Below, piece by piece: positions 1 to 64,000 of a stretch of DNA of 64,000 nucleotides. The notes under the pieces were generated by a model. That model was not told where the DNA came from, ran no database searches, and saw only the letters and a program-made list of their open reading frames with translations. Origin of the DNA: Gammaproteobacteria bacterium. Its GTDB lineage: Bacteria > Pseudomonadota > Gammaproteobacteria > Steroidobacterales > Foliamicaceae. The stretch's first letter is position 1, and each line of letters opens with the position of its first letter. A program made the translations under genes and the position numbers. The stretch lies in NCBI GenBank assembly GCA_026708965.1, contig JAPOTY010000037.1, positions 215,949 through 279,948 on the forward strand, given 5' to 3'.

Positions 1-1354
1 CGGCGTGCTCCGACAACGCCTTGCCCAGCCCCTGCGGCGCGAATTCGAACGGCGGCACCATCGCGAATACCGCCTCATCGGCGATCAGAACATTGCCGCC
101 GCCGTAACCCGAATTGAGGCTGGCGGCCGCTTCGCCTAAGTAGTTATTGACCGTGGCGACCATTTCGCGGCGGTAAGCCTCGGCCGCGTCGGCAAACTGG
201 ATATGCCGGATCAGATCGGTGCCTGCCAGGGTCATGGAAAGCGAGCGCAGCGGCAGCGTGGGCGCCACGATGCCGAGCCGGTCCTGCAAGCGGCGCTGAC
301 GGGTATAGGCATCGCGCAGCCGGCCGAAATGCTGCTCGAATACCGGGAAATCGTATTCCTCGAATTTCTGCAAACGCAGCGCGCCAACGTACACCGGAAG
401 CTCAGCGACGGATTCCGCGCCATACTCGGCGAACAGGGCCTCCGATTCCTGCTGGAAACGCGCAAAGGGGGGCACGCCGTCGATTCCGCGCATCTGGTGC
501 GTGCGCATGTCCGCCATCCATTGGCCGAAAGCCGGAGTGGGATGCGCCGCCTTGGAAATCTCAACCGCGGCCTTGGGCGCAAGGAACGCGGCGAACGCCC
601 AGAAGCCGACCAGCACCATAAGCGCGGTGCGCACGTTCTTCGCCCAAGCGGACACGGCCAGGGTAAGAAACAGGAAAATCCCCGCGTACAGCGAGTACGA
701 GAGCGCCATCAACGCAACCCGCGCGCCGAGGGACTCGTTTTCCATCGACAGGCCGGTCAGCGACAGCGCCAAGCCTCCCGCCGCCACGCACAGCCCCGTT
801 ATCAGCGCGACCACGGCGCCGATTCCGAGCGCCTTGCCCCACAGCAGCTGCCGGTTGCTCACGCCCATGCTCAGCGCTTGGCGCAGGGTTCCGCTCTCGC
901 GCTCGCCGGCAAACGCCGTGAATCCGAGGAAAATAATCAGCAAAGGCATCAGCAGTTGCAGGATCATGGCGCCGCTCAAGTCCCCGAACCGCCCGATGGA
1001 ACTCTGGTCGGTCGCCGGGCGGCCAAGCGCGAAATTCTGCTTGTGCGCCTCCATGAACAAGGCGTTGCCGGCATAGTGATTGATGCCGTTATCGAAAAAA
1101 GCAAGCGGACCGGCCGGCTTGAAGGCGTAGTTGCCGTAATGCGCCCCGGCGTGCGGATTCTTGTTGCCTTGGTTCAGCCACTGCGCGTTGGTCCGGTCCT
1201 GGGACAGCCGCTGCATATCCATGTAGGCGCTGTGCTTCTGGCAGCCGGCCGCCATGGCCGTGAGCAGCAGCAGCGCCATCATGCCGGCGGTCCATTTGAA
1301 CCGCCCGTCGCGCACGATCTCAGAGAATTCCTTGCGTGCGATGGAAACGATCAT
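1..1354 (-). CDS. ABC-2 type transporter permease (DUF3526-like), 3' end outside window
   Basis: Inner-membrane permease of an ABC exporter; the C-terminus lies beyond position 1, so about 451 residues are visible. The ATG at 1354 follows a GAGGTG ribosome site by 8 bases. The protein opens with a short cytoplasmic stretch (MIVSIARKEFSEIVRDGRF) and a first membrane segment, has a long extracytoplasmic loop, then the typical ABC-2 permease stretch (LLIIFLGFTAFAGERESGTL, then RQALSMGVSNRQLLWGKALG) and further membrane helices, followed by another large soluble loop. This two-loop plan is usual for DUF3526 permeases. It sits 70 bases downstream of its ATPase gene on the same strand, so the two form one exporter. 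The substrate cannot be read from sequence. A GldF/NosY-like permease is the nearest alternative name. Confidence 0.8.
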   Translation of the reverse strand, partial: MIVSIARKEFSEIVRDGRFKWTAGMMALLLLTAMAAGCQKHSAYMDMQRLSQDRTNAQWLNQGNKNPHAGAHYGNYAFKPAGPLAFFDNGINHYAGNALFMEAHKQNFALGRPATDQSSIGRFGDLSGAMILQLLMPLLIIFLGFTAFAGERESGTLRQALSMGVSNRQLLWGKALGIGAVVALITGLCVAAGGLALSLTGLSMENESLGARVALMALSYSLYAGIFLFLTLAVSAWAKNVRTALMVLVGFWAFAAFLAPKAAVEISKAAHPTPAFGQWMADMRTHQMRGIDGVPPFARFQQESEALFAEYGAESVAELPVYVGALRLQKFEEYDFPVFEQHFGRLRDAYTRQRRLQDRLGIVAPTLPLRSLSMTLAGTDLIRHIQFADAAEAYRREMVATVNNYLGEAAASLNSGYGGGNVLIADEAVFAMVPPFEFAPQGLGKALSEHA

Positions 1355-1424
1355 GATTGTTGCACCTCAAATGCCGCATCCAGGATGCCGGAAGCGGCGC
1401 CAAGTCAGGCGGAGCGGCATCCTC

Positions 1425-2141
1425 CTAGGCGTAGCGTCCGCCGACGTGCATATGCTGGAGATAGATTTTCTCCAGGTCGGCATGGGACACCTCGCCGGCG
1501 CTGAGCTCATCGACCAAGCGCCCTTCCTTCATAATGCCGATGCGCGTGCCGGTTTCCTTGGCGCGGAACAGATCGTGGGTGGCCATCAGGATGGCGGCGC
1601 CGTCCGCTTTCAATTTCAGCAGGAGCTCGGAGAATTCGTTGCTGGCCTTGGGATCGAGGCCAGCTGTGGGCTCGTCCAGCAGCAGCGCCTTGGCCTGCTT
1701 GGCCAGCGCCACGGCCAAGCCGACCTTCTGGCGCATGCCCTTCGAGTAGGTCTTGACCCGCCGACCCGCGGCCCCGTCCTGAAGGCCCGCGCGCCGCAGG
1801 AAGCCGCGATACTCCCCCTGCGAATAATCGCGTCCGCCCAAGCGCGAAAAATAGCGCAGATTCTCCAGCGCCGTCAGGTTGCCGTAGAGCATGACCTGCT
1901 CGGGGATATAGGCCAGCAGCTTCTTGGTTTCCAGCGGCTGCTCGGCCACGTCCAAGCCGCCCACCGCGGCCGTGCCGCCGTCCGGACGGATGAAGTTCAG
2001 GAACAGGCTGATGGTGGTGGTCTTGCCGGCGCCGTTGGCGCCCAGCAGGCAGTAGATATCGCCGCCCTCCACGGTCATGTCCAGCCCCTTGAGGGCCTCG
2101 GTGCCGCCGTAGCTTTTCTTTAGCTTGGTCGCTTGCAGCAA
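1425..2141 (-). CDS. ABC transporter ATP-binding protein
   Basis: A 238-residue cytoplasmic ATPase that powers the adjacent ABC-2 permease. Visible motifs in order: Walker A GANGAGKTT (about residues 34-42), the LSGGQ-type signature written YSKGMRQK (about 132-139), Walker B ALLLDEPTAGLDP, and the switch histidine in ATHD. The length and the single nucleotide-binding domain fit the CcmA/NatA-type half-transporter ATPases. It is the first gene of a two-gene unit with the permease. The 134-base gap upstream separates it from the orphan ATPase gene. The transported compound is unknown. Confidence 0.9.
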   Translation of the reverse strand: MLQATKLKKSYGGTEALKGLDMTVEGGDIYCLLGANGAGKTTTISLFLNFIRPDGGTAAVGGLDVAEQPLETKKLLAYIPEQVMLYGNLTALENLRYFSRLGGRDYSQGEYRGFLRRAGLQDGAAGRRVKTYSKGMRQKVGLAVALAKQAKALLLDEPTAGLDPKASNEFSELLLKLKADGAAILMATHDLFRAKETGTRIGIMKEGRLVDELSAGEVSHADLEKIYLQHMHVGGRYA

Positions 2142-2275
2142 ATCGCAGCCTCCTCCTCGCGCTGCCGATTATAGGATGCGCGCCAAAGGCGGAAAGTGGC
2201 GCAGCAAGGCGATGAGCGCTTGGCGGCGGCGATGAGCCTCTCGCCGGATACGGCTCTGCGCCGCAACCCCGCCGC

Positions 2276-3607
2276 CTATCCGTCGCCGAGCAGGTATCGG
2301 GCGAACGAGGGAATGGGCATCGAATAGGCGTATTCATCGTCTGCGAGCACCAGGAATCCGCTGTGCTCAGCATCCCGCACAAACCGCGTGATATCCGCGT
2401 CGGATAAACCCGGCGACACCGCCCGGATGGATTTCTTCAGGTCGGCGGCAGGGAGCCGTGATTCGCGGCCTTCGAAGAGCGGAGTGAGCCTCCTTGCCAG
2501 ATTGCCGAATTCAATGTTGCGGCGCGTCAGCCGCGCGATGCGCTGCCGGTAGTAGTTCGCGCGCGCCTTGTCGCCCTCGCGCATCGCCGCCCCGAGGTCG
2601 GCACCCTCCGCGTCCATGCGCTCCGAGCTGGCCTCGCGAAGATGGCGGACGGCGGCGTTGAGATACACCGCCAGATGCTGCGGCCAGTTGGCGGCGCGGG
2701 CCAGAATCGCCTCGCGCCATGCCGAGCCGCCGCGCACGCCGAAGGCGTTGAAGCACCGGTCAACGGTCTGCCCTGCAGCCCGGTCATCGAGCCCCCGAAG
2801 GTGGATGATCCGACCGTCCGCCAGACGGGAAACGCCCACATCGCCCAAGGCCAGCAAGGTTCCGGGCAGGCCGAAGGCGCAGAACGAGACCGGCGCCCTG
2901 ACGATGCCTTGGTGCAAAGCGCTCAAAGTCCCGCCGCCCGCGTTGGGCGCGCCGGGCCGGATGCCCTGCGCCTCGTCGATCATGAGCACGATCTGCCAGG
3001 ACTGCCAGGCGGGACGCCGCGCGGCGGCCTGCGCGATGGACCTCGGCGGCCCCTCGCGCGAGGCACCCAGCGAGAAGCCCAGCACGCTTCCGCCCCGGTC
3101 CAGAAACTCCCTGGCTTTGGCCTTCGCCCCCGCTGGATCGAGTTTGCCCCAATAGTCGCCGAGCCTTTCCAGGAGGCCGGCTTCGGCGGATGCCGATGCC
3201 AGCAGGTCCGCCGCCAGCCGGGAGACAATGGCCGCGTCGATCGCGTCGGCGATGTCCGGCGGCGACTCCGCGTCGCCCGCGGACAGCGGCACCGGCAGCC
3301 ACCGCCGCCCCCCGGCCCCGGCCGGCGGCAGCGACCGCATCTCCTCCATGAACTGGCACATCAGGGCGCTCTTGCCCACCCCGGGCGGCCCCTCCACGAC
3401 AATCGTCGCGTTGCCGCGCCGGTCGCGCGACAGGGCGTTGGCAACCCGCCGGAAGATGCCAAGCTCGGACTCGCGACCGGAAAAGAACGGCAACCCGCGG
3501 CCAGTGATTTGGGCGCGGTCCCCATCCGCCAGGAAGTCCGCCAAGAAAACCCGATCCTGTTCGCGCAGGCGACCATCATCCCGGTAGTTTTCATCGACCA
3601 ACGCCAC
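2276..3607 (-). CDS. Orphan P-loop ATPase with DEAQ Walker B (ORC/STAND-like)
   Basis: ATP-binding protein of unknown job, 443 residues from the GTG at 3607; the frame stays open to a GTG at 3682, and neither start has a convincing ribosome site. It carries Walker A GPPGVGKSAL after a FFSGRESELGIF segment typical of AAA/ORC-type proteins, and Walker B IVLMIDEAQ. The WPQHLAVYL segment followed by a YYRQR segment resembles a widespread but uncharacterised bacterial ATP-binding family. The DEAQ form also occurs in TniB/ExeA ATPases, but no transposase or secretion gene is near. The C-terminal third looks like a small winged-helix region (DADITRFVRDAEHSGFLVL). It stands alone between an exporter and a metabolic pair. 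Confidence 0.65.
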   Translation of the reverse strand: MALVDENYRDDGRLREQDRVFLADFLADGDRAQITGRGLPFFSGRESELGIFRRVANALSRDRRGNATIVVEGPPGVGKSALMCQFMEEMRSLPPAGAGGRRWLPVPLSAGDAESPPDIADAIDAAIVSRLAADLLASASAEAGLLERLGDYWGKLDPAGAKAKAREFLDRGGSVLGFSLGASREGPPRSIAQAAARRPAWQSWQIVLMIDEAQGIRPGAPNAGGGTLSALHQGIVRAPVSFCAFGLPGTLLALGDVGVSRLADGRIIHLRGLDDRAAGQTVDRCFNAFGVRGGSAWREAILARAANWPQHLAVYLNAAVRHLREASSERMDAEGADLGAAMREGDKARANYYRQRIARLTRRNIEFGNLARRLTPLFEGRESRLPAADLKKSIRAVSPGLSDADITRFVRDAEHSGFLVLADDEYAYSMPIPSFARYLLGDG

Positions 3608-3850
3608 TCTCGGCACTGTAGCACGAAACCCCGATCGCCGCCGCGCTCTCCCGCTGGAAGATGTACGGCGCTGCCGGGACACCGGTTAGCGTTTGCGCGA
3701 CCGCCCAGCCCAGCGCCAACAAAAACGGCGCACGATCTTCACAAGCGCTGAGCCATCGGAGTTGGCAAGCTATATGCTCGCCCGCTGCTGTCCCAATAAT
3801 GCGAAATCGGGGTTGTGCAAGGCATTCAGCGCATTCATGCAAGATCCGGG

Positions 3851-4993
3851 CTAGAGGGCTGCATCCAAGGCCTCGATCAGGTCTTGAGGGTCTTCCAGTC
3901 CCACCGACAGGCGGACCATCCCGTCGCGCAAACCCACGCGGCGGCGTTCCTCCGGCTCGACATCGGCATGGGTCATGGTGGCCGGATGCGTAATCAGCGA
4001 TTCCACCGCGCCGAGGTTTTCCGCCAGCGTCCAAAGCCGGACGCGGTCCATCAGGTTCTTGCCGGCCTCAAGCCCGCCCTTGAGCTCGCACCAGAGCATG
4101 GCGCCGAAACCGCTGGCTTGGCGCTTCGCCAGATCGTGCTGCGCGAACGATTCAAGGCCCGGATAGCAGACTTCGCCCACGGCCGGATGCCCGCCCAGAT
4201 ACCGCGCGATGGCCATGGCGCTGGCCGATTGCTTGTCCATGCGCACGGACAGGGTCTTAACGCCCTGCAGCGTCAGCCAAGCCACCATCGGCGACATGAT
4301 GCTGCCGGTGGCGTTCTGGACGAACCGCAGCTGCTCGTCGAGTTCGGCGCTGGCCGCGATCAGGGCGCCGCCAACCGTTGCGTTATGACCGTCGATATAC
4401 TTGGTGGTGCTGTGCAGCGAAATATCCGCGCCCAGCGCCAGCGGCTGCTGGCAATACGGCGAAAGAAAAGTGTTATCGACCACATGCGCCAGGCCGTTGC
4501 TGCGCGCAATTTCCGAGAGCGCCGCAATATCGCTGAGCGCCAGCGTGGGATTGGCCGGCGTTTCGGTCAGCAGCAGCCGGGTGTCGGGCGTAATGGCGGC
4601 GCGCACCGCATCCGGATCGGATGTATCGACAAACGTGAAGCGCGCGCCGAAACGGGCGAAAATCTGCGTGCATACCCGGTAGGTGCCGCCGTAGGCCACC
4701 TGCGATACCAGCGCGTGGTCGCCGGATTTCAGCAAAGCGTGCAGGACCGCGCTGACGGCGGCCATGCCGGTTGAATAGCAGCTGCAATCGGCGCCGTCCT
4801 CCAGTCCGGCCAGCCGCTTCTCCAGCGCCCTGACCGTGGGATTGCCGCTGCGCGAATACGAGTAGCCCTTCGACAGGTAGCCGTCCACCGATGGCTGGGC
4901 AAAGGTGGTGGACTGGTGGATGGGCGGCAGCATCGCGCCTGTGGCCGGATCGGGTTCGGTGCCGGCATGGATCTGCCTGGTCGAAAAGCGCAT
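3851..4993 (-). CDS. Cys/Met metabolism PLP enzyme (cystathionine gamma-synthase / methionine gamma-lyase family)
   Basis: A 380-residue PLP-dependent trans-sulfuration enzyme. The PLP lysine is K198 in SLHSTTKYIDGH; YSYSRSGNPT (45-54), CYSTGMAA and ETPANPT are the family's cofactor and substrate segments, and the C-terminus carries the usual RLSVGLEDPQDLI. The length matches MetB, MetC and methionine gamma-lyase, which sequence inspection alone does not separate reliably. Its ATG lies one base after the stop of the upstream acyl-CoA dehydrogenase gene, so the two are co-transcribed and probably translationally coupled. That pairing favours a catabolic lyase over a biosynthetic synthase, but this is inference. 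Confidence 0.85.
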   Translation of the reverse strand: MRFSTRQIHAGTEPDPATGAMLPPIHQSTTFAQPSVDGYLSKGYSYSRSGNPTVRALEKRLAGLEDGADCSCYSTGMAAVSAVLHALLKSGDHALVSQVAYGGTYRVCTQIFARFGARFTFVDTSDPDAVRAAITPDTRLLLTETPANPTLALSDIAALSEIARSNGLAHVVDNTFLSPYCQQPLALGADISLHSTTKYIDGHNATVGGALIAASAELDEQLRFVQNATGSIMSPMVAWLTLQGVKTLSVRMDKQSASAMAIARYLGGHPAVGEVCYPGLESFAQHDLAKRQASGFGAMLWCELKGGLEAGKNLMDRVRLWTLAENLGAVESLITHPATMTHADVEPEERRRVGLRDGMVRLSVGLEDPQDLIEALDAAL

Positions 4994-4994
4994 C

Positions 4995-6755
4995 TCAGAA
5001 CTGCTCGGCGCTCAGCGCCATGGTGCTGGCCGCGCCCGAGCGAATCCGCCGCGCCAGCGCTCCCACCTGGGGCATGAAATGCTCGGCGTAGAAGCGGGCG
5101 CAAACGCGGCGCGCCTCGGCGGCGCGGGCATCGCCGCCGCCCGCAACGGCCAGCGCGGCGCGGGCGTGCAGCCAGCCGCCGCACAAATACCCCAGCATCA
5201 TCATCAAGTTGAAAGCGGCGGCGCCCGGCAGATCCTGCTGCGCGCCCAGCTCGGCGAAGAACCATTCAACAACCGATGCGGCTTGCTCGATGCCCTCCTC
5301 CAGCGCTGCCGCCACCACTTGATCCTCGCCTGCGAGCGCGCCCATTTGATCCAAGGTCTCCCGCATATCGGAAAGCAGTTCCCGCAGCGCCGCGCCTTGG
5401 TCGCGGATGATCTTGCGCCCCACGAGATCGCCGGCTTGGATGCCGGATGTGCCCTCGTAGATCGTGGTGATGCGGGCATCGCGGTAATGCTGCGCGGCGC
5501 CGGTCTCCTCCACATAGCCCATGCCTCCATGGATCTGGATGCCCAGCGAGGTCAGTTCGACGGCCCGCTCGCAATTCCAGCCTTTGATGATGGGCGTGAG
5601 CAGGTCCAGCCGCCGCTGGTGGCAAGCCCGCTGCCCGTCGTCGGGATGGCGGCGGGCGAAGTCGGTGTGCATGGCCGCCATGTAGGTGAGCGCGCGCATC
5701 GCGAAAATCTGCGATTTCATTTCCATCAGCATCCGGCGCACATCCGGATGCCGCAGGATCGGCACGGTTTCCCGGCCGCCGGGCGCCTTGCCTTGCATCC
5801 TATTGGCGGCGAAGTCCAGCGCCTGCTGATAGGCGCGCTCGGCTATGGCCACGCCCTGCAATCCAACCGATAGGCGCGCATCGTTCATCATCGCGAACAT
5901 GTGGGGCAAACCCTGGTTCTCCTCGCCCACTAGGTAGCCCACGGCATCCTCGTAGCTCATCACGCAGGTGGGGCTGCCGTGCAGCCCCAGCTTGTGCTCC
6001 ACCGACACCGCTCGCACATTGTTGGCCGAGCCGGGGGCGCCGTCGGCATCCGGGATGCGCTTGGGCACTAGGAACAGCGACAGCCCGCGGGTGCCTTCGG
6101 GCGCGTCGGGAAGGCGCGCCAGAACCAGGTGAAGGATATTGCCGGCCATGTCGTGGTCGCCGAAGGTAATGAATATCTTCTGCCCGTTGATGAGGTAGTG
6201 GCCGTTTTCCGGCTTGGCTTGGCAGCGCACTAATCCCAAATCGGAGCCTGCCTGGGGCTCGGTGAGGTTCATGGTGCCGGTCCACTCGCCGCTCACCAGC
6301 TTCGGCAGGAATTGGCGGCGCAAATCCTCGCTGGCGTACAGCTCCAGCGCATGCTGCGCCCCCTGGCTCAGCAGCGGGCACAGCGACCAAGCCAGATTGG
6401 CCGATTGCCACATCTCCTGCACGGGCATCGAGACCACCTGCGGCAGCCCTTGGCCGCCGTGGGCCTCAGGCGCCGAGATTCCGCCCCATCCGCCTTCCGC
6501 AAACGCTTGGTACGCCTGGCGGAAGCTTTCGGGAACATGGACCTGTCCGTCGCGAATATCGGCGCCGGCGCCATCCCCTTGGGCATTGATCGGCGCCAGC
6601 ACGTTGGAGGCCAGCTCGCCGGCTTCCTCCATCACTGAACGGGCCAGCTCCCCGGTGAGCATTTCGCAGCCCGGAAGAGCGGCAATCGCGTCCATTCCGG
6701 CCACGGAATCCAGAATGAACAGCATTTCATCGACAGGCGGCCGATAGTCGGACAT
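4995..6755 (-). CDS. Acyl-CoA dehydrogenase with C-terminal extension domain
   Basis: FAD-dependent acyl-CoA dehydrogenase of 586 residues, the size of the long subclass that includes DmdC and related enzymes, not the usual 380-residue form. ATG 6755 is chosen because a GGAGA site lies 4 bases upstream and the protein then starts MSDYRPPVDEMLF, typical of the family. Visible are the FAD segment (GTMNLTEPQAGSDLG), the nucleotide region HGGMGYVEETGAAQHYRDAR, and the putative catalytic Glu in TTIYEGTSGIQ. The last 120 residues form a helical AcdC-type tail (DQMGALAGEDQVVAAALEEG). Electrons would go to ETF and then to the ETF-QO encoded at 37 kb. Its partner gene is a PLP sulfur enzyme, so a methylthio-acyl-CoA substrate is possible but unproven. 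Confidence 0.85.
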   Translation of the reverse strand: MSDYRPPVDEMLFILDSVAGMDAIAALPGCEMLTGELARSVMEEAGELASNVLAPINAQGDGAGADIRDGQVHVPESFRQAYQAFAEGGWGGISAPEAHGGQGLPQVVSMPVQEMWQSANLAWSLCPLLSQGAQHALELYASEDLRRQFLPKLVSGEWTGTMNLTEPQAGSDLGLVRCQAKPENGHYLINGQKIFITFGDHDMAGNILHLVLARLPDAPEGTRGLSLFLVPKRIPDADGAPGSANNVRAVSVEHKLGLHGSPTCVMSYEDAVGYLVGEENQGLPHMFAMMNDARLSVGLQGVAIAERAYQQALDFAANRMQGKAPGGRETVPILRHPDVRRMLMEMKSQIFAMRALTYMAAMHTDFARRHPDDGQRACHQRRLDLLTPIIKGWNCERAVELTSLGIQIHGGMGYVEETGAAQHYRDARITTIYEGTSGIQAGDLVGRKIIRDQGAALRELLSDMRETLDQMGALAGEDQVVAAALEEGIEQAASVVEWFFAELGAQQDLPGAAAFNLMMMLGYLCGGWLHARAALAVAGGGDARAAEARRVCARFYAEHFMPQVGALARRIRSGAASTMALSAEQF

Positions 6756-6983
6756 GGGGTCTCCGCACGAACCCGCTAAAGGGCCGCTTATTGTACCCGC
6801 GCCCGCTAAACGCGATTCGCTGTTATATTGCCATCCGCAAGGCATTTTGCGGGCGGAAGCGCCGACAGGTTTCCTCCCCTGCGAACCCACTGGCAACGCC
6901 CGTCATCTTGCGCGCCGAAAGCTCTGACTGAAGAGGATAGAAAAACGATGAGGACATTAGCATTGCCGCCGAGGAATAGATCG

Positions 6984-7814
6984 ATGCGAATCATTTCCGC
7001 ACTCCTTCTTTGCGCCTGCGCGGCTGTTCATGCGCCGCGCGGCGGCGCCGACGAGCCGTCGGCCTCCCGCGCGGCGGCGCCGGAAACGCTGCGCGCCTGG
7101 GTCGATGCGCGGGCCGGGAAAGGCGCGCCGGTCCACTGGATATCCGAAGGCGGCGTTTACGACTATCCCTCCGGAAAGAAGCTGCTGGGAATGATCGGTT
7201 TCGACAGCTCCACGGCGATCTGGCCCGACGACCCCGATGGCACGGTCATCCATCTGACACGTAAGACCTACGCCTATACCGATCCGGTTAGCGGGGAAGT
7301 CCTCGCCGAATACGAGGGCAGGCCGGTGGAGCCGATCGCCTACCCCTACCAGCTGATCCGCTACCGCATGAGGGACGGCCGCATTTATGGCGAAGTCGAG
7401 CAAGGGGTTGGCGACCAGGTCCAGAGAATCAAATCCCGAAACGGCATGCAGGTGCGCAAGCTGGGCCGCGGCACGACCGCGGTCACCGCCTCGGTTTTCC
7501 TCGATTTCCCGATCCCCGGGGGCAACCGCTACCAAGCCTGGGAAAACTACGATTTCTTTCTCCATTCCGACGAGACCGTGGACGAGCCTCATCAGCTGAG
7601 CTGGCAGCGCTACGGCGCGCGGCCTCCTTTTGCTGGCGAAGGCAACGCGATCTACCATCTGCTCTCCTGGCGGGTCGAGAGCCATGAGGAGTTTCCCCCG
7701 GCGCTGCTGGAGTGGGCCGAAAAGGAAATGCCCATGTGGCTGCGCCCGCCCGCCGACCTCGAGGAAATTCGCGCCCTGCAAGCAGGCGCCGCCGAAGACG
7801 GCTGGCCGCAATAA
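6984..7814 (+). CDS. Secreted DUF1838-like protein
   Basis: A 276-residue exported protein of unknown function. The ATG at 6984 has GAGGA 8 bases upstream and gives a clean signal peptide (MRIISALLLCACAAVHA). An in-frame ATG at 6948 also has a GAGGA site and would add 12 residues. The body carries DUF1838-like features: HWISEGGVYDYPSGKKLLGM, then HLTRKTYAYTDPVSGEVL and YPYQLIRYRMRDGRIYGE. It is convergent with a second DUF1838 gene 21 bases away, which supports a shared process. The first 40 codons of the longest open frame cover the upstream promoter region and are not believed. Confidence 0.7.
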   Translation: MRIISALLLCACAAVHAPRGGADEPSASRAAAPETLRAWVDARAGKGAPVHWISEGGVYDYPSGKKLLGMIGFDSSTAIWPDDPDGTVIHLTRKTYAYTDPVSGEVLAEYEGRPVEPIAYPYQLIRYRMRDGRIYGEVEQGVGDQVQRIKSRNGMQVRKLGRGTTAVTASVFLDFPIPGGNRYQAWENYDFFLHSDETVDEPHQLSWQRYGARPPFAGEGNAIYHLLSWRVESHEEFPPALLEWAEKEMPMWLRPPADLEEIRALQAGAAEDGWPQ

Positions 7815-7835
7815 CCTGGCGCGACTGGCGGCCAG

Positions 7836-8657
7836 CTACCCGGGGCGGGCAGTGAGCTTGTCGGGATGCTCCGTTTCGAGGCGCTCGCGGTAGGAAGGCG
7901 GCAGCGATTCGACCGAGTCGAGCTTGAGGCCGGCGGCATGCCAGATCAGGTGGCCCGGACGCCCGTCCATCCTCATCCAGGCGCGCCAAGGCATGAATAC
8001 GGTGGAAGCGAACTGGGTGCTGAGCCGTTCAATGGCCGGATTATTGAATGCATCCAGCGGGCAGCTCATCGTCTGGCGCTGCAGGCGCGGCGGGGCCATT
8101 CCGGGGGGATACTCGGTCTCCTTGCTGAGCCAGACCTGGCCGCCGCCGGATAGGACGCGGTAAGCCGGCGGCTTTTCCGGCATCTGTTCAATGAAGGGCG
8201 TGGGCCGGATGCCTTTCTCCGAATAATTGAAGCCGCGGCCGGCGCCGCCGCCCTGCACGGCGGCCGGCGCTTCCAGCGTTTCGCCGGTGTAGGGATTGCG
8301 CCATTCACCGAGCCACTCGCCGCTTTCGGCGTCTTTCAGAAATGACACGGTATGGCCGACCAGCTCGAACTCGCCGGCGGCAAGATGGCGCATCCAGTAC
8401 ATCTCCATGCCCTCGAAGCCGAACAGAAGCCGGGGCGCCTTGCCATCCTCGGCGCCGTAGATCACGCCGCTGTACCACCAGGGAACATCCTCCTCGCGCA
8501 GGCTCGCCTGGATGCGGATCAGCGCCAGCAGGTTGTCCAGCGGCGTGGGAAGGGAAATAGCCGAGCCTGCATCGGGTGGCGCCAATGATGAAAAAGGCGC
8601 GCCCATCACCGCCAGCCCTCCCGCCCCGCCCAAAAACCGCCGGCGGGTGAATTTCAC
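7836..8657 (-). CDS. Tat-exported DUF1838 family protein
   Basis: A 273-residue protein with a twin-arginine signal (KFTRRRFLGGAGGLAVMG) directly after the GTG at 8657, which is why that start is preferred over a TTG at 8732 that would add 25 atypical residues. Core features match DUF1838: WWYSGVIYGAEDGKAPRLLF, then GHTVSFLKDAESGEWLGEW and RNPYTGETLEAP, and a C-terminal MPWRAWMRMDGRPGHL. Tat export suggests folding, possibly with a cofactor, before translocation to the periplasm. It lies 46 bases downstream of the 601-residue gene on the same strand, as the last gene of a three-gene unit with the FAD oxidase. Function is unknown. Confidence 0.75.
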   Translation of the reverse strand: MKFTRRRFLGGAGGLAVMGAPFSSLAPPDAGSAISLPTPLDNLLALIRIQASLREEDVPWWYSGVIYGAEDGKAPRLLFGFEGMEMYWMRHLAAGEFELVGHTVSFLKDAESGEWLGEWRNPYTGETLEAPAAVQGGGAGRGFNYSEKGIRPTPFIEQMPEKPPAYRVLSGGGQVWLSKETEYPPGMAPPRLQRQTMSCPLDAFNNPAIERLSTQFASTVFMPWRAWMRMDGRPGHLIWHAAGLKLDSVESLPPSYRERLETEHPDKLTARPG

Positions 8658-8703
8658 GTCGCGGGGGCTTGCGGGCCGCGGTCCGATCACGGCGGGCGCG
8701 GCC

Positions 8704-10509
8704 TCAGCGCGGCTCGCGCAGGGCTTCCGCAACGAACTCCGCCATCAACGCTCCCATGCGCGGATCGTCATTCGGCGGCCGCCACATGGCCCAGGTTCCG
8801 CGATACTGTTGCTGCACGGGCCGGTCATCCGACGGCTTTCCCAAAGAAGGGTCATAGCCGAGATGGCCGTAGGGCGCCATATCAAAACCGAGCGAGGGAT
8901 CCATATCGTTGCGGCGGCGATCGGCCGGCGTCTGGCGCTCGGGAGGGTACGGGCGCCCGTCAGCGCAGCCGCCCAATTCGAGGCAACAAGCTGCCTTTGC
9001 GGCGCCCTGCCGGCAATCGGTATCCACCCAGTTTCCCCAGTAGTCGGCAAAAGGATGGCCCGCGGACGGATAACGGCCGAAATCGCCATCCTCGTAGTAC
9101 AGCCAAGTGCGGTAGCCGATTTCCTTGCCGATCTGGTTGGGCACCTCAACCATGTTGAGCACCGATTCCGCGACGATCTGGGGGAAAGCCACCACAATAT
9201 GCCCGACGCCTTCCGAACGCAGGCGATCCAGCGCCTCCCAATAGCGGTAGCCCCACTTGCCCTCGGGATGCGCCCCGGGCTGCTCGTAAAGCGCCGCGTA
9301 GCCGAGATTCTCGCCGCGCATCGCCCGGCTGCGCTCGTAGCGGCCGGCGGGAGACTCGGGCATCGCCTCGTTGATCACCATGTCGCCCGCCCAAGCGCCG
9401 ACGATGCGGCGCTTCTTGAGTTGCGGATACAGGCGCAACAGCTCTTGCTCAATCATCTGGTGCAGCGTGAGGGTGTCGTTGATCTTGGGGTCGAAGCACT
9501 CGTCGTAACGGCGCAGGGCATGCCCGAGAAGCACGATGCCGGTGTTCGCCTCGGCGACATCCGGGTTGAATCTGCGGGCGATGCCCTCGGCGTGCAGCAA
9601 GGCCAGTTGCGGCGAGGCGACCACGGGGTTGGGCGCCTCTTCAAGGCTTACGCTGCGATCGACCTCGGGCGGCCCCAGCGACCGGGTCCAGCCTTCCGGC
9701 TCCACGGGATAGGAGCCGCGCATCAGGTCTTTGGGATCATTGAGCCAGCGCAGCGGCACAGGGTCGCCGCCCTCGCCTGCTTCATGGGCCAGCCGCCGCC
9801 TGAGCGTGCTCACCACATCGTGCGTCTTGGAGAAGCGGGCGCCGCCCACGGTCATATCGATCGCCAGAATCTCCGTGACGCCCTGGGCCAGAAGCCGCGG
9901 AATGGGGCCATCCACGTTATGGCGCTCGGGATCGCAATCGGGCCACGGATCATCCGCCGGCCCGCAATACGTGAGCGCCCGCCCTCCGGCGGAGCCGGGG
10001 CCGTACACCAGGCGCGGCCAGGGGTGATGCTTCGGATCGGCCGCCATCCACGACGCGAGATCCACTACGAAGCGCACACCGAGCGCTTTGGAGCGCGCCT
10101 CAAGCGCCTTCTCCAGCGCGCGCATCTGCGAAAAAGTGATCCCGTAAAACGGGCTGGAGCCGCCGACCCGCTCGTATTCGAAGCTGTACTTGAGCGCTTC
10201 CTTGGGACCGTTGCCGAACTGCATGAAGCGGGGCCATATCCGCGGGTCCCAGAGGAAACGCTGATAAACGGGGCTGTTTGGGTCGTAGGAAAAAAGCTGC
10301 GCCGCCGTATCGAACGCTCCGCGATCGGTCCAGTCCTCCGCCCCTCCGTGGATTACGAACACCACGCCCACCACCCGCTCGGCGGCCTCCGCATGCAGAG
10401 GCGCAAATCCCGCCATGAAGCCCAGCAGCGCCGAAAGCAGGCAGGCGGATGCGCCTGTTAAAGCGGGCGCGGAAAAGGGGCGGAGACGGCGGGCCGCGCG
10501 CAAACTCAT
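8704..10509 (-). CDS. Exported 601-residue protein of unknown function
   Basis: I do not recognise a characterised family. The N-terminus is a signal peptide (basic start, then hydrophobic SALLGFMAGFAPLHAEA). The mature protein starts RVVGVVFVIHGG, and later has GIVLLGHALRRYDECFDP and GYAALYEQPGAHPEGKWGY; the two H-G strands faintly recall chelatase or alpha/beta hydrolase folds, but no catalytic set is clear. Cysteines cluster near the C-terminus (AAKAACCLELGGCADG) and in CGPADDPWPDCDPE, suggesting disulfides or metal binding. Its ATG overlaps the stop of the FAD oxidase gene (ATGA), so translation is coupled. A DUF1838 gene follows. Shared regulation with a flavin oxidase suggests a catabolic or detoxifying role; this is inference only. 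Confidence 0.6.
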   Translation of the reverse strand: MSLRAARRLRPFSAPALTGASACLLSALLGFMAGFAPLHAEAAERVVGVVFVIHGGAEDWTDRGAFDTAAQLFSYDPNSPVYQRFLWDPRIWPRFMQFGNGPKEALKYSFEYERVGGSSPFYGITFSQMRALEKALEARSKALGVRFVVDLASWMAADPKHHPWPRLVYGPGSAGGRALTYCGPADDPWPDCDPERHNVDGPIPRLLAQGVTEILAIDMTVGGARFSKTHDVVSTLRRRLAHEAGEGGDPVPLRWLNDPKDLMRGSYPVEPEGWTRSLGPPEVDRSVSLEEAPNPVVASPQLALLHAEGIARRFNPDVAEANTGIVLLGHALRRYDECFDPKINDTLTLHQMIEQELLRLYPQLKKRRIVGAWAGDMVINEAMPESPAGRYERSRAMRGENLGYAALYEQPGAHPEGKWGYRYWEALDRLRSEGVGHIVVAFPQIVAESVLNMVEVPNQIGKEIGYRTWLYYEDGDFGRYPSAGHPFADYWGNWVDTDCRQGAAKAACCLELGGCADGRPYPPERQTPADRRRNDMDPSLGFDMAPYGHLGYDPSLGKPSDDRPVQQQYRGTWAMWRPPNDDPRMGALMAEFVAEALREPR

Positions 10510-12077
10510 GGCGCGCCCAAGCCCAAGGCGCCAGGATTCATCAGGTTATCGGGGTCCACGCCGCCCTTGAAGGCCCGCAGCAGCCTTTCCGCTTCCGGCT
10601 GCCTGCCGCGCAAATACGGATAGGTCTTGCCCACCTGCAAATGGATCGCGCCCACCTCCCAGAAAATATCCAGGATCTTCCGGCGCAATTCCGCCACCAG
10701 CGCCCGGCCCTCGGGGTTCTCGTCGTGCTCAGGCAGCGTCTTGAGGTAGTCCTGCGGCATGAAACGCTTATGGAATACCGTTTGGCTGTCCTCCCAGTAG
10801 AACACCGGCTCGTACAGGAACGCATTGGAGCTGACGGTCATGAACATCGCGCCCTTATCGACGCGCAGCTCCTTCATGCGGCTTGCGTTCTCTTCGTACA
10901 GGCCCACGAGCCGACGGCGGAATTCCGCCACCCGGGAAAACGGCATGATCCCGTGCATCGGCACCCAGCGCTCGCCCTTCACGCCCAAAACGGAGTACAT
11001 GGGGATAAAGGGCATGGCCCGCAGCACCGTGGGCACGGTATTGGCTATTTCCGTTCCATGCGGGCGCATGGTTTCGCGAACGAGCTTGAGCTTGGTTTTC
11101 ACTTCCGCGGCGCTGTGCCCTTCCACCACATAATGCACGGAGTGGCTGAAACCGCCGAAGAACCGCTTCCCGGCCAGCGCCATGCGGGCCAACCGGCGGG
11201 CCGCCTCCAGCGGATTGGATGAATCGCGGGCCACGTTCCATACCGCCCGCGCGGCATCGGAAGTATTGGTTTTAGTGAGCTGCCCCTGCTGAAGCTTGGG
11301 ATCAAGGCCGTAGTTGTCCGCCACCACGCCTAAGCGCGCCACTGCCGACATCCCGGCGGCCATGCCGCCAAATGAATCGAAGCCGAACGAAGCCGTGCCG
11401 GTTTTGGGCGGGCGCCGGATCAAGCGCAGCGTGATGCGCGCCTTGATCCCCATAGCGCCCGTATCCCCGGTGAACAGGCCGGTCAGGTCCGGGCCGTACC
11501 AGCGGAAAAACGGCGTGGACGTGCTGATCGATGCGGATCCTGTGCGCAGCAGTTCGCCGTTGCCCAAAACCACATCGAACGACAGCACCGATTCCGCGGA
11601 AAGGCCATGGTTGCCGGTGCCCAGGCTCGCCGAGTTCTGCGAGGTGGATCCGCCCACCGTGGCCTTCAACCCTGAAAAAGGCCCCCAGAACGGGGTGCGC
11701 AGCTTCTCCTTGGCCAAGGCCGCATTAAGGCGCTCCCAAGTAACCGCCGGCTCCACGGTCACGTACATATCGGTGGCATTGATCTCAATAATGCGGTTCA
11801 GCCGCGAGGTATCCACCAGCAGCGAGTGCGCCGTGGCCGGCAGATAGCCGTCGGTGTAGGACGCGCCGCCGCCGCGGGGCACCAAAGCCAAGCCGCCGCG
11901 CAAAGCGATGCGGGCCGCTTCCTGCAATTCCTCCACCGTGCCGGGGCGGATGACCGCCAGCGGCATTTCGCGCGCGTTATAAACGTCCATGGCGAAGTAG
12001 CGGCGTTCGGCATCATCCGTTACCACATGCTCGCCGCCCAAAAGGCCGGACAGTTCCTGAAGAATCTCCTGACTCAT
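10506..12077 (-). CDS. FAD-binding oxidoreductase (GlcD / vanillyl-alcohol oxidase fold)
   Basis: A 523-residue flavoprotein of the PCMH-type FAD family. The FAD domain is visible at about residues 38-230: GLALVPRGGGASYTDGYLP, LVDTSRLNRI, and the pyrophosphate-binding run ATVGGSTSQNSASLGTGNHG. The C-terminal half is the FAD-oxidase C domain (HLQVGKTYPYLRGRQPEAER near the end). ATG 12077 has a GGAGGG site. There is no signal peptide, so it acts in the cytoplasm or at the inner membrane face. It would oxidise a hydroxy acid or an aromatic alcohol, substrate unknown. It is the first gene of the unit with the 601-residue exported protein and the Tat DUF1838 protein. Confidence 0.8.
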   Translation of the reverse strand: MSQEILQELSGLLGGEHVVTDDAERRYFAMDVYNAREMPLAVIRPGTVEELQEAARIALRGGLALVPRGGGASYTDGYLPATAHSLLVDTSRLNRIIEINATDMYVTVEPAVTWERLNAALAKEKLRTPFWGPFSGLKATVGGSTSQNSASLGTGNHGLSAESVLSFDVVLGNGELLRTGSASISTSTPFFRWYGPDLTGLFTGDTGAMGIKARITLRLIRRPPKTGTASFGFDSFGGMAAGMSAVARLGVVADNYGLDPKLQQGQLTKTNTSDAARAVWNVARDSSNPLEAARRLARMALAGKRFFGGFSHSVHYVVEGHSAAEVKTKLKLVRETMRPHGTEIANTVPTVLRAMPFIPMYSVLGVKGERWVPMHGIMPFSRVAEFRRRLVGLYEENASRMKELRVDKGAMFMTVSSNAFLYEPVFYWEDSQTVFHKRFMPQDYLKTLPEHDENPEGRALVAELRRKILDIFWEVGAIHLQVGKTYPYLRGRQPEAERLLRAFKGGVDPDNLMNPGALGLGAP

Positions 12078-12103
12078 GATCCCTCCATTTTGCCGGGCCG
12101 ATT

Positions 12104-15100
12104 CTAGCAGCCCGCGCCGAAAACCCGCCGCTTGCCCAAGGCCAAGCTGGATTCAGCGGCCTGGGCGAGCGGAATGCCATTCCGATAGCGGATGCGGCGT
12201 GACGGATAGGCCGGAATGCGCTGCGGCGAGAGCACGCCGGTGAGGTTCATGGGGTCGGCGCTTGCGATGTCCAAGCTTAAATCCAGCCGCTTCCCGCGCC
12301 GAAGCGCACGGATCATTTCCACCGCTTCGGGCGAGGCGAACTGCTCGCCGCTGAAACCGCTGACAAAACGCCCGCCCCGCAACTCGCCGCGCGCTTCCAT
12401 GCGCCGGTACGTTCTCAGCCATATCCGCCACGGAGGCAGGCTCTTTTCGCGCAGCAGCAGCGCCCTGAAAACCACGCCGTAGCGTCGAATCATGGACTCG
12501 GCCAGATACCGGACACGTTCTTCCTCGTCGATCTCCCCGGCCGGCGGTTCGCAAAGAGCCGACCAGCGCCCGCCCGCTTGAACACCGCTGAGACGGGCCC
12601 GCAATCCGCCAAAGCGCGGCCGTTTGCCGGCGCGCGTGATCAATGCCCGCAAACCGGTAAAGCTGTCCGAGGTCGCCAGCCCCGATGCCGCCAGTTCGCT
12701 GAGGGCCATCTCCACCTGGCTGCGCAGCATGCCGGTGCCGCGCGCCACGCCGAGGAAGAAATCGGCGCCCCGCGCGCGCAGGTTCTCGAACACGGCCCGC
12801 GCTCCAAAGGAAAGACCTTCCAGCCGCGCCGGAGATACCGGCCATAATTCGAGGAATTCCCGCCGCAGCAGACAGACAGGGGTATTCGCCGCCATACGCC
12901 TCCGGGCGCCGCCGACCGCAGGTTCAGCACGCTTCCACAACCATTCCCCGGAAGCCAGAACCTGATCCAGCATTGGCGGGGAGAAATCCTCAACCCGCGC
13001 TGGCAGCACGCTGCTTTCCCAGGCCGCAGCCGGAGCGGCACTGCCCTCCAGCCGCTCCAGCGCCAGCCGCAGCGACTCAGGCCCGCGCCGGGTTTCGCCG
13101 GCAAGCCCCTGCCAGTAAAAAAGGAACGCAGTGAATTCCGCCGGGCTTACCGGCCGAACCTGCTGTCGCAGCGACTTGAGCGTTCGCCGGTGGATACGGG
13201 CCAGCAGTCCGCGCTCGCACCACTCCTCCTGGCCGCCGCCGGCTTGTGCCGCAGCGGAACGGAATTTCCCCCTCACCACGAATCCTTCGCTCTCCAAGGC
13301 GGCCAGCGCTTCCGCTGCCGCGGTCGGAGTCAGCGCCAGCGGCAAAGCCAGCTCCGCCGCGGTAACCGGGCCAAGCACTTCCAGCCGGCTGCGCAGCAAT
13401 TCGCGAATCGCCGCGGTTCGGGCGGTCGAGCGCGGAGCGCAGGCCGCGCGCAACTCGGCGCTGCGCTCGATGCAGGCCCAGTGAGTCCGCCCGTCCGGCG
13501 CAGCGACCCCAAGCGCCCTGCCCTGACCGGCCAGCTCGGCTAGGATTTCGGCATGCTCGCTCAGTTCCGCCTCGGTCATGAAACCGGCCACATTGAGCGC
13601 GTCGTGCAGCTCATCGGCATCGCGCGGCCGCGGCCAAGCTTGCGCGCATACCTCGGCGATCGCTTGCGGATCGGGCCGCGCGAGCATGGCCGCTTCCTCT
13701 GCATCCATTAGGTGCCGGGCGCGGATGGCTTGCGTTCGCCGCTCCTCGGCAGGCGCATCGTCGAGGAAAGCATAGGGCTTTGCCACGATCACCTCCTGCG
13801 CCAGCACCGAAGGAGAAGCAGGTTCGGCAAATACCACGGAGGCTTTGCCTGCCTCAAGCTTCTCCAGCAACAGCTGCAGCCCCTCGGCATCCATCAGCTC
13901 GTGCAGGCAGTCGTCAAGCGTCTGCTTGACCAGCGGGTGGTCGGGAATGGCGCGTTCGCCTGCGAGGTTCTCCGCGCAAGCCACGACATCGGGAAATAAC
14001 GCAACCATCAGATCCTCGGCATCGCTGCGCTGGAATTGCGCCGGACGACGCTCGCCGTTGCGGGTGCGAACCACCGCCAGCGCCGTCGTGGCCGCCCAAC
14101 GCCACCGTGCCGGAAACATCGGAGAATCCAGGACAGCTTGGATGAGCACGCCGCGCGATGACGACGACTTGAGCCAGCCGACAATATCCGGGAGCGGAAA
14201 GCTGTGGCCGGGACCGAGAGAAATCACGATGCTGTCGTCCAGCGCCGCTGCCTGAGGCTCGATATTGAACTTCCGGCAGATGCGCTTTCGCAGCGCCAGC
14301 CCCCAGGCGCGGTTCAGGCGCGACCCCAGCGGCGAATGGATCACCACATGCATGTCGCCCAGCTCATCGAGAAAACGCTCCACCACGAATCGCCCCGTGC
14401 CCGGCAGAGCGCCGAGCGTGGCGCGGCCCGCCGCCAGATACTCCGCCGCCTGGCGCGCCGCTTCCGCCGAGGCGCCAGAAATCGCCTCAAGCCAGATGGC
14501 CGGATCCTTGCCGGCGGCAAGCTTGGCATCCACGCCGTCGAGCAACTCCGCCACGCTCTGCGATAGTTCACGGCTTCTGCCGGGAGCCTCGCCGAACCAG
14601 AACGGAATGGTGGGCGGAGCGCCTTGCGCATCCTCCGCGTAAACCTTCCCCGAAGCCACGCGCAACACGCGGTAGGAAACGTTTCCCAGCTGAAAAATAT
14701 CGCCGGGCAGGCTTTCAAAGGCGAAATCCTCGTTCAGCGTGCCGATGCGCGTCTCTGAGGGAGCCAGCAGCACATCGTAGTCGAACTGATCGGGAATCGT
14801 GCCGCCATTCGTCAGCGCTGTAATGCGCGCGGCCCGGCGCGGGCGCAATTTTTCTTTCACGCTGTCGTAGTGCAAGTAGGCGCCGGAGCGGCCGCGGCGC
14901 GTTGAATAACCTTCGGCGAGCATCTGCGCCAGCCGGAGAAACTGTTTGCGCTCAAGGTTGCGATAGGGCCATGCGCGGGCGAACGTTTCATGCAGCTCGG
15001 CCATGTCCCGCTCGCCACAGGCGCATTCGGCAACGATCTGCTGCGCCAGCACGTCGGCGGCGCCGGGAGGAATATGGATTTCCTCGAGCGCGCCGCGCGA

Positions 15101-16267
15101 GGTAGCCTTGAGCAGCGCCAGGCTCTCCACCAGATCCGCGCGGGCCAGCGGGAACAGCCGACCCTTGGGCGTGCGGTCCACAGCATGCCCGGAACGTCCC
15201 ACCCGCTGCAGGAATACTGAAATCCCTCGCGGCGAGCCCAACTGGCACACGAGGTCCACGGCGCCGATATCAATGCCCAGCTCCAGCGAGGCGGTGGCGA
15301 TCAGAACCTTCAAGCGTCCGTTTTTGAGCCGCTGCTCGGCGGCGCGCCGATGCGCCTTCGACATGCTGCCATGGTGGGAAGCCACTGCTTCCTCGCCCAG
15401 CCGCTCGCTCAGTTGCCGGGCGGCGCGCTCGCAAAGGCGGCGGGTATTGACGAAGACCAGAGTGGAATCGTGCCGCTGGACCAGATCCGCAACGCGGTCG
15501 TAGATTTCTCCCCATACCTCCAGCGGCATCACGGCTTGCAGCGGCGATCCGGGAAGCTCCAGCGCAAGATCCCGCGTCCGACCGGCGCCGGCATCCACAA
15601 TCTCGCAGTCCTCATTGCGATTGCCGAGCAGAAAACGCGCCATCCGCTTGAGCGGCCGCTGCGTGGCGGACATGCCGATGCGCCGCAGCGGCTTGCCCGT
15701 AAGCATCTGCAGCCGCTCAAGCGTTAAGGCAAGGTGCGCCCCGCGCTTGCTGCCGGCCAAGGCATGAAGTTCATCCAGTATGACCGTGCGAACGTCGCCA
15801 AGCATTCCCCGCCCGCCTTCCGAGGTTAGCAGCAGGTAGAGCGACTCGGGCGTGGTCACCAGGATATGCGGCGGCTCCCTCAGCAATTTGCGGCGCTCGG
15901 CCGGGGAGCTGTCGCCGGTTCTCAGTCCTGCTGTGATCCCCGAAACCGCCTGGCCGGCCTCCTCAAGCGCGAGGTCGATTCCAGCCAGCGGCGCACTAAG
16001 GTTGCGGCGAACATCGTTGGAAAGCGCCCGCAACGGCGATACGTACACCACCTGCGTGCGCCCTGGAAGGCCATCCTGCCGCGAGCGCTGAAGAAGATCG
16101 TCAATCACGGCAAGGAAACCCGCCAGAGTCTTGCCCGAGCCGGTCGGCGCTGCCAGGAGCGCATGTCCGCCTGCGGCGATGGCGGGCCAGGCCCCGGACT
16201 GCACCGCAGTGGGCTGCTTGAACGACGACCGGAACCAATCGGCGACTGCGGGATGAAAGCCGGTCAT
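12104..16267 (-). CDS. lhr: Lhr-family ATP-dependent helicase
   Basis: A 1387-residue superfamily 2 helicase, the length of full-size bacterial Lhr. ATG 16267 is chosen because it gives the family start MTGFHPAVADWF; the open frame runs on into the tRNA gene, which cannot be coding, and an ATG at 16291 is the alternative. Motifs: Q-like PTAVQSGAWPAI, Walker A APTGSGKT, DELH box (ILDELHALAGSKRG), motif III SATQRPL, then TASLELGIDIGAVDLV and QRVGRSGHAVD of the second RecA domain. The long remainder is the Lhr core plus C-terminal winged-helix region. Lhr proteins unwind RNA:DNA or DNA with 3'-5' polarity and act in repair. No nuclease or ligase partner lies beside it here. Confidence 0.92.
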   Translation of the reverse strand: MTGFHPAVADWFRSSFKQPTAVQSGAWPAIAAGGHALLAAPTGSGKTLAGFLAVIDDLLQRSRQDGLPGRTQVVYVSPLRALSNDVRRNLSAPLAGIDLALEEAGQAVSGITAGLRTGDSSPAERRKLLREPPHILVTTPESLYLLLTSEGGRGMLGDVRTVILDELHALAGSKRGAHLALTLERLQMLTGKPLRRIGMSATQRPLKRMARFLLGNRNEDCEIVDAGAGRTRDLALELPGSPLQAVMPLEVWGEIYDRVADLVQRHDSTLVFVNTRRLCERAARQLSERLGEEAVASHHGSMSKAHRRAAEQRLKNGRLKVLIATASLELGIDIGAVDLVCQLGSPRGISVFLQRVGRSGHAVDRTPKGRLFPLARADLVESLALLKATSRGALEEIHIPPGAADVLAQQIVAECACGERDMAELHETFARAWPYRNLERKQFLRLAQMLAEGYSTRRGRSGAYLHYDSVKEKLRPRRAARITALTNGGTIPDQFDYDVLLAPSETRIGTLNEDFAFESLPGDIFQLGNVSYRVLRVASGKVYAEDAQGAPPTIPFWFGEAPGRSRELSQSVAELLDGVDAKLAAGKDPAIWLEAISGASAEAARQAAEYLAAGRATLGALPGTGRFVVERFLDELGDMHVVIHSPLGSRLNRAWGLALRKRICRKFNIEPQAAALDDSIVISLGPGHSFPLPDIVGWLKSSSSRGVLIQAVLDSPMFPARWRWAATTALAVVRTRNGERRPAQFQRSDAEDLMVALFPDVVACAENLAGERAIPDHPLVKQTLDDCLHELMDAEGLQLLLEKLEAGKASVVFAEPASPSVLAQEVIVAKPYAFLDDAPAEERRTQAIRARHLMDAEEAAMLARPDPQAIAEVCAQAWPRPRDADELHDALNVAGFMTEAELSEHAEILAELAGQGRALGVAAPDGRTHWACIERSAELRAACAPRSTARTAAIRELLRSRLEVLGPVTAAELALPLALTPTAAAEALAALESEGFVVRGKFRSAAAQAGGGQEEWCERGLLARIHRRTLKSLRQQVRPVSPAEFTAFLFYWQGLAGETRRGPESLRLALERLEGSAAPAAAWESSVLPARVEDFSPPMLDQVLASGEWLWKRAEPAVGGARRRMAANTPVCLLRREFLELWPVSPARLEGLSFGARAVFENLRARGADFFLGVARGTGMLRSQVEMALSELAASGLATSDSFTGLRALITRAGKRPRFGGLRARLSGVQAGGRWSALCEPPAGEIDEEERVRYLAESMIRRYGVVFRALLLREKSLPPWRIWLRTYRRMEARGELRGGRFVSGFSGEQFASPEAVEMIRALRRGKRLDLSLDIASADPMNLTGVLSPQRIPAYPSRRIRYRNGIPLAQAAESSLALGKRRVFGAGC

Positions 16268-16351
16268 CGCCGCGCAGCCCCGGCGGCGCATGGCGCCAGC
16301 CTGCAAAATCGGTGTCTTAGGGCGGCGTGGGACACTCGGACGCAGAAAATA

Positions 16352-16427
16352 TGGTAGGCGCGAGTGGAATTGAACCACCGACCCCTTGCATGTCAAGCAA
16401 GTGCTCTAACCCCTGAGCTACGCGCCT
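16352..16427 (-). tRNA. tRNA-Val (anticodon GAC)
   Basis: Read on the minus strand, the 5' AGGCGCG and 3' CGCGCCT form a 7-bp acceptor stem, followed by A and an encoded CCA. The D arm contains TAGCTCAGGGGTTAGAG, the anticodon stem CTTGC/GCAAG encloses TTGACAT (anticodon GAC, reading GTC), and the T arm carries GGTTCAATTCC. All arms close with Watson-Crick pairs. It lies between lhr and nrtR on the same strand as both. Confidence 0.97.
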
Positions 16428-16494
16428 GCTTCGGTATGGCGCCAATATACACGAAGCGGCATGCGCCAAGCCGTTTGTGCAAGACCCGGCTGCG

Positions 16495-17409
16495 TCAGGA
16501 GAGCACGCCGGCGGCGCGCCGCTCGTCGAGCACATCGCTACGAAAACGGTACAGCCGCGCTGGCCGCCCGCCAGTGCCCTCCCTATGCACTCCGGTATCC
16601 TCAACCAAGCGCTGGTTTGCTACGAGACGCCGGAAATTCTGTTTGTGCAGGCCGCGGCCTATGATCGATTCAATCACCCGCTGCAGTTCAAACAGCGTGA
16701 ACTCCGCCGGCATCAGTTCAAACACCACCGGCCTATAGCGCAGTTTCCCCCGCATCCGCCCAAGAGCGGTGGCGAGGATGCGCCGATGATCCAACGCCAT
16801 GCCTGAGCCGCTCAGGATGCGCGAGGCCGGCGCCGGGGCGCCCCGGTCGTGCCAGGCTTCGCTCACCAGCGCCGCTTCATAGAGCAGTTCATAGCGCTCA
16901 AGAACAAGATCGGGATTCCAGCCAGCCTTGCCCAGGCCAAGGCAGCGGTCGATCCGGACGGCGCGCGCCGCGCGAGTGGCATCGGCGCGCGCCCTGCCCT
17001 TCCAGGCTCCAAGGGACTGCCGGATCGGATCGCGCTGCCCTTGCTCCATGCGCTGGTCTTCCCAAGGAAAGAATTCGTAACAGCGCCGCCATTCCGCGCT
17101 GGCTGAGCACAGGTCATGCCGCACCAGCGCAAGATACGCCACGGTGATGGTTCGGTCGGGAACGCGCGGCCAGAAATTGCGGCGCCGGTCGCCGAAGGTG
17201 TAGAGCTGCTCCAGCCATGCGGGCTCCAGCCCCACTTGGCGCCGCAGCAGCCGCCGGGTGCCGAATTCCAGCGTTTGGTCGCGCGTGATCCGCAGGCGGT
17301 CGCCGGGCAATCTGGCCTTGCCTTCGTCCCTAAGCGCCAGAACCATGGGTTCGTTGTCAGCCACGGTCAATACAACCGCGCTGAGCTCCACGCTGATCGC
17401 TTCAGTCAC
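16495..17409 (-). CDS. nrtR: NrtR-type regulator (Nudix-like domain plus winged helix)
   Basis: A 304-residue protein with an N-terminal Nudix-like fold (SVELSAVVLTVADNEPMVLA, then GLEPAWLEQLYTFGDRRRNF) and a C-terminal NrtR winged helix (EFTLFELQRVIESIIGRGLH, then NFRRLVANQRLVEDTG and GGRPARLYRF). I do not see an intact GX5EX7REUXEEXGU Nudix catalytic box, as usual for sensor-type NrtR proteins. NrtR repressors bind ADP-ribose or related metabolites and control NAD synthesis. The gene starts with GTG and diverges from nadA, its probable target, across a spacer of 426 bases. The central part (RADATRAARAVRIDRCLGLG) is longer than in small NrtR proteins. Confidence 0.8.
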   Translation of the reverse strand: MTEAISVELSAVVLTVADNEPMVLALRDEGKARLPGDRLRITRDQTLEFGTRRLLRRQVGLEPAWLEQLYTFGDRRRNFWPRVPDRTITVAYLALVRHDLCSASAEWRRCYEFFPWEDQRMEQGQRDPIRQSLGAWKGRARADATRAARAVRIDRCLGLGKAGWNPDLVLERYELLYEAALVSEAWHDRGAPAPASRILSGSGMALDHRRILATALGRMRGKLRYRPVVFELMPAEFTLFELQRVIESIIGRGLHKQNFRRLVANQRLVEDTGVHREGTGGRPARLYRFRSDVLDERRAAGVLS

Positions 17410-17462
17410 TCCGTCATTCTAGCCCGCCTATCCCTCCATTCCCCAGTCCAGCCTAATCCTTC

Positions 17463-17583
17463 GGTGCCTTCCTGATGCCTTCTTTTCAGGAGCGTTGAAG
17501 CCAGGATGGCGGAACCGAGCCAGTGGGCGCCAATAGCTTGGCGCGCACAGCGCCTCTTGAAAAGAGGGCATCAGGAAGGCACC
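17463..17583. repeat. Large imperfect hairpin repeat, second type
   Basis: Inverted arms at 17463-17494 and 17551-17583 pair over about 28-30 positions with few mismatches (shared run GGTGCCTTCCTGATGCC, then TCTTTTCA). The 56-base interior holds two smaller perfect inverted repeats, GCCA/TGGC and GCGCCAA/TTGGCGC. The topology copies that of the hairpin 30 bases downstream, but the interior is unrelated in sequence. With that neighbour it fills most of the 426-base gap between nrtR and nadA; I see no gene there. Confidence 0.85.
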
Positions 17584-17613
17584 TCTATCCGAATAAGCAA
17601 ATGAGCAGCTGTA

Positions 17614-17723
17614 GCCTTTCTTGTCATCCTCCTCTTCCGGGAGTGTCGGCGACAGGGATGTCGCCGCCAAGCCCCATGGATGGGTTCATGCGTCTCCCGG
17701 AAGAGGAGGATGACAAGAAAGGC
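17614..17723 (-). repeat. Hairpin repeat family, copy 1
   Basis: Perfect 30-bp arms (17614-17643 with 17694-17723) flank a 50-base interior. Read on the minus strand the interior begins ACGCATGAACCC and contains two nested inverted repeats, CCCAT/ATGGG and CGGCGACA/TGTCGCCG. The same interior recurs at 41465-41512 and 60388-60437, with arms of different sequence. It lies in the nrtR-nadA spacer, about 58 bases upstream of the nadA -35 box. Short reading frames through it are spurious. Confidence 0.95.
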
Positions 17724-17780
17724 GGGATCGAAGCATCCAGACAATCCCGGCAGAGGAATTGGCGGGAGGGCGGAGGGTGT

Positions 17781-17809
17781 TTGACAAGCCTTATGCTCAT
17801 TTGTAGCAT
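17781..17809 (+). promoter_or_regulatory. Predicted sigma-70 promoter of nadA
   Basis: A perfect -35 TTGACA (17781-17786), a 17-base spacer and a -10 TAGCAT (17804-17809) lie 27 bases ahead of the nadA start codon, on the right strand, with AGAGGA 5 bases before the ATG. It is one of the best sigma-70 promoters visible in the window. Confidence 0.75.
17793..17809. promoter_or_regulatory. Candidate NrtR operator overlapping the nadA -10 box
   Basis: Inverted repeat ATGCT-N7-AGCAT (17793-17797 and 17805-17809) whose right arm covers the -10 hexamer, an ideal place for a repressor. The neighbouring nrtR gene makes NrtR the obvious candidate ligand. I cannot verify the match to any NrtR motif without a motif library, so the assignment is inferred from position. 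Confidence 0.5.
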
Positions 17810-17835
17810 TACAGCTAGGCAAACAGAGGATTCCA

Positions 17836-18843
17836 ATGCAGATGCAGCCCAGCAGCCATCTTGATTTCAACGCCGATGTCCGGCGCGCCACCGCGCCGGT
17901 ATGGGCGCGCCTATCGGATGTCATCCCCGAGGTGGAATGGCCTCTGCACGCTCCGTATATCGCCCGCATCAACGAACTGAAGCGCGAGCGCGACGCTGTG
18001 ATTCTGGTGCATAACTACCAGACCCCGGAGATATTCCACGGAGTTGCCGACCATTCCGGGGATTCACTGGAGCTGGCCCGGCTGGGCGCCGAGGCCAAGG
18101 CCGGCGTGATTCTCATGTGCGGCGTGCATTTCATGGCTGAAACAGCCAAGATACTGGCGCCGGAAAAAACGGTTCTGATCCCCGATCTTGAGGCCGGCTG
18201 TTCACTTGCAGCCGCCATCACCGGCGAGGACGTGCGCTTGCTCAAGCAGAAGTATCCGGGCGTGCCGGTGGTGACTTATGTCAACACCTCCGCCGAAGTC
18301 AAGGCCGAGTCCGATATTTGCTGCACCTCGGCGAACGCCGTGCGGATTGTCGAATCGCTTGGCGCGGACCGCGTGATCTTTCTTCCTGATGGCTATCTCG
18401 GCCGTTACGTTGCCAGCAAGACCGATGTCGAGATGATTCTCTGGGAGGGCAGTTGCGAAGTGCACGAGCGCTTCACGGCCGACGAAATAAGGAGCTATCG
18501 GAATTCGCACCAAGGAATCCAGGTGATCGCCCATCCGGAGTGCCCGCCCGATGTGCTGGCGGAAGCCGACTTTGTGGGCTCGACTTCGGCAATGATCCGC
18601 TACGTGGGCGAACGCAAACCCCGCCGCGTGGTCATGGTCACGGAGTGCTCGATGAGCGACAACGTGGCGGTGGAGCATCCCGAGGTGGATTTCGTGCGCC
18701 CTTGCAACCTCTGCCCGCATATGAAGCGCATTACCCTGCCCAAGATCCTGGCCGCGCTGGAAAGCCTTCAGCCCGAGGTGTGCGTGCCCGCGGCCACCGC
18801 CGAGCGGGCGCGCCTCGCGGTGGCAAGGATGCTGCGAACCTGA
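17836..18843 (+). CDS. nadA: Quinolinate synthase
   Basis: A 335-residue [4Fe-4S] enzyme condensing iminoaspartate with dihydroxyacetone phosphate to quinolinate, the second step of de novo NAD synthesis. The three cluster cysteines fit C95 (LMCGVHFMAETAK), C207 (WEGSCEVHERF) and C290 or C293 (RPCNLCPHMKRI). The N-terminal VHNYQTPEI and the HSGDSL motif are standard. Length is normal. It is monocistronic here: nadB and nadC are not in the window, and the next gene is a signalling protein 54 bases on. Expression is probably controlled by the divergent NrtR-like regulator through the operator at the -10 box. Confidence 0.96.
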   Translation: MQMQPSSHLDFNADVRRATAPVWARLSDVIPEVEWPLHAPYIARINELKRERDAVILVHNYQTPEIFHGVADHSGDSLELARLGAEAKAGVILMCGVHFMAETAKILAPEKTVLIPDLEAGCSLAAAITGEDVRLLKQKYPGVPVVTYVNTSAEVKAESDICCTSANAVRIVESLGADRVIFLPDGYLGRYVASKTDVEMILWEGSCEVHERFTADEIRSYRNSHQGIQVIAHPECPPDVLAEADFVGSTSAMIRYVGERKPRRVVMVTECSMSDNVAVEHPEVDFVRPCNLCPHMKRITLPKILAALESLQPEVCVPAATAERARLAVARMLRT

Positions 18844-18897
18844 GCGGCCCGAACATATACAATGGCGCATTGATTCAACGCCATGGGCGGACACTGA

Positions 18898-20058
18898 ATG
18901 CAAGCGCAATACAAGATCCTGATGGTGGACGACGAGACGGACTTGGAGCAACTGGTCCGGCAGCGGATGCGCCGCGAAATCCGCTCGGGCAAATACGCTT
19001 TTGTTTTTGCTCACGACGGCTTGGATGCGCTTGAGGTTCTGGGCCAGAACGATGACATTGATCTGGTGCTGTCCGATATCAACATGCCGCGCATGGACGG
19101 GCTGACCCTGCTCGAGAAAATCCCCGATGTGGACACCGACCTTCGCTCCGTGGTCATATCGGCTTACGGCGACATAAAAAACATCCGTGCGGCCATGAAC
19201 CGCGGAGCCTTCGATTTTGTCACCAAGCCGATCGATTTCGATGATCTGAGGATGACGGTCGAACGCGGTTTGCAACAACTTGAGATGTGGCGCGATGCAA
19301 CGGCATCGCGCGACCAGCTGCAAGCCCTGCAAAGCGAGCTCGACGTTGCCAACAGGATGCAGCAATCCATTCTGCCGAAGAGTTTTCCGCAAACGGATCA
19401 GTATGAGATTTACGGCAGCATGGTGCCGGCGCGCAACGTGGGAGGCGACTTTTTCGACGTGATCCGGCTGGAGCACGGAAAGGTGGGCATTGGCATTGCG
19501 GACGTTTCGGACAAGGGCATTCCCGCCGCGCTTTTCATGATGTCCAGCCGCACGGTGCTGAAAGGCTCCGCACTGAGCTACGAAGATCCCGGCAAAGTAG
19601 TGACGCTGGCCAACGAGCAGTTGCAGGACGGCAACGAAGCGCAGATGTTCGTTACGCTGTTTTACGCCGTTTACGATCCCGCAACAGGGCTTGTGCGCTA
19701 CGCCAACGGCGGCCACAACCCGCCGCTGATCGTGCATCAGGACGGCAGCTCCACTACGCTGCCGCTCACCGGCGGCGTGGCGCTGGGCGTGATGCCGGGC
19801 CTCGAATTCGAGGTGGACGAGGCTGTGCTGCAGCCAGGCGAGGCGCTTGTCCTCTACACGGACGGCGTGTCGGAGGCGGAAAATCTCGATAACGAGGAAT
19901 TCGGCATGGACCGCTTGAAGACGGTGTTTGCCGATTCGCCGCCCGCAAGCGCGCGCGCAACCAACGACGCGATATTCGCGGCCGTCAGCGAGTTTGCGGG
20001 AGACCGTTCGCAATCCGATGACATCACCTGCCTCGTGCTGCGGCGAACGGGACCCTGA
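18898..20058 (+). CDS. Response regulator with PP2C (SpoIIE/RsbU-type) phosphatase output
   Basis: A 386-residue two-domain signalling protein. Residues 5-125 are a CheY-like receiver: acidic pair in MVDDE, phospho-acceptor D60 in LSDINMPRMDG, and the conserved Lys in VTKPID. A short helix (about 130-160) leads to the PP2C domain: AMQQ-like NRMQQSILP, metal-binding GGDFFD and GIADVSDKG, then YANGGHNPPL and VLYTDGVSEAEN, with the last metal Asp in QSDDITCLVL. Such proteins dephosphorylate an anti-anti-sigma (STAS) protein when the receiver is phosphorylated. It heads a tightly packed four-gene unit (2-base gap, then two 4-base overlaps). Confidence 0.93.
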   Translation: MQAQYKILMVDDETDLEQLVRQRMRREIRSGKYAFVFAHDGLDALEVLGQNDDIDLVLSDINMPRMDGLTLLEKIPDVDTDLRSVVISAYGDIKNIRAAMNRGAFDFVTKPIDFDDLRMTVERGLQQLEMWRDATASRDQLQALQSELDVANRMQQSILPKSFPQTDQYEIYGSMVPARNVGGDFFDVIRLEHGKVGIGIADVSDKGIPAALFMMSSRTVLKGSALSYEDPGKVVTLANEQLQDGNEAQMFVTLFYAVYDPATGLVRYANGGHNPPLIVHQDGSSTTLPLTGGVALGVMPGLEFEVDEAVLQPGEALVLYTDGVSEAENLDNEEFGMDRLKTVFADSPPASARATNDAIFAAVSEFAGDRSQSDDITCLVLRRTGP

Positions 20059-20060
20059 TC

Positions 20061-20483
20061 ATGGCAGACACGCTTGTGCTCCGCTTCGCCGCCAGTCACG
20101 AGCAATTGCAGTTGGCTGACCGGGATATTAACGCGCTGGCCGAGCGCCAGCGTTGGCCCGAGGACCTGCTGTTCAAGATTAAGCTGGTTATCGAGGAAGT
20201 CGGTCTCAATATCATTGATTACGGCTACGAGCGCGACGATTCCAAGGAAATCGAAATCCGCTTCCGCTGCGGGGAAGATGCCTTGACGATCGATATTATC
20301 GACGAGGCAAGAGCTTTTGACCCGCTAACGGAACCCCCCGCGCCCGACACCTCGGCGGGACTTGAGGAACGGGCGGTGGGCGGGCTGGGCCTGCATCTCG
20401 TCAAGGAGATGATGGATGAGGTCTGCTACGCCCGGGAAGGAAACCGCAACCGCCTCACTTTGAAAGCGCGGCTTGCGCCGTGA
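20061..20483 (+). CDS. RsbW-like serine kinase / anti-sigma ATP-binding protein
   Basis: A 140-residue HATPase_c_2 protein. The GHKL N box is visible as IEEVGLNIIDYGY, the G1 box as IIDEARAFDP (family usually D-x-G-x-P-F-D, so the glycine is replaced here) and the G2 box as VGGLGLHLVKEMMDE. In partner switching such kinases phosphorylate the STAS partner and, when free, bind a sigma factor or another target. It follows the PP2C gene by 2 bases and overlaps the next gene by GTGA. The altered G1 box may weaken ATP binding, or simply reflect the anti-sigma subfamily. Confidence 0.85.
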   Translation: MADTLVLRFAASHEQLQLADRDINALAERQRWPEDLLFKIKLVIEEVGLNIIDYGYERDDSKEIEIRFRCGEDALTIDIIDEARAFDPLTEPPAPDTSAGLEERAVGGLGLHLVKEMMDEVCYAREGNRNRLTLKARLAP

Positions 20484-21724
20484 CCGCCTCCCCTAGCAAC
20501 CCGCAGCGGTCGGCAACGCGCCCTTGGCGGCTCTTCCCGGCGATTTTCCTAGGCCTGGCTGTTTTCACCGCCGCCGAGGCGCAGCCGACTGTTTTCACTG
20601 TTTTCACTGCGGACGAGGAGCGGCCGGAAGTGGAATCGGACCGGGTGCTTTTCGGCCAGTCGGCGGCGCTCAGCGGTCCGGCCATGGCCTTGGGCACGGC
20701 CATGCGCTCAGGGATCGAGGCGGCATTCGCCGAAGCCAACCGCAACGGCGGCGTGCATGGGCGGCGGCTGGAGTTGCTGTCCCTCGACGACGGCTATGAG
20801 CCGGAGGCCGCGATCCAAAATGTCCGCGCGCTGATCAATGAGCACCAAGTCTTTGCGCTGATCGGTTCGGTCGGCACGCCCACGGCGCGCTCGTCGGTGC
20901 CGGTCGCATCCGCCGCCGGCGTGCCGTATATCGCGCCCTTCACCGGCGCGCCTTTTCTGAGGGACGGGCAATGGCGGAACGTGGTCAACCTGCGTGCCTC
21001 CTACTACCAGGAAACCGAGGCGATGATCGCCTTCCTTTCCGGCCAGGGCCTCAACCGGGTCGCCGTGGCTTACCAGGACGATTCCTTCGGGCGGGCCGGT
21101 TTCCGCGGCGCCCAGCTCGCGCTGGGCAGAAGAGGCTTGAGCCCCGTCGCCACAGCGGTTTACCCCAGAAACACGACCGCAGTGAAAACCACCTTGCTGG
21201 ACGTGATGGAAGGCAACCCCCAAGCGGTCATCATAGTGGGGGCACCGGCGCCGGTCGCGGCCTTCGTGAACTGGACCAGCAAGCTGGGGCTGGACCTGGT
21301 GCAAATGACCACGTCATTTGCCGGCGGCAATGCGTTGATCCGCAACCTGAGCGAGCAAAGCCTGAACGAGGCGGGCCTGCTGATGACGCAGGTGGTGCCG
21401 CCGCTGTTGGGCAACGCGCTGCCGATCGTGGCGCAGTACCGCGAGGCGCTCCGGCAAACCGCCCCGAATGAAGAGCCCGGCTTCGTCTCGCTGGAAGGCT
21501 ACCTGGCCGGGCGCATGGTGATCGTGGCCATGGAGCAATCCGGGGAAGACCCCCGCCGGGACCAATTGCTGCCCATGCTGCGCGACGCGGGCAGAATCGA
21601 TTTGGGAGGCTTCTCGCTGGAGTTCGGAGCGGAGGATTACCAAGGCTCGGATGCAATTTATCTCACGGCGGTCAACCCCGGAGGAGAGTATCTTCCGGTT
21701 CCGCCCGCCGAAGCGCGGCCATGA
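20480..21724 (+). CDS. Periplasmic branched-chain-amino-acid-type binding protein (likely sensor input)
   Basis: A 414-residue Peripla_BP_6 protein. The GTG start overlaps the preceding stop by 4 bases. The signal peptide is WRLFPAIFLGLAVFTAAEA, followed by a linker with a tandem repeat (TVFTVFTADE, from two TGTTTTCAC units). The LivJ-like body is clear: FGQSAALSGPAMALGTAMRS, AAIQNVRALINEHQVFALIG, and YQDDSFGRAGFRGAQLA. No ABC permease or ATPase gene is present. It is locked by overlaps between a kinase and a histidine kinase gene, so it most likely presents a ligand to that kinase. Ligand identity is unknown; amino acids, urea and amides are typical for the family. Confidence 0.85.
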   Translation: MTASPSNPQRSATRPWRLFPAIFLGLAVFTAAEAQPTVFTVFTADEERPEVESDRVLFGQSAALSGPAMALGTAMRSGIEAAFAEANRNGGVHGRRLELLSLDDGYEPEAAIQNVRALINEHQVFALIGSVGTPTARSSVPVASAAGVPYIAPFTGAPFLRDGQWRNVVNLRASYYQETEAMIAFLSGQGLNRVAVAYQDDSFGRAGFRGAQLALGRRGLSPVATAVYPRNTTAVKTTLLDVMEGNPQAVIIVGAPAPVAAFVNWTSKLGLDLVQMTTSFAGGNALIRNLSEQSLNEAGLLMTQVVPPLLGNALPIVAQYREALRQTAPNEEPGFVSLEGYLAGRMVIVAMEQSGEDPRRDQLLPMLRDAGRIDLGGFSLEFGAEDYQGSDAIYLTAVNPGGEYLPVPPAEARP

Positions 21725-23904
21725 GCGCTAATCAAGGCCAAGCAACCAGCGGGATCAAGGCGCGCCTTGCCAGGGCCGCTGATATGCGTCATAAGATTTC
21801 GGTGCGCATGTACCTGGGTATCAGCGCCGGGCTGCTGCTATTTGTGGTGGCCAGCGTCAATAGCTGGTTTGCGTTCAATACGGTGGCCGATACCCAGCGC
21901 CTGGTCGTGGACCGCAGTCTGCCCCAGATCACAGGGGCGTTCGCAGTGGCCGAGCAAAGCGGCACGCTGGTGGCGGCAGGGCCGAGGCTGGCATCGGCTG
22001 GCACCCTCGAGGAACTGGACGAGGTTCGCGCATCAGTGGCGGCCGACCGGCGTATCTTCGAATCGAGGATCAACGAATTGGACGCCCAAGCCATCGACGA
22101 TGTCGGCGTTCAGCAGATGCGCGCCCGGGCCGCGGCGCTGCTCGTGAATATCGAAAAGCTTGACCGATCGGTGGAGGAAAGGTTTCTGATCGCTAACCGG
22201 ACACAGGAACTGCAGCAGGAGGTTCCGGTGGTGCACGAGCAGCTGCAGCGCATACTGAATCCAGCAATCGACGACCAGTACTTCTTCGCCATTACCGGCT
22301 ACACGGATCTCAATTCACAGGCGGCCCCCCGTGAGCAACATATTTCTGAAACGGAAATGACGCGCTATCGCCGGCTGGCGGATCTGAATGCGAATATCGA
22401 TAACGCGGTGCAGTTGCTGGACCGGGCTTTCAGCGTCACCGATCCGCAACTGCTCGAACCGTTGCTGGAGAACTTTGAATCCGCCTCCGAGGCCATTTCC
22501 CGCAACCTTGCGGCGCTCCGCAACCCGCCGGAGGAAGCGGCGTTGAAGGCAGCGGCCGAGCGCTTGCTTTTTTTGGGAAGCGGCGAAGATGCAGGCTTTG
22601 CGCTGCGACGGCAGGAACTGTACTTGGAGGCGGAGGAAAGACATTTGCTAGCGGACAACCGCAGCTTGGAAATCGAGCTGGGCGAAGCGGCCCAAAGCAT
22701 GGTGCGCGGCGCCCGTGACAGCGCGCAGGCATCGACCGGCATCGCCAACGAAGCCATTAATACCGGACAGAGCCTTCTTTTAAGTGTAACCGGGATCGCG
22801 ATCGTGGCAGCCCTGTTCATGGGCTCGTTGTTCGTAGGCCGCCTGCTGAGGCGCCTGGAGAGCCTTTCAAGACGCATGCGCCGAATGGCCGCGGGCGACC
22901 TCAAGACCAAAGTCGATGTGAGCGGCCGGGATGAAGTGGCGGACATGGCAGCTGCGCTCGAAGTATTCAGGGAAGCGTCATTGAAGGCGCAGCGGCTGGA
23001 TCTGGTGGAACGCATGGCGCAGGAGCTGCGCGACAAGAACAACGAATTGGAACAGGTGCTTGAGGATCTCAAGCGCGCCCAGGACCAGATCGTCATGCGT
23101 GAAAAACTTGCGGAGCTGGGGGAGCTGACCGCCGGCGTGGCGCACGAAATCCAGAATCCCCTCAATTTCGTCAAGAATTTCTCGGAAGTCTCCGTGGAAT
23201 TAGTGGAGGAGCTCCAGGAGGTTCTAAAAGAGGAAAAAAGCCAGGAAGGCGACGGCGATCAAGGGCTGATCGACGAGATATGCGGCGACATCAATTCCAA
23301 CTTGGAACGAATCCGCCATCACGGACAGCGCGCCAACCGCATCGTGCGCGACATGCTCAAAATTGGCAGAGACGCTGGAGAATCGCAGCCCACCAATATC
23401 AATGCGCTGCTTGAGGAACATGCCCGGCTCGCTTATCACAGCGCCCGCGCCTCCAATCAGGAATTCAACTTGGATATTGAAGAGGACTTCAGCGACGAAG
23501 TGAAGTCAATGGATGTGGTTTCGCAAGATCTAGGGCGTGTTTTTCTCAATATCGTGACCAATGCCTGCCACGCAACCCACGAACGCAAAGAGCGCGAAAA
23601 CGCGGATGGGAACGAGTCCGACTACGAGCCGCGGCTTCGCCTGAGGACGCGCCGCACCGCCAAAGACGTGGAAGTATCGATACGCGATAACGGCGGCGGC
23701 ATTCCCGACGATATCCTAAGCAAGATTTTCAATCCGTTCTTCACCACCAAGCCGACCGACCAGGGAACCGGCTTGGGGTTATCGATATCCAACGATATTG
23801 TGCGCCAGCACGGCGGCGAAATCGCCGTGGAGACAGACCCCGGCGAATCAACCGAAATGACCGTCCGGCTTCCGCTATCGCTGGAAACGGAAAGCCCGGG
23901 CTAG
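21721..23904 (+). CDS. Membrane sensor histidine kinase (HAMP, HisKA, HATPase)
   Basis: A 727-residue kinase. First membrane helix at about 32-52, a large periplasmic helical sensor domain (53-345), second helix at about 347-372, HAMP (RLESLSRRMRRMAAGDLKTK), coiled coil (430-460), then HisKA with the phospho-His near 474 in ELTAGVAHEIQNPLNFVKNF. ATP-binding boxes: N (FLNIVTNACHATHE), G1 (IRDNGGGIPDD), F and G2 (FFTTKPTDQGTGLGLSI). The gene overlaps the binding-protein gene by ATGA, so the two are made together; the periplasmic domain is the likely docking site. It should phosphorylate the receiver of the PP2C protein encoded first in the unit. Confidence 0.92.
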   Translation: MSANQGQATSGIKARLARAADMRHKISVRMYLGISAGLLLFVVASVNSWFAFNTVADTQRLVVDRSLPQITGAFAVAEQSGTLVAAGPRLASAGTLEELDEVRASVAADRRIFESRINELDAQAIDDVGVQQMRARAAALLVNIEKLDRSVEERFLIANRTQELQQEVPVVHEQLQRILNPAIDDQYFFAITGYTDLNSQAAPREQHISETEMTRYRRLADLNANIDNAVQLLDRAFSVTDPQLLEPLLENFESASEAISRNLAALRNPPEEAALKAAAERLLFLGSGEDAGFALRRQELYLEAEERHLLADNRSLEIELGEAAQSMVRGARDSAQASTGIANEAINTGQSLLLSVTGIAIVAALFMGSLFVGRLLRRLESLSRRMRRMAAGDLKTKVDVSGRDEVADMAAALEVFREASLKAQRLDLVERMAQELRDKNNELEQVLEDLKRAQDQIVMREKLAELGELTAGVAHEIQNPLNFVKNFSEVSVELVEELQEVLKEEKSQEGDGDQGLIDEICGDINSNLERIRHHGQRANRIVRDMLKIGRDAGESQPTNINALLEEHARLAYHSARASNQEFNLDIEEDFSDEVKSMDVVSQDLGRVFLNIVTNACHATHERKERENADGNESDYEPRLRLRTRRTAKDVEVSIRDNGGGIPDDILSKIFNPFFTTKPTDQGTGLGLSISNDIVRQHGGEIAVETDPGESTEMTVRLPLSLETESPG

Positions 23905-23934
23905 CTGCGCAGAGCGCTTGGCCGGACTAGAGCC

Positions 23935-24273
23935 TTAGCCGCCCAGCGTGGCCAGCGCGTCCTCCTTGCTGTCGTGGATTTCAATGATCTTGTCGAATCC
24001 ACTCATCTTGAACACTTCGGCGATAGACCCGGACAACGAGCACAGCATGAATTTGGCCTTGCGCTGCCAGAGCGCCTTGGCGATCATAAGAATGGACCGC
24101 AAGCCTGCGCTGCTGATGTAATTCAAGCCGCCCATATCCACCAGCACGGCGGCATCATCGCCGCTGATTGCGCCAGTCAGCGTTTGATGGAAATCCTGGG
24201 CGTTGAATCCATCAATTCGACCGCTAGGGGTAGCAACCAAGAGGCCGTCGTTGCGTTCAATCGGAATATCCAT
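23935..24273 (-). CDS. STAS-domain anti-anti-sigma factor (RsbV/SpoIIAA-like)
   Basis: A single STAS domain of 112 residues with the phosphorylatable serine in LNYISSAGLRS (S54 or S55) and the usual C-terminal helix (SIAEVFKMSGFDKIIEI). It is the expected substrate of the RsbW-like kinase and of the PP2C phosphatase encoded just upstream, but it lies on the opposite strand, convergent with the histidine kinase gene with 30 bases between stops. Separate transcription allows the STAS to kinase ratio to be set independently. No sigma factor gene is in the window, so the output target is unknown. Confidence 0.9.
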   Translation of the reverse strand: MDIPIERNDGLLVATPSGRIDGFNAQDFHQTLTGAISGDDAAVLVDMGGLNYISSAGLRSILMIAKALWQRKAKFMLCSLSGSIAEVFKMSGFDKIIEIHDSKEDALATLGG

Positions 24274-24342
24274 TTTTGCTCCAAAATTTTTGACATGATT
24301 AGCATAAGCGATGAAATTCTATACTAATTCGCCTTCGGGTCG

Positions 24343-25731
24343 TTAATCCCGAGGCGGCATCAAGACGAATTCCGGATAGGCCTCTATGCCGAGTTCGGCC
24401 ACATCCTGCCCTAACTCCTCCACCGTCTTCGATACCCGGGCGCCGATGGTTTTCTCAATCAGCATCCATACCAGCCACGAGGCGCTGAACACGAATGCGC
24501 CAACAGCGGCAACGCCGAGCAGCTGCACTCCGAAGCTATAGCCGCCAGCAATGCATACCGCCAGCGTGCCCCATATCCCTGCCAGCAAATGGGCGGGAAC
24601 CGCTCCCACCACATCGTCAATGCGCAGGATCTCCAGAAGCTTGATGCCGATAACGCAGATGCCCCCGCCCACGGCGCCGATCAGCAAAGCCACGGAATGA
24701 GGCAAGACATCGGGGCCGGCGGTAATCGATACCAGGCCGGCAATGGCGCCGTTGAGCACCGCCAAAAGATCCACGCGCTTGAGAAGCGGGCGCGACAGGA
24801 CCAGCGCAGCCACCACGCCAGCGCCCGCAGCCAGATTGGTATTGACAAGCACAATGCTCATGCCCACTGCGTTTTCGACGCCTCCCAGGGCAAGCTGCGA
24901 GCCGCCGTTGAATCCGAACCAGCCCAGCCACAGGATGAATACGCCGAGCGCGACGGCGGGAACATTGGATGGCGGCGTGATCTTAGTGGTTCCGTCCGGG
25001 CGGAACTTGCCGAGGCGCGGCCCCACGACCAAAGCGCCGGCCAGCGCCGCCCAGCCGCCGGTGGAATGAACGATGGTGGAGCCGGCAAAATCGCTGAAGC
25101 CCATCTGGCTAAGCCACCCGCCGCCCCAGGTCCAAGCCCCCACGATCGGATAAATGACCGCGGTCAGGATCGCGGTGAACAGGAAAAAGGACCAAAGCCT
25201 GACTCTTTCCGCCAATGCGCCGGACACGATGGAAGCGGTGGTGGCCACAAAGACCATCTGGAAAAACCAGTCGGACATGACCGAGTAGCCGTTTTCGGCG
25301 GCGGCGGCGGCGGCGGCGGCAATGGCCGCCTCCCCTGCTTCCGAGCCCACAGCATCCAACAAGGCGATTTCAGCCGCCGACGGGCCATATCCGAAACCCA
25401 GCGTGCCGATGATATTGCCGACATCCACGTACATCAGGTTGTAGCCCACCAAGTAGAAGGTGATCCCTGCAATGGCGTAAAGGCCGATATTCTTAAGGCA
25501 AATCACGGATGCGTTCTTGGTTCGCACCGACCCCGACTCGAGCATCGTAAAGCCGGCGCACATCCACATGATCAGAGCCCCCCAAACCAGGAAGGCAAAA
25601 GTATTCAGAACAAAATCCAGCTGGGCCGCCGGATCAGCTTTGGCAATTGGAGCAATAAACGCCATCGCCGCGAGCCCGGCGGCGCCGGTCCATATCCAGC
25701 CGTTGCGCCATGCGCTTTTGCGTGTGCTCAT
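24343..25731 (-). CDS. amtB: Ammonium transporter
   Basis: A 462-residue Amt/Rh channel with a leader (WTGAAGLAAMAFIAPIAKA) and eleven predicted membrane helices. The family segment DFAGSTIVHSTGGWAALAGA and the late LLAGIWGTLAVCIAGG are intact. The start is the ATG at 25731; a TTG just upstream adds one residue. The periplasmic loop before SVMSDWFFQMVF has an alanine run encoded by a CGG/GCC trinucleotide tract. No glnK gene adjoins, unlike the common glnK-amtB pair; instead a TorF-type porin gene lies 26 bases upstream on the same strand, an association seen in proteobacteria. Role: ammonium uptake across the inner membrane. Confidence 0.95.
   Translation of the reverse strand: MSTRKSAWRNGWIWTGAAGLAAMAFIAPIAKADPAAQLDFVLNTFAFLVWGALIMWMCAGFTMLESGSVRTKNASVICLKNIGLYAIAGITFYLVGYNLMYVDVGNIIGTLGFGYGPSAAEIALLDAVGSEAGEAAIAAAAAAAAENGYSVMSDWFFQMVFVATTASIVSGALAERVRLWSFFLFTAILTAVIYPIVGAWTWGGGWLSQMGFSDFAGSTIVHSTGGWAALAGALVVGPRLGKFRPDGTTKITPPSNVPAVALGVFILWLGWFGFNGGSQLALGGVENAVGMSIVLVNTNLAAGAGVVAALVLSRPLLKRVDLLAVLNGAIAGLVSITAGPDVLPHSVALLIGAVGGGICVIGIKLLEILRIDDVVGAVPAHLLAGIWGTLAVCIAGGYSFGVQLLGVAAVGAFVFSASWLVWMLIEKTIGARVSKTVEELGQDVAELGIEAYPEFVLMPPRD
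25296..25320. repeat. (CGG)8 trinucleotide tract inside amtB
   Basis: Twenty-five bases of uninterrupted CGG repeat on the plus strand encode most of a poly-alanine run in a periplasmic loop of AmtB. Slippage by whole units would change loop length without shifting frame. Confidence 0.9.
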
Positions 25732-25757
25732 CAAAACAACCTCCGAATGCGCGGAAT

Positions 25758-26462
25758 CTAAAATGCCGTTGAGAGGCTAAAAACGATGCGGGAATCGCAG
25801 GAGCCTGCGCATTTCGGCGCGTCGGTTTCGTAATAGCGCAAGTCGAGCGCGAACCGAGAGATCGAATAGCTCAATCCCGCATTCCAGTCGAGGTAGTCCT
25901 CCCCGAAATCCGGCGTGACCTGAGAAAAACCGATATTCGCATCCACGCTCAGCGCATCCGAAAGCGGCGCGCCTAGGCCGCCGGTAAGATACCAGCCCTC
26001 GCCTGTTTCGCCGAAATTATCCGGCGTGAAATGCACGGCGGCGGACATCGAAAGGGCATCGAAATCGTACCCCAGCCCCGCATAAACCTCCACGAAGTCA
26101 TAGCCCGAGTCGCTGTCGGCTCCTGGATAGGCGTAGTAGATCAATCCCAAGTCGTAACCCACATCATTGATCTGCCAAGAATAACCGCCGTAGAGGTCCA
26201 CCTCCACGAAAGCATCGTCGCCCGCGCCGAAATCAAGGCGGGAACCCCACACGCCCAAATGCCAGCCCTCGGCGCCCTCCCAGTCCAAGCCGCCCTGCAC
26301 GGCGAGCTTCTCCGAAGTTTGGGTGTATCCCCGAAATACGTAGTCGGTGGTCAACGCCAAGTTACCGCTGAAACCAGAGTCCTCCTGACTGGCGGCCGAC
26401 AGCGAAAAGCTGAAAAGCGCGCTGGCGCAAGCCAAAATCAGGGACCTTGATAATGCGTACAT
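25758..26462 (-). CDS. TorF-family outer membrane porin
   Basis: A 234-residue beta-barrel protein (TIGR02001/TorF family). The ATG at 26462 places a clean signal peptide (LILACASALFSFSLSAA) at the N-terminus; an upstream ATG-rich extension to 26501 is less likely. Family hallmarks: GNLALTTDYVFRGYTQTSEK near the N-terminus, alternating aromatic/small strands, FVEVDLYGGYSWQINDVGYD, and the terminal Phe of a barrel protein (VFSLSTAF). It probably passes small solutes such as ammonium, given the amtB gene 26 bases downstream. Confidence 0.85.
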   Translation of the reverse strand: MYALSRSLILACASALFSFSLSAASQEDSGFSGNLALTTDYVFRGYTQTSEKLAVQGGLDWEGAEGWHLGVWGSRLDFGAGDDAFVEVDLYGGYSWQINDVGYDLGLIYYAYPGADSDSGYDFVEVYAGLGYDFDALSMSAAVHFTPDNFGETGEGWYLTGGLGAPLSDALSVDANIGFSQVTPDFGEDYLDWNAGLSYSISRFALDLRYYETDAPKCAGSCDSRIVFSLSTAF

Positions 26463-26573
26463 TCGTTTTGTGCCTTGATTCAACAACGGATAGCGCATCA
26501 TAAGTCAATCGGATCGTCAAGTCACGGCGCAAGCGTTCCATTTTTCGCATCTTTGCAGAAAAATAGATCTCGA

Positions 26574-27635
26574 TTAGCCTCCAATGTAATACATCTCAAC
26601 TTTCGGAATGACGCTTTCCATTTTCCCTTCAGTGGCCCGCAATTCGCTATAGCGGTCCTTACGCTCCTTCCAACAGGTCCGCATTAATCCCAGCAGTTCG
26701 CCATCGCTGGCGCCGGCCCGCATCGGCCCGCGCAAATCGAGCCCTTGCGACGCAAAAAGGCAGGTGAACAAGCGACCGTCGGATGACAAGCGGGCCCGGT
26801 TGCAGGCCCCGCAGAACGGCTGGGTGACCGAGGTGATAAAGCCCAGCTCGCCCTGCCCGTCAATGAAAGCGTAGCGCCGGGCCACTTCCCCTGCGTAGTT
26901 GGCGCCTAGCGCGCGCAAGGGCCAGACGCGGTGAATCCGCTCCGCCAGTTCCTCGGCGGGCACGGTCTGCGAGGCGTTCCAGTTATTGATGGTCCCCACA
27001 TCCATGTACTCGATCAGGCGCAGAATCATTCCGCTGCCGCGAAAGTGCTTCACCAGCTCCAGCACATGCCTGTCGTTGACGCCGCGCTGCACAACCGCGT
27101 TGATCTTGATTGGATCGAGGCCTGCGGAGCGAGCCTCAGCCATGCCGTCGAGAACGGACCGCAAACGGCCGCGGCCGCCGCTCATGCGCCGAAACAATTC
27201 TTCATCCACGGCATCGAGGCTAACGGTCACGCGATCCAGACCGGCGGCGGCCAGCGCCGCTGCCTGCTGCGCCAGCAGCACTCCGTTGGTGGTCAAGGCG
27301 ATATCCTCAATGCCGCCCAGCCGAGAAAGATCGCCCACCAAGTCGGCCAAGCCGGCGCGCAGCAGCGGCTCGCCCCCGGTGATGCGCAGCTTGCTCGCGC
27401 CCAGCCCGGCAAGCAGGCGCGCCAGCCTGAGTATTTCCGAAAATGACAAGCGCTGCTTGCTGGAAAGAAACCGGAATTTTCGATCGTAAATATCTTCCGG
27501 CATGCAATACGGGCAGCGAAAGTTGCATCGGTCCATCACGGAAATGCGAAGATCGCGCAACGGGCGCCCGAAAGCGTCCCGCATGCCGCCCGGCAGCGCA
27601 GCAAGGCTTCCCTTGGGATCGGGTGAATCGGACAT
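26574..27635 (-). CDS. moaA: GTP 3',8-cyclase (molybdenum cofactor synthesis)
   Basis: A 353-residue radical SAM enzyme that starts molybdopterin synthesis. The SAM cluster motif is CNFRCPYC, the C-terminal cluster is CGACNRARLSSDGRLFTC, and the protein ends in the hallmark YYIGG double glycine needed for activity. ATG 27635 is preferred to the longer open frame, whose first 83 codons cover the divergent gene's start. No other moa or moe gene is in the window. It diverges from the quinone oxidoreductase gene with 115 bases between starts. Confidence 0.95.
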   Translation of the reverse strand: MSDSPDPKGSLAALPGGMRDAFGRPLRDLRISVMDRCNFRCPYCMPEDIYDRKFRFLSSKQRLSFSEILRLARLLAGLGASKLRITGGEPLLRAGLADLVGDLSRLGGIEDIALTTNGVLLAQQAAALAAAGLDRVTVSLDAVDEELFRRMSGGRGRLRSVLDGMAEARSAGLDPIKINAVVQRGVNDRHVLELVKHFRGSGMILRLIEYMDVGTINNWNASQTVPAEELAERIHRVWPLRALGANYAGEVARRYAFIDGQGELGFITSVTQPFCGACNRARLSSDGRLFTCLFASQGLDLRGPMRAGASDGELLGLMRTCWKERKDRYSELRATEGKMESVIPKVEMYYIGG

Positions 27636-27750
27636 GGTCGTATCTTGAGCAATTCGCGTCCGGCGGGCAAGCGGACTATACTGCCCGCACGGGCGCCATA
27701 ACGCCAGATATCTCCTTCCCGCGACCGTTTCCCGCAATACTCTCGATCCC

Positions 27751-28743
27751 ATGCGCGTGGTAGCGATTTCCCAGCCAGGCGGCCCGGAAGTGCTGAGCAT
27801 CGAGCAGCGGCCGAGGCCGGCGCCCGGCAGAGGCGAGGTGCTCATACGGGTGGCGGCCGCCGGCGTCAACCGTCCCGATTGCATGCAACGGCAGGGGCTT
27901 TATCCGCCTCCAAAAGGCGCGCCTGACTGGCCCGGGCTGGAGGTGGCGGGCCAGGTCGAGTCGGCGGGGCCGGATGTGGCCAGTCCTCGTATTGGAGAGC
28001 GGGTGTGCGCGCTAGTGGCGGGCGGAGGTTACGCCGAGTATTGCATTGCGGCCGCCTGCCACTGCCTGCCGGTGCCTGAGGGCGTCACGCTGGCTGAAGC
28101 GGCGGCGATTCCGGAAACTTGGTTCACCGTATGGACCAACCTAGTGGACTCGGGCGGCCTGTCCGCAGGCGACACGCTCGTTGTTCACGGCGGCGCCAGC
28201 GGCATCGGAACCGCAGCCATACAGATCGGCAGCGCCCTCGGCGCGCGGGTTTTCGTAACGGCCGGCTCTACGGAGAAGCTGCGCTTTTGCCGCGAATTGG
28301 GGGCTTGGGCCGGTGCTTGCTATCGATCGGAGAACTGGCCGGAGGCACTTCTGAGCGCAACCGGAGGCAGCGGCGCGGACGTGATCCTTTGCATGGTGGG
28401 CGCTCCCTATCTGCGCGATAATCTCCGCTGCCTCAAGGCTGGCGGCAAACTGGTCCTGATCGCGGCGCTCGGCGGCCCCAAGGCCGAGCTGGACATGCGG
28501 CGCATCCTGATATCGCGGCTGTGGATTACCGGCTCGACGCTTCGCCCGCGAAATATCGAAGAAAAAGCCGCCATCGCACAGGCGGTGCGAACGCATTTGT
28601 GGCCGCTGCTGGCCGAAGGAAAGCTGCGGCCGGTTGTGCAGCGCCGCTTCCCGCTGGAGAACGCCGCCGAGGCGCACACGATGATGGAAGCCAACCTCAC
28701 CCAGGGAAAACTGGTGCTCACCACGGCTCAGGCGCGGGGGTGA
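27751..28743 (+). CDS. NAD(P)H quinone oxidoreductase, PIG3/zeta-crystallin type
   Basis: A 330-residue medium-chain dehydrogenase. It has the GroES-like N-terminus (AAGVNRPDCMQRQGLYPPP), lacks the zinc ligands of alcohol dehydrogenases, and carries the NADPH Rossmann motif VHGGASGIGTAAIQIG with the TAGSTEKLRF specificity loop. PIG3-type enzymes reduce quinones in the cytoplasm. The 3' end overlaps the 3' end of xerD on the other strand by 16 bases. Confidence 0.9.
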   Translation: MRVVAISQPGGPEVLSIEQRPRPAPGRGEVLIRVAAAGVNRPDCMQRQGLYPPPKGAPDWPGLEVAGQVESAGPDVASPRIGERVCALVAGGGYAEYCIAAACHCLPVPEGVTLAEAAAIPETWFTVWTNLVDSGGLSAGDTLVVHGGASGIGTAAIQIGSALGARVFVTAGSTEKLRFCRELGAWAGACYRSENWPEALLSATGGSGADVILCMVGAPYLRDNLRCLKAGGKLVLIAALGGPKAELDMRRILISRLWITGSTLRPRNIEEKAAIAQAVRTHLWPLLAEGKLRPVVQRRFPLENAAEAHTMMEANLTQGKLVLTTAQARG

Positions 28744-29618
28744 TGCTTGCGATGCAGGTCGCGCAAGCGCTTGCGGGCCACTTGGGTGTAAATCTGCGTG
28801 GTGGAAAGGCTGCTATGGCCTAAGAGCATCTGCACGGCGCGCAGGTCGGCACCATGGTCGAGCAGGTGGGTGGCGAACGCGTGCCGCAGGCTATGCGGCG
28901 AGAGATGCTCCGTAATGCCCGCGGCGGCGCCATGCTTGCGCAGCCGCTGCCAGAAACCCTGCCGGGTCATGCGCTTGCCTCGCCGGGTCGGGAACAGCGC
29001 TTCACTCTTGCGCTCTCCCAGAATCTCCGCCCTTGCGCCGCCAATAAATTCCCGTATCCAGTCCGCCGCCTCCTCGCCCAATGGCACGAGGCGCTCCTTC
29101 GAACCCTTGCCGCGCACCCGCAGCACGCCGCCTGCAAGGTTGATCTGATTGAAGCTAAGGTTGACCAGCTCGCTGACCCGCAGGCCAGTGGCGTAAAGCA
29201 CTTCCAGCATGCAGCGGTCGCGCACGCCGAGCGGATCCGAGAGCGCCGGTGCGGCAAGAAGCTTTTCCACCTCTTGCTCCGACAGGCTGTGAGGCAGCGG
29301 GCGGCCTAGCCGCGGGCTCGAAAGCGACGCCGATGGATCCTGGCGCATCACCCCCTCGCGCACGAGATAGCCGTAAAACCGCCGCGCGGTGGACACAAAC
29401 CGGGACAGCGTGCGGACCTGAATGCCGTCGGCAGCGCGTTCGCTCATAAAGCCGAGCAAATCCGCCTTGCTTGCTTGCTCCAGCGCCCTGCCCCGCTTCC
29501 GAAGCCAGCGCCTGAATACTCCAAGATCGGTTGCGTATGCGGCAAGGGTGTTCCGGGAAAGGCCTTGCTCCAGCCACATGGCATCCAGAAACCGCTCGAT
29601 CAGTTCCGGCTTAGCCAT
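28728..29618 (-). CDS. xerD: Tyrosine recombinase XerD
   Basis: A 296-residue site-specific recombinase that resolves chromosome dimers at dif with XerC. SAM-like N-terminal core-binding domain (DAMWLEQGLSRNTLAAYATD), then the catalytic set: Arg in YATGLRVSELVNL, Lys in RGKGSKERLVPLG, HSLRHAFATHLLDHGADLRA, LGHSSLSTTQIYT with the nucleophilic Tyr. Length and motifs match XerD better than integron or phage integrases. ATG 29618 is preferred (MAKPELIERF); an in-frame ATG at 29633 would overlap the plsC start codon on the other strand. Confidence 0.93.
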   Translation of the reverse strand: MAKPELIERFLDAMWLEQGLSRNTLAAYATDLGVFRRWLRKRGRALEQASKADLLGFMSERAADGIQVRTLSRFVSTARRFYGYLVREGVMRQDPSASLSSPRLGRPLPHSLSEQEVEKLLAAPALSDPLGVRDRCMLEVLYATGLRVSELVNLSFNQINLAGGVLRVRGKGSKERLVPLGEEAADWIREFIGGARAEILGERKSEALFPTRRGKRMTRQGFWQRLRKHGAAAGITEHLSPHSLRHAFATHLLDHGADLRAVQMLLGHSSLSTTQIYTQVARKRLRDLHRKHHPRA

Positions 29619-29631
29619 AAAATTTCCGCGC

Positions 29632-30342
29632 ATGGCTCGTCCGCAGGCATTGATCTATACGTTTTGGGGCTGGACGGTGTTCTGCTCCATTGCGCTGCTC
29701 GCGTCGCTGGCGATACTCATCATTCGCGGCGAGACCCGCTGCAGGCGTTTGGCGCGGGCCGCGGCGCGGCTCATCCTCCGGCTTGGCGGAGCGCAGCCAT
29801 TGGTGAGCGGCACGGAAAACCTGCCGCCCGGGCCTTGCGTGATTGCGGCTAATCATGCAAGTTTCGCCGACGGCATTCTGCTTTGCGCCGTGCTTCCCGT
29901 GCGCTTCCGCCTGGTCATCAAGCGAGAAATGCGGCAGGTTCCGCTGGCGGGCCGGATGCTGAGCCGCATCGGGACCGTCTTCGTGGAGCGCGAACAAGGC
30001 GCCGGGCGGATTGCCGGCATACGGACTCTGCTCAAGGCCGGCCGCGCCGGGCAGTCCCTGGCTATCTTCCCGGAAGGAACGTTTCGCCCGCAGCCCGGTC
30101 TGCTTCCGTTTCGCTCCGGCGCCTTTGCGGCAGCAGCAGCCGGAGGGCTGCCGGTTGTTCCCATGGCGATCAGCGGCTGCCGGCGCCTGCTGCCTTCCGG
30201 CTCCTGGTTTTTTACTCCATCGCGCATAACAGTGCATTTCCTGGCCCCGCTTCATCCTGAAGGCCAGGGACGCCGCTCAAGGCAGGCGGAAAGACTTTCG
30301 CAAGCGTGCCGATCGGCACTGGCTGAGGCGCTGGAGAAATAA
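29632..30342 (+). CDS. plsC: 1-acyl-sn-glycerol-3-phosphate acyltransferase
   Basis: A 236-residue membrane acyltransferase making phosphatidic acid. It has an N-terminal membrane helix (YTFWGWTVFCSIALLASLAI), the HX4D catalytic motif NHASFAD, the FVEREQ motif III-like stretch and the substrate motif FPEGTFRP. The start codon lies 13 bases from the xerD start on the opposite strand, with no Shine-Dalgarno in the gap, so either the mRNA begins inside xerD or it is leaderless. An in-frame ATG at 29578 is an alternative. The order xerD-plsC diverging is unusual enough to note. Confidence 0.88.
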   Translation: MARPQALIYTFWGWTVFCSIALLASLAILIIRGETRCRRLARAAARLILRLGGAQPLVSGTENLPPGPCVIAANHASFADGILLCAVLPVRFRLVIKREMRQVPLAGRMLSRIGTVFVEREQGAGRIAGIRTLLKAGRAGQSLAIFPEGTFRPQPGLLPFRSGAFAAAAAGGLPVVPMAISGCRRLLPSGSWFFTPSRITVHFLAPLHPEGQGRRSRQAERLSQACRSALAEALEK

Positions 30343-30362
30343 CAAGGAGGAAGGCTGCCGGA

Positions 30363-30376
30363 CAAGCGCGCGCTTG
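30363..30376. other. Perfect 14-bp palindrome between convergent plsC and the TPR gene
   Basis: CAAGCGCGCGCTTG reads the same on both strands and sits in the 36-base gap between two convergent stops. There is no T-run on either side, so a classic bidirectional terminator is not supported. Confidence 0.5.
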
Positions 30377-30378
30377 GC

Positions 30379-31656
30379 TCAGGAAGTATCGCCGACGCGG
30401 TCCCTGACGTAACCGATCCAGGCATTGGCATTGCGGCGGATCTCTTCATTGCTATTGCGCTTGGCGCTTTCAAACGCTGCCACGGCATCGTCGAAACGGC
30501 GCAATTCGGCCAGCGCCACGCCCTTGAGCACCCATACATCGCCGGGGCGCTCCAAGCCGCCTTTTTCGATCGCCAAGCGGCAGGACTCCACCACCCCCTC
30601 CCAATCGCCGCTCTCGTTAAGCAGCATCGCCTTGCGGTGGTAATACTCGCCATCCTCGGAAAGCTGTGCCAGCTTATCGATGGCATCGACCGCGCGGTCC
30701 ATCTCCCGGGCCATGGTCCAAGCATTCAACAGCACGCCGAGATTCTCGATATTCTCCTGCACATCGCCGCGCTTCATCGCTTCCTCCAGAACCATGCCTG
30801 CCCGGGCCGGATTCTCAAGAAACAGGTTCAGACGCGCCAGATTGAGAATATCGGATTCCTCCGCCAGCATTCCGCGAAACCAAGGAATAGTCAGCGCCGC
30901 CAGCGCGCCCTCGTCGTTTTCGGTTTGCATATAGAGGCTGGAAAGCACAACGTAGTAGCGGAGATTATCGGGCCATATCCCGATATTCTCCTTGAGCAGA
31001 TCGATCGCTTCCGCCAGCTGCCCCAATTCCACATGGATGGCGAGCTGAAGATTGCGCCAGCTCTCGTTGGGCTGTTCCGAAAGCTGGTTGGCCCGCGCCA
31101 CATACGGCAGCGCCTCGCGCATCCTCTCGCGCTGAGCGAAATTGGCGCCCATCAGGATATAGGCGTCCGCGACCGGATCAATCTGATAGCGGAACCAGCG
31201 CAGCAGGGTTTGGTTGGATTCCTCGAAGCGCTCCTGGCCCGCGTAGTAGCCGGCCATGGAATACACGATGCCCTGCTGCACGGCGGTGGGAAGCGCGTCC
31301 AGCTCCAGGCATTTCCCGAACGCCTCGAAGGCCTCGTCCTCGCGGTCGAGCTGCGAGTACACGAAGCCGTAGGTCTGGAAGAGCTGGGCCCCCTCGTAAT
31401 CGCTCAAGCGGTCAGTGCGAATCCGGTCCATCAGTTCCAGCGCTTCAGCAAGACTGTCCTCTTCCAGCAACTCATGGGCGCGCGACAATCTTCGGTAGAA
31501 GCTCTCGCTCATGGAGGCCGACGGCTCTTCGCGCTCCTCCGCCATGCGGTCCGGCCGCAGCGGATGCCAGGGCGGCAAGTCGCCGCCCTGCTCCTGCGCG
31601 CCGGCCGCCGGCGCGAGCAGCGCCGCAGCGAGCAGAGCGATCAGGCGCGCAGCCAT
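30379..31656 (-). CDS. Exported TPR protein of the TonB2 operon
   Basis: A 425-residue periplasmic protein with a signal peptide (LIALLAAALLAPAAGA) and repeated tetratricopeptide helices (for example DREDEAFEAFGKCLELDALP and NIGIWPDNLRYYVVLSSLYM). It is the last gene of the seven-gene TonB operon, starting directly at the stop of tonB. Vibrio and Shewanella TonB2 operons also end with a TPR protein, which assists energy transfer to receptors. The target receptor is not known. Confidence 0.85.
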   Translation of the reverse strand: MAARLIALLAAALLAPAAGAQEQGGDLPPWHPLRPDRMAEEREEPSASMSESFYRRLSRAHELLEEDSLAEALELMDRIRTDRLSDYEGAQLFQTYGFVYSQLDREDEAFEAFGKCLELDALPTAVQQGIVYSMAGYYAGQERFEESNQTLLRWFRYQIDPVADAYILMGANFAQRERMREALPYVARANQLSEQPNESWRNLQLAIHVELGQLAEAIDLLKENIGIWPDNLRYYVVLSSLYMQTENDEGALAALTIPWFRGMLAEESDILNLARLNLFLENPARAGMVLEEAMKRGDVQENIENLGVLLNAWTMAREMDRAVDAIDKLAQLSEDGEYYHRKAMLLNESGDWEGVVESCRLAIEKGGLERPGDVWVLKGVALAELRRFDDAVAAFESAKRNSNEEIRRNANAWIGYVRDRVGDTS

Positions 31657-32295
31657 TCAGTCGCCCAGCTGGAAGACCAGCGTCGTGGTGGCCCAGCGCT
31701 CCACCGGCGTACCGTCCACCACCCGGGGCTTGAACCTCCAGCGCCGCACCGCGCGCGTGGCGTTGCGAACAAAAAGGCGGCCAGGAGCGGCATCAACGAC
31801 TTCCGTGTCTTTCACGCTGCCGTCGGCTCCGATCAGAACCCGGAATCGCACGTAGCCATCGGTGCCGTCTATCAGCGCCTCGCGCGGCCATTGCGGATCG
31901 ATGCGCACGATGGGGATCGCCTCGCCCTCTGCCGCAGGATCGCCGGGCTCCCACCTTCCGATGAAGGGTCCGCCGCCTGCGGCGCCGGATACGTCGATTT
32001 GCGGAAGGTCGAGGCGCATCGGGTTCCGCAGCGGCTTGGCTTCGTTGGAAATGCGCAGTTTGGGGGGCGGCGGGGGATCCTTGGGCGGCGGCGGCTTTTT
32101 GGGCCGGACCCGTCGCTTGGTCTGCACCACTTCGTCTTCCTGAACACGGATCAGGTCCACAATCTGCCCGGCCGAAGCGGCCCCTTGCTGGCCGCGTCCG
32201 CCGCTGATCAGCGTGTTCATGAATAGAAACAGCGCCAGCGCCACAAACACGCCGCCGGCTATCGACCCTGCCGCTCGCCATCTCGTCCGGTTCAT
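31657..32295 (-). CDS. tonB: Energy transducer TonB (TonB2 type)
   Basis: A 212-residue protein with one N-terminal membrane helix (GGVFVALALFLFMNTLI), a proline/lysine-rich spacer (RVRPKKPPPPKDPPPPPKL) and a C-terminal TonB domain (PQWPREALIDGTDGYVRFRV, then RRWRFKPRVVDGTPVE). It couples the proton-motive force from ExbB/ExbD/TtpC to outer-membrane receptors such as those encoded at 38.9 and 60.6 kb. It overlaps exbD by ATGA and abuts the TPR gene. Confidence 0.93.
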   Translation of the reverse strand: MNRTRWRAAGSIAGGVFVALALFLFMNTLISGGRGQQGAASAGQIVDLIRVQEDEVVQTKRRVRPKKPPPPKDPPPPPKLRISNEAKPLRNPMRLDLPQIDVSGAAGGGPFIGRWEPGDPAAEGEAIPIVRIDPQWPREALIDGTDGYVRFRVLIGADGSVKDTEVVDAAPGRLFVRNATRAVRRWRFKPRVVDGTPVERWATTTLVFQLGD

Positions 32296-32705
32296 CGCTG
32301 ATCTCCTCCTTCCGCCGCCAGCGCGATGCTGGTGATGCCCGCGGCCCTGACCTGGTCCATCAGATCAATCACCGCGCCGGTGGATGCCGCCTGATCGGCC
32401 ACGATGATCACGCTGCTTTCCGGATTCTCCGCGCGGGCCGCCTCCACCAGAGGTCGAATGCCGTGCAACTCCACGCGGTTCTTATTCATCCATATCTGGT
32501 CGCCGTTCGATACCGCGATCATGATATTGCCCCGCTCCCTGGTCGCCGCCGTCTGCGCGAACGGCCGCGACGGATTAATGCCGGGCTCCTTCACGAACGA
32601 TGTGGTCACGATAAAGAAAATCAGCATGATGAACACGATATCGAGCATCGGCGTGATATTGATATCGCCCTCTTCCTCCTGCTTGCGTCTGCGGATTTGC
32701 GGCAT
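32292..32705 (-). CDS. exbD: ExbD-family biopolymer transporter, second copy
   Basis: A 137-residue ExbD/TolR protein: single N-terminal membrane helix preceded by EEEGDINITPMLDIVFIMLI, with the proton-conducting Asp in PMLDIVF, then a periplasmic ExbD domain (PESSVIIVADQAASTGAVID). It is one of two consecutive exbD genes, 11 bases downstream of the other; the first 40 residues are near-identical in design while the periplasmic domains differ. Two different ExbD chains could form a heterodimer inside the ExbB pentamer. Confidence 0.92.
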   Translation of the reverse strand: MPQIRRRKQEEEGDINITPMLDIVFIMLIFFIVTTSFVKEPGINPSRPFAQTAATRERGNIMIAVSNGDQIWMNKNRVELHGIRPLVEAARAENPESSVIIVADQAASTGAVIDLMDQVRAAGITSIALAAEGGDQR

Positions 32706-32716
32706 TTCTCCGGCCT

Positions 32717-33127
32717 CTAGCGCGCCGCGGCGGCAAGCGACACCTTCGCGGCGCCCGCCACCCTCGCCTGGTCAACCACCGTCACGATGTATCCGGAATC
32801 GGCGTTGCGGTCGGCGATCACCACCACCGTGGCGCCCGGCTTCCTAGCCAGGGCGGACACGATATTGGCCCGGATAGCGCCCACGTTCACTAGCCGGCCT
32901 TCAATAAAGACCTGCCCGTTGGCATCGATCCGCACCGGGATCACCTCGGAACGCTTCTGCTCCTTGACCGGCGCATTGGAAGGCCGGTCGAGGTCCACGC
33001 CGAGTTCCTTCGTGAACGAGGTGGTCACGATGAAGAAGATCAGCATGATGAACACGATATCGAGCATCGGCGTGATATTGATCTCAGCCTCTTCGACCGC
33101 CCGCTTGCGTTGCCTGCGTTCGATCAT
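32717..33127 (-). CDS. exbD: ExbD-family biopolymer transporter, first copy
   Basis: A 136-residue ExbD protein with the same membrane segment as the next gene (EINITPMLDIVFIMLIFFIV; the Asp in PMLD is the proton carrier). Its periplasmic domain (KRSEVIPVRIDANGQVFIEG) differs. It overlaps exbB by ATGA and precedes the second exbD by 11 bases. Tandem exbD genes are known in some TonB2-type operons. Confidence 0.92.
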   Translation of the reverse strand: MIERRQRKRAVEEAEINITPMLDIVFIMLIFFIVTTSFTKELGVDLDRPSNAPVKEQKRSEVIPVRIDANGQVFIEGRLVNVGAIRANIVSALARKPGATVVVIADRNADSGYIVTVVDQARVAGAAKVSLAAAAR

Positions 33128-33672
33128 TCGGCGACCGATGCCTCCTCGTCAAAACGCATTTCCAGCGCGTCCTCCAGCTCATCCATTTTGACCTTGGCCC
33201 GCTGCTTCAGCCAAGCCGACAGGTACAAGCCCGAAAGCGCGGCCACCAGCCCGGACATCGTGGGAATCGTTGCCTGCGAAACGCCGCCGGCCATCAAGCG
33301 GGCGTTGCCGGTGCCGAACACGGTCATGATCTCGAACACCTGAACCATGCCCCAAACCGTCCCGAGCAGGCCCAGAAGGGGCAGAATCTGCATGAGCGTT
33401 TGTATCAGGCCCAGATTGCGGCGGGCGCTCAATCCCACTTCCGACAGAATGAGGCGGCGAAGATTGGTTGCGAACCAGGAGCCATCGCGCCGACCGCTTT
33501 CCCAAAGCCCGCGCGCCTTGCGCATCTCCCCGGGCAGCACCCCGAAGAAATACCATAGCCGCTCCACGATCAGCGTCCACATCAGCATGGTGACGGCGAG
33601 GATGCCGTAAAGCACGGGACCGCCCAGCTCGAAGAAGCTGCGGATCGAAACCCAAGCTTCTGACAGGAACAT
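33124..33672 (-). CDS. exbB: ExbB/TolQ/MotA-type proton channel, short form
   Basis: A 182-residue inner-membrane channel subunit. Three membrane helices: GGPVLYGILAVTMLMWTLIV, LPLLGLLGTVWGMVQVFEIM and TIPTMSGLVAALSGLYLSAW. The LLGTVWGM and ATIPTMSGL motifs are those of ExbB. The short length is that of ExbB2. It forms the pentameric channel with ExbD and TonB. It is 23 bases downstream of ttpC. Confidence 0.92.
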   Translation of the reverse strand: MFLSEAWVSIRSFFELGGPVLYGILAVTMLMWTLIVERLWYFFGVLPGEMRKARGLWESGRRDGSWFATNLRRLILSEVGLSARRNLGLIQTLMQILPLLGLLGTVWGMVQVFEIMTVFGTGNARLMAGGVSQATIPTMSGLVAALSGLYLSAWLKQRAKVKMDELEDALEMRFDEEASVAE

Positions 33673-33695
33673 GGCGCGTTTGACTCGGGCGGCCG

Positions 33696-35090
33696 TTACT
33701 GGCTTTCGGCGGCCTCTGCCTCCCGTTCGGCCTTGCGGGCGATCAGGCCGGCGCTCTGCTCCTCCAGAATCTCCACCAGCCCCTGGCTGGCGCTGGACAC
33801 CACGCTGTGCAGCAACACCAGGGGAATGGCCACGATCAAGCCTAGCACCGTGGTGATCAGAGCCTGCGAAATGCCGCCGGCCATGAGCTTGGGATCGCCG
33901 GTGCCAAACAGGGTTAGCTGCTGAAAGGTGATGATCATGCCCACCACCGTGCCGAGCAGCCCGAGCAGCGGCGCCACAGCGGAAAACACCTTCAGTATGC
34001 CTTGGTAGCGCTCCAGTATCGGCGCTTCGCGCATGATCGCCTCATCAAGCTTGAGCGCCAGCGCCTCGAGGTTGCCGGACCGATGCCGTTCGTAAACCGA
34101 GAGGATGCGCCCCAGCGCATTATCCTCGCTGGCTTGCGAGGTTTTCAGCTGCGCCCGGATCCGCGTTCCCGCGCCCTGCAGCACCGCCAATCGCCACAAG
34201 GCAATCAGCAATCCGATCAGGCCCATGCCTATGATGGTGTAGCCCACATAACCTCCCTGCTGGATGCGCTCGCCGATTCCCGGCGCCTGGATCAGCAATC
34301 CAAGCAGTTGCCCGCGCGAAGGATCGACGGCCATGTCCACAACGCCCGACCTGGCCTCGCCAAGGTCTTCCGCCATTCTCAGATAGCGGCCTGCCGGCTG
34401 GCGGGGAAGAATCCGCAGGGCCCCGGTGGACGCGTCGCGATTGAGAAACTTGCCATCATGGACGAGATTGAAAGCGCCCACCCGAACCACCTCTCCCACC
34501 ATGGTCTGCCCGGAAGGATCGGTGATCTCCGCCTCAAAGCGCGCCACCTGTCCGGACTGCGCCATCTCTTCGAGCAGCATCAGCTGCAAGCCGCGCAAGT
34601 CTTCGAGGCTGGGCAGCTCATCGGCCTGGGCCATGGCGCGAACCAGATCGGCGCGATCCGGATACTGGGCGGAAGCCAGAGAGCTGATGATCTCGCCCGC
34701 GGTGTCCCCGGCCACATCGCGCACCACGCCGAATAGTTCGCCGAAATTGCCAATGCGAATCTGCAGCCGCTCCTCCAGCTCGGCCAGGCTTGATTCGTTC
34801 CGCTCATAACGCTGGCTCAGAGTGTCGCTGCGGCGATTTTCCGCCGCCAGCTGGCGCGAGACCTCCCCCAGCATGCGCTGCCGTTCATCGCGCGCGTTGC
34901 GAAACTGCTCCACCCGCTCCCGGTTCATGCGGGAGCCTTCACGCGCCTCGACGCGCACCAGTTCCAGCAACTCAAGAACCGTGTCGGCCTGCTCCGCAGG
35001 AGCAGGCGCTTGGATATCCTCCTGGGCAAGCCCCTCCCCGGGGCCAGCCAAAAGGCCGGCCGCCGCCGCCACGGCCAGCGCCCGGTTCAT
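33696..35090 (-). CDS. ttpC: TtpC-like ExbB-family protein with periplasmic N-terminal domain
   Basis: A 464-residue protein: signal peptide (NRALAVAAAAGLLAGPGEGLA), long periplasmic coiled-coil domain to about residue 280 (RERVEQFRNARDERQRMLGE), then three membrane helices with MotA/ExbB motifs (LFSAVAPLLGLLGTVVGMII is represented by VFSAVAPLLGLLGTVVGMI; QALITTVLGLIVAIPLVLLH). TtpC is the extra channel-like protein that TonB2 systems need. ATG 35090 overlaps the DUF3450 stop by ATGA. Its presence beside a short ExbB identifies the operon as TonB2 type. Confidence 0.9.
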   Translation of the reverse strand: MNRALAVAAAAGLLAGPGEGLAQEDIQAPAPAEQADTVLELLELVRVEAREGSRMNRERVEQFRNARDERQRMLGEVSRQLAAENRRSDTLSQRYERNESSLAELEERLQIRIGNFGELFGVVRDVAGDTAGEIISSLASAQYPDRADLVRAMAQADELPSLEDLRGLQLMLLEEMAQSGQVARFEAEITDPSGQTMVGEVVRVGAFNLVHDGKFLNRDASTGALRILPRQPAGRYLRMAEDLGEARSGVVDMAVDPSRGQLLGLLIQAPGIGERIQQGGYVGYTIIGMGLIGLLIALWRLAVLQGAGTRIRAQLKTSQASEDNALGRILSVYERHRSGNLEALALKLDEAIMREAPILERYQGILKVFSAVAPLLGLLGTVVGMIITFQQLTLFGTGDPKLMAGGISQALITTVLGLIVAIPLVLLHSVVSSASQGLVEILEEQSAGLIARKAEREAEAAESQ

Positions 35091-35881
35091 GTCCGGCCGC
35101 CTTCCGGGGCCGCGATCGGCAGAGTCAGAATATCGGGCGGCACCAATCGGCGCGCCATCCGCAACCCGATGGTCAGCGGGCCGCGGTAGCTGCTGTCCAG
35201 TTCGCGCCACTCGCCGGCTCGCATGTTCCAGTAGCCCATCTTCTCCCTGTCCGGCGTCTGGTAGGCCAGCAGCAAGCGACCCACGCGCAGAAAATCGACC
35301 TGCCGGGCAACGCCGCCGATTTCCAGTTCGCCCGTGTAGGCTTCCATATTGCGACCGATGGAAGCCTCGTCCTGGTAAGCGCCCATCACGTTGCGGTATT
35401 TCTCCGCAATGCTGATATCGGCCCGGTCCATCAGGTCGCGCAATCGGGTGACTTGTCCGCGGCGCTGCTCGATCTGGAACGGAACATCCAGCTCGATGAA
35501 CCGCTCAAGATCGTTGATCATATCCATCAGCAAAGGCACGATCCCTTGCTCCAAGCCGCCGAACTCGTCGATTTGGCGGGTGAGCGACGCCTTCTCGCGA
35601 TCCTGGTCGTCGATGGTGCGCTGGAGGTTGTCGTTATAGCGCCGGATCCGGTCAAGCTCCTGAAGGCGAACGCGATATTCGCTGACGGCCTCCTGCGTTT
35701 CATCGGCCAGGATATCGATCTCGGCTTGGGCCCGCCGGTCGGCGCCGGTCGCGGACTGCTGCAACGCCAGCATCTCATTGACGCGCTGATCCGCTGCCAA
35801 GGCCGCCGCGCCCAGCAGGAAAACCGCTGCCAGCGGCGCGATTGAAGAGGCTGCCATTTTGTCCAATTGAATTCGATTCAT
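35087..35881 (-). CDS. Exported DUF3450 coiled-coil protein of the TonB2 operon
   Basis: A 264-residue periplasmic protein: signal peptide (IAPLAAVFLLGAAALA), extended helical region (EYRVRLQELDRIRRYNDNLQ) and the DUF3450 C-terminus (GYWNMRAGEWRELDSSYRGP). The ATG at 35881 has an AGGTG site. It is the first gene of the operon and its partner in TtpC is overlapped by 4 bases. DUF3450 genes precede ttpC in many marine gammaproteobacteria; the protein probably shapes the periplasmic part of the complex. Confidence 0.9.
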   Translation of the reverse strand: MNRIQLDKMAASSIAPLAAVFLLGAAALAADQRVNEMLALQQSATGADRRAQAEIDILADETQEAVSEYRVRLQELDRIRRYNDNLQRTIDDQDREKASLTRQIDEFGGLEQGIVPLLMDMINDLERFIELDVPFQIEQRRGQVTRLRDLMDRADISIAEKYRNVMGAYQDEASIGRNMEAYTGELEIGGVARQVDFLRVGRLLLAYQTPDREKMGYWNMRAGEWRELDSSYRGPLTIGLRMARRLVPPDILTLPIAAPEGGRT

Positions 35882-35964
35882 GGTGCCAACACCTACCCTT
35901 TCCCTTAATGCCAAAATAACATACTCGAAATATTCCTTGCGCAGCATTTGCTCCGGCACACCCA

Positions 35965-37140
35965 ATGAATAAAACGCAAATCATCGCCGCGGCGGCCCGC
36001 CGCACGCCCATCGGCTCCATGCTAGGCGCCCTGAGCGCAGTCCAGGCCACCGAACTGGGCGCTTCCGCCATCCGCGCCTGCCTCAACGATGCCGGCCGCC
36101 AAGCCGAACATGTTGACGAAGTGCTGATGGGCTGCGTTCTGCCGGCAGGACTGGGGCAGGCGCCGGCCCGCCAGGCGGCGCTGGCCGCAGGGGTCGATGC
36201 CGGCGCGCCCTGCGCCACCGTCAGCAAGGTATGCGGATCGGGACTGCTGTCCGTCATGCTGGCGCACGACCGGATTCTCGCAGAGCCTGCCATGGTGATC
36301 GTAGCCGGTGGAATGGAATCGATGTCCAATGCGCCGTATCTGGTCGAGAAAGCCCGCGGCGGCCTGCGGATGGGCCACAAGGAACTCCGCGATCATATGT
36401 TTCTGGACGGCCTGCAGAATCCCTATGACGGCGAGATGATGGGCTATTTCGCCGAACAGACAGCACGGCGTTACGGGTTCACGCGCCAGGAGCAGGACGA
36501 TTTCGCAACCGCTTCGGTGGAACGCGCGCTCGAATCGGCGGCGGCGTTCGCTAGGGAGATTACGCCGGTTCGGCGCCAGCGCCGCAGCAACACAGTCGAA
36601 GTGCGCGAGGATGAGGAACCAGGGCGCTGCGACCTGAGCCGCATTCCGTTCATGCGTCCGGCTTTTGCAAGCGACGGCACGGTCACCGCCGCCTCCAGCT
36701 CCTCGATTTCCGACGGCGCGGCCGCCCTGCTTCTTCTGAGCGCGGACCGGGCGCAAGAGCTCGGCATGCAGGCGATGGCGCGCATCGTTGCCCATGCCAC
36801 CCACGCCCAGGCGCCGGAATGGTTCACGACGGCGCCAGGACCCGCCATTGCGAAGTGCCTGGACAAGGCCGGCTGGAAGGCCAGCGATGTCGATCTATTC
36901 GAGATCAACGAAGCATTCGCCTGCGTCGCCATGGCGGCCATGCATGACCTTGATTTACTCCATAAAAAAGTCAACGTTCGCGGCGGCGCCTGCGCCCTCG
37001 GCCATCCCATCGGGGCCAGCGGCGCGCGCCTGCTCGTCACGCTGATTCATGCCCTGCGGGACCGCGGCGGCGGCCGCGGAATCGCAGCGCTTTGCATCGG
37101 CGGCGGCGAAGCCGTGGCCGTTGCGGTGGAAATCCCGTAA
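35965..37140 (+). CDS. Acetyl-CoA acetyltransferase (thiolase)
   Basis: A 391-residue thiolase II family enzyme. The acyl-accepting Cys is in SKVCGSG, the active-site His in GHPIGASGAR, and the second Cys in CIGGGEAVAV. The N-terminal ARRTPIGSMLG and the NEAFACVAMAA motif complete the set. Starts 83 bases from the divergent DUF3450 gene. It can join two acetyl-CoA or cleave acetoacetyl-CoA; with the acetoacetyl-CoA synthetase at 41.6 kb it could process ketone bodies. It is not in an operon with a hydroxyacyl-CoA dehydrogenase. Confidence 0.93.
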   Translation: MNKTQIIAAAARRTPIGSMLGALSAVQATELGASAIRACLNDAGRQAEHVDEVLMGCVLPAGLGQAPARQAALAAGVDAGAPCATVSKVCGSGLLSVMLAHDRILAEPAMVIVAGGMESMSNAPYLVEKARGGLRMGHKELRDHMFLDGLQNPYDGEMMGYFAEQTARRYGFTRQEQDDFATASVERALESAAAFAREITPVRRQRRSNTVEVREDEEPGRCDLSRIPFMRPAFASDGTVTAASSSSISDGAAALLLLSADRAQELGMQAMARIVAHATHAQAPEWFTTAPGPAIAKCLDKAGWKASDVDLFEINEAFACVAMAAMHDLDLLHKKVNVRGGACALGHPIGASGARLLVTLIHALRDRGGGRGIAALCIGGGEAVAVAVEIP

Positions 37141-37155
37141 ATTGCGGCACGGTCG

Positions 37156-38802
37156 CTACATGCCGGCGTAATTGGGGCCTCCGCCGCCCTCCGGAGCGAT
37201 CCAGTTGATATTCTGCGCCGGATCCTTGATATCGCAGGTCTTGCAATGGATGCAGTTGGGCGCGTTGATCACGAAGCGCGGAGCCTCCCCTTCCCAGGCC
37301 ACTTCGTACACAGCGGCCGGACAGTAGCGCTGCGCCGGCTCGTCGAACCGGGGCAGATTTTCGCGAATCGGCGTATCCGCATCCGCGAGCGTCAGATGGC
37401 AGGGCTGGTCTTCCTCGTGATTGGTGGCCGAAAGATAAACCGAAGAGAGCTTGTCGAAACTCAGCTTGCCGTCCGGCTTCGGATAGTTGATTCTGGATGA
37501 TTTCGCCGCAGGGCGCAGGGCGGCGTGGTCCGGCTCGCGGTTATGCAGCGTGAAAGGCAAGCGCCCGCGAAACACGTTCTGATCGAGCCAGGTGAAGGCC
37601 GAGCCGCCCAGCAGACCGAAATGATGCTGCGCCGGGCCAAAATTGCGCGCCTGCCACAATTCCTCATGGACCCAGGAATTTCGCACTGCATCCTCATAAG
37701 CCGCCAGAATCGCAGGCGGCTCATCCCCGGCCAGCGCCTCGAAAACCGCCTCCGCCGCCAGCATCCCGGTCTTCATGGCTGTGTGGCTGCCCTTGATCTT
37801 GGCGCCGTTAAGGAAGCCGGCCTCGCAGCCCGCAAGCAGCCCGCCCGGAAAGGCGAGCTTCGGAAGTGATTGCAGGCCCCCTTTATTAACCGCCCGCGCG
37901 CCCCAGGAAATGCGTTCTCCCCCCTCAATTGCCTCGCGAATGCGGGGATGATGTTTCCAGCGCTGGAATTCCGCGAAAGGATCCAGATGCGGATTGCGGT
38001 AGTTGAGCGCCACGATGAAGCCAAGATAGATCAGCCCGTCGTGCGCGTGATAGAGGAATCCGCCGCCTTCCGTGGCTCGCGCCAGCGGCCAGCCCAGCGT
38101 ATGAACCACCGCCCCCGGCTTATGACGCTCCCCGGGCGCCCGCCAGATTTCCTTGATCCCGATGCCGTAATGCTGCGGATCGCAGTCCTTGCGCAGATCG
38201 AACCGCGCCATCAATTCCTTGCCCAGGCTGCCGCGGCAGCCTTCGGCGAATATCGTGTACGGCGCGCGCAGCTCGATGCCTGCCTCAAAACCCGCTTTTT
38301 CAGCGCCATCCCGCGCCCGTCCCATCTCCCCGGTGGCCACGCCTGCCACACGCCCGTTCCCGTACAGCGCTTCCGCTGCCGGATAGCCCGGAAACACATT
38401 CACGCCCAGCGTTTCGGCGCGCTCCCCCAACCACTGGCACAGCGCGCCCAAGCTCACAATGACGTTGCCGTGATTCCGCATCGGATGCGGGATGAACAAG
38501 CCCGGCAGCTTCAGCGCGCGCCGCGGCGAAAGCAGAAAATGGAAATCGTCACTGCGAACCGGCGTGGCCGGCGGCGCCCCCTGCTCCCGCCAGCCGGGCA
38601 ACAACTCGTCCAAGGCCCGCGATTCGAGCACCGCGCCGGAAACGATATGCGCCCCGATTTCCGCGCCCTTCTCCAGAAGGCAAACGTTCAGCTCGCGCCC
38701 GGCCGCCTGCGCAAGCTGGGCCAGGCGAATAGCGGCGGCAAGACCGCAGGGGCCGCCGCCCACCACAATCACGTCGAACTCCATCGTCTCACGACCGCTC
38801 AT
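37156..38802 (-). CDS. Electron transfer flavoprotein-ubiquinone oxidoreductase
   Basis: A 548-residue membrane-associated FAD and [4Fe-4S] protein that moves electrons from ETF to ubiquinone. FAD motif VIVVGGGPCGLAAAIRL at the N-terminus, the quinone/FAD region (GIGIKEIWRAPGERHKPG), and the C-terminal cluster motif INAPNCIHCKTCDIKDP followed by INWIAPEGGGGPNY. ATG 38802 gives the family start MSGRETMEFD; ATG 38784 is an alternative. It is convergent with thiolase (15 bases). It is the natural sink for the acyl-CoA dehydrogenase at 5 kb. ETF subunit genes are not in the window. Confidence 0.95.
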   Translation of the reverse strand: MSGRETMEFDVIVVGGGPCGLAAAIRLAQLAQAAGRELNVCLLEKGAEIGAHIVSGAVLESRALDELLPGWREQGAPPATPVRSDDFHFLLSPRRALKLPGLFIPHPMRNHGNVIVSLGALCQWLGERAETLGVNVFPGYPAAEALYGNGRVAGVATGEMGRARDGAEKAGFEAGIELRAPYTIFAEGCRGSLGKELMARFDLRKDCDPQHYGIGIKEIWRAPGERHKPGAVVHTLGWPLARATEGGGFLYHAHDGLIYLGFIVALNYRNPHLDPFAEFQRWKHHPRIREAIEGGERISWGARAVNKGGLQSLPKLAFPGGLLAGCEAGFLNGAKIKGSHTAMKTGMLAAEAVFEALAGDEPPAILAAYEDAVRNSWVHEELWQARNFGPAQHHFGLLGGSAFTWLDQNVFRGRLPFTLHNREPDHAALRPAAKSSRINYPKPDGKLSFDKLSSVYLSATNHEEDQPCHLTLADADTPIRENLPRFDEPAQRYCPAAVYEVAWEGEAPRFVINAPNCIHCKTCDIKDPAQNINWIAPEGGGGPNYAGM

Positions 38803-38877
38803 CGCGTGGGCAGTGTACACGGGGGAGCATGCTATGATCCGGCGCGCCCCGAAATATTCCGGAGGGGAATTGAATCG

Positions 38878-41391
38878 ATGGATATTAGAGCCTGCTTGCG
38901 ACCCCTGTGCGCCTTTGTTGCCGCCGTCGCACTCGGCATTCCGCTAGGCGCCGCCGCGCAGGAACTCGAGGAAATCATCGTCACGGCGCGCAAGCGCGAC
39001 GAGTCGCTGCTCGAAGCGCCGCTGTCGATCACGGTGTTCACCGCGGAAGACCTGAGCCGCGCCGGCTTGGAAACTCTGGGCGATATCTCCTTGCAAACCA
39101 CTGGCCTTTCGTTTCAGGACAATATCGCTAGCAATCGCCCCGGAAGGCAAAACTCGGTCATACGCTTTCGCGGCATGTCTCCTCCCGGCGGCTCGCCCCA
39201 TCAGCAGCTAGCCGGGCTTTTCATTGACGGCGTGTACGTGACCGGCGGCTCGCAGTCCGTGCCCATGCTGGACGTGGAGCGCGTGGAAGTCATCAAGGGG
39301 CCGCAATCCGCGTTTTTCGGACGCAACACGTTCTCCGGCGCCATCAACTACGTCACCCGCAATCCCAGCCTCGCGCAATTCGAAGGCAAAGCGCGGGCAT
39401 CGGCGGGCCAGCACGATCAGACCAATATCGCCGCCAGCTTCGGGGGGCCGCTGATCGAAAACCGTTTGGGCTGGCAAGTGGGTTTGAGCCATTACAACAA
39501 AGGCGCCATGTACATCGCCAATGACGGCGGCGGGCTGGGCGAGGAATCCTCGCAATCCGCAAGCCTCACTTTGTTCGCAACGCCAACCGAGAATTTAAGC
39601 ATCCGGCTGCGGCTGTTCGATCACGAGGACGACGACGGGCCTCCGGCAATCGCTTATCTGCCCGGTTCCAACTACGACACCTGCGCCGGGACCACAATCC
39701 GCCGCCCGGACAACGACGGAAATATCGCGGCGCTTCTGCCCAAGCAGTACATCTGCGGACGGATCCCTCTTCCAAGTGAAACAGGAGCGCCGGATATCTC
39801 CGTCAACACGACCTTGTATCCGGCAATTTTCACCCGCATCACGCATCCCATGCGATGTCCCGACGATTGCTCCAACTGGCTGGTGGAAAATCTGGCCAAC
39901 AACACCACGCTCGACGGCGTGCCGGAACGCCGCACCATGGGCATGAGCCGCGAGATCTTCCGTTCAAGCCTGGAGCTGGATTACGGATTGGCCAACGGCA
40001 TGAATGTCTCCTTCAAGGCGTCGTATAACGACCACGGCGTGAACTGGATCCGCGACTTCGACATGACCGATATCGAATCCTTCTGGACTTCCGACCCGCA
40101 GCGAAACGAGGATCGGGGGGCTGAGTTGCGCCTGAGCTCCTCGGCCGACAGCCGCATCAACTGGCTGGTTGGCGCCAGCTATTTCAAACAGGAAATCGCC
40201 TTGTCCGGCGTTGGCGGCGATGTCGTTGTTGCCTGCTTCATCCCCGAAGCGGCTGGTTGCTTTGGACCGCTTTTTGTGACGCTGCCGCCCACCCAAGGCG
40301 AGATCGCCAAGACACGAGGAATTTTCGCGGCGGCCACGATTCCGCTGGGCGAGCAATTCGCACTGGATCTTGAAACCCGGCACATGGCCGACGAGCGTGT
40401 CACCGGCGGCCTGGGAGCGGACTACAACGAGCTGATTCCGCGCGTCATTCTGCGCTGGCAACCGAATGACAATATCAATATCTATGCCAGCTACTCGCGC
40501 GGAGTGCTTCCGGGCGTTCTGAACACTAATCTCATCAACGCATCGCGCGAAGCATTCAGGGAGCCCTACATCGACCGCGATACCGGGATGCCAAGCACCG
40601 AATCCGAGTACGATCAGATTCGGCGCAAAGCTCCGGAAGCCGGAGAATCGACGCCAACCCAGGAGCTGGACGCGATAGAGGTGGGCATCAAAGCCTCTTT
40701 GCTGGGCGGCAGGGGCCAGATCAGCGCCGCCGCTTATTACTATGAATGGGTCGCCCAGCTATTCAGCAACTTCGTCGTTTACTATCAGGATGCTGCTGAT
40801 CCCTCCATGCGCGATGGCGTGGCCGGACCGCAACAGCAACCCCGCACCCTTGAATTCAACTTTCCGGGCGACTCCAATCTCTGGGGGGTTGAAATCGAGA
40901 GCTCCTGGATACTCAGTGACCATTGGGCCGCAGGCGCGAACGTGGCTTGGCAGGATAACGAGTACACCACGTTTGCGGCCACTTTCGTGCAGGATATTAC
41001 CGGCAGCCGCAATCTGGCGGGCAACCAATCGGGGCGCTATCCGGAATTGATGGGCAACGCCAGTTTGAGCTATGCCGACACGCTCACCGCCGACTGGGAT
41101 TTTTTCGCAAGATCCGACTTCATGTACTACGGCGGCACCTGGGCCGGCAATGGAGGCAATCTCGCGCGGCTGGACGGCTATTGGCTGACCAACCTGCGGG
41201 CCGGGGTCGAGCGCGACAATCTGCGCCTGGAGCTGTTCGTCAACAATGCTCTCGAGCAGGACACCTGGGTGGGCGCCGTGCGTAACACCGACTTCACGCG
41301 GTTCACCGGCTTTATGTTCAATATCCACGGCCTGATGCTGGCGCCGCAGGACCTGCGCAGCATCGGCGTGCAAGTGGACTGGAGCTTCTGA
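38878..41391 (+). CDS. TonB-dependent receptor
   Basis: An 837-residue outer-membrane transporter. The ATG at 38878 has GGAGGGG 10 bases upstream; the longer open frame is antisense to ETF-QO and false. Signal peptide (LCAFVAAVALGIPLGAAAQ), TonB-box-like EEIIVTARKR, plug domain (SLLEAPLSITVFTAEDLSRA to VERVEVIKGPQSAFFGRNT), then a 22-strand barrel with the aromatic end VDWSF. Members of this subgroup import varied organics as well as metal chelates. There is no clear Fur box upstream, so iron may not be the substrate. A hairpin repeat and acetoacetyl-CoA synthetase follow. Confidence 0.9.
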   Translation: MDIRACLRPLCAFVAAVALGIPLGAAAQELEEIIVTARKRDESLLEAPLSITVFTAEDLSRAGLETLGDISLQTTGLSFQDNIASNRPGRQNSVIRFRGMSPPGGSPHQQLAGLFIDGVYVTGGSQSVPMLDVERVEVIKGPQSAFFGRNTFSGAINYVTRNPSLAQFEGKARASAGQHDQTNIAASFGGPLIENRLGWQVGLSHYNKGAMYIANDGGGLGEESSQSASLTLFATPTENLSIRLRLFDHEDDDGPPAIAYLPGSNYDTCAGTTIRRPDNDGNIAALLPKQYICGRIPLPSETGAPDISVNTTLYPAIFTRITHPMRCPDDCSNWLVENLANNTTLDGVPERRTMGMSREIFRSSLELDYGLANGMNVSFKASYNDHGVNWIRDFDMTDIESFWTSDPQRNEDRGAELRLSSSADSRINWLVGASYFKQEIALSGVGGDVVVACFIPEAAGCFGPLFVTLPPTQGEIAKTRGIFAAATIPLGEQFALDLETRHMADERVTGGLGADYNELIPRVILRWQPNDNINIYASYSRGVLPGVLNTNLINASREAFREPYIDRDTGMPSTESEYDQIRRKAPEAGESTPTQELDAIEVGIKASLLGGRGQISAAAYYYEWVAQLFSNFVVYYQDAADPSMRDGVAGPQQQPRTLEFNFPGDSNLWGVEIESSWILSDHWAAGANVAWQDNEYTTFAATFVQDITGSRNLAGNQSGRYPELMGNASLSYADTLTADWDFFARSDFMYYGGTWAGNGGNLARLDGYWLTNLRAGVERDNLRLELFVNNALEQDTWVGAVRNTDFTRFTGFMFNIHGLMLAPQDLRSIGVQVDWSF

Positions 41392-41436
41392 CCGCACCCG
41401 GCCGTCGGGGCGGCGCGGACTTTTGCCCGCCCTTCG

Positions 41437-41540
41437 CCTTTCCTTGCCGCCCTTTTTCCGTGAGACGCATGAACCCATCCATGGGGCTTGCTTCGGCATC
41501 CTGCCTCCGATACTCCCGGAAAAAGGGCGGCGAGGAAAGG
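41437..41540 (+). repeat. Hairpin repeat family, copy 2
   Basis: Arms at 41437-41464 and 41513-41540 pair at 26 of 28 positions (one further position is a G-T pair) around a 48-base interior beginning ACGCATGAACCC, like the copies at 17.6 and 60.4 kb. The nested repeat CCCAT/ATGGG is kept; the second one is shortened to GGCA/TGCC. It lies in the 254-base gap between the TonB receptor and the acetoacetyl-CoA synthetase gene. Confidence 0.93.
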
Positions 41541-41563
41541 CTTCACTTGTCAGCTTAAGGCAT

Positions 41564-41603
41564 CGCCATACCTATGGCGCAGCGAGTCTGCCTGCGCAGG
41601 CAG
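41564..41603. repeat. Two adjacent short palindromes ahead of acetoacetyl-CoA synthetase
   Basis: CGCCATA-CC-TATGGCG (41564-41579) and a perfect 16-bp palindrome CTGCCTGCGCAGGCAG (41588-41603) lie 43-82 bases before the start at 41646. They could be operator sites, a processed RNA hairpin, or part of a REP-like repeat. No promoter could be placed with confidence. Confidence 0.6.
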
Positions 41604-41645
41604 GCAAAAGGGCGGCGGGAGCGTCAATGCGGGGATAATAGCGGG

Positions 41646-43571
41646 ATGGGCGCTTGCCTTTGGACTCCGCAGCCCGAAAAGGCGCGCGCCAGCGCCATGG
41701 CGCGATTCATGCGGCAGGCAGGGCATTCGGACTATGCGGCGCTGCACCGCTGGTCGGTGGACACGCCCGAAACATTCTGGATGCAGCTATGGCGGTTTTG
41801 CGGGATCCGATCCAGCAGCCAGCCCAAGGTCGCGCTGCAGCCCGCGGAACGGATTCAGGATGCGAGGTGGTTTGCTGGCGCACGCCTGAATTTCGCTGAG
41901 AATCTGCTCTGGCAAAGCGCTTCGCGCACTGCGCTGATCTATCGCGACGAATCCGGCAACCGCTCGGAGACCCGCTACGGCGAATTGCGCGCCCAGGTGG
42001 CGCGCGTGGCCGCAGGGCTTGCGGATCTGGGAGTGCGCAAGGGCGATAGCGTCGCGGCCTGGATGCCCAATCGCCCGGAGACCGTGGTGCTGATGCTGGC
42101 CGCCGCCAGTCTGGGAGCGGTTTTCAGCTCCTGTTCGCCCGATTTCGGCGCGCAGGCCGTTCTGGAGCGTTTCCGCCCGCTGAAAACCAAGGTTCTGCTG
42201 GCGGCCGATGGCTACTTCTGGCGTGGACGGTGGCTGGACTGCCGGTCGCAACTCGAGGAAATCCGCAGCGGTCTGCCCAATCTGAAAGCAACGCTGCTGG
42301 CGTCGCAATCAAGACGGAAGATATCCGGCAGGCAGCCCGAAGGCGTTTCGCTATTCAATGATTTCGGCGAAGACCGGCCTCTGCTATTCGAGCCGCTGAG
42401 TTTCGATCATCCCCTCTACGTGGTGTTCTCCTCAGGAACGACCGGCACGCCAAAGTGCATTGTTCACCGCGCCGGCGGCGCGCTGATCCAGCATCTCAAG
42501 GAGCACCGGCTGCATATCGGCCTGACCGATACCGACACGATGCTCTATCTGACAACCTGCGGCTGGATGATGTGGAACTGGCTGATCAGCGGCCTGGCCA
42601 CCGGCTGCGCGCTGCTGCTTTACGAAGGCTCGCCGCTGCATCCGGACCCCGGGGCATTATGGAGCATCGCGGCCGAGGAGGGCATCAGCGTCTTCGGCGC
42701 CAGCGCCGCCTATCTGAAGGCCATGGACAACGCCGGCGAAAGCCCTGGCGCCCGCTTTGATCTGTCCTTGCTGCGCGCGCTGCTCTCCACAGGCGCACCC
42801 TTGGCGCCCGGCAGCTACGACTACGTCTATCGCGAGATCGGCGAAAACATCATGCTGGCCTCTATCGCCGGCGGCACGGATTTGCTCGGCTGCTTTGCCA
42901 CCGGGAATCCAATGCTGGGCGTGCATCGCGGCGAAATGCAGTGCCGGGCGCTGGGCATGGCCGTGAACGTTTTCGACAGCAACGGGCGCCCGCTGCGCGA
43001 GCGTGCCGGCGAGCTGGTCTGCACCCGTCCCTTCCCGTCAACGCCGCTGAGGTTTCTGAACGATCCAGGCGGGAAAAAATATCAGCGCGCCTACTTCGAG
43101 CGCTTCCCTGGAGTCTGGACGCATGGAGACTTCGCCGAAATAACCGCCAAGGGCGGCGTCATTATTCACGGAAGATCCGATGCCATGCTGAACCCGCGCG
43201 GCGTTCGCATCGGCACGGCGGAAATCTACCGGGTGGTTGAGGCTCTCGACGAAGTCGAGGAAGCGTTGGCCGTGGGCCAGCAATATGAGGGCGATACCCG
43301 GATCATTCTGTTCCTATGCCTGGCGGAGGATGCGGAACCGTCCGAGGAACTGAACGCAAAAGTGCGCGGCGCGCTCCGCCGCCACGCCAGCCCGCGGCAC
43401 GTCCCGGCCCGAATCATCATCGCCCCGGACCTGCCCCGCACCGTGAACGGCAAGATCAGCGAGCTGGCGGTGCGCGAACTCATTCATGGTCGCGGGATTG
43501 ACAACCTTGAGGCCCTGGCAAACCCCGAGAGCCTCGATTTCTTCACCCGATTGGAGACGCAATTGGCATGA
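41646..43571 (+). CDS. Acetoacetyl-CoA synthetase
   Basis: A 641-residue adenylate-forming enzyme activating acetoacetate. The start at 41646 gives LWTPQPEKARASAMARFM, the signature N-terminus of the acetoacetyl-CoA ligase branch; the longer frame crosses palindromic DNA. AMP-binding motif VVFSSGTTGTPKCIVH, TTCGWMMWNWLISG, GTDLLGCFATGNPM, and the catalytic Lys in RTVNGKISELAVREL. Length is normal. With thiolase it would feed acetoacetate into acetyl-CoA. It is convergent with the MFS gene (2-base gap). Confidence 0.93.
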   Translation: MGACLWTPQPEKARASAMARFMRQAGHSDYAALHRWSVDTPETFWMQLWRFCGIRSSSQPKVALQPAERIQDARWFAGARLNFAENLLWQSASRTALIYRDESGNRSETRYGELRAQVARVAAGLADLGVRKGDSVAAWMPNRPETVVLMLAAASLGAVFSSCSPDFGAQAVLERFRPLKTKVLLAADGYFWRGRWLDCRSQLEEIRSGLPNLKATLLASQSRRKISGRQPEGVSLFNDFGEDRPLLFEPLSFDHPLYVVFSSGTTGTPKCIVHRAGGALIQHLKEHRLHIGLTDTDTMLYLTTCGWMMWNWLISGLATGCALLLYEGSPLHPDPGALWSIAAEEGISVFGASAAYLKAMDNAGESPGARFDLSLLRALLSTGAPLAPGSYDYVYREIGENIMLASIAGGTDLLGCFATGNPMLGVHRGEMQCRALGMAVNVFDSNGRPLRERAGELVCTRPFPSTPLRFLNDPGGKKYQRAYFERFPGVWTHGDFAEITAKGGVIIHGRSDAMLNPRGVRIGTAEIYRVVEALDEVEEALAVGQQYEGDTRIILFLCLAEDAEPSEELNAKVRGALRRHASPRHVPARIIIAPDLPRTVNGKISELAVRELIHGRGIDNLEALANPESLDFFTRLETQLA

Positions 43572-43573
43572 AA

Positions 43574-44755
43574 TCAGCGTCGGCGGGAGATCAGCAGCAG
43601 GCCAACGCCTCCTGTCAGGGCACAGAAGCAAATAAGCGCAGCCATCGGCACCGGAGTGCCGTTCGGCAGCCAGCCCATCAACTGGAAGCCCACGCCGCCC
43701 GCCATGATCTGCGCAAAACCGACAATGCTGGAAGCCGCGCCACGCCTTGTGGGGGCGGCGGACAACGCGGCGGCCATGCATTGCGGTTGCGATATGCCAT
43801 TGGCAAAACTGAGCATCGCGGCCGGGCCGACGATGGAATAGAGGTTCACCACGCCATTGATGACAAGCCCCAGCATCAGGCCGCCGCCAATCGCATACGA
43901 CAAAATCCCGCAAGCCAGCAACCCGCGGCTGCCCAGCGCCCCCCAGCCGGAGAGCGCGTTGCCCAGCAGGTAGCCCAGCGTCAGGTAGATGAACACGTAG
44001 CCGAACTGGAACGGCTCGTAGCCCAGCCTATCGATCACCAAGTACGGAGAGGCCGAGAGGTAGCCATAGACCCCTATCTGAACGGCAATCAGAATCGTCA
44101 AGTGACCGATAAAGCCGATGGCGAGGAAGGATGGCCTCACTTCCGCGACCCCGCCGTTTTCCTCTGCGGCGACCGGCTTGCCTCTATGAGGCTTGTGGGT
44201 TTCCGGCATCCATTTAATCGCCATGAGCAGCAAAAGCGCCGAGCACGCGCCCAGCAGCAAGGGAATGCTGCGCCAGCCGGATGCCGATACGAGATAACCG
44301 GCGACCACCGGCGCCAGCATCGGACCCATCACCAGTGCCATTGTCATGAAGCTCACCGCCCGGGCGAGTTTTTCCGGCGGCAAAATATCCGCCGCCACAG
44401 CCCGTCCCATGGTGGAGCCGGCCGCCACTCCGATGGCTTGCGCCACCCGACCGATTATCAGCATCGCCAATGAATCCGCCTGGTAGCAAATGACCGATCC
44501 CAGACAGAAAAGCGCAAGCCCAAACAGCACCACGCGCCGCCGGCCGAAACGGTCGGAAATGGGCCCGTAGGCGAGCATCGATAAGGCCAGCGCCGCGGAA
44601 AACCCGGAAATGATCCATTGCGTGTCCGCCAGTTCGGCGGAAAAGTGAGCGCGAATGGTTGGCAGCGCCGGCACGAATATCTGCATGGCCAGCGGACTCA
44701 AGGCATGGATGGCCGTGACAATGGCGATGATTACACTCGTTCTTTTATCTAACAT
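43574..44755 (-). CDS. MFS multidrug efflux transporter, Bcr/CflA type
   Basis: A 393-residue, 12-helix MFS protein. The Bcr/CflA features are the N-terminal MQIFVPALPTIRAHF, GPISDRFGRRRVVL (motif A) and RAVAADILPPEKLARAVSF. It follows pgpA by 5 bases on the same strand, but the first codons and the pgpA end lie in an AT-rich stretch quite unlike the surroundings, which may hold its own promoter and suggests it was acquired separately. The substrate cannot be predicted. Confidence 0.88.
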   Translation of the reverse strand: MLDKRTSVIIAIVTAIHALSPLAMQIFVPALPTIRAHFSAELADTQWIISGFSAALALSMLAYGPISDRFGRRRVVLFGLALFCLGSVICYQADSLAMLIIGRVAQAIGVAAGSTMGRAVAADILPPEKLARAVSFMTMALVMGPMLAPVVAGYLVSASGWRSIPLLLGACSALLLLMAIKWMPETHKPHRGKPVAAEENGGVAEVRPSFLAIGFIGHLTILIAVQIGVYGYLSASPYLVIDRLGYEPFQFGYVFIYLTLGYLLGNALSGWGALGSRGLLACGILSYAIGGGLMLGLVINGVVNLYSIVGPAAMLSFANGISQPQCMAAALSAAPTRRGAASSIVGFAQIMAGGVGFQLMGWLPNGTPVPMAALICFCALTGGVGLLLISRRR

Positions 44756-44812
44756 TATATTTATAATATCTTGATAATATACTGAATAATAATAATTATT
44801 ATTCCTGCAATT
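44750..44812 (-). promoter_or_regulatory. AT-rich segment with 16-bp palindrome at the pgpA/MFS junction
   Basis: About 60 bases of nearly pure A/T, containing the palindrome AATAATAATTATTATT (44788-44803), in otherwise GC-rich DNA. On the minus strand several TATAAT-like hexamers (for example TATTAT and TATAAT around 44756-44770) are available for the MFS gene. The stretch encodes the isoleucine-rich tail of PgpA. Confidence 0.5.
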
Positions 44813-45222
44813 AGCCCTGCAACCAAGTCGTCAAGCAGAATCCCGGGACCACCGGAGAAGTGTCTCTCCATCAAACTGACAGGCCATGGCTTAGCGATAT
44901 CGAGAAGCCGGAAAAGCGCAAAGGCCGCCGCCACCCAAAGCCACGAAGGCTTGACGAACAACAGCGCCAGCCACATGCCCAATATTTCGTCAAGAATAAC
45001 GAAGGAAGGGTCGCTCTCGCCCGCTGCGCGAGCGCAAGCGCCGCAGATCAGCGCTGCGAGGACAGCGGCAACGATCAGCAGAAAGGCTTGCATGGCCAGA
45101 CCCAGCGGAAACGTAAGCCACCACACCGCCACGCCCCCAAGGCTGCCCCAGGTGCCCGGCGCGGCGGGCAGAAAGCCTAATCCCAGGCCGGCCCCCGCCC
45201 AACGAAGGAGCTGCCCGCGCAT
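44761..45222 (-). CDS. pgpA: Phosphatidylglycerophosphatase A
   Basis: A 153-residue inner-membrane phosphatase that makes phosphatidylglycerol. Family motifs: GLGFLPAAPGTWGSL (N-terminal), DPSFVILDEILGMW (metal-binding) and GGPGILLDDLVAGL. The ATG at 45222 overlaps the thiL stop by one base (TGATG). The C-terminus is a run of isoleucines encoded by AT-rich DNA. It closes the classic nusB-thiL-pgpA order. Confidence 0.93.
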   Translation of the reverse strand: MRGQLLRWAGAGLGLGFLPAAPGTWGSLGGVAVWWLTFPLGLAMQAFLLIVAAVLAALICGACARAAGESDPSFVILDEILGMWLALLFVKPSWLWVAAAFALFRLLDIAKPWPVSLMERHFSGGPGILLDDLVAGLIAGIIIIIIQYIIKIL

Positions 45223-46220
45223 CAAAAGTGCCTGAAGCCCGCATTCGCGGACTGCCAGAAACCCCCGTCGAGCGTGACTTCCAGACCCGCGCCGCGATGC
45301 AGCTCGCCGATGCGCGTAAGCGGCGCGGACGCTGCCATCGACGCAATGCGCGCCTCGCTTTCAGGAGAAACCGTAAAGCAGAGCTCATAATCGTCACCGC
45401 CACTCCATGCCAGTTGCCGGGCCTGCTGCCGGCCTGCATAGGCAAGCAATTCGGCGGACAAAGGCAATCGCTCCAGCTCGATCCGCGCGCCTAAGCCGCT
45501 GCTGCGAAGCAAGCGGGGCAGGTCTTCGGATAGCCCGTCGGACAGATCCATGCAGGCACTTGCCAAACCTGCCAATTGCCGACCCAGATCGAGACGGGGC
45601 TGCGGATAACAGAAGCGCTCAACCAGATGATTGGCTGCGTCGCGCTCCGCCCGCTGGCCTCGAAGAGGGCTGGAGGCTTCACTGGCCAAGCGTTGCTTCA
45701 GCACTCCGAGCCCGGCGGCCGCATCCCCGAGAAAGCCGGACACCCAGATGCCGTCGCCGGCGGCGGCGCCGACGCGGCGCAATGCGGCGCCAGGCTTCGC
45801 CGAACCATGCAAGGTGGCCGTCACGCTGAGCGGCCCTTGCACAAAGTCACCGCCCACAATTCGCAGGCTGCAGCCGTCCGCCAGCGCAAAGAGGCCGTCG
45901 GCGAAATCCCTGAGCCAGTTCTCCTCGGCTTTCGGCGACGACAGCGCCACCACTGCCCATAACGGGCGAGCGCCCATTGAGGCTAAATCGCTGAGGCTCA
46001 CGGCCAGCGCCCGGTGACCGATGGAATGGGCCGGAGCGCGGGCCGGAAAATGCACGCCTTCGTTGAGAGTGTCGGTGGTAATGGACAGATCCTCGCTAGG
46101 CGGGCAACGCACCACCGCTGCGTCGTCGCCGGGACCGGCCAGCACGCTCTCGCCATCAGCGCCATGGCGCGCAAACAGCGAAACGATCAGCCGGTCCTCC
46201 AGTGGTTGTCTGTCCCGCAT
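45222..46220 (-). CDS. thiL: Thiamine-monophosphate kinase
   Basis: A 332-residue AIR-synthase-fold kinase making thiamine diphosphate. Motifs: GPGDDAAVV near the N-terminus, TTDTLNEGVHF, and the Mg-binding SGGDDYELCF. Operon position between nusB (15-base gap) and pgpA (1-base overlap) is the conserved one. Length is typical. Confidence 0.95.
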   Translation of the reverse strand: MRDRQPLEDRLIVSLFARHGADGESVLAGPGDDAAVVRCPPSEDLSITTDTLNEGVHFPARAPAHSIGHRALAVSLSDLASMGARPLWAVVALSSPKAEENWLRDFADGLFALADGCSLRIVGGDFVQGPLSVTATLHGSAKPGAALRRVGAAAGDGIWVSGFLGDAAAGLGVLKQRLASEASSPLRGQRAERDAANHLVERFCYPQPRLDLGRQLAGLASACMDLSDGLSEDLPRLLRSSGLGARIELERLPLSAELLAYAGRQQARQLAWSGGDDYELCFTVSPESEARIASMAASAPLTRIGELHRGAGLEVTLDGGFWQSANAGFRHF

Positions 46221-46235
46221 GATCGGGGGCGGCGG

Positions 46236-46649
46236 CTAGCCGGAAGCGGGCTGGGACTTCACCCAGCGGTCCAGAACCGCATTGATGAACCGATAACTAT
46301 GCTCAGCCCCGAACTCGTGAGCCAACTCGATTCCTTCGTTGATCGTTATCGCCTCCTTGGTATCTCCCGCTTGCAGCTCCGCCAGCGCGCTCCATAGAAT
46401 CGCCCGCTCCACGGGATCGATCCGCTCCGGCGGAATATCGCTGCCCAGCGCGATATCCCGGTCCAAATCCTCGGTTCGGCGGCAAACATCATGCAGCATC
46501 CGACCAAAAAATTCCACGTCGGCCCGCGCATAGCTCCGGCGCCCGGAAAACTGTTCCTGTATCTCATCCGCGCTGTGCCCGGTCATTTGATACTGGTATA
46601 AAGCCTGAACCAGCAGGCGCCGGGCCCGGCGTCGGCCTGCCCGGCGCAT
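46236..46649 (-). CDS. nusB: Transcription antitermination factor NusB
   Basis: A 137-residue all-helical RNA-binding protein needed for rRNA antitermination. Arg-rich N-terminus (RRAGRRRARRLLVQALYQYQ), then DPVERAILWSALAEL and TINEGIELAHEFGAEHSYRF, the strongest family signatures. ATG overlaps the ribH stop by one base. Position between ribH and thiL is conserved in gammaproteobacteria. Confidence 0.95.
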   Translation of the reverse strand: MRRAGRRRARRLLVQALYQYQMTGHSADEIQEQFSGRRSYARADVEFFGRMLHDVCRRTEDLDRDIALGSDIPPERIDPVERAILWSALAELQAGDTKEAITINEGIELAHEFGAEHSYRFINAVLDRWVKSQPASG

Positions 46650-47095
46650 CAGGAATCGGCTGAAAGCATGCGCAAGACAGCCTGGGCCGCCTCCCTGCCC
46701 TTGTTATTCTCTCCCGGAGAGGCACCGCAGCGTTCCGCGGCCTGCTCGAAGTTGTCGCAGGTGAGCACACCCAAGCCAACCGCCGTGTCTTCCTCAAGCG
46801 CCACCCGCATCAGGCCAGCGCAGGCCTCGCGGGCGATATGCTCATAGTGGTCCGTCTCTCCGCGGATCACGATGCCCAAAGCGACGACAGCGTCCGGCGA
46901 ATGGCGCCGAATGAGCCGCTGAGCGGCGAGCGGCAGTTCCCAGCAGCCGGGCACGCGCCGCATCACGATACGCTGTTCGGATATTCCGGCGGCCAGAAGA
47001 GCTTCGCGGGCGCCCTGCTCCAGCTGCGTGGCGAGATCCTCGTAATAGTCCGCTGCGAGCAGCAGGATCTTGAGGCCGGACGCATCCACCGCCAT
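46649..47095 (-). CDS. ribH: 6,7-dimethyl-8-ribityllumazine synthase
   Basis: A 148-residue lumazine synthase. The ATG at 47095 is chosen, since the longer frame overlaps the end of ribBA. Family motifs: VPGCWELPLAAQRLI, VVALGIVIRGETDHYEHIAR with the catalytic His in DHYEHIA, and LGVLTCDNFEQAAERCG. It forms the penultimate step of riboflavin synthesis. Gap to ribBA is 10 bases. Confidence 0.96.
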   Translation of the reverse strand: MAVDASGLKILLLAADYYEDLATQLEQGAREALLAAGISEQRIVMRRVPGCWELPLAAQRLIRRHSPDAVVALGIVIRGETDHYEHIAREACAGLMRVALEEDTAVGLGVLTCDNFEQAAERCGASPGENNKGREAAQAVLRMLSADS

Positions 47096-47105
47096 GGATC
47101 CGGCG

Positions 47106-48203
47106 CTAGTCCCCGCGCCCCACAAATTCCAGCACTTCCAAGCCGAAGCCCGACAGCGCATGGATATTGCGGCGGGCCCCGAGAACGCGCATCCGCGTGA
47201 CACCAAGGTCGCGCAGAATCTGCGCCCCTACCCCAATGGTGCGCAAATCCGTCACGCTCTCTTCGGCGCTGGCGGGTTGGCCGTTGAGGGTGTCAACCGC
47301 AGCCATCATCGCGCGCGGCGATTCTCCATAGCACAGCAGCACCGCCACCCCCGCCTCCGCAGCGAAGACTTCGCCCAGCGCAGCGTCGAAGGGCCAGCCC
47401 AGATTAGCCTCGATCCCTGCGGAGTCCCTCAGCGTGTTCTGAACATGCACCCGCACCAGCGGTGCGTCCGCCTTGCCAAGTTTGCCGTGCACAAAGGCCA
47501 GATGCACGCAGCGAGCCACCTGATCCTCATAGGCGACCAGCCGGCAAGGCCCAAACCGGGTGCGCGCCTTGCGTTCCTGCAGGCGCTCCACGAACTTGTC
47601 CTTGGCCAGCCGGTAGCGGATCAAATCGGCAATACTGCCGATCTTCAGCCCTCTTTCGGCAGCGAACTTCTCCAGTTGCGGGCGCCTCGCCATGCTGCCG
47701 TCCTCATTGAGGATCTCCACGATGGCCGCCGAAGGCGGCAATCCCGCCAAGCGGGAGAGATCACAACCGGCCTCCGTGTGGCCGGCGCGGCTCAGAACCC
47801 CGCCGGGCTGGGCCATCACCGGGAACACGTGGCCGGGCTGGCGCAGATCCTCCGACCGGGCGCCGGGCGCGGCGGCCACCCTGATGGTATGGGCGCGGTC
47901 GTGGGCGGAAATCCCTGTGGTCACGCCTTGCGCCGCCTCAATGGACAGCGTGAAGTTGGTGCTGCGCTGCACATTGGTATTGGCCACCATCAAGGGAAGG
48001 CGAAGCTGGCGGCAGTGCTCGGGAGTCAGCGTGAGGCAGATAAGGCCGCGGCCGTGCAGCGCCATATAGTTGATGTCTTCCGCCGTGACCTGTGAAGCAG
48101 CCATGACCAGGTCGCCCTCGTTCTCGCGATGCTCGTCATCAACGATGATCACCATGCGCCCGGCGGCGATGTCCTCAATGATCTTCTCGGTGGTCGAAAA
48201 CAT
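47106..48203 (-). CDS. ribB: 3,4-dihydroxy-2-butanone 4-phosphate synthase fused to a GTP cyclohydrolase II-like domain
   Basis: A 365-residue RibBA-type fusion. The RibB half is intact: IVDDEHRENEGDLVMAA, then FTLSIEAAQGVTTGISAHDR and GHVFPVMAQPGGVLSRAGHTEA. The C-terminal half keeps the RibA fold outline (VRVHVQNTLRDS, LRTIGVGAQILRDLGVTRMR) but lacks the three zinc cysteines of the C-x2-GD-x-L motif, so GTP cyclohydrolase activity is probably lost, as in many proteobacterial RibBA proteins. A separate ribA is not in the window. Start ATG 48203 gives the family N-terminus. Confidence 0.93.
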   Translation of the reverse strand: MFSTTEKIIEDIAAGRMVIIVDDEHRENEGDLVMAASQVTAEDINYMALHGRGLICLTLTPEHCRQLRLPLMVANTNVQRSTNFTLSIEAAQGVTTGISAHDRAHTIRVAAAPGARSEDLRQPGHVFPVMAQPGGVLSRAGHTEAGCDLSRLAGLPPSAAIVEILNEDGSMARRPQLEKFAAERGLKIGSIADLIRYRLAKDKFVERLQERKARTRFGPCRLVAYEDQVARCVHLAFVHGKLGKADAPLVRVHVQNTLRDSAGIEANLGWPFDAALGEVFAAEAGVAVLLCYGESPRAMMAAVDTLNGQPASAEESVTDLRTIGVGAQILRDLGVTRMRVLGARRNIHALSGFGLEVLEFVGRGD

Positions 48204-48210
48204 GCTGGAT

Positions 48211-48807
48211 TTATTGCGCAAGCAATTTTGCAGCGTAGCGGGCAATGAGATCGACTTCAAGGTTCAGCCGGCTTCCCTCCGAGCAGTCGGACAGCGTGGT
48301 TTCCTGGAGCGTATGCGGAATCAGGTTCACCGAAAATCCGTTCGCGCCGGCATCGTTGACCGTGAGGCTGGCGCCGTCGAGAGCCACCGACCCCTTTGAG
48401 GCGATGAACCGCATGAACCCGGGCGCTGCGCTCAGGTCCAGGATCACCGATCGGCCTTGCTCGCGCCGCCGCGCAACCTCGGCGACGCCATCCACATGGC
48501 CGGTCACAAAGTGTCCGCCCAGCGCATCGCCTGCGGCAAGCGCCGGCTCCAAGTTCACCCGGCGCCCGGCGGACCAGTCCCCAAGCGCCGTATCAGCCAG
48601 CGTGCGCGCCGACACATCCACAGCAACGCTGCCGTCGCCATGCTGAGAAATAATGGTCAGGCAGACTCCGCTCACAGACAGGCTCGCGCCAACCTCAAGC
48701 GGCGTCCTGCCCATGCGCGGCGCGCGAATATGCAGGCGCCGGCCGCCTCCATCGGATTCCGCCACCCGGCTTACCGTGCCTATGCCCCGGATCAGGCCTG
48801 TAAACAT
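48211..48807 (-). CDS. ribE: Riboflavin synthase alpha chain
   Basis: A 198-residue enzyme with two similar lumazine-binding halves: MFTGLIRGIGTVSRV at the start and VSGVCLTI in the first half, GHFVTGHVDGVAEVAR and DGASLTVNDAG in the second. It ends riboflavin synthesis and also bears the paired FS/TLADTALGDW-type segments of the family. It is 7 bases upstream of ribBA and 1 base downstream of ribD. Confidence 0.95.
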   Translation of the reverse strand: MFTGLIRGIGTVSRVAESDGGGRRLHIRAPRMGRTPLEVGASLSVSGVCLTIISQHGDGSVAVDVSARTLADTALGDWSAGRRVNLEPALAAGDALGGHFVTGHVDGVAEVARRREQGRSVILDLSAAPGFMRFIASKGSVALDGASLTVNDAGANGFSVNLIPHTLQETTLSDCSEGSRLNLEVDLIARYAAKLLAQ

Positions 48808-48808
48808 G

Positions 48809-49936
48809 TCAGCGGGCTTCCGGCGCCAGAATCAGCCGCAAATCCGGCCCTTTTCTGGCCACTTCACGAACCTGGAATGCTGGCCGCGCGGCCATGTCTT
48901 CCAAGGCGTCCAGCCTGAACAGCCCGGCGGCGCCTTCCCCCAGCAGCACCGGCGCGGTGTAGAGAATCACCTCATCGATCAATCCCTCGCGAAGCAGCGA
49001 CCCGCAAAGCGCCGCGCCAGCCTCCACCTGCACCTCATTGAATTCGAGCGCCGCCAGCCGTTCCATGGCAGCGGGCAGCGCAATCCGCCCGTCGGCAGCC
49101 GCGGGAAGCCCGATGACTTCGGCGCCCGCCGCGCTGAGCGCATCAATTCGCGCTCGGCTGCGCTTCCCGTCTTCGGCGCAGTGCAGCACATAAATAGCGC
49201 CTGGCCGCGAGAACAAGCGCGCCTGGGCGGGCGTTCGAAGGCTGGAATCGAAAACCACGCGGGCAGGTGGTTCGATATCGCCTAGATCGTCGCGGCGCGC
49301 GTCCAGGCGAGGGTCATCCGCCAGCAATGTGCCGATGCCGGTCATGATTGCGGAGGATCGGGCCCGCCAGCCATGTCCGTCCTGCCGTGCCTGGGAGGAC
49401 GTGATCCATTGGCTGATGCCGTTGGCCAGCGCGGTGCGGCCGTCCAGGCTGGCCGCCAGCTTCACGCGCACCCACGGCCGGCCTCGCTCGAAACGGGAAA
49501 AATACCCCGGATTCAGCGCCTTGGCTTCAGCCTCGAGCAAACCGTTCCGCACCGCGACTCCGGCGGCCTCAAGCCGGCGCGCGCCTGCGCCTTCCACCAG
49601 GGAATTTGGATCCCTGCCCGCGTACACGACTCGGGCCACGCCCGCGGCCAGCAAGGCATCGGCGCACGGTCCCGTGCGCCCGGTGTGAGAGCATGGCTCC
49701 AGTGTGACGTAGCAGGTGGCGCCGCGCGCCCGCTCTCCTGCTTCCCGCAATGCATTGGCCTCGGCGTGAGGCTCGCCCGCGCGTCGGTGCCAGCCGCTGC
49801 CCACGCACTCCCCGTCCTTGACCAGCAGGCATCCAACCCGAGGGTTGGGATCGGTCGTGTTGAGACCGCGGCGGGCCAACTCCAGCGCCTGTTCCATCCA
49901 GCGCCGGTCCGCATGAGGATCATCAAGGACGGACAC
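48809..49936 (-). CDS. ribD: Bifunctional riboflavin deaminase-reductase
   Basis: A 375-residue fusion. N-terminal deaminase with zinc motifs HAEANALREAG and PCSHTGRTGPCADAL; C-terminal reductase (RVKLAASLDGRTALANGISQ, EVQVEAGAALCGSLLREGLI). The likely start is the GTG at 49936, leaving DPHADRRWMEQALELARRGL as the family N-terminus; an ATG at 49897 would truncate it. It lies 27 bases downstream of glyA. The nrdR gene that often separates glyA and ribD is absent. Confidence 0.94.
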   Translation of the reverse strand: MSVLDDPHADRRWMEQALELARRGLNTTDPNPRVGCLLVKDGECVGSGWHRRAGEPHAEANALREAGERARGATCYVTLEPCSHTGRTGPCADALLAAGVARVVYAGRDPNSLVEGAGARRLEAAGVAVRNGLLEAEAKALNPGYFSRFERGRPWVRVKLAASLDGRTALANGISQWITSSQARQDGHGWRARSSAIMTGIGTLLADDPRLDARRDDLGDIEPPARVVFDSSLRTPAQARLFSRPGAIYVLHCAEDGKRSRARIDALSAAGAEVIGLPAAADGRIALPAAMERLAALEFNEVQVEAGAALCGSLLREGLIDEVILYTAPVLLGEGAAGLFRLDALEDMAARPAFQVREVARKGPDLRLILAPEAR

Positions 49937-49963
49937 CGCTCAAGTCCGCGCCAGCTGAATGGA

Positions 49964-51217
49964 TCAGGCGTACACCGGAAAGCGGCGGCAGGTTTCCAGC
50001 ACCTGCTCCCGGACCCGGGAAATCAGCGCCTGGTCGCCGGGATGGGAAACGATGCCGGCGATTGCATCCACCAGCATCGTCATTTCCTCCTCGCCGAAGC
50101 CGCGCGTGGTGCAGGCCGGTGTTCCCAGCCTGAGGCCGCTGGTCACCATGGGAGGCCGAGGATCGTTCGGCACCGCGTTCTTGTTGACGGTAATGTTGGC
50201 CTGATCCAGCGCCGCTTCCGCCTCCGCGCCGGTCGGCCCCGACTGCCCCAGGTCCACCAGAAACAGGTGGTTCTCGGTTTTGCCGGAAACAATCCTCAAG
50301 CCCTTTTGCAGCAAGCCTTCGGCAAGCGCCGCCGCATTGCGCTTCACCTGCCGCTGATAATCGCGGAACCCGGGCTGCAAGGCTTCCTCCAGCGCTACCG
50401 CCTTGGCCGCGATCACGTGCATCAGCGGCCCGCCCTGGGTTCCCGGAAACACCAGCGACCGCAGGCGTTTGGTCACCTCCGGGTTTTGGCGCGCCAGGAT
50501 CAGACCGCCGCGCGGCCCCCGCAGGGTCTTGTGCGTAGTCGTGGTCACCACGTCCGCCAGCGGCACGGGATTCGGGTATTCGCCGGCCGCCACCAGGCCC
50601 GCCACATGCGCCATATCAACCATCAGCCAGGCACCCACCTCGTCGGCAACATCCCTGAAAATATTCCAATCCGCCACCCGCGAATAAGCGGAGAAACCGC
50701 CCACGATCATTCTCGGACGATGTTTCAGCGCCTGTTCCCGGAGTTGGTTGTAGTCGATCAGTTCGGTCTTCGCGTCCAAGCCGTAGCTTGAAACCTTGAA
50801 CAGTTTTCCCGAAATATTGACAGGCGAGCCGTGCGTGAGATGGCCGCCATGGCTCAGGTCCATGCCCAGAATCGGGTCGCCCGGTTTCAGCAGCGCAAGA
50901 TAGGCCGCCGTGTTGGCCTGGCTGCCGGAGTGCGGCTGCACGTTCACGTAGTCGGCTCCGAACAGGCGCGAAGCCCGCTCGATCGCCAGCGATTCGGCCA
51001 CATCGACATGCTCGCAACCGCCGTAGTAGCGGCGCCCCGGATAACCCTCGGCGTACTTGTTGGTGAGAACCGACCCCTGGGCCTCCAGGACCCGGCGGCT
51101 GGCGTAGTTCTCCGAGGCGATCAGCTCAACGAAATCCTCTTGGCGGCGCAACTCCGCCTGCAGCGCCGCCGCCAGCTTCGGGTCAAATTGCGTGATCTCG
51201 GGATAGTCGATAGTCAT
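49964..51217 (-). CDS. glyA: Serine hydroxymethyltransferase
   Basis: A 417-residue PLP enzyme interconverting serine and glycine while loading tetrahydrofolate with a one-carbon unit. PLP lysine in [33 protein letters not shown] and ADVVTTTTH flank the site; the C-terminal [15 protein letters not shown] is intact. ATG 51217 is used; a GTG at 51226 with a weak GGAA site would add three residues. It heads the rib operon. With Fhs at 58.6 kb it supplies one-carbon units. Confidence 0.95.
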
Positions 51218-51355
51218 GGCATTCACAAATCGTTCCGGTGTTCGGGAATTGGATGGCGGCTCAAAATCAAGTTCCGGGCGCGCCCATCCGGCAAGTGTAC
51301 CGGCATTCGCAATCAGAACGTAACGCCTTCCCCGGCAATTGGCCTGTCCCGCGTT

Positions 51356-54300
51356 TCAACCCGCCAGCAAGCGGGCGTTGTCGAACAGGCGCATCCATGG
51401 CCCGTATTCGCCCCAGCCGGGCGGATGCCAGGAATGCTGCACGGTTCGGAACAAGCGTTCCGGATGCGGCATCAGCGCCGTCACCCGGCCGTCGCGCGAG
51501 GTCAGTCCGGCCAGACCGCCCGGAGAGCCGTTCGGGTTGCAGGGATAGGCCTCGGTGGGGCGGCCGTCGCTGCCAACGAAGCGGCAGGCCGGCATGCGGG
51601 CCTCCTCGCATTTCCTGCCCTGCTCCTCGGACCTGAATTCGGCGCGCCCTTCCCCGTGCGAGGTGGCGATCAATAATCGCAGCCCCTCCATGCCTTTCAG
51701 AAGCAGCGACGGACTGGATTCGATGCGAACGATGCTCAGGCGGGCCTCGAATTGCTCTGAACGGTTGCGGATAAACCGCGGCCAGTGCTCGCAACCCGGA
51801 ATCAGGCTGGCAATCAGGCTCAGCATCTGGCAGCCGTTGCAGACGCCCAAAGTAAAAGCATCCGCCTTCTCGAAATACCGCTGGAACACCTCGCGGGCGC
51901 GCTCGTTCATGAGAATGGAGCGGGCCCAGCCGCCGCCGGCGCCAAGCACATCGCCGTAGGAGAAGCCGCCGCATACCGCCAGGCCCTGAAAACCGCCCAG
52001 ATCCTCCTCTCCGCCCAGGATGTCCGACATATGAACGTCCACTGCCGTGAACCCGGCTCCGGTAAAGGCCGCCGCCATTTCCACGTGGCCGTTGACGCCC
52101 TGTTCGCGCAGAATCGCCACGCGGGGCTTGGCGCCGCCGGACAGGCCCCGGCGTGCTTTCCTCGGCGCATGCTCGGACACAGCGGAAAGCCCCCGGTCGT
52201 TTTCATCCAGCAAGCCGCGGTACTGCTCTTCAGCGGTTTCGGGATTGTCGCGCAGCGCCTGCATGCGGTAACTGAGTTCCGACCAGCGGCGATGCAGTTC
52301 CAGGCGATCCAGATCCAGTTCCCCGCCATCGAATCGGATCAGAACTTGCCGCGGCCTGGCGGAACCTGCCGCGCTGGCCTGCACTTCTCCCAGGTCGGCA
52401 AGGCAATCCGCCAAACCGTTTTCGATGCAAAGCGCGCCAACCCGAGCGACCTGATCGGCATTCACCTGCATCACGCCGCCCGGTTCTTCCGCAAACAGCC
52501 GCGCCAACAGCGCGCCGCCGCCCACATCCGGCAGGTCAATACTCATTCCCAGCCGGCTCGCGAAGGCCATTTCGCATAAGGTCGCAAACAAGCCGCCGTC
52601 GGACCGGTCATGCCAGGCCAGCACCACATCCTCGCGGGCCAGCTGCCTCAGGGTTTCGATCAAGGCCCCGAGCAGCGACGCATCCTCCAGATCCGCGGTC
52701 GCTCCTCCGCTGCGCCCGAAAGCCTGCGCCAGGCAACTGCCGCCCAACCGGTCGCGTCCGCGCGAAAGATCCAGCAGCAGCAGGCGGGTTCCCGGGCGAT
52801 CCGCCAGTTGCGGCGTGAGCGTGCGCCGAATATCGCGAACGGGCGCAAAAGCGGTAACCACCAAGGAAACCGGGGCGGTCACCGTGCGTTTCCGCCCCTG
52901 ATCATCCTGCCAGGAGGTTCGCATGGACAGGGAATCCTTGCCTACAGGAGCGGCCACGCCGATTTCACGGCAACATATCGACAGCGCTTCAACGGCCCGG
53001 CGCAACCCAGCTGCCTGCCGCGGCTCCGACGGCGCCGCCATCCAGTTGGCGGAAATACGGACATCGCCGGCGCGGGCGATATCCGCCGCGGCCATATTCG
53101 TCAACGCTTCGGCCAAGGCAAGACGGCTGGCCGCCGCAGCGTCCAGCACTGCCGCCGGCGTGCGCTCCCCCACCGCCATGGCTTCTCCCGAATGGCCGAA
53201 ATAATCCCGGGCCGTTACCGCGACATCGCTCACCGGCACCTGCCAAGGCCCCACAAGCTGGTCGCGCGCCACCAGGCCGCCAACAGTCCGGTCGCCGATA
53301 TGAATAAGAAACGACTTGTCGGCGACGGCCGGCATGGCCAGCACCCGGTTGATTGCCTCGTGCATGTCGATGCCGCCGGGATCCAGCGCTTCGGGCCGTG
53401 ATTGCGCGGACTCGAGCTGCATGGACATGCCGGAAGCGCCGCCGAACAGAAACTCCAGCGGCATATCCACGGGCGCCTGCCCGGAATTGCGCAAAAGCCG
53501 GATCCGACCGCCATCGTCCATCCGTCCCAGCACTGCCCACGGGCAGCGCTCGCGCACGCACAGAGCTTCGAATTCCCGCAGCCGGGCGGCATCCACCGCC
53601 AGCATGTAGCGTTCCTGGGCTTCGTTGCACCAGGTCTCCAGCGGCGACATGCCAGGATCGGCGGACGGAATAGCGGCATAAGACAGCTCGGCCCCCCGGC
53701 CGCTGTCGTGCAACAGCTCAGGAATCGCGTTTGCCAGCCCCCCCGCGCCCACATCATGGATGCCGAACAGCGGGTTGCCGCCGTCAGATCCAAGGCCCAG
53801 TTCGCAGCAGCGGTCGATCACTTCCTGGGCGCGCCGCTGCATCTCGGCGTTGCCCCGCTGGACCGAAGCGTAGTCCAGTTCCTCATGGTCGGCGCCGCTC
53901 CCCCGCGAGGACGCGGAACCTCCGCCCACGCCGATCCGCATGGCCGGACCGCCAAGCACCACCACCAGCGTTCCCGCCGGCGCCTTGAGTTTGTGAATAT
54001 CCGGCTCGCGGACCGCGCTGACCCCGCCGGCAATCATGATCGGCTTGTGGTAGCCCCAGCCCCGGTAATGTTTTCCCGCCTGCTCAAAACTGCGGAAATA
54101 GCCCAGCACCGCCGGACGCCCGAATTCGTTATTGAAGGAGGCCGCGCCGATCGGCGCCTCGGTCATGATCTGCAGCGGCGAGGCCAGCCGCTGAGGCCTA
54201 GGAAGCTCATTCTCCCAAGGCTGCGAAAAACCGGGCACCCTGAGATCGGAGACCGTGAATCCGGTCATGCCCGCTTTGGGCCTCGCGCCCCGACCCGTTG

Positions 54301-55255
54301 CGGCGCCGTCGCGGATTTCGCCGCCCGCGCCGGTGGCGGCCCCCGGGAAAGGCGATATTGCCGTGGGGTGATTATGCGTTTCCACCTTGATGCAGGTATG
54401 CGCCGGCTCGTTCACGCACACGTACTCGCGCCCGCCGCCGCGCACGAACAGGCGCCGCGCCGCCCCTCCCTCGATCACGGCCGCATTATCGGAATAGGCC
54501 GAGAGCAGGCCGTCGGGGCTGCGGGCGGACGTGAGGCGGATCAGATCGAAGAGCGAATGCTCGAGCCTGCTTTCGCCCTCGAACCAGTCGGCATTGAAAA
54601 TCTTGTGGCGGCAATGCTCGGAATTCACCTGCGCGAACATCATCAGCTCCGCGTCCGTGGGATTGCGCCCCAGTTGCGCGAAACCGTCCGCCAAGCAGCT
54701 GATTTCCTCGGGCGACAGGGCCAGCGCCATTTCACGGTTGGCACGGTCCAGCGCTGGCCGCCCCTGCGCGAGCAGCGGAATTTCGCCTAGGGAGGGAGCC
54801 GCTCCGGACACGAACAGTTCGTCCGAAAGCGCCTCCTCGGGCAAAAGTTCCTCTGTCATGCGGTCGAATAGTTCGCCTCCGGCGGGCCGGCTCAGCGGCG
54901 CCGGGGAATCGATCCGGTAGCGAACAGCGCGCTCGATGCGCCGCACATTCCCAAAACCGCAAAGCCGGGCAATTTCAGTGGCCTTGCTTGACCACGGAGA
55001 AATGCTGCCGCGCCTTGGCAGCGTCAGCAGCGCCTGTTCCGGCCCGTCCCAGCGCGGCTGCGGCCAGTCCGGCCCGTAATCCAGAAGCGCCGTTAGCCGG
55101 CTGATGCGCGTTTCGCCGAGGTCGGCGTCCGTGCTGACGAGGTGCAGGTAGCTGGCCCCTATCTCCCGCACATTCGGATCCCGGGCCTGCAATCGGCCGA
55201 GGAGTTGCTTGCGTCGAAACGGGGAGAGCGCGCCGCGACCGGAGAGCGCCAGCAT
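51356..55255 (-). CDS. purL: Phosphoribosylformylglycinamidine synthase (single-chain PurL)
   Basis: A 1299-residue three-part enzyme of purine synthesis: N-terminal linker, two AIRS-like ATP-binding halves ([46 protein letters not shown]) and a C-terminal class I glutaminase ([30 protein letters not shown] with the nucleophilic Cys, [13 protein letters not shown]). This is the large form of gammaproteobacteria, which need no PurQ or PurS. ATG 55255 is the first start in frame, and the gene is monocistronic here. Confidence 0.97.
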
Positions 55256-55313
55256 CCCTCAGCCGCCTATAGCAACAGCCAAGCGTCGCATCAAGCCGCT
55301 GCGGCAACAGATC

Positions 55314-55649
55314 CTAATCGGAACCGGCGCCTCCGGGCGCATACACCGGCGCCGGAAACGGTGTCACGTTGCCTTCCTCGACCGCCGATATCTTGCTGAC
55401 GCCGCGTTTATCGACTTCATCGATCCGCAGCACGCAATGAAGCGGAATATAGGTTCGCCGAACGCCGGAGAATTCGCTCTTGATGCGCTCTTCGCCGGGA
55501 TCCACGACCAGCGAAGTGCGCTTGCCGAACTCCAAGCCCTCCACTTCGACGAAGCCGAACATGCCGCCCTGCGATACGCCGCGGGCATACATGTCATAGA
55601 CCTTTCCCTGGTTGAGAAAGCTGATCCGGTAGAGAGGCTTGGCCGCCAT
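55314..55649 (-). CDS. DUF1820 family protein
   Basis: A 111-residue small cytoplasmic protein of unknown function, common in gammaproteobacteria. Family features: PLYRISFLNQGKVYDMYARG, then SQGGMFGFVEVEGLEFG and the conserved YIPLHCVLRIDEVDKRG. It lies 58 bases upstream of purL on the same strand and may share its transcript. It diverges from feoA. Confidence 0.9.
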   Translation of the reverse strand: MAAKPLYRISFLNQGKVYDMYARGVSQGGMFGFVEVEGLEFGKRTSLVVDPGEERIKSEFSGVRRTYIPLHCVLRIDEVDKRGVSKISAVEEGNVTPFPAPVYAPGGAGSD

Positions 55650-55777
55650 GATGAGGTCAAATTATACCGAATGGCGCTGCCCGGGCGCGTCCCGCCCCGC
55701 CGCCGGGGCGGGATCTTGGTCTCATTGGATTCACCGCCGCCGTTCCGGCGCATATACGGTCGGAGAAGCGCCTTGAT

Positions 55778-55796
55778 GATAATGATTAACATTCAT
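55778..55796. promoter_or_regulatory. Fur box ahead of feoAB
   Basis: The 19 bases match the Fur consensus at 15 positions, with a perfect GATAATGAT half. It ends 42 bases before the feoA start, just upstream of a probable -10 TAGACT (55799-55804) carrying an extended TGC. Ferric-uptake repression of feoAB is expected. Confidence 0.85.
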
Positions 55797-55838
55797 GCTA
55801 GACTCGCAATCGATTTTATTTCTTGGTGGCACTCATCG

Positions 55839-56084
55839 ATGCGGGAAATTGGTTTGGATGAACTGCCCGTAGGCAGCAGCAGCATCATCCGCTCGATCCT
55901 GGGACAAGGGCGCCAAGCGCGGGAACTGCTAACGCTTGGGCTCGTTCCAGGCGTGGCTGTTCAGGTGCTGCGCCGGGCGTTCGGCGGCGATCCGCTTGAA
56001 GTGTCGGCCGGCGGGCACCCGCTTTGCCTGCGGCGGGAACAATCCAGGCGAGTGCGCGTGACGACCGTTTCCGCGGCGTCCTGA
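55839..56084 (+). CDS. feoA: Ferrous iron transport protein A
   Basis: An 81-residue SH3-like cytoplasmic protein that assists FeoB. Features: LDELPVGSSSIIRSILGQGR, RELLTLGLVPGVAVQVLRR and the terminal RREQSRRVRVTTVS. ATG 55839 is chosen for the family N-terminus; the longer frame is not coding. It is 9 bases from feoB and under the Fur box. Confidence 0.9.
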   Translation: MREIGLDELPVGSSSIIRSILGQGRQARELLTLGLVPGVAVQVLRRAFGGDPLEVSAGGHPLCLRREQSRRVRVTTVSAAS

Positions 56085-56093
56085 GCAACGGAA

Positions 56094-58253
56094 ATGCCGC
56101 AGCGTCCCCTGGTTGCGGTGCTGGGCGCCCCCAACACCGGCAAGAGCACGGTATTCAACCGCCTGACCGGTCTGCGCCAGAAGACCGGCAATTATCCAGG
56201 CGTGACGGTGGAACGAATGACCGGCCGCGCCCGGATTGGATCGGCGGAAATTGATGTCGTTGATTTGCCGGGAACCTACTCTCTGGCCGCCGACAGCCCC
56301 GAATCCAGCATCACCCTGGACGCCATCCTAGGCGCAGCCGACGGTTTGCGCAGGCCTGACGCGCTGCTGCTGGTGGCCGATGCTTCCAATCCGAGGCGCA
56401 GCCTGCATCTGTTCTCCCAGTCCCGCGAACTGGGGCTTCCCGTGGCCGTGGCCTTGAACATGCAGGACGTTGCCCGGAGCAAAGGAATGGAAATCGATGC
56501 CGCGCAGCTTGCCGCGCAAATCGGCGCGCCGGTTATCCCTATAACGGCAAATCGGGGCAAGGGGATCGAAAAGCTGCGCGGAATGCTCGAACGCCTGCTA
56601 TCACAGGCCTCGCCGGAACCGGAGCAAGCCATGCCGGAGGTGAGCCGGGCGGCGCTCGATCTCGCTGGCCAGATTGATGCGCCCGGCATGGCCATCCTGG
56701 AGCTGGAGCGGGCCATCATCGACCAGGACGGCGAATTCGAGCGGCGGCTGGCGGCCCTCTGCGGCCCGAAAGCGAAGCGGGCTCTTGAGCGGGCGCGCGA
56801 CCAGGTCCTCAAGTCGGTGGGTGGGCCCAGCTTGCAAGTCTGCGAGGCGGAACGCAGGTACCGGCGGGTTGATCAATGGCTTAAGGACGCGATGATTGCC
56901 GGGTCGCCTGACGCTGGCATCCGCGAAAGCCGGCTGGAGCGCGCCGTCAACCACCCCGTTTTGGGCGCGGTTGTATTTCTTGGCGTCATGGGCGCCGTTT
57001 TTCAGGCTGTGTTCGCTTGGGCCGCGCCGCTGATGGAGGCCATCAGCGGATTGTTTGAGACGGTCGGCGCCCACGCCCTAAGCATCCTGCCGCCGGGCGC
57101 TCTGGCCAGCCTTCTGGTGGACGGGCTCTGGTCGGGAGCGGGCGCAGTGATGGTGTTCCTGCCGCAAATCGTGATCCTCTTCGCGCTGGTGCTGTTCCTG
57201 GAGGATTGCGGCTATCTGGCGCGCGCATCCTTTTTGATGGACCGGCTGCTTCGCCTCTGCGGAATGTCGGGCCAATCCTTCATCCCCTTGCTGTCCGGTT
57301 TCGCTTGCGCGGTGCCCGCCATCATGTCCACAAGAGTGATCGGCAGCCGTCGGTCGCGTCTGGCCACCATCGCGGCGATACCGCTGATGACCTGCTCCGC
57401 CCGGCTGCCCGTTTACGCCCTGCTGATCTCAGGCTTCGTGCCGCCCGCCCACTATCTGAACGGCTGGATCAATCTGCACGGACTGCTGCTGCTGGGCCTG
57501 TATCTTCTCGGCATCGTCGGCGGGGCGCTCAGCGCGGTGGTCACGCGCAGGACCGCGCTGCGCGGCGGAAGCGACTCCTTTCTGATGGAAATGCCGCCGT
57601 TCCGCTGGCCCAATCCCAGTGTGCTGGGACTGAAGCTGCTGGGGCGGGCAAAGGTATTTCTGACACGCGCGGGCACGGTCATCGCTGCGGCATGCCTGAT
57701 GATCTGGGCACTCGGCTACTTCCCGCGCTCCGAGGCGATAGAGCAGGAATTTGCCGAGCAACGCGCCGTCCTTGTCGTTCAGCGAGAAGAGGCTGAAGGC
57801 GCCAAGCTGGCATTGCAGCGGATCAATGCCCAGGAGCGGGCGGCGCAGTTGGAGCACAGCTTCCTGGGGCGCATCGGAAAATTCATTGAACCGGCCTTCA
57901 AGCCGCTGGGCTGGGACTGGCGGGTATCGGCATCGGTGGCGGCCGGTTTCCCGGCGCGCGAAGTGGTGATCGGCGTGATGGGGACCGTCTATGCGCTGGG
58001 CGCCGACGCCGGGAACGAAGCGGGTTTGCGCGACCGCCTGCAGGAATCCCGATGGCCGGACGGGCGTCCGGTCTTCACCTTGGCAATGGCCTTGGGGCTG
58101 CTGGTGTTCTATGCCTTCGCCTTGCAGTGCGTTTCAACCGTTGCGGTGATCGGCCGCGAAACCAACAGCTGGCGCTGGGCCGCCGGGGCCTGGATCTACA
58201 TGAGCGGCTTCGCCTGGCTGGCCGGCATGCTGACCTATCAGCTGGCCCGGTGA
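56094..58253 (+). CDS. feoB: Ferrous iron transport protein B
   Basis: A 719-residue GTP-gated Fe(II) transporter. G-protein domain: G1 GAPNTGKSTVFN, G3 VVDLPGTYSL, G4-like ALNMQDVARSKGM. The membrane part contains the two Gate regions, with the conserved CG motifs RLLRLCGMSGQSFIPLLSG and AVPAIMSTRVIGSRRSR. The Glu/Lys-rich stretch around residues 555-585 is soluble and coiled. It overlaps the next small gene by one base. Confidence 0.96.
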   Translation: MPQRPLVAVLGAPNTGKSTVFNRLTGLRQKTGNYPGVTVERMTGRARIGSAEIDVVDLPGTYSLAADSPESSITLDAILGAADGLRRPDALLLVADASNPRRSLHLFSQSRELGLPVAVALNMQDVARSKGMEIDAAQLAAQIGAPVIPITANRGKGIEKLRGMLERLLSQASPEPEQAMPEVSRAALDLAGQIDAPGMAILELERAIIDQDGEFERRLAALCGPKAKRALERARDQVLKSVGGPSLQVCEAERRYRRVDQWLKDAMIAGSPDAGIRESRLERAVNHPVLGAVVFLGVMGAVFQAVFAWAAPLMEAISGLFETVGAHALSILPPGALASLLVDGLWSGAGAVMVFLPQIVILFALVLFLEDCGYLARASFLMDRLLRLCGMSGQSFIPLLSGFACAVPAIMSTRVIGSRRSRLATIAAIPLMTCSARLPVYALLISGFVPPAHYLNGWINLHGLLLLGLYLLGIVGGALSAVVTRRTALRGGSDSFLMEMPPFRWPNPSVLGLKLLGRAKVFLTRAGTVIAAACLMIWALGYFPRSEAIEQEFAEQRAVLVVQREEAEGAKLALQRINAQERAAQLEHSFLGRIGKFIEPAFKPLGWDWRVSASVAAGFPAREVVIGVMGTVYALGADAGNEAGLRDRLQESRWPDGRPVFTLAMALGLLVFYAFALQCVSTVAVIGRETNSWRWAAGAWIYMSGFAWLAGMLTYQLAR

Positions 58254-58402
58254 TGCCTGGCATGCAGGAAGCCTTGGCGCTGCTGATCGTGGCGGTGGTG
58301 GCGGGCGCGGTGCTGTTTCGGAGGCTGCGCGCCCGGCGGGCGAAAAAGCGCGTCCGGGAAGCCAGCGTATCGCCGGACGATATCGCCCGGCGGCGGCACT
58401 GA
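58253..58402 (+). CDS. Small FeoB-associated membrane protein (49 residues)
   Basis: A 49-residue protein with one N-terminal membrane helix (EALALLIVAVVAGAVLF) and an arginine/lysine-rich cytoplasmic tail. Its ATG overlaps the feoB stop by one base (TGATG), so translation is coupled. It occupies the place of FeoC or of the FeoB-associated small membrane protein, but has no cysteines, unlike the Cys-rich version. It is too short for many gene finders. A stabilising role in the Feo complex is inferred. Confidence 0.65.
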   Translation: MPGMQEALALLIVAVVAGAVLFRRLRARRAKKRVREASVSPDDIARRRH

Positions 58403-58613
58403 TCTCCGACAGGCGAGGCCCGAAGCGATTGATAGGCTGCTTGCTGCCGATCACGAACACGCATCGGCTGGGCATTCTTGAGCGATTGCGCAAGGCGCGC
58501 GCGGCTTGCCACTTGATCGGTCAATCCACTAACATTCCGCCGCAGAAGGGCGGATCGAAAGCAGGGAGCCAGCATTTGGCGAGCATGTCCGGCTTGCGTC
58601 GGCGGGAGGCAGC
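58403..58613. other. 211-base spacer between the feo locus and fhs
   Basis: No gene or RNA element is recognised. GGGAGG lies 5 bases before the fhs start. Open frames here look like by-products of high GC. No THF-type riboswitch sequence is evident. Confidence 0.5.
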
Positions 58614-60308
58614 ATGAGCGAAAAAAGCGGAGTTCCCGTACCTAGCGATATCGAGATCGCGCGCGCGGCGCAGATCCGCCCCATCGAAGAGATCGGGGAC
58701 AAGGTCGGCATCCCCGGCGAACACTTGTTCCCCTACGGCCGCGACAAGGCCAAGATCGGGCTTGACTACTTCAATTCGCTCGGCGATCGCCCGGACGGCA
58801 AGCTGATTCTGGTCACCGGAATCACTCCAACCCCGGCCGGAGAAGGCAAGACCACGACCTCGGTGGGGCTTGGGGACGGCCTGAGCCGCATCGGCAAACA
58901 GGCCATCCTCTGCCTTCGCGAGCCGAGCCTGGGGCCGTGCTTCGGAATGAAGGGCGGCGCGGCGGGAGGCGGCTACGCCCAAGTGGTGCCCATGGAGAGC
59001 ATCAACCTGCATTTCACCGGCGACTTCCACGCGATCAGCGCCGCCCACAATCTGCTTGCGGCGATGGTCGATAACCATATCCACTGGGGCAACGCGCTGG
59101 GGATCGATGTCCGGCGCGCCGCTTGGGGCCGGGTGGTGGACATGAACGACCGCGCGCTGCGCAACCTATCGATCGCGCTCGGAGGCATCGGGAACGGCTA
59201 CCCGCGAGAGTCCGGCTTCGATATTACGGTGGCATCCGAAGTCATGGCGATCTTCTGCCTAGCGGAGGGGCTTGCGGACTTGGAGCGCCGTCTCGGCAAT
59301 ATCGTGATCGGGCAGACCCGCCAGCGCGAATCCCGTTATTCGCGCGATCTTCAAGCGGACGGGGCCATGACCGTGCTATTGAAGGACGCGCTCATGCCGA
59401 ATCTCGTCCAGACTCTGGAGGGCACTCCCGCGTTGATCCACGGCGGGCCCTTCGCCAATATCGCGCACGGCTGCAATTCGGTCATGGCGACCCGGCTTGG
59501 CCTCAAGCTGGCCGATTACACAGTCACCGAAGCCGGGTTCGGAGCGGATCTGGGAGCCGAGAAATTCTTCAATATCAAGTGCCGGAAGGCGGGTCTGAAG
59601 CCGGACGCGGTGGTGGTGGTGGCAACCATCCGCGCCCTTAAAATGCACGGCGGCGTGGCGCTCGCCGACCTTGGCGCCGAGAATATCGAAGCGGTCCGCG
59701 CGGGCCTCGTCAATCTTGGCCGCCATCTCGACAATATCGCCCGCTTCGGCGTGCCGGCGGTGGTTGGCGTCAACCGCTTCACTGCCGATACCGATGCCGA
59801 ATTCGCTGCCGTTCGCGACTACTGCGAGAGCCGCGGCGCTTCCGCCGTCGAATGCACCCACTGGGCGAACGGCGGCGCCGGCGGCGAAAATCTGGCCCGG
59901 AAAGTGGTGGAAGCGGCGAATAGCGGCGCTGCCAACTTCCAGCCCCTCTATCCGGACGGGATGGGGCTTTGGGAAAAGATCGAGACTGTGGCCCGGAATA
60001 TCTACGGCGCCGCGGAAGTGTCGGCCGGCCCCGGCGTTCTGGCCGAGATCGCCAAGTTCGAGGAGGACGGCTTGGGCCGCTACCCGGTTTGCATGGCGAA
60101 AACCCAGTACAGCTTCTCGACTGATCCCAACGCCAAGGGCGCGCCCTCGGGCCATTCGATCCATGTGCGCGAGGTTCGCCTGTCCTGCGGCGCCGAGTTT
60201 ATCGTGGCCATCTGCGGCGACATGCTGACGATGCCCGGTCTGCCCAGGGTCCCTGCCGCCGAGAGCATCCGCCTCAACCAGGCTGGACGAGTCGAGGGTC
60301 TCTTCTAA
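58614..60308 (+). CDS. fhs: Formate-tetrahydrofolate ligase
   Basis: A 564-residue ATP-dependent enzyme forming 10-formyl-THF. The P-loop variant is [20 protein letters not shown], followed by [20 protein letters not shown] and the folate region [20 protein letters not shown]. Length is standard. ATG 58614 has a GGGAGG site. It is monocistronic and ends in a strong terminator. It links formate to purine and serine metabolism (PurL and GlyA are encoded nearby). Confidence 0.97.
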
Positions 60309-60322
60309 AAGCGCGGATTGCC

Positions 60323-60354
60323 CGCGTTCCGCCTGATGCGGAACGCGATTTTCT
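60323..60354 (+). terminator. Rho-independent terminator of fhs
   Basis: A perfect 10-bp stem CGCGTTCCGC/GCGGAACGCG with a 5-base loop is followed by ATTTTCT, starting 15 bases after the fhs stop. Confidence 0.88.
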
Positions 60355-60358
60355 CCCC

Positions 60359-60466
60359 GCCCTTTCACCGCCCCTTTCCCGCAGGAGACGCATGAACCCG
60401 TCCATGGGGCTTGGCGGCGGCTGTCCTGCCGGCGACACTCCTGCGGGAAAGGGGCGGTGAAAGGGC
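60359..60466 (+). repeat. Hairpin repeat family, copy 3
   Basis: Perfect 29-bp arms (60359-60387 and 60438-60466) around a 50-base interior that begins ACGCATGAACCC and carries two nested inverted repeats, CCC(G)T/ATGGG-like and CGGCGGC/GCCGGCG with one mismatch each. It lies just after the fhs terminator and 110 bases before the TonB receptor start. The arms share no long identity with those of the copies at 17.6 and 41.4 kb. Confidence 0.95.
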
Positions 60467-60576
60467 TCACGCCGGCGCGGCGCGGGCGCGACTTGCTTGA
60501 TGCGGGTCTCCGAACCCGGCGGGTATATCATTATCGACAGCTATCCAATGAGTTGAAGGGCCGGGAAGCAAAGCTT

Positions 60577-63150
60577 ATGCATTCAAGAATAAGACACGCC
60601 GTGCTGTGCGCGCTTGTCGCGGCGGCGCTAGCCGGCGCGCCGGTGGCGGCGCAGGAGGAAGCCGGCGGGCGGGCGCTCGAAGAAATCGTGGTGACCGCGA
60701 GGCGCGTTCAGGAGTCGCTGCAGGATGTGCCTTTGACCGTGAACGCGCTGGCTCCCGCCGAACTCGATGATCTCGGCGTCACCAACTTTTCGGACTACGT
60801 GCTGCAGCTGCCCAACGTGACCGCCGGCGGCAGCGGGCCGGGCCAGAACACGATCTATATCCGCGGCGTGGCATCGACCACGCCGAATCTTACGGTGGCC
60901 GGCGTGGCCGGCTTGGCGCCCAACGTGGCGTTCTACCTCGATGAGCAGCCGCTGGCGCAGCCGGGCCGGAATCTCGATGTGTACGCGGCTGATTTGGCGC
61001 GCATCGAAGTGCTTTCCGGGCCTCAGGGCACACTGTTCGGCGCCAGCTCGCAGGCCGGCAATGTGCGCCTGATCACGAATAAGCCGGATCTGAACGCGTT
61101 CTACGGCAAAGCGAAGCTGGGCGCCAACACGATCAAAGGCGGCGACGCGGGCGCTAGCCTGGAAGCAGTGCTCAATGTGCCGGTAAGCGATATGTTCGGC
61201 CTGCGCGGCGTCTTTTACCGGGACCGCAAGGGCGGCTGGATCGACAACGTGGCCGGAACAAGGGACGCAAGCGGAAGCGCCCGGTTCCGGGCCGTGGGCA
61301 CGGTCCGCAAGAACGGTGTGCCGGTCGCGGCGCACCGCGCTCGATTCCAGCCGGGCGCAGACCTCTCCGGAGTGAATCTGATCGAAGCCGACAACAGCGA
61401 TATCGTTGGCGCCGACATCAATGGAGTCAACTACACCGGCGGCCGGGTCTCGGCCAAGTGGATGTTGAGCGACCAATGGGACCTGCTGCTGACCCATTCC
61501 ACTCAGGATATCGAAGCGGACGGGGTATTCTTCGCAGATCCCGAGCTAGGCGACTTGGAAGTCACCCGGTTTTCAAATGATGGCCTGTTTGACACCTTCG
61601 ACAACACGGCCCTCACGATCACAGGCCGGCTGGCGGCGCTCGATGTGATTTACGCAGGCGCGTTCACGGACCGGGAATCGGACCAGATCGTCGATTATTC
61701 CGACTACCTTTTCGTGGGCGAGTACCTGCCCTACTACATTTGCGACTACACCGTGTACTCCGGCGGCTCCGCGCCTACCGGCACTTGCCATAATCCCGCC
61801 ATGTTCGTGGACAGCCTCAACCAGCTCGATGTCCAAACCCACGAGATCCGCTTCGCCACCAACCCGGCAAACCGCTGGCGCCTCCAGGGCGGGGTCTTCT
61901 CCAGCGAAACGGAACTGATCGAGGTCAACGACTTCACCTACCCCGGCTCCGTCCATGCCGTCGGTTGGCACGGTGAAAAGGGCTTTGCGTCCAATTACCC
62001 GCTCACCAACACGGAGGCGGCGGCGGGCAATCCCAGCGGCAGCAACTACAACGCCGCCGCCGGCTACTACACCTACCCGGGGCCGTTTCCCCAAGGCATC
62101 ATATTCCGCAACGATATCCGGCGCACGGACAGCCAGTTCGGCGTGTTCGGCGAACTGGATTTCGATTTCAACGAGCAATTCTCGCTCACGCTGGGCGCGC
62201 GCAACTACGAGGTCGAGGTGGATATGGAGGGCAGCGCTAATTCATCGTTCGGCAACGCCGGCGCCGGCCGCGAGGACGCGCAACGCTTCGGCACCAATAT
62301 CTCCGCGCAATTCGCGCCCGGCAACGCGGTGGGCGCGCCTGACAAGGCAGTGGCCAAGGGCACGATCTACAAGGCAACGCTCAGCTGGCGGCCGCAGCCG
62401 GAGCGGCTCTTCTACGTGACGCTCTCCGAGGGCTTCCGGCCCGGCCTGCTGAACCGTCCCGGCGGGAGCCCCAGCCGAGACGGCAGCGGCTTTGTCGTGC
62501 CCTACGAGCTGGAAACGGACGAGGTGGTCAATCTCGAGGCGGGAATGAAGGCCGATTTCGGCAGCGCCCTGCGTTTGAACGCGGCGCTTTTCAATATCGA
62601 TATTGAAAACCTGCAAACAACGATCTTCGACACCAGCATCTCCAACCTGTTCTTCTCCGACAATGCGGCGGATGCCAAGGTAAGAGGCTTGGAGGCGGAC
62701 TTCATCTGGCTGCCCCGCTGGGCCGACGGGCTGACGATCGCCGGGGCGGTATCGTTCCTGGACTCGGAGATCACCCGCAAGATCACCCCAACCAACGATG
62801 TCCGCGTGGGCGACGAGCTTGCGTTCGCGCCAAGCACGCAGGGCAATCTGCGGGCGCGCTACGAGTGGAACCTCATGACCGGCAGGTTGACGGCGCATAT
62901 CATGCCGATGATCTCTTGGTCTGCGGATTCGTACAGCGACATCATCACCATCAACCGCGACCGGATTGAAGGCTGGACTATGCTCGGCTTGACGGCGGGC
63001 GTGGCCAGCGGGCGCTGGTCGGTGACGCTTTACGGAAGCAACCTGACCGACAAGCGGGCTGAGGTGGCGCGCTCATTCCTCAACGATGTCGAGCGCGTCA
63101 CCTACGCGCAGCCCCGAACATTCGGCCTCCGCGCGAGCCTGGACTTCTGA
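60577..63150 (+). CDS. TonB-dependent receptor
   Basis: An 857-residue outer-membrane receptor. Start ATG 60577 gives the signal peptide AVLCALVAAALAGAPVAAQ; the longer frame runs through the hairpin repeat. TonB-box-like EEIVVTARRVQESLQDVPLT, plug (VEVLSGPQGTLFGASSQAG is represented by IEVLSGPQGTLFGASSQAG), then barrel with the final Phe (ASLDF). Barrel strands are rich in Tyr and Asn. No Fur box is visible. The next gene encodes a TPR protein of the type often paired with such receptors in marine gammaproteobacteria. Confidence 0.9.
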   Translation: MHSRIRHAVLCALVAAALAGAPVAAQEEAGGRALEEIVVTARRVQESLQDVPLTVNALAPAELDDLGVTNFSDYVLQLPNVTAGGSGPGQNTIYIRGVASTTPNLTVAGVAGLAPNVAFYLDEQPLAQPGRNLDVYAADLARIEVLSGPQGTLFGASSQAGNVRLITNKPDLNAFYGKAKLGANTIKGGDAGASLEAVLNVPVSDMFGLRGVFYRDRKGGWIDNVAGTRDASGSARFRAVGTVRKNGVPVAAHRARFQPGADLSGVNLIEADNSDIVGADINGVNYTGGRVSAKWMLSDQWDLLLTHSTQDIEADGVFFADPELGDLEVTRFSNDGLFDTFDNTALTITGRLAALDVIYAGAFTDRESDQIVDYSDYLFVGEYLPYYICDYTVYSGGSAPTGTCHNPAMFVDSLNQLDVQTHEIRFATNPANRWRLQGGVFSSETELIEVNDFTYPGSVHAVGWHGEKGFASNYPLTNTEAAAGNPSGSNYNAAAGYYTYPGPFPQGIIFRNDIRRTDSQFGVFGELDFDFNEQFSLTLGARNYEVEVDMEGSANSSFGNAGAGREDAQRFGTNISAQFAPGNAVGAPDKAVAKGTIYKATLSWRPQPERLFYVTLSEGFRPGLLNRPGGSPSRDGSGFVVPYELETDEVVNLEAGMKADFGSALRLNAALFNIDIENLQTTIFDTSISNLFFSDNAADAKVRGLEADFIWLPRWADGLTIAGAVSFLDSEITRKITPTNDVRVGDELAFAPSTQGNLRARYEWNLMTGRLTAHIMPMISWSADSYSDIITINRDRIEGWTMLGLTAGVASGRWSVTLYGSNLTDKRAEVARSFLNDVERVTYAQPRTFGLRASLDF

Positions 63151-63242
63151 CCGGCCCGGATCCCGCGGCTGCCGCCGGCTCGGCATCAGCCCTGGGCGAT
63201 GCCGGTGCCGCGGACAGGCCCGCGCGGGCCGCGATCCAGTCC

Positions 63243-64000
63243 ATGATCGCCGCCAAGCAATATGAGCAGGCGCTGGCCGGTCTTGAAGCCATTTCCCGGG
63301 CCGAACCGGATAATCCCGACGCGCTATACATGAGCGCGGTATGCCGACGCTACCGCCGCGAGTTCGATACGGCGCTGGCGCACCTCGCCCGGTTGCAAGC
63401 CCTCGCGCCCGAGAATGGCCGCGCGCACCAGGAGGAAGGCCATGCGCACCGCGACATGGGCCGGCCGGACCGCGCGCTGAATGCTTATGCCCGGGCTTGC
63501 CGATTCAACCCGGCGCTGGTGGCAAGCTGGAGAGGGCAATTGCATTGCCTGACCGGCCTCGGCCGCCTGCGGGAGGCGGCCGAGGTGAAAAGCCAGCTGG
63601 ACCACCTCCAGCGAATGCCGCAACCGTTGCTGGCCGTCCTCGATCTTTTAAGCCAAGGTCGGCTGCTCAAGGCGGAGGCGCTGTGCCGCAAGTTCCTCAA
63701 GAGGTTTCCGCGCCATGTGGAGGCGATGCGGCTGCTGGCCGATATCGGCATCCGCTTCGGCGCGCTGGCGGATGCCGAGTTCCTGCTCGAGTCGGCGCGC
63801 CAGTTCCAGCCGAACAACGCGCGGGTGCATATCGACTATATCAAGGCGCTGAGGAAGCGCCAGAAATTCGCCAAGGCGCTCGAACAGGCCAGAAGGCTGC
63901 TTGAGCGCTCTCCCGGAAATCCGCAGTTCCAGTCCATCTGCGCGATCGAATGCATGCAGGCCGGCCGCTACGAGGAAGCGCTGCGGCTTTTCGACAAAGT
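63243..64000 (+). CDS. TPR protein, probably N-terminal part of a TPR-sulfotransferase (3' end outside window)
   Basis: About 252 residues are visible, all tetratricopeptide repeats (AKQYEQALAGLEAISRAEPD, RALNAYARACRFNPALVASW, ARQFQPNNARVHIDYIKALR). Proteins of this shape directly after TonB receptors in marine gammaproteobacteria often end in a sulfotransferase domain, but that part lies outside the window. The first ATG is 63243 with no ribosome site; the frame remains open upstream to the receptor stop, where a CTG overlaps TGA (CTGA at 63147-63150), so a coupled non-ATG start is possible. Confidence 0.7.
   Translation, partial: MIAAKQYEQALAGLEAISRAEPDNPDALYMSAVCRRYRREFDTALAHLARLQALAPENGRAHQEEGHAHRDMGRPDRALNAYARACRFNPALVASWRGQLHCLTGLGRLREAAEVKSQLDHLQRMPQPLLAVLDLLSQGRLLKAEALCRKFLKRFPRHVEAMRLLADIGIRFGALADAEFLLESARQFQPNNARVHIDYIKALRKRQKFAKALEQARRLLERSPGNPQFQSICAIECMQAGRYEEALRLFDK

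Follow-up and report, generated by a model that had tools for sequence, protein, structure and literature searches.

The long hairpin at positions 17614 to 17723 of the 64,000-nucleotide stretch of gammaproteobacterial DNA analysed here (the window) raises the question of what kind of element combines a nearly constant core with outer arms that differ between copies and stay self-complementary, and whether such arms are maintained by selection on a fold or by copying one arm from the other. The three hairpins set out in a preliminary description of the window are real: in copies 1, 2 and 3, arms of 30, 29 and 29 bp (30/30, 27/29 and 29/29 arm pairs matched) flank a near-constant core of 50, 48 and 50 nt. 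DNA folding z-scores were −13.4, −8.6 and −12.8, with none of 200 shuffles equally stable in each case, and when the window was scanned for gapless hairpins with an exact 10-base seed, an arm score of at least 18 and a core of 4–130 nt, exactly these three came up. The boundaries first given hold for copies 1 and 3, those of copy 2 were one base short at both ends, and a diverged fourth element next to copy 1 had been overlooked; it is absent from the gapless scan because its arms contain mismatches. The elements are listed here with scores from R1, a covariance model built from 55 elements of the host genus and delta-proteobacterial genomes.

17614..17723, GGA-loop strand +: copy 1, whole element; arms 17614-17643 and 17694-17723, core 17644-17693; R1 97 bits, E 9e-19
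17648..17665, strand +: inner hairpin 1 of copy 1, GGCGACAGGGATGTCGCC, with GGA in the loop; contains ACAGGGATGT
17673..17684, strand +: inner hairpin 2 of copy 1, CCC-ATGGAT-GGG
41436..41541, GGA strand −: copy 2, whole element; arms 41436-41464 and 41513-41541, core 41465-41512; R1 78.9 bits
60359..60466, GGA strand −: copy 3, whole element; arms 60359-60387 and 60438-60466, core 60388-60437; R1 88.6 bits
17463..17583, strand +: fourth, diverged element with a 'type 2' core, adjoining copy 1; R1 match 17481-17565 on +, 33.3 bits, E 9e-5; fold z −9.3

In the direction in which the core was first read it lies on the − strand in copy 1 and on the + strand in copies 2 and 3. Read from the other strand, the conserved core (about 50 nt) forms two small hairpins with GGA loops, and the whole unit runs left arm, hairpin 1 (GGA loop), a CCAAG or CCGAG linker, hairpin 2 (CCC-ATGGAT-GGG), TTCATGCGT and right arm. 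Copy 1 and the fourth element share the gap between a divergent NrtR-type regulator and nadA (window 16495-18843). A 'type 2' element with the core ACGCCATCCTGGCTCGATTC... and the same arm plan is found at the copy-1 site in two other genomes of the genus (L244 in G003, L247 in G006), and the element at 17463-17583 seems related to it.

The family is abundant in its host. The 12-mer ACGCATGAACCC occurs 71 times in the 2.47-Mb source genome (G000) against 0 for the reversed control; 58 of these places pass the arm-score cut-off, the other 13 being cut by contig ends, shortened or rearranged, and R1 matches 117 places in the same genome. With up to 150 candidates scored in each genome, eight further genomes of the genus hold from 20 to at least 149 R1 matches each, with at least 149 in G005. 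A 22-mer allowed up to two mismatches was matched in 10 of 58 genomes, namely the source genome, its eight congeners and, with one match, G030. More distantly, when 17 candidates per genome were scored under strict filters, R1 picked up relatives in at least 39 of the 274 genomes examined in the class; it matches 45 places in G123, 78 in G294 and 123 in G304, and 4 to 112 in eight genomes reached via delta-proteobacterial loci; among the matches listed for an exact 26-mer, the named genomes were Gammaproteobacteria MAGs and Desulfuromonadales or other Deltaproteobacteria. Blastn at E 0.01 gave no match for a delta element in plasmids and phages, or for copy 1 in plasmids and E. coli genomes. 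Seven viral contigs contain a 17-mer of the core, but their R1 scores are at chance level (best 19.1 bits, E 0.12). The exact core strings were not found in the literature searched.

Some further observations concern single genomes. In the source genome a core lies within 45 bases of the first base in 7 of 47 contigs (C6, C24, C27, C32, C33, C44 and C47), and the assembly seems to break at these hairpins. G304 (contig C1) has its 123 R1 matches in a 5.1-Mb genome of two contigs; five of the six elements read there have similar arms with recurring mismatches, unlike most copies in the source genome, and the six have less perfect arms than those read in G294. No replication-strand bias was found in G304, where 34 of 72 listed elements (of the 123 matches) are on the + strand and a two-arc bias as large as the one observed arises in 153 of 500 shuffles. 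Three delta copies (L084, L104, L110) carry an extra outer inverted repeat like GTAACTATTCAGC...GCTGAATAGTTAC beyond the arms, for which a literature search with two 11-mers gave nothing relevant, judged by title.

Comparison between relatives bears out the proposal that these are dispersed elements differing in presence: an intergenic site that holds the unit in one genome can lack it at the orthologous position in another. At the copy-1 site, between the NrtR-type regulator and nadA, both flanks are kept in seven genomes of the genus, of which G000, G003 and G006 have elements and G001, G004, G005 and G007 have none; at another site an element stands directly 3' of a stop codon in G006 and G007 and is absent from G000. 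At the copy-1 site the boundaries are too blurred, without a clean empty site, for a target duplication to be read. Presence and absence at orthologous sites is as in a MITE, with arms that vary among copies in place of constant terminal inverted repeats. No partner enzyme was found among seven proteins scanned between or near elements, all of them ordinary; one is a D12 DNA methyltransferase adjoining an element in G008. Neither was an autonomous version with a gene between the arms found among 12 tested copies lacking a right arm, ten of which have no near-complementary arm in the stretch examined (at least 11 mismatches) and two of which match a neighbouring copy. For the 157 of 170 elements with enough flank (gene calls by a simple custom codon score), the adjoining genes are convergent in 51 cases, co-directional in 47 and 45 (the two orientations of the element) and divergent in 11; 1 element lies inside a gene and 2 are unclear. 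The GGA strand is thus neutral to co-directional genes (47:45), and the distribution offers no hint that transcripts preferentially carry it. Beyond the right arm, the consensus for G000, G005 and G006 has no T run of the kind that marks an intrinsic terminator, and the view that these are not simply terminators stands.

The arms change in step. From 191 core matches, 178 had arms and 170 were unique elements, with loci repeating G005 and delta loci left out; 39 of 40 further loci were added (L298 fell below score), giving a merged set of 205. Orthology was defined as both flanks matching in different genomes, which yielded 57 pairs at 25 sites, and 36 minimum-spanning-tree edges were counted, four others being set aside because their arms had changed by over 30% or contained over two gaps. 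Of the 1043 arm pairs aligned, 936 had stayed paired without change and 5 were mismatches that had not changed; in 67 both sides had changed with pairing kept, in 32 pairing was broken, and 3 were mismatched in both. Compensated double changes thus stand at 67 against 2.4 expected by chance, and the suggestion that the arms are homologous and compensated is supported at these 25 sites; an earlier, smaller count agrees (32 compensated and 22 one-sided in 836 pairs). Arms diverge by 8.3 and 8.1% per side and flanks by 7.9%. With flank divergence below 6%, from 6 to 9% and at or above 9%, broken pairs number 9/264, 15/513 and 8/266 (about 3% throughout) and compensated pairs 11/264, 23/513 and 33/266 (4%, 4% and 12%). 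In G294, six elements read have arms of 23–39 bp, mismatch-free in five and with one mismatch in the sixth, and by eye the arms have little in common beyond TGTGAC or TATGA beside the core; this is consistent with renewal or extension of arms by copying and hard to explain by descent of a single arm sequence.

The spectrum of these changes bears on how they arose. If selection acted through G:U intermediates, transitions should dominate and wobble mismatches should favour one strand, and neither is seen. Compensated changes comprise 33 of transition type and 34 of transversion type, a ratio like that in the flanks along these edges, where 69,200 sites show 2653 transitions and 2792 transversions. 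Mismatches left over at orthologous sites are A/C 10, G/T 9 and other 13, without strand preference, and those in the 58 copies of the source genome are A/C 8, G/T 5 and other 7.

Orthologous elements at two sites carry the core in opposite orientations. In all, 19 pairs combined a match in both flanks with a reversed core. In 16 of them the arms are dissimilar or the flanks fail to abut; these may be independent insertions and were left uncounted, leaving three pairs as clean inversions. At the first site, L163 (G005) and L096 stand against L231 (G003) with abutting flanks; 29 of 30 inner arm pairs are the same, the single arm mismatch flips along with the core, and flipping the hairpin raises identity over 364 columns from 84.9% as found to 96.2%. 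A further locus, L116 (G007), reads like L096 and is probably from the same genome. At the second site, L303 (G004) and L317 (G005) have flanks that abut within a base (83 and 88%), with 25 of 30 arm pairs the same and 5 compensated. Misassembly at inverted repeats is a possible source of such inversions, as many of the assemblies are fragmented; bearing on this, the inverted units are 112–124 bp long and the partner genome G004 is a single 3.1-Mb contig. Inverted loops are a named footprint of template switching (PMC8794818, in the part of that paper available to us).

The arms vary between copies and the core is held. Our search pattern did not force GGA in the hairpin 1 region; it stands there in 156 of 157 short cores and in 4 of 13 long ones. 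In hairpin 2 the loop is AYGGAY, but TCC/GGA and most of the stem lay within the pattern, so their constancy in this set is not independent, and hairpin 1 often has a shorter loop. The outer stem pair of hairpin 2, free in the pattern, is C:G in 137, T:A in 32 and C:A in 1 of 170 elements, and hairpin 1 is closed by T:A in 90, C:G in 78 and C:C in 2. GGA is kept on different stems in G294, where UACAGGGA[U/C]GUA occurs in all six elements read (all found with R1, which was trained on GGA-bearing copies), and in one element of G003, whose hairpin 2 reads UACAGGGAUGUA. In several long cores (L021, L022, L031, L065, L103, L132, L135) an extra stem around GGGACATC/GGGTCATC replaces the GGA loop of hairpin 1, and short and long versions of this hairpin swap between orthologs (L125/L135, L132/L207). 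Because loops are conserved while stems covary, which copying alone does not supply, the folded core seems to be recognised by some factor. Going by the motif, CsrA is a plausible candidate for binding the GGA loops; its SELEX consensus is RUACARGGAUGU (PMC7652899). The csrA gene is present in the source genome and all 8 congeners.

The element is also related to a catalogued candidate RNA family, TwoAYGGAY (Rfam RF01731). The preliminary description had missed both this kinship and the GGA loops on the other strand. R1 matches 3 of 20 Rfam TwoAYGGAY loci at E 2e-10 to 5e-6, with four matches (L270 57.1 bits, L269 43.7 and 37.3, L266 37.2), the remaining 17 loci giving nothing better than E 1.4; the matched loci share the AGC linker and GCGUC junction, and L270 is a clear bridge in sequence between elements of the window type and RF01731. 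Conversely, the RF01731 model scores 30.2 and 30.9 bits on the delta copies L110 and L083, below its gathering cut-off of 43, and up to E 10 has no match on three copies of the source genome (L025-L027) or on the delta copies L090, L099 and L107; it has none in the source genome either. Across the class it matches 17 of 274 genomes (at most nine candidates scored per genome), of which only G129, G241 and G273 also match R1 and 14 do not, including the copy-rich G214, G324 and G296. Because only these 3 of 17 are positive for both, the tie is one between subfamilies: at the level of sequence models, the window elements and TwoAYGGAY are related subfamilies, not one tight family.

Taken together, the element is probably a dispersed, non-autonomous palindromic DNA repeat of the TwoAYGGAY kind whose arms template one another. 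Of the two routes put forward at the outset, selected folding or copying of one arm from the other, copying at the DNA level is favoured and RNA selection less so, because compensated changes have a flank-like transition:transversion ratio, leftover mismatches favour neither strand, the elements show no preferred orientation relative to genes and two orthologous sites carry an inverted core; the arms are most likely kept complementary by template switching between them. The hairpin would extrude on single-stranded DNA during replication, the polymerase would switch template to the opposite arm and copy it, and a mutation in one arm would thereby be erased or passed to its partner, with double switches or recombination between the arms now and then flipping the core. 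The core could stay constant because it is recognised, either by a putative mobilising enzyme that acts on single-stranded DNA in its folded state or, should the element be transcribed, by a Csr/Rsm-type RNA-binding protein. Selection for perfect pairing could also yield compensated changes, the clean inversions come from only two sites, and the 8% flank divergence is probably below the neutral rate, the flanks being mostly coding, so that free drift of the arms is not proven by it.

The main rival reading, in which the core is a selected two-site CsrA/RsmA-binding RNA (a decoy or mRNA-stability element) with the long stem kept for folding, we regard as unlikely, while giving it some weight. 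It would account well for the near-invariant GGA of hairpin 1 in short cores, for a hairpin 2 that is an ANGGAN-type hexaloop with one covarying stem pair, and for the G294 and G003 variants, which are close to the SELEX consensus; CsrA binding has moreover been predicted for TwoAYGGAY in the 2014 RMfam paper (PMC4333381, available text), and CsrA is found in 17/17 RF01731-positive and 36/39 R1-positive genomes of the class. That last figure hardly departs from the 235/274 genomes overall, so the association across genomes is weak, and in G251 (98% complete), which R1 matches 8 times, no CsrA exceeds the cut-off; the same holds for the R1-positive G065 and G156, though these are only 75% and 67% complete. 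In addition, GGA is missing from hairpin 1 in 9 of 13 long cores, the GGA strand has no preferred direction relative to genes, and the compensated changes show neither transition excess nor wobble strand bias. A reading that joins the two, in which the element is a self-templating flippable switch and core inversion sets which strand, and so which neighbouring transcript, carries the CsrA-type pair of GGA hairpins, seems improbable; if true, it would give a genome at least 100 independently flipping post-transcriptional control sites.

We hold it equally improbable that whole elements are replaced by other copies, by re-insertion or ectopic gene conversion, bringing both arms in together. The four edges set aside for strongly different or gapped arms at one site, the 16 reversed pairs with dissimilar arms or non-abutting flanks, and the swaps of hairpin 1 versions between orthologs would all fit such replacement; by eye, however, several counted pairs, among them L189/L226, L193/L219 and L129/L210, keep site-specific arms with isolated compensated changes, which count against it because another copy would hardly supply them. 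Very improbable is an ordinary REP/BIME moved by a tyrosine transposase, or a CGTC-tagged REP, even though high copy number and an intergenic position biased to gene 3' ends and convergent gaps recall REPs (PMC3733652). The earlier idea of a REP element with a RAYT transposase finds no backing, since Y1_Tnp (E ≤0.001) was matched in 0 of 9 genus genomes and in 5 of 14 control genomes; the unit exceeds 100 bp with 30-bp variable arms, no GTAG tag was seen, and by inspection the junction GACGC...GCGTC has the wrong sense for a CGTC tag on an 8–9 bp stem. Inspection against the available part of PMC3733652 led us to reject a CGTC-tagged REP, as the unpaired CGTC tag, 8–9 bp stem, 4–5 nt loop and CCA tail were not seen.

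Compensated base changes are commonly taken as proof of a selected RNA fold. In this repeat family, by contrast, compensated changes occur alongside an inverted core and strand symmetry, a combination that points to copying of DNA. The family would lend itself to testing template switching in bacteria, and it would caution against relying on covariation in RNA discovery, especially for TwoAYGGAY, listed in 2010 as probably an RNA (PMC2864571, in the part available).

Among known systems, template-switch hairpins as described in the available part of PMC8794818 share clustered compensated changes and an inverted loop region; those cases are RNA genes (rRNA, microRNA), whereas ours is a repeat family with 30-bp arms. 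REPs and BIMEs are likewise high-copy, palindromic and extragenic, mostly downstream of genes or between convergent genes, and CGTC REPs likewise have no known transposase, but REPs are 20–40 bp with end tags, against 100–130 bp here with a constant core, variable arms and no RAYT (PMC3733652, as far as available). CsrA-binding RNAs of the CsrB/RsmZ type also carry GGA in hairpin loops, the ANGGAN hexaloop and two closely spaced sites (PMC7652899, available text), and differ from our element, known here from DNA alone, with its many dispersed copies, either orientation to genes and long arms. Closest is TwoAYGGAY, with the same long outer stem, two GGA-loop hairpins, AGC linker, GCGUC junction and occurrence in Gammaproteobacteria, and with homology at the profile level; Rfam types it as Cis-reg, and the parts of the literature searched contain no description of it as a mobile high-copy repeat, whereas the elements described here form such a repeat, with covarying arms.
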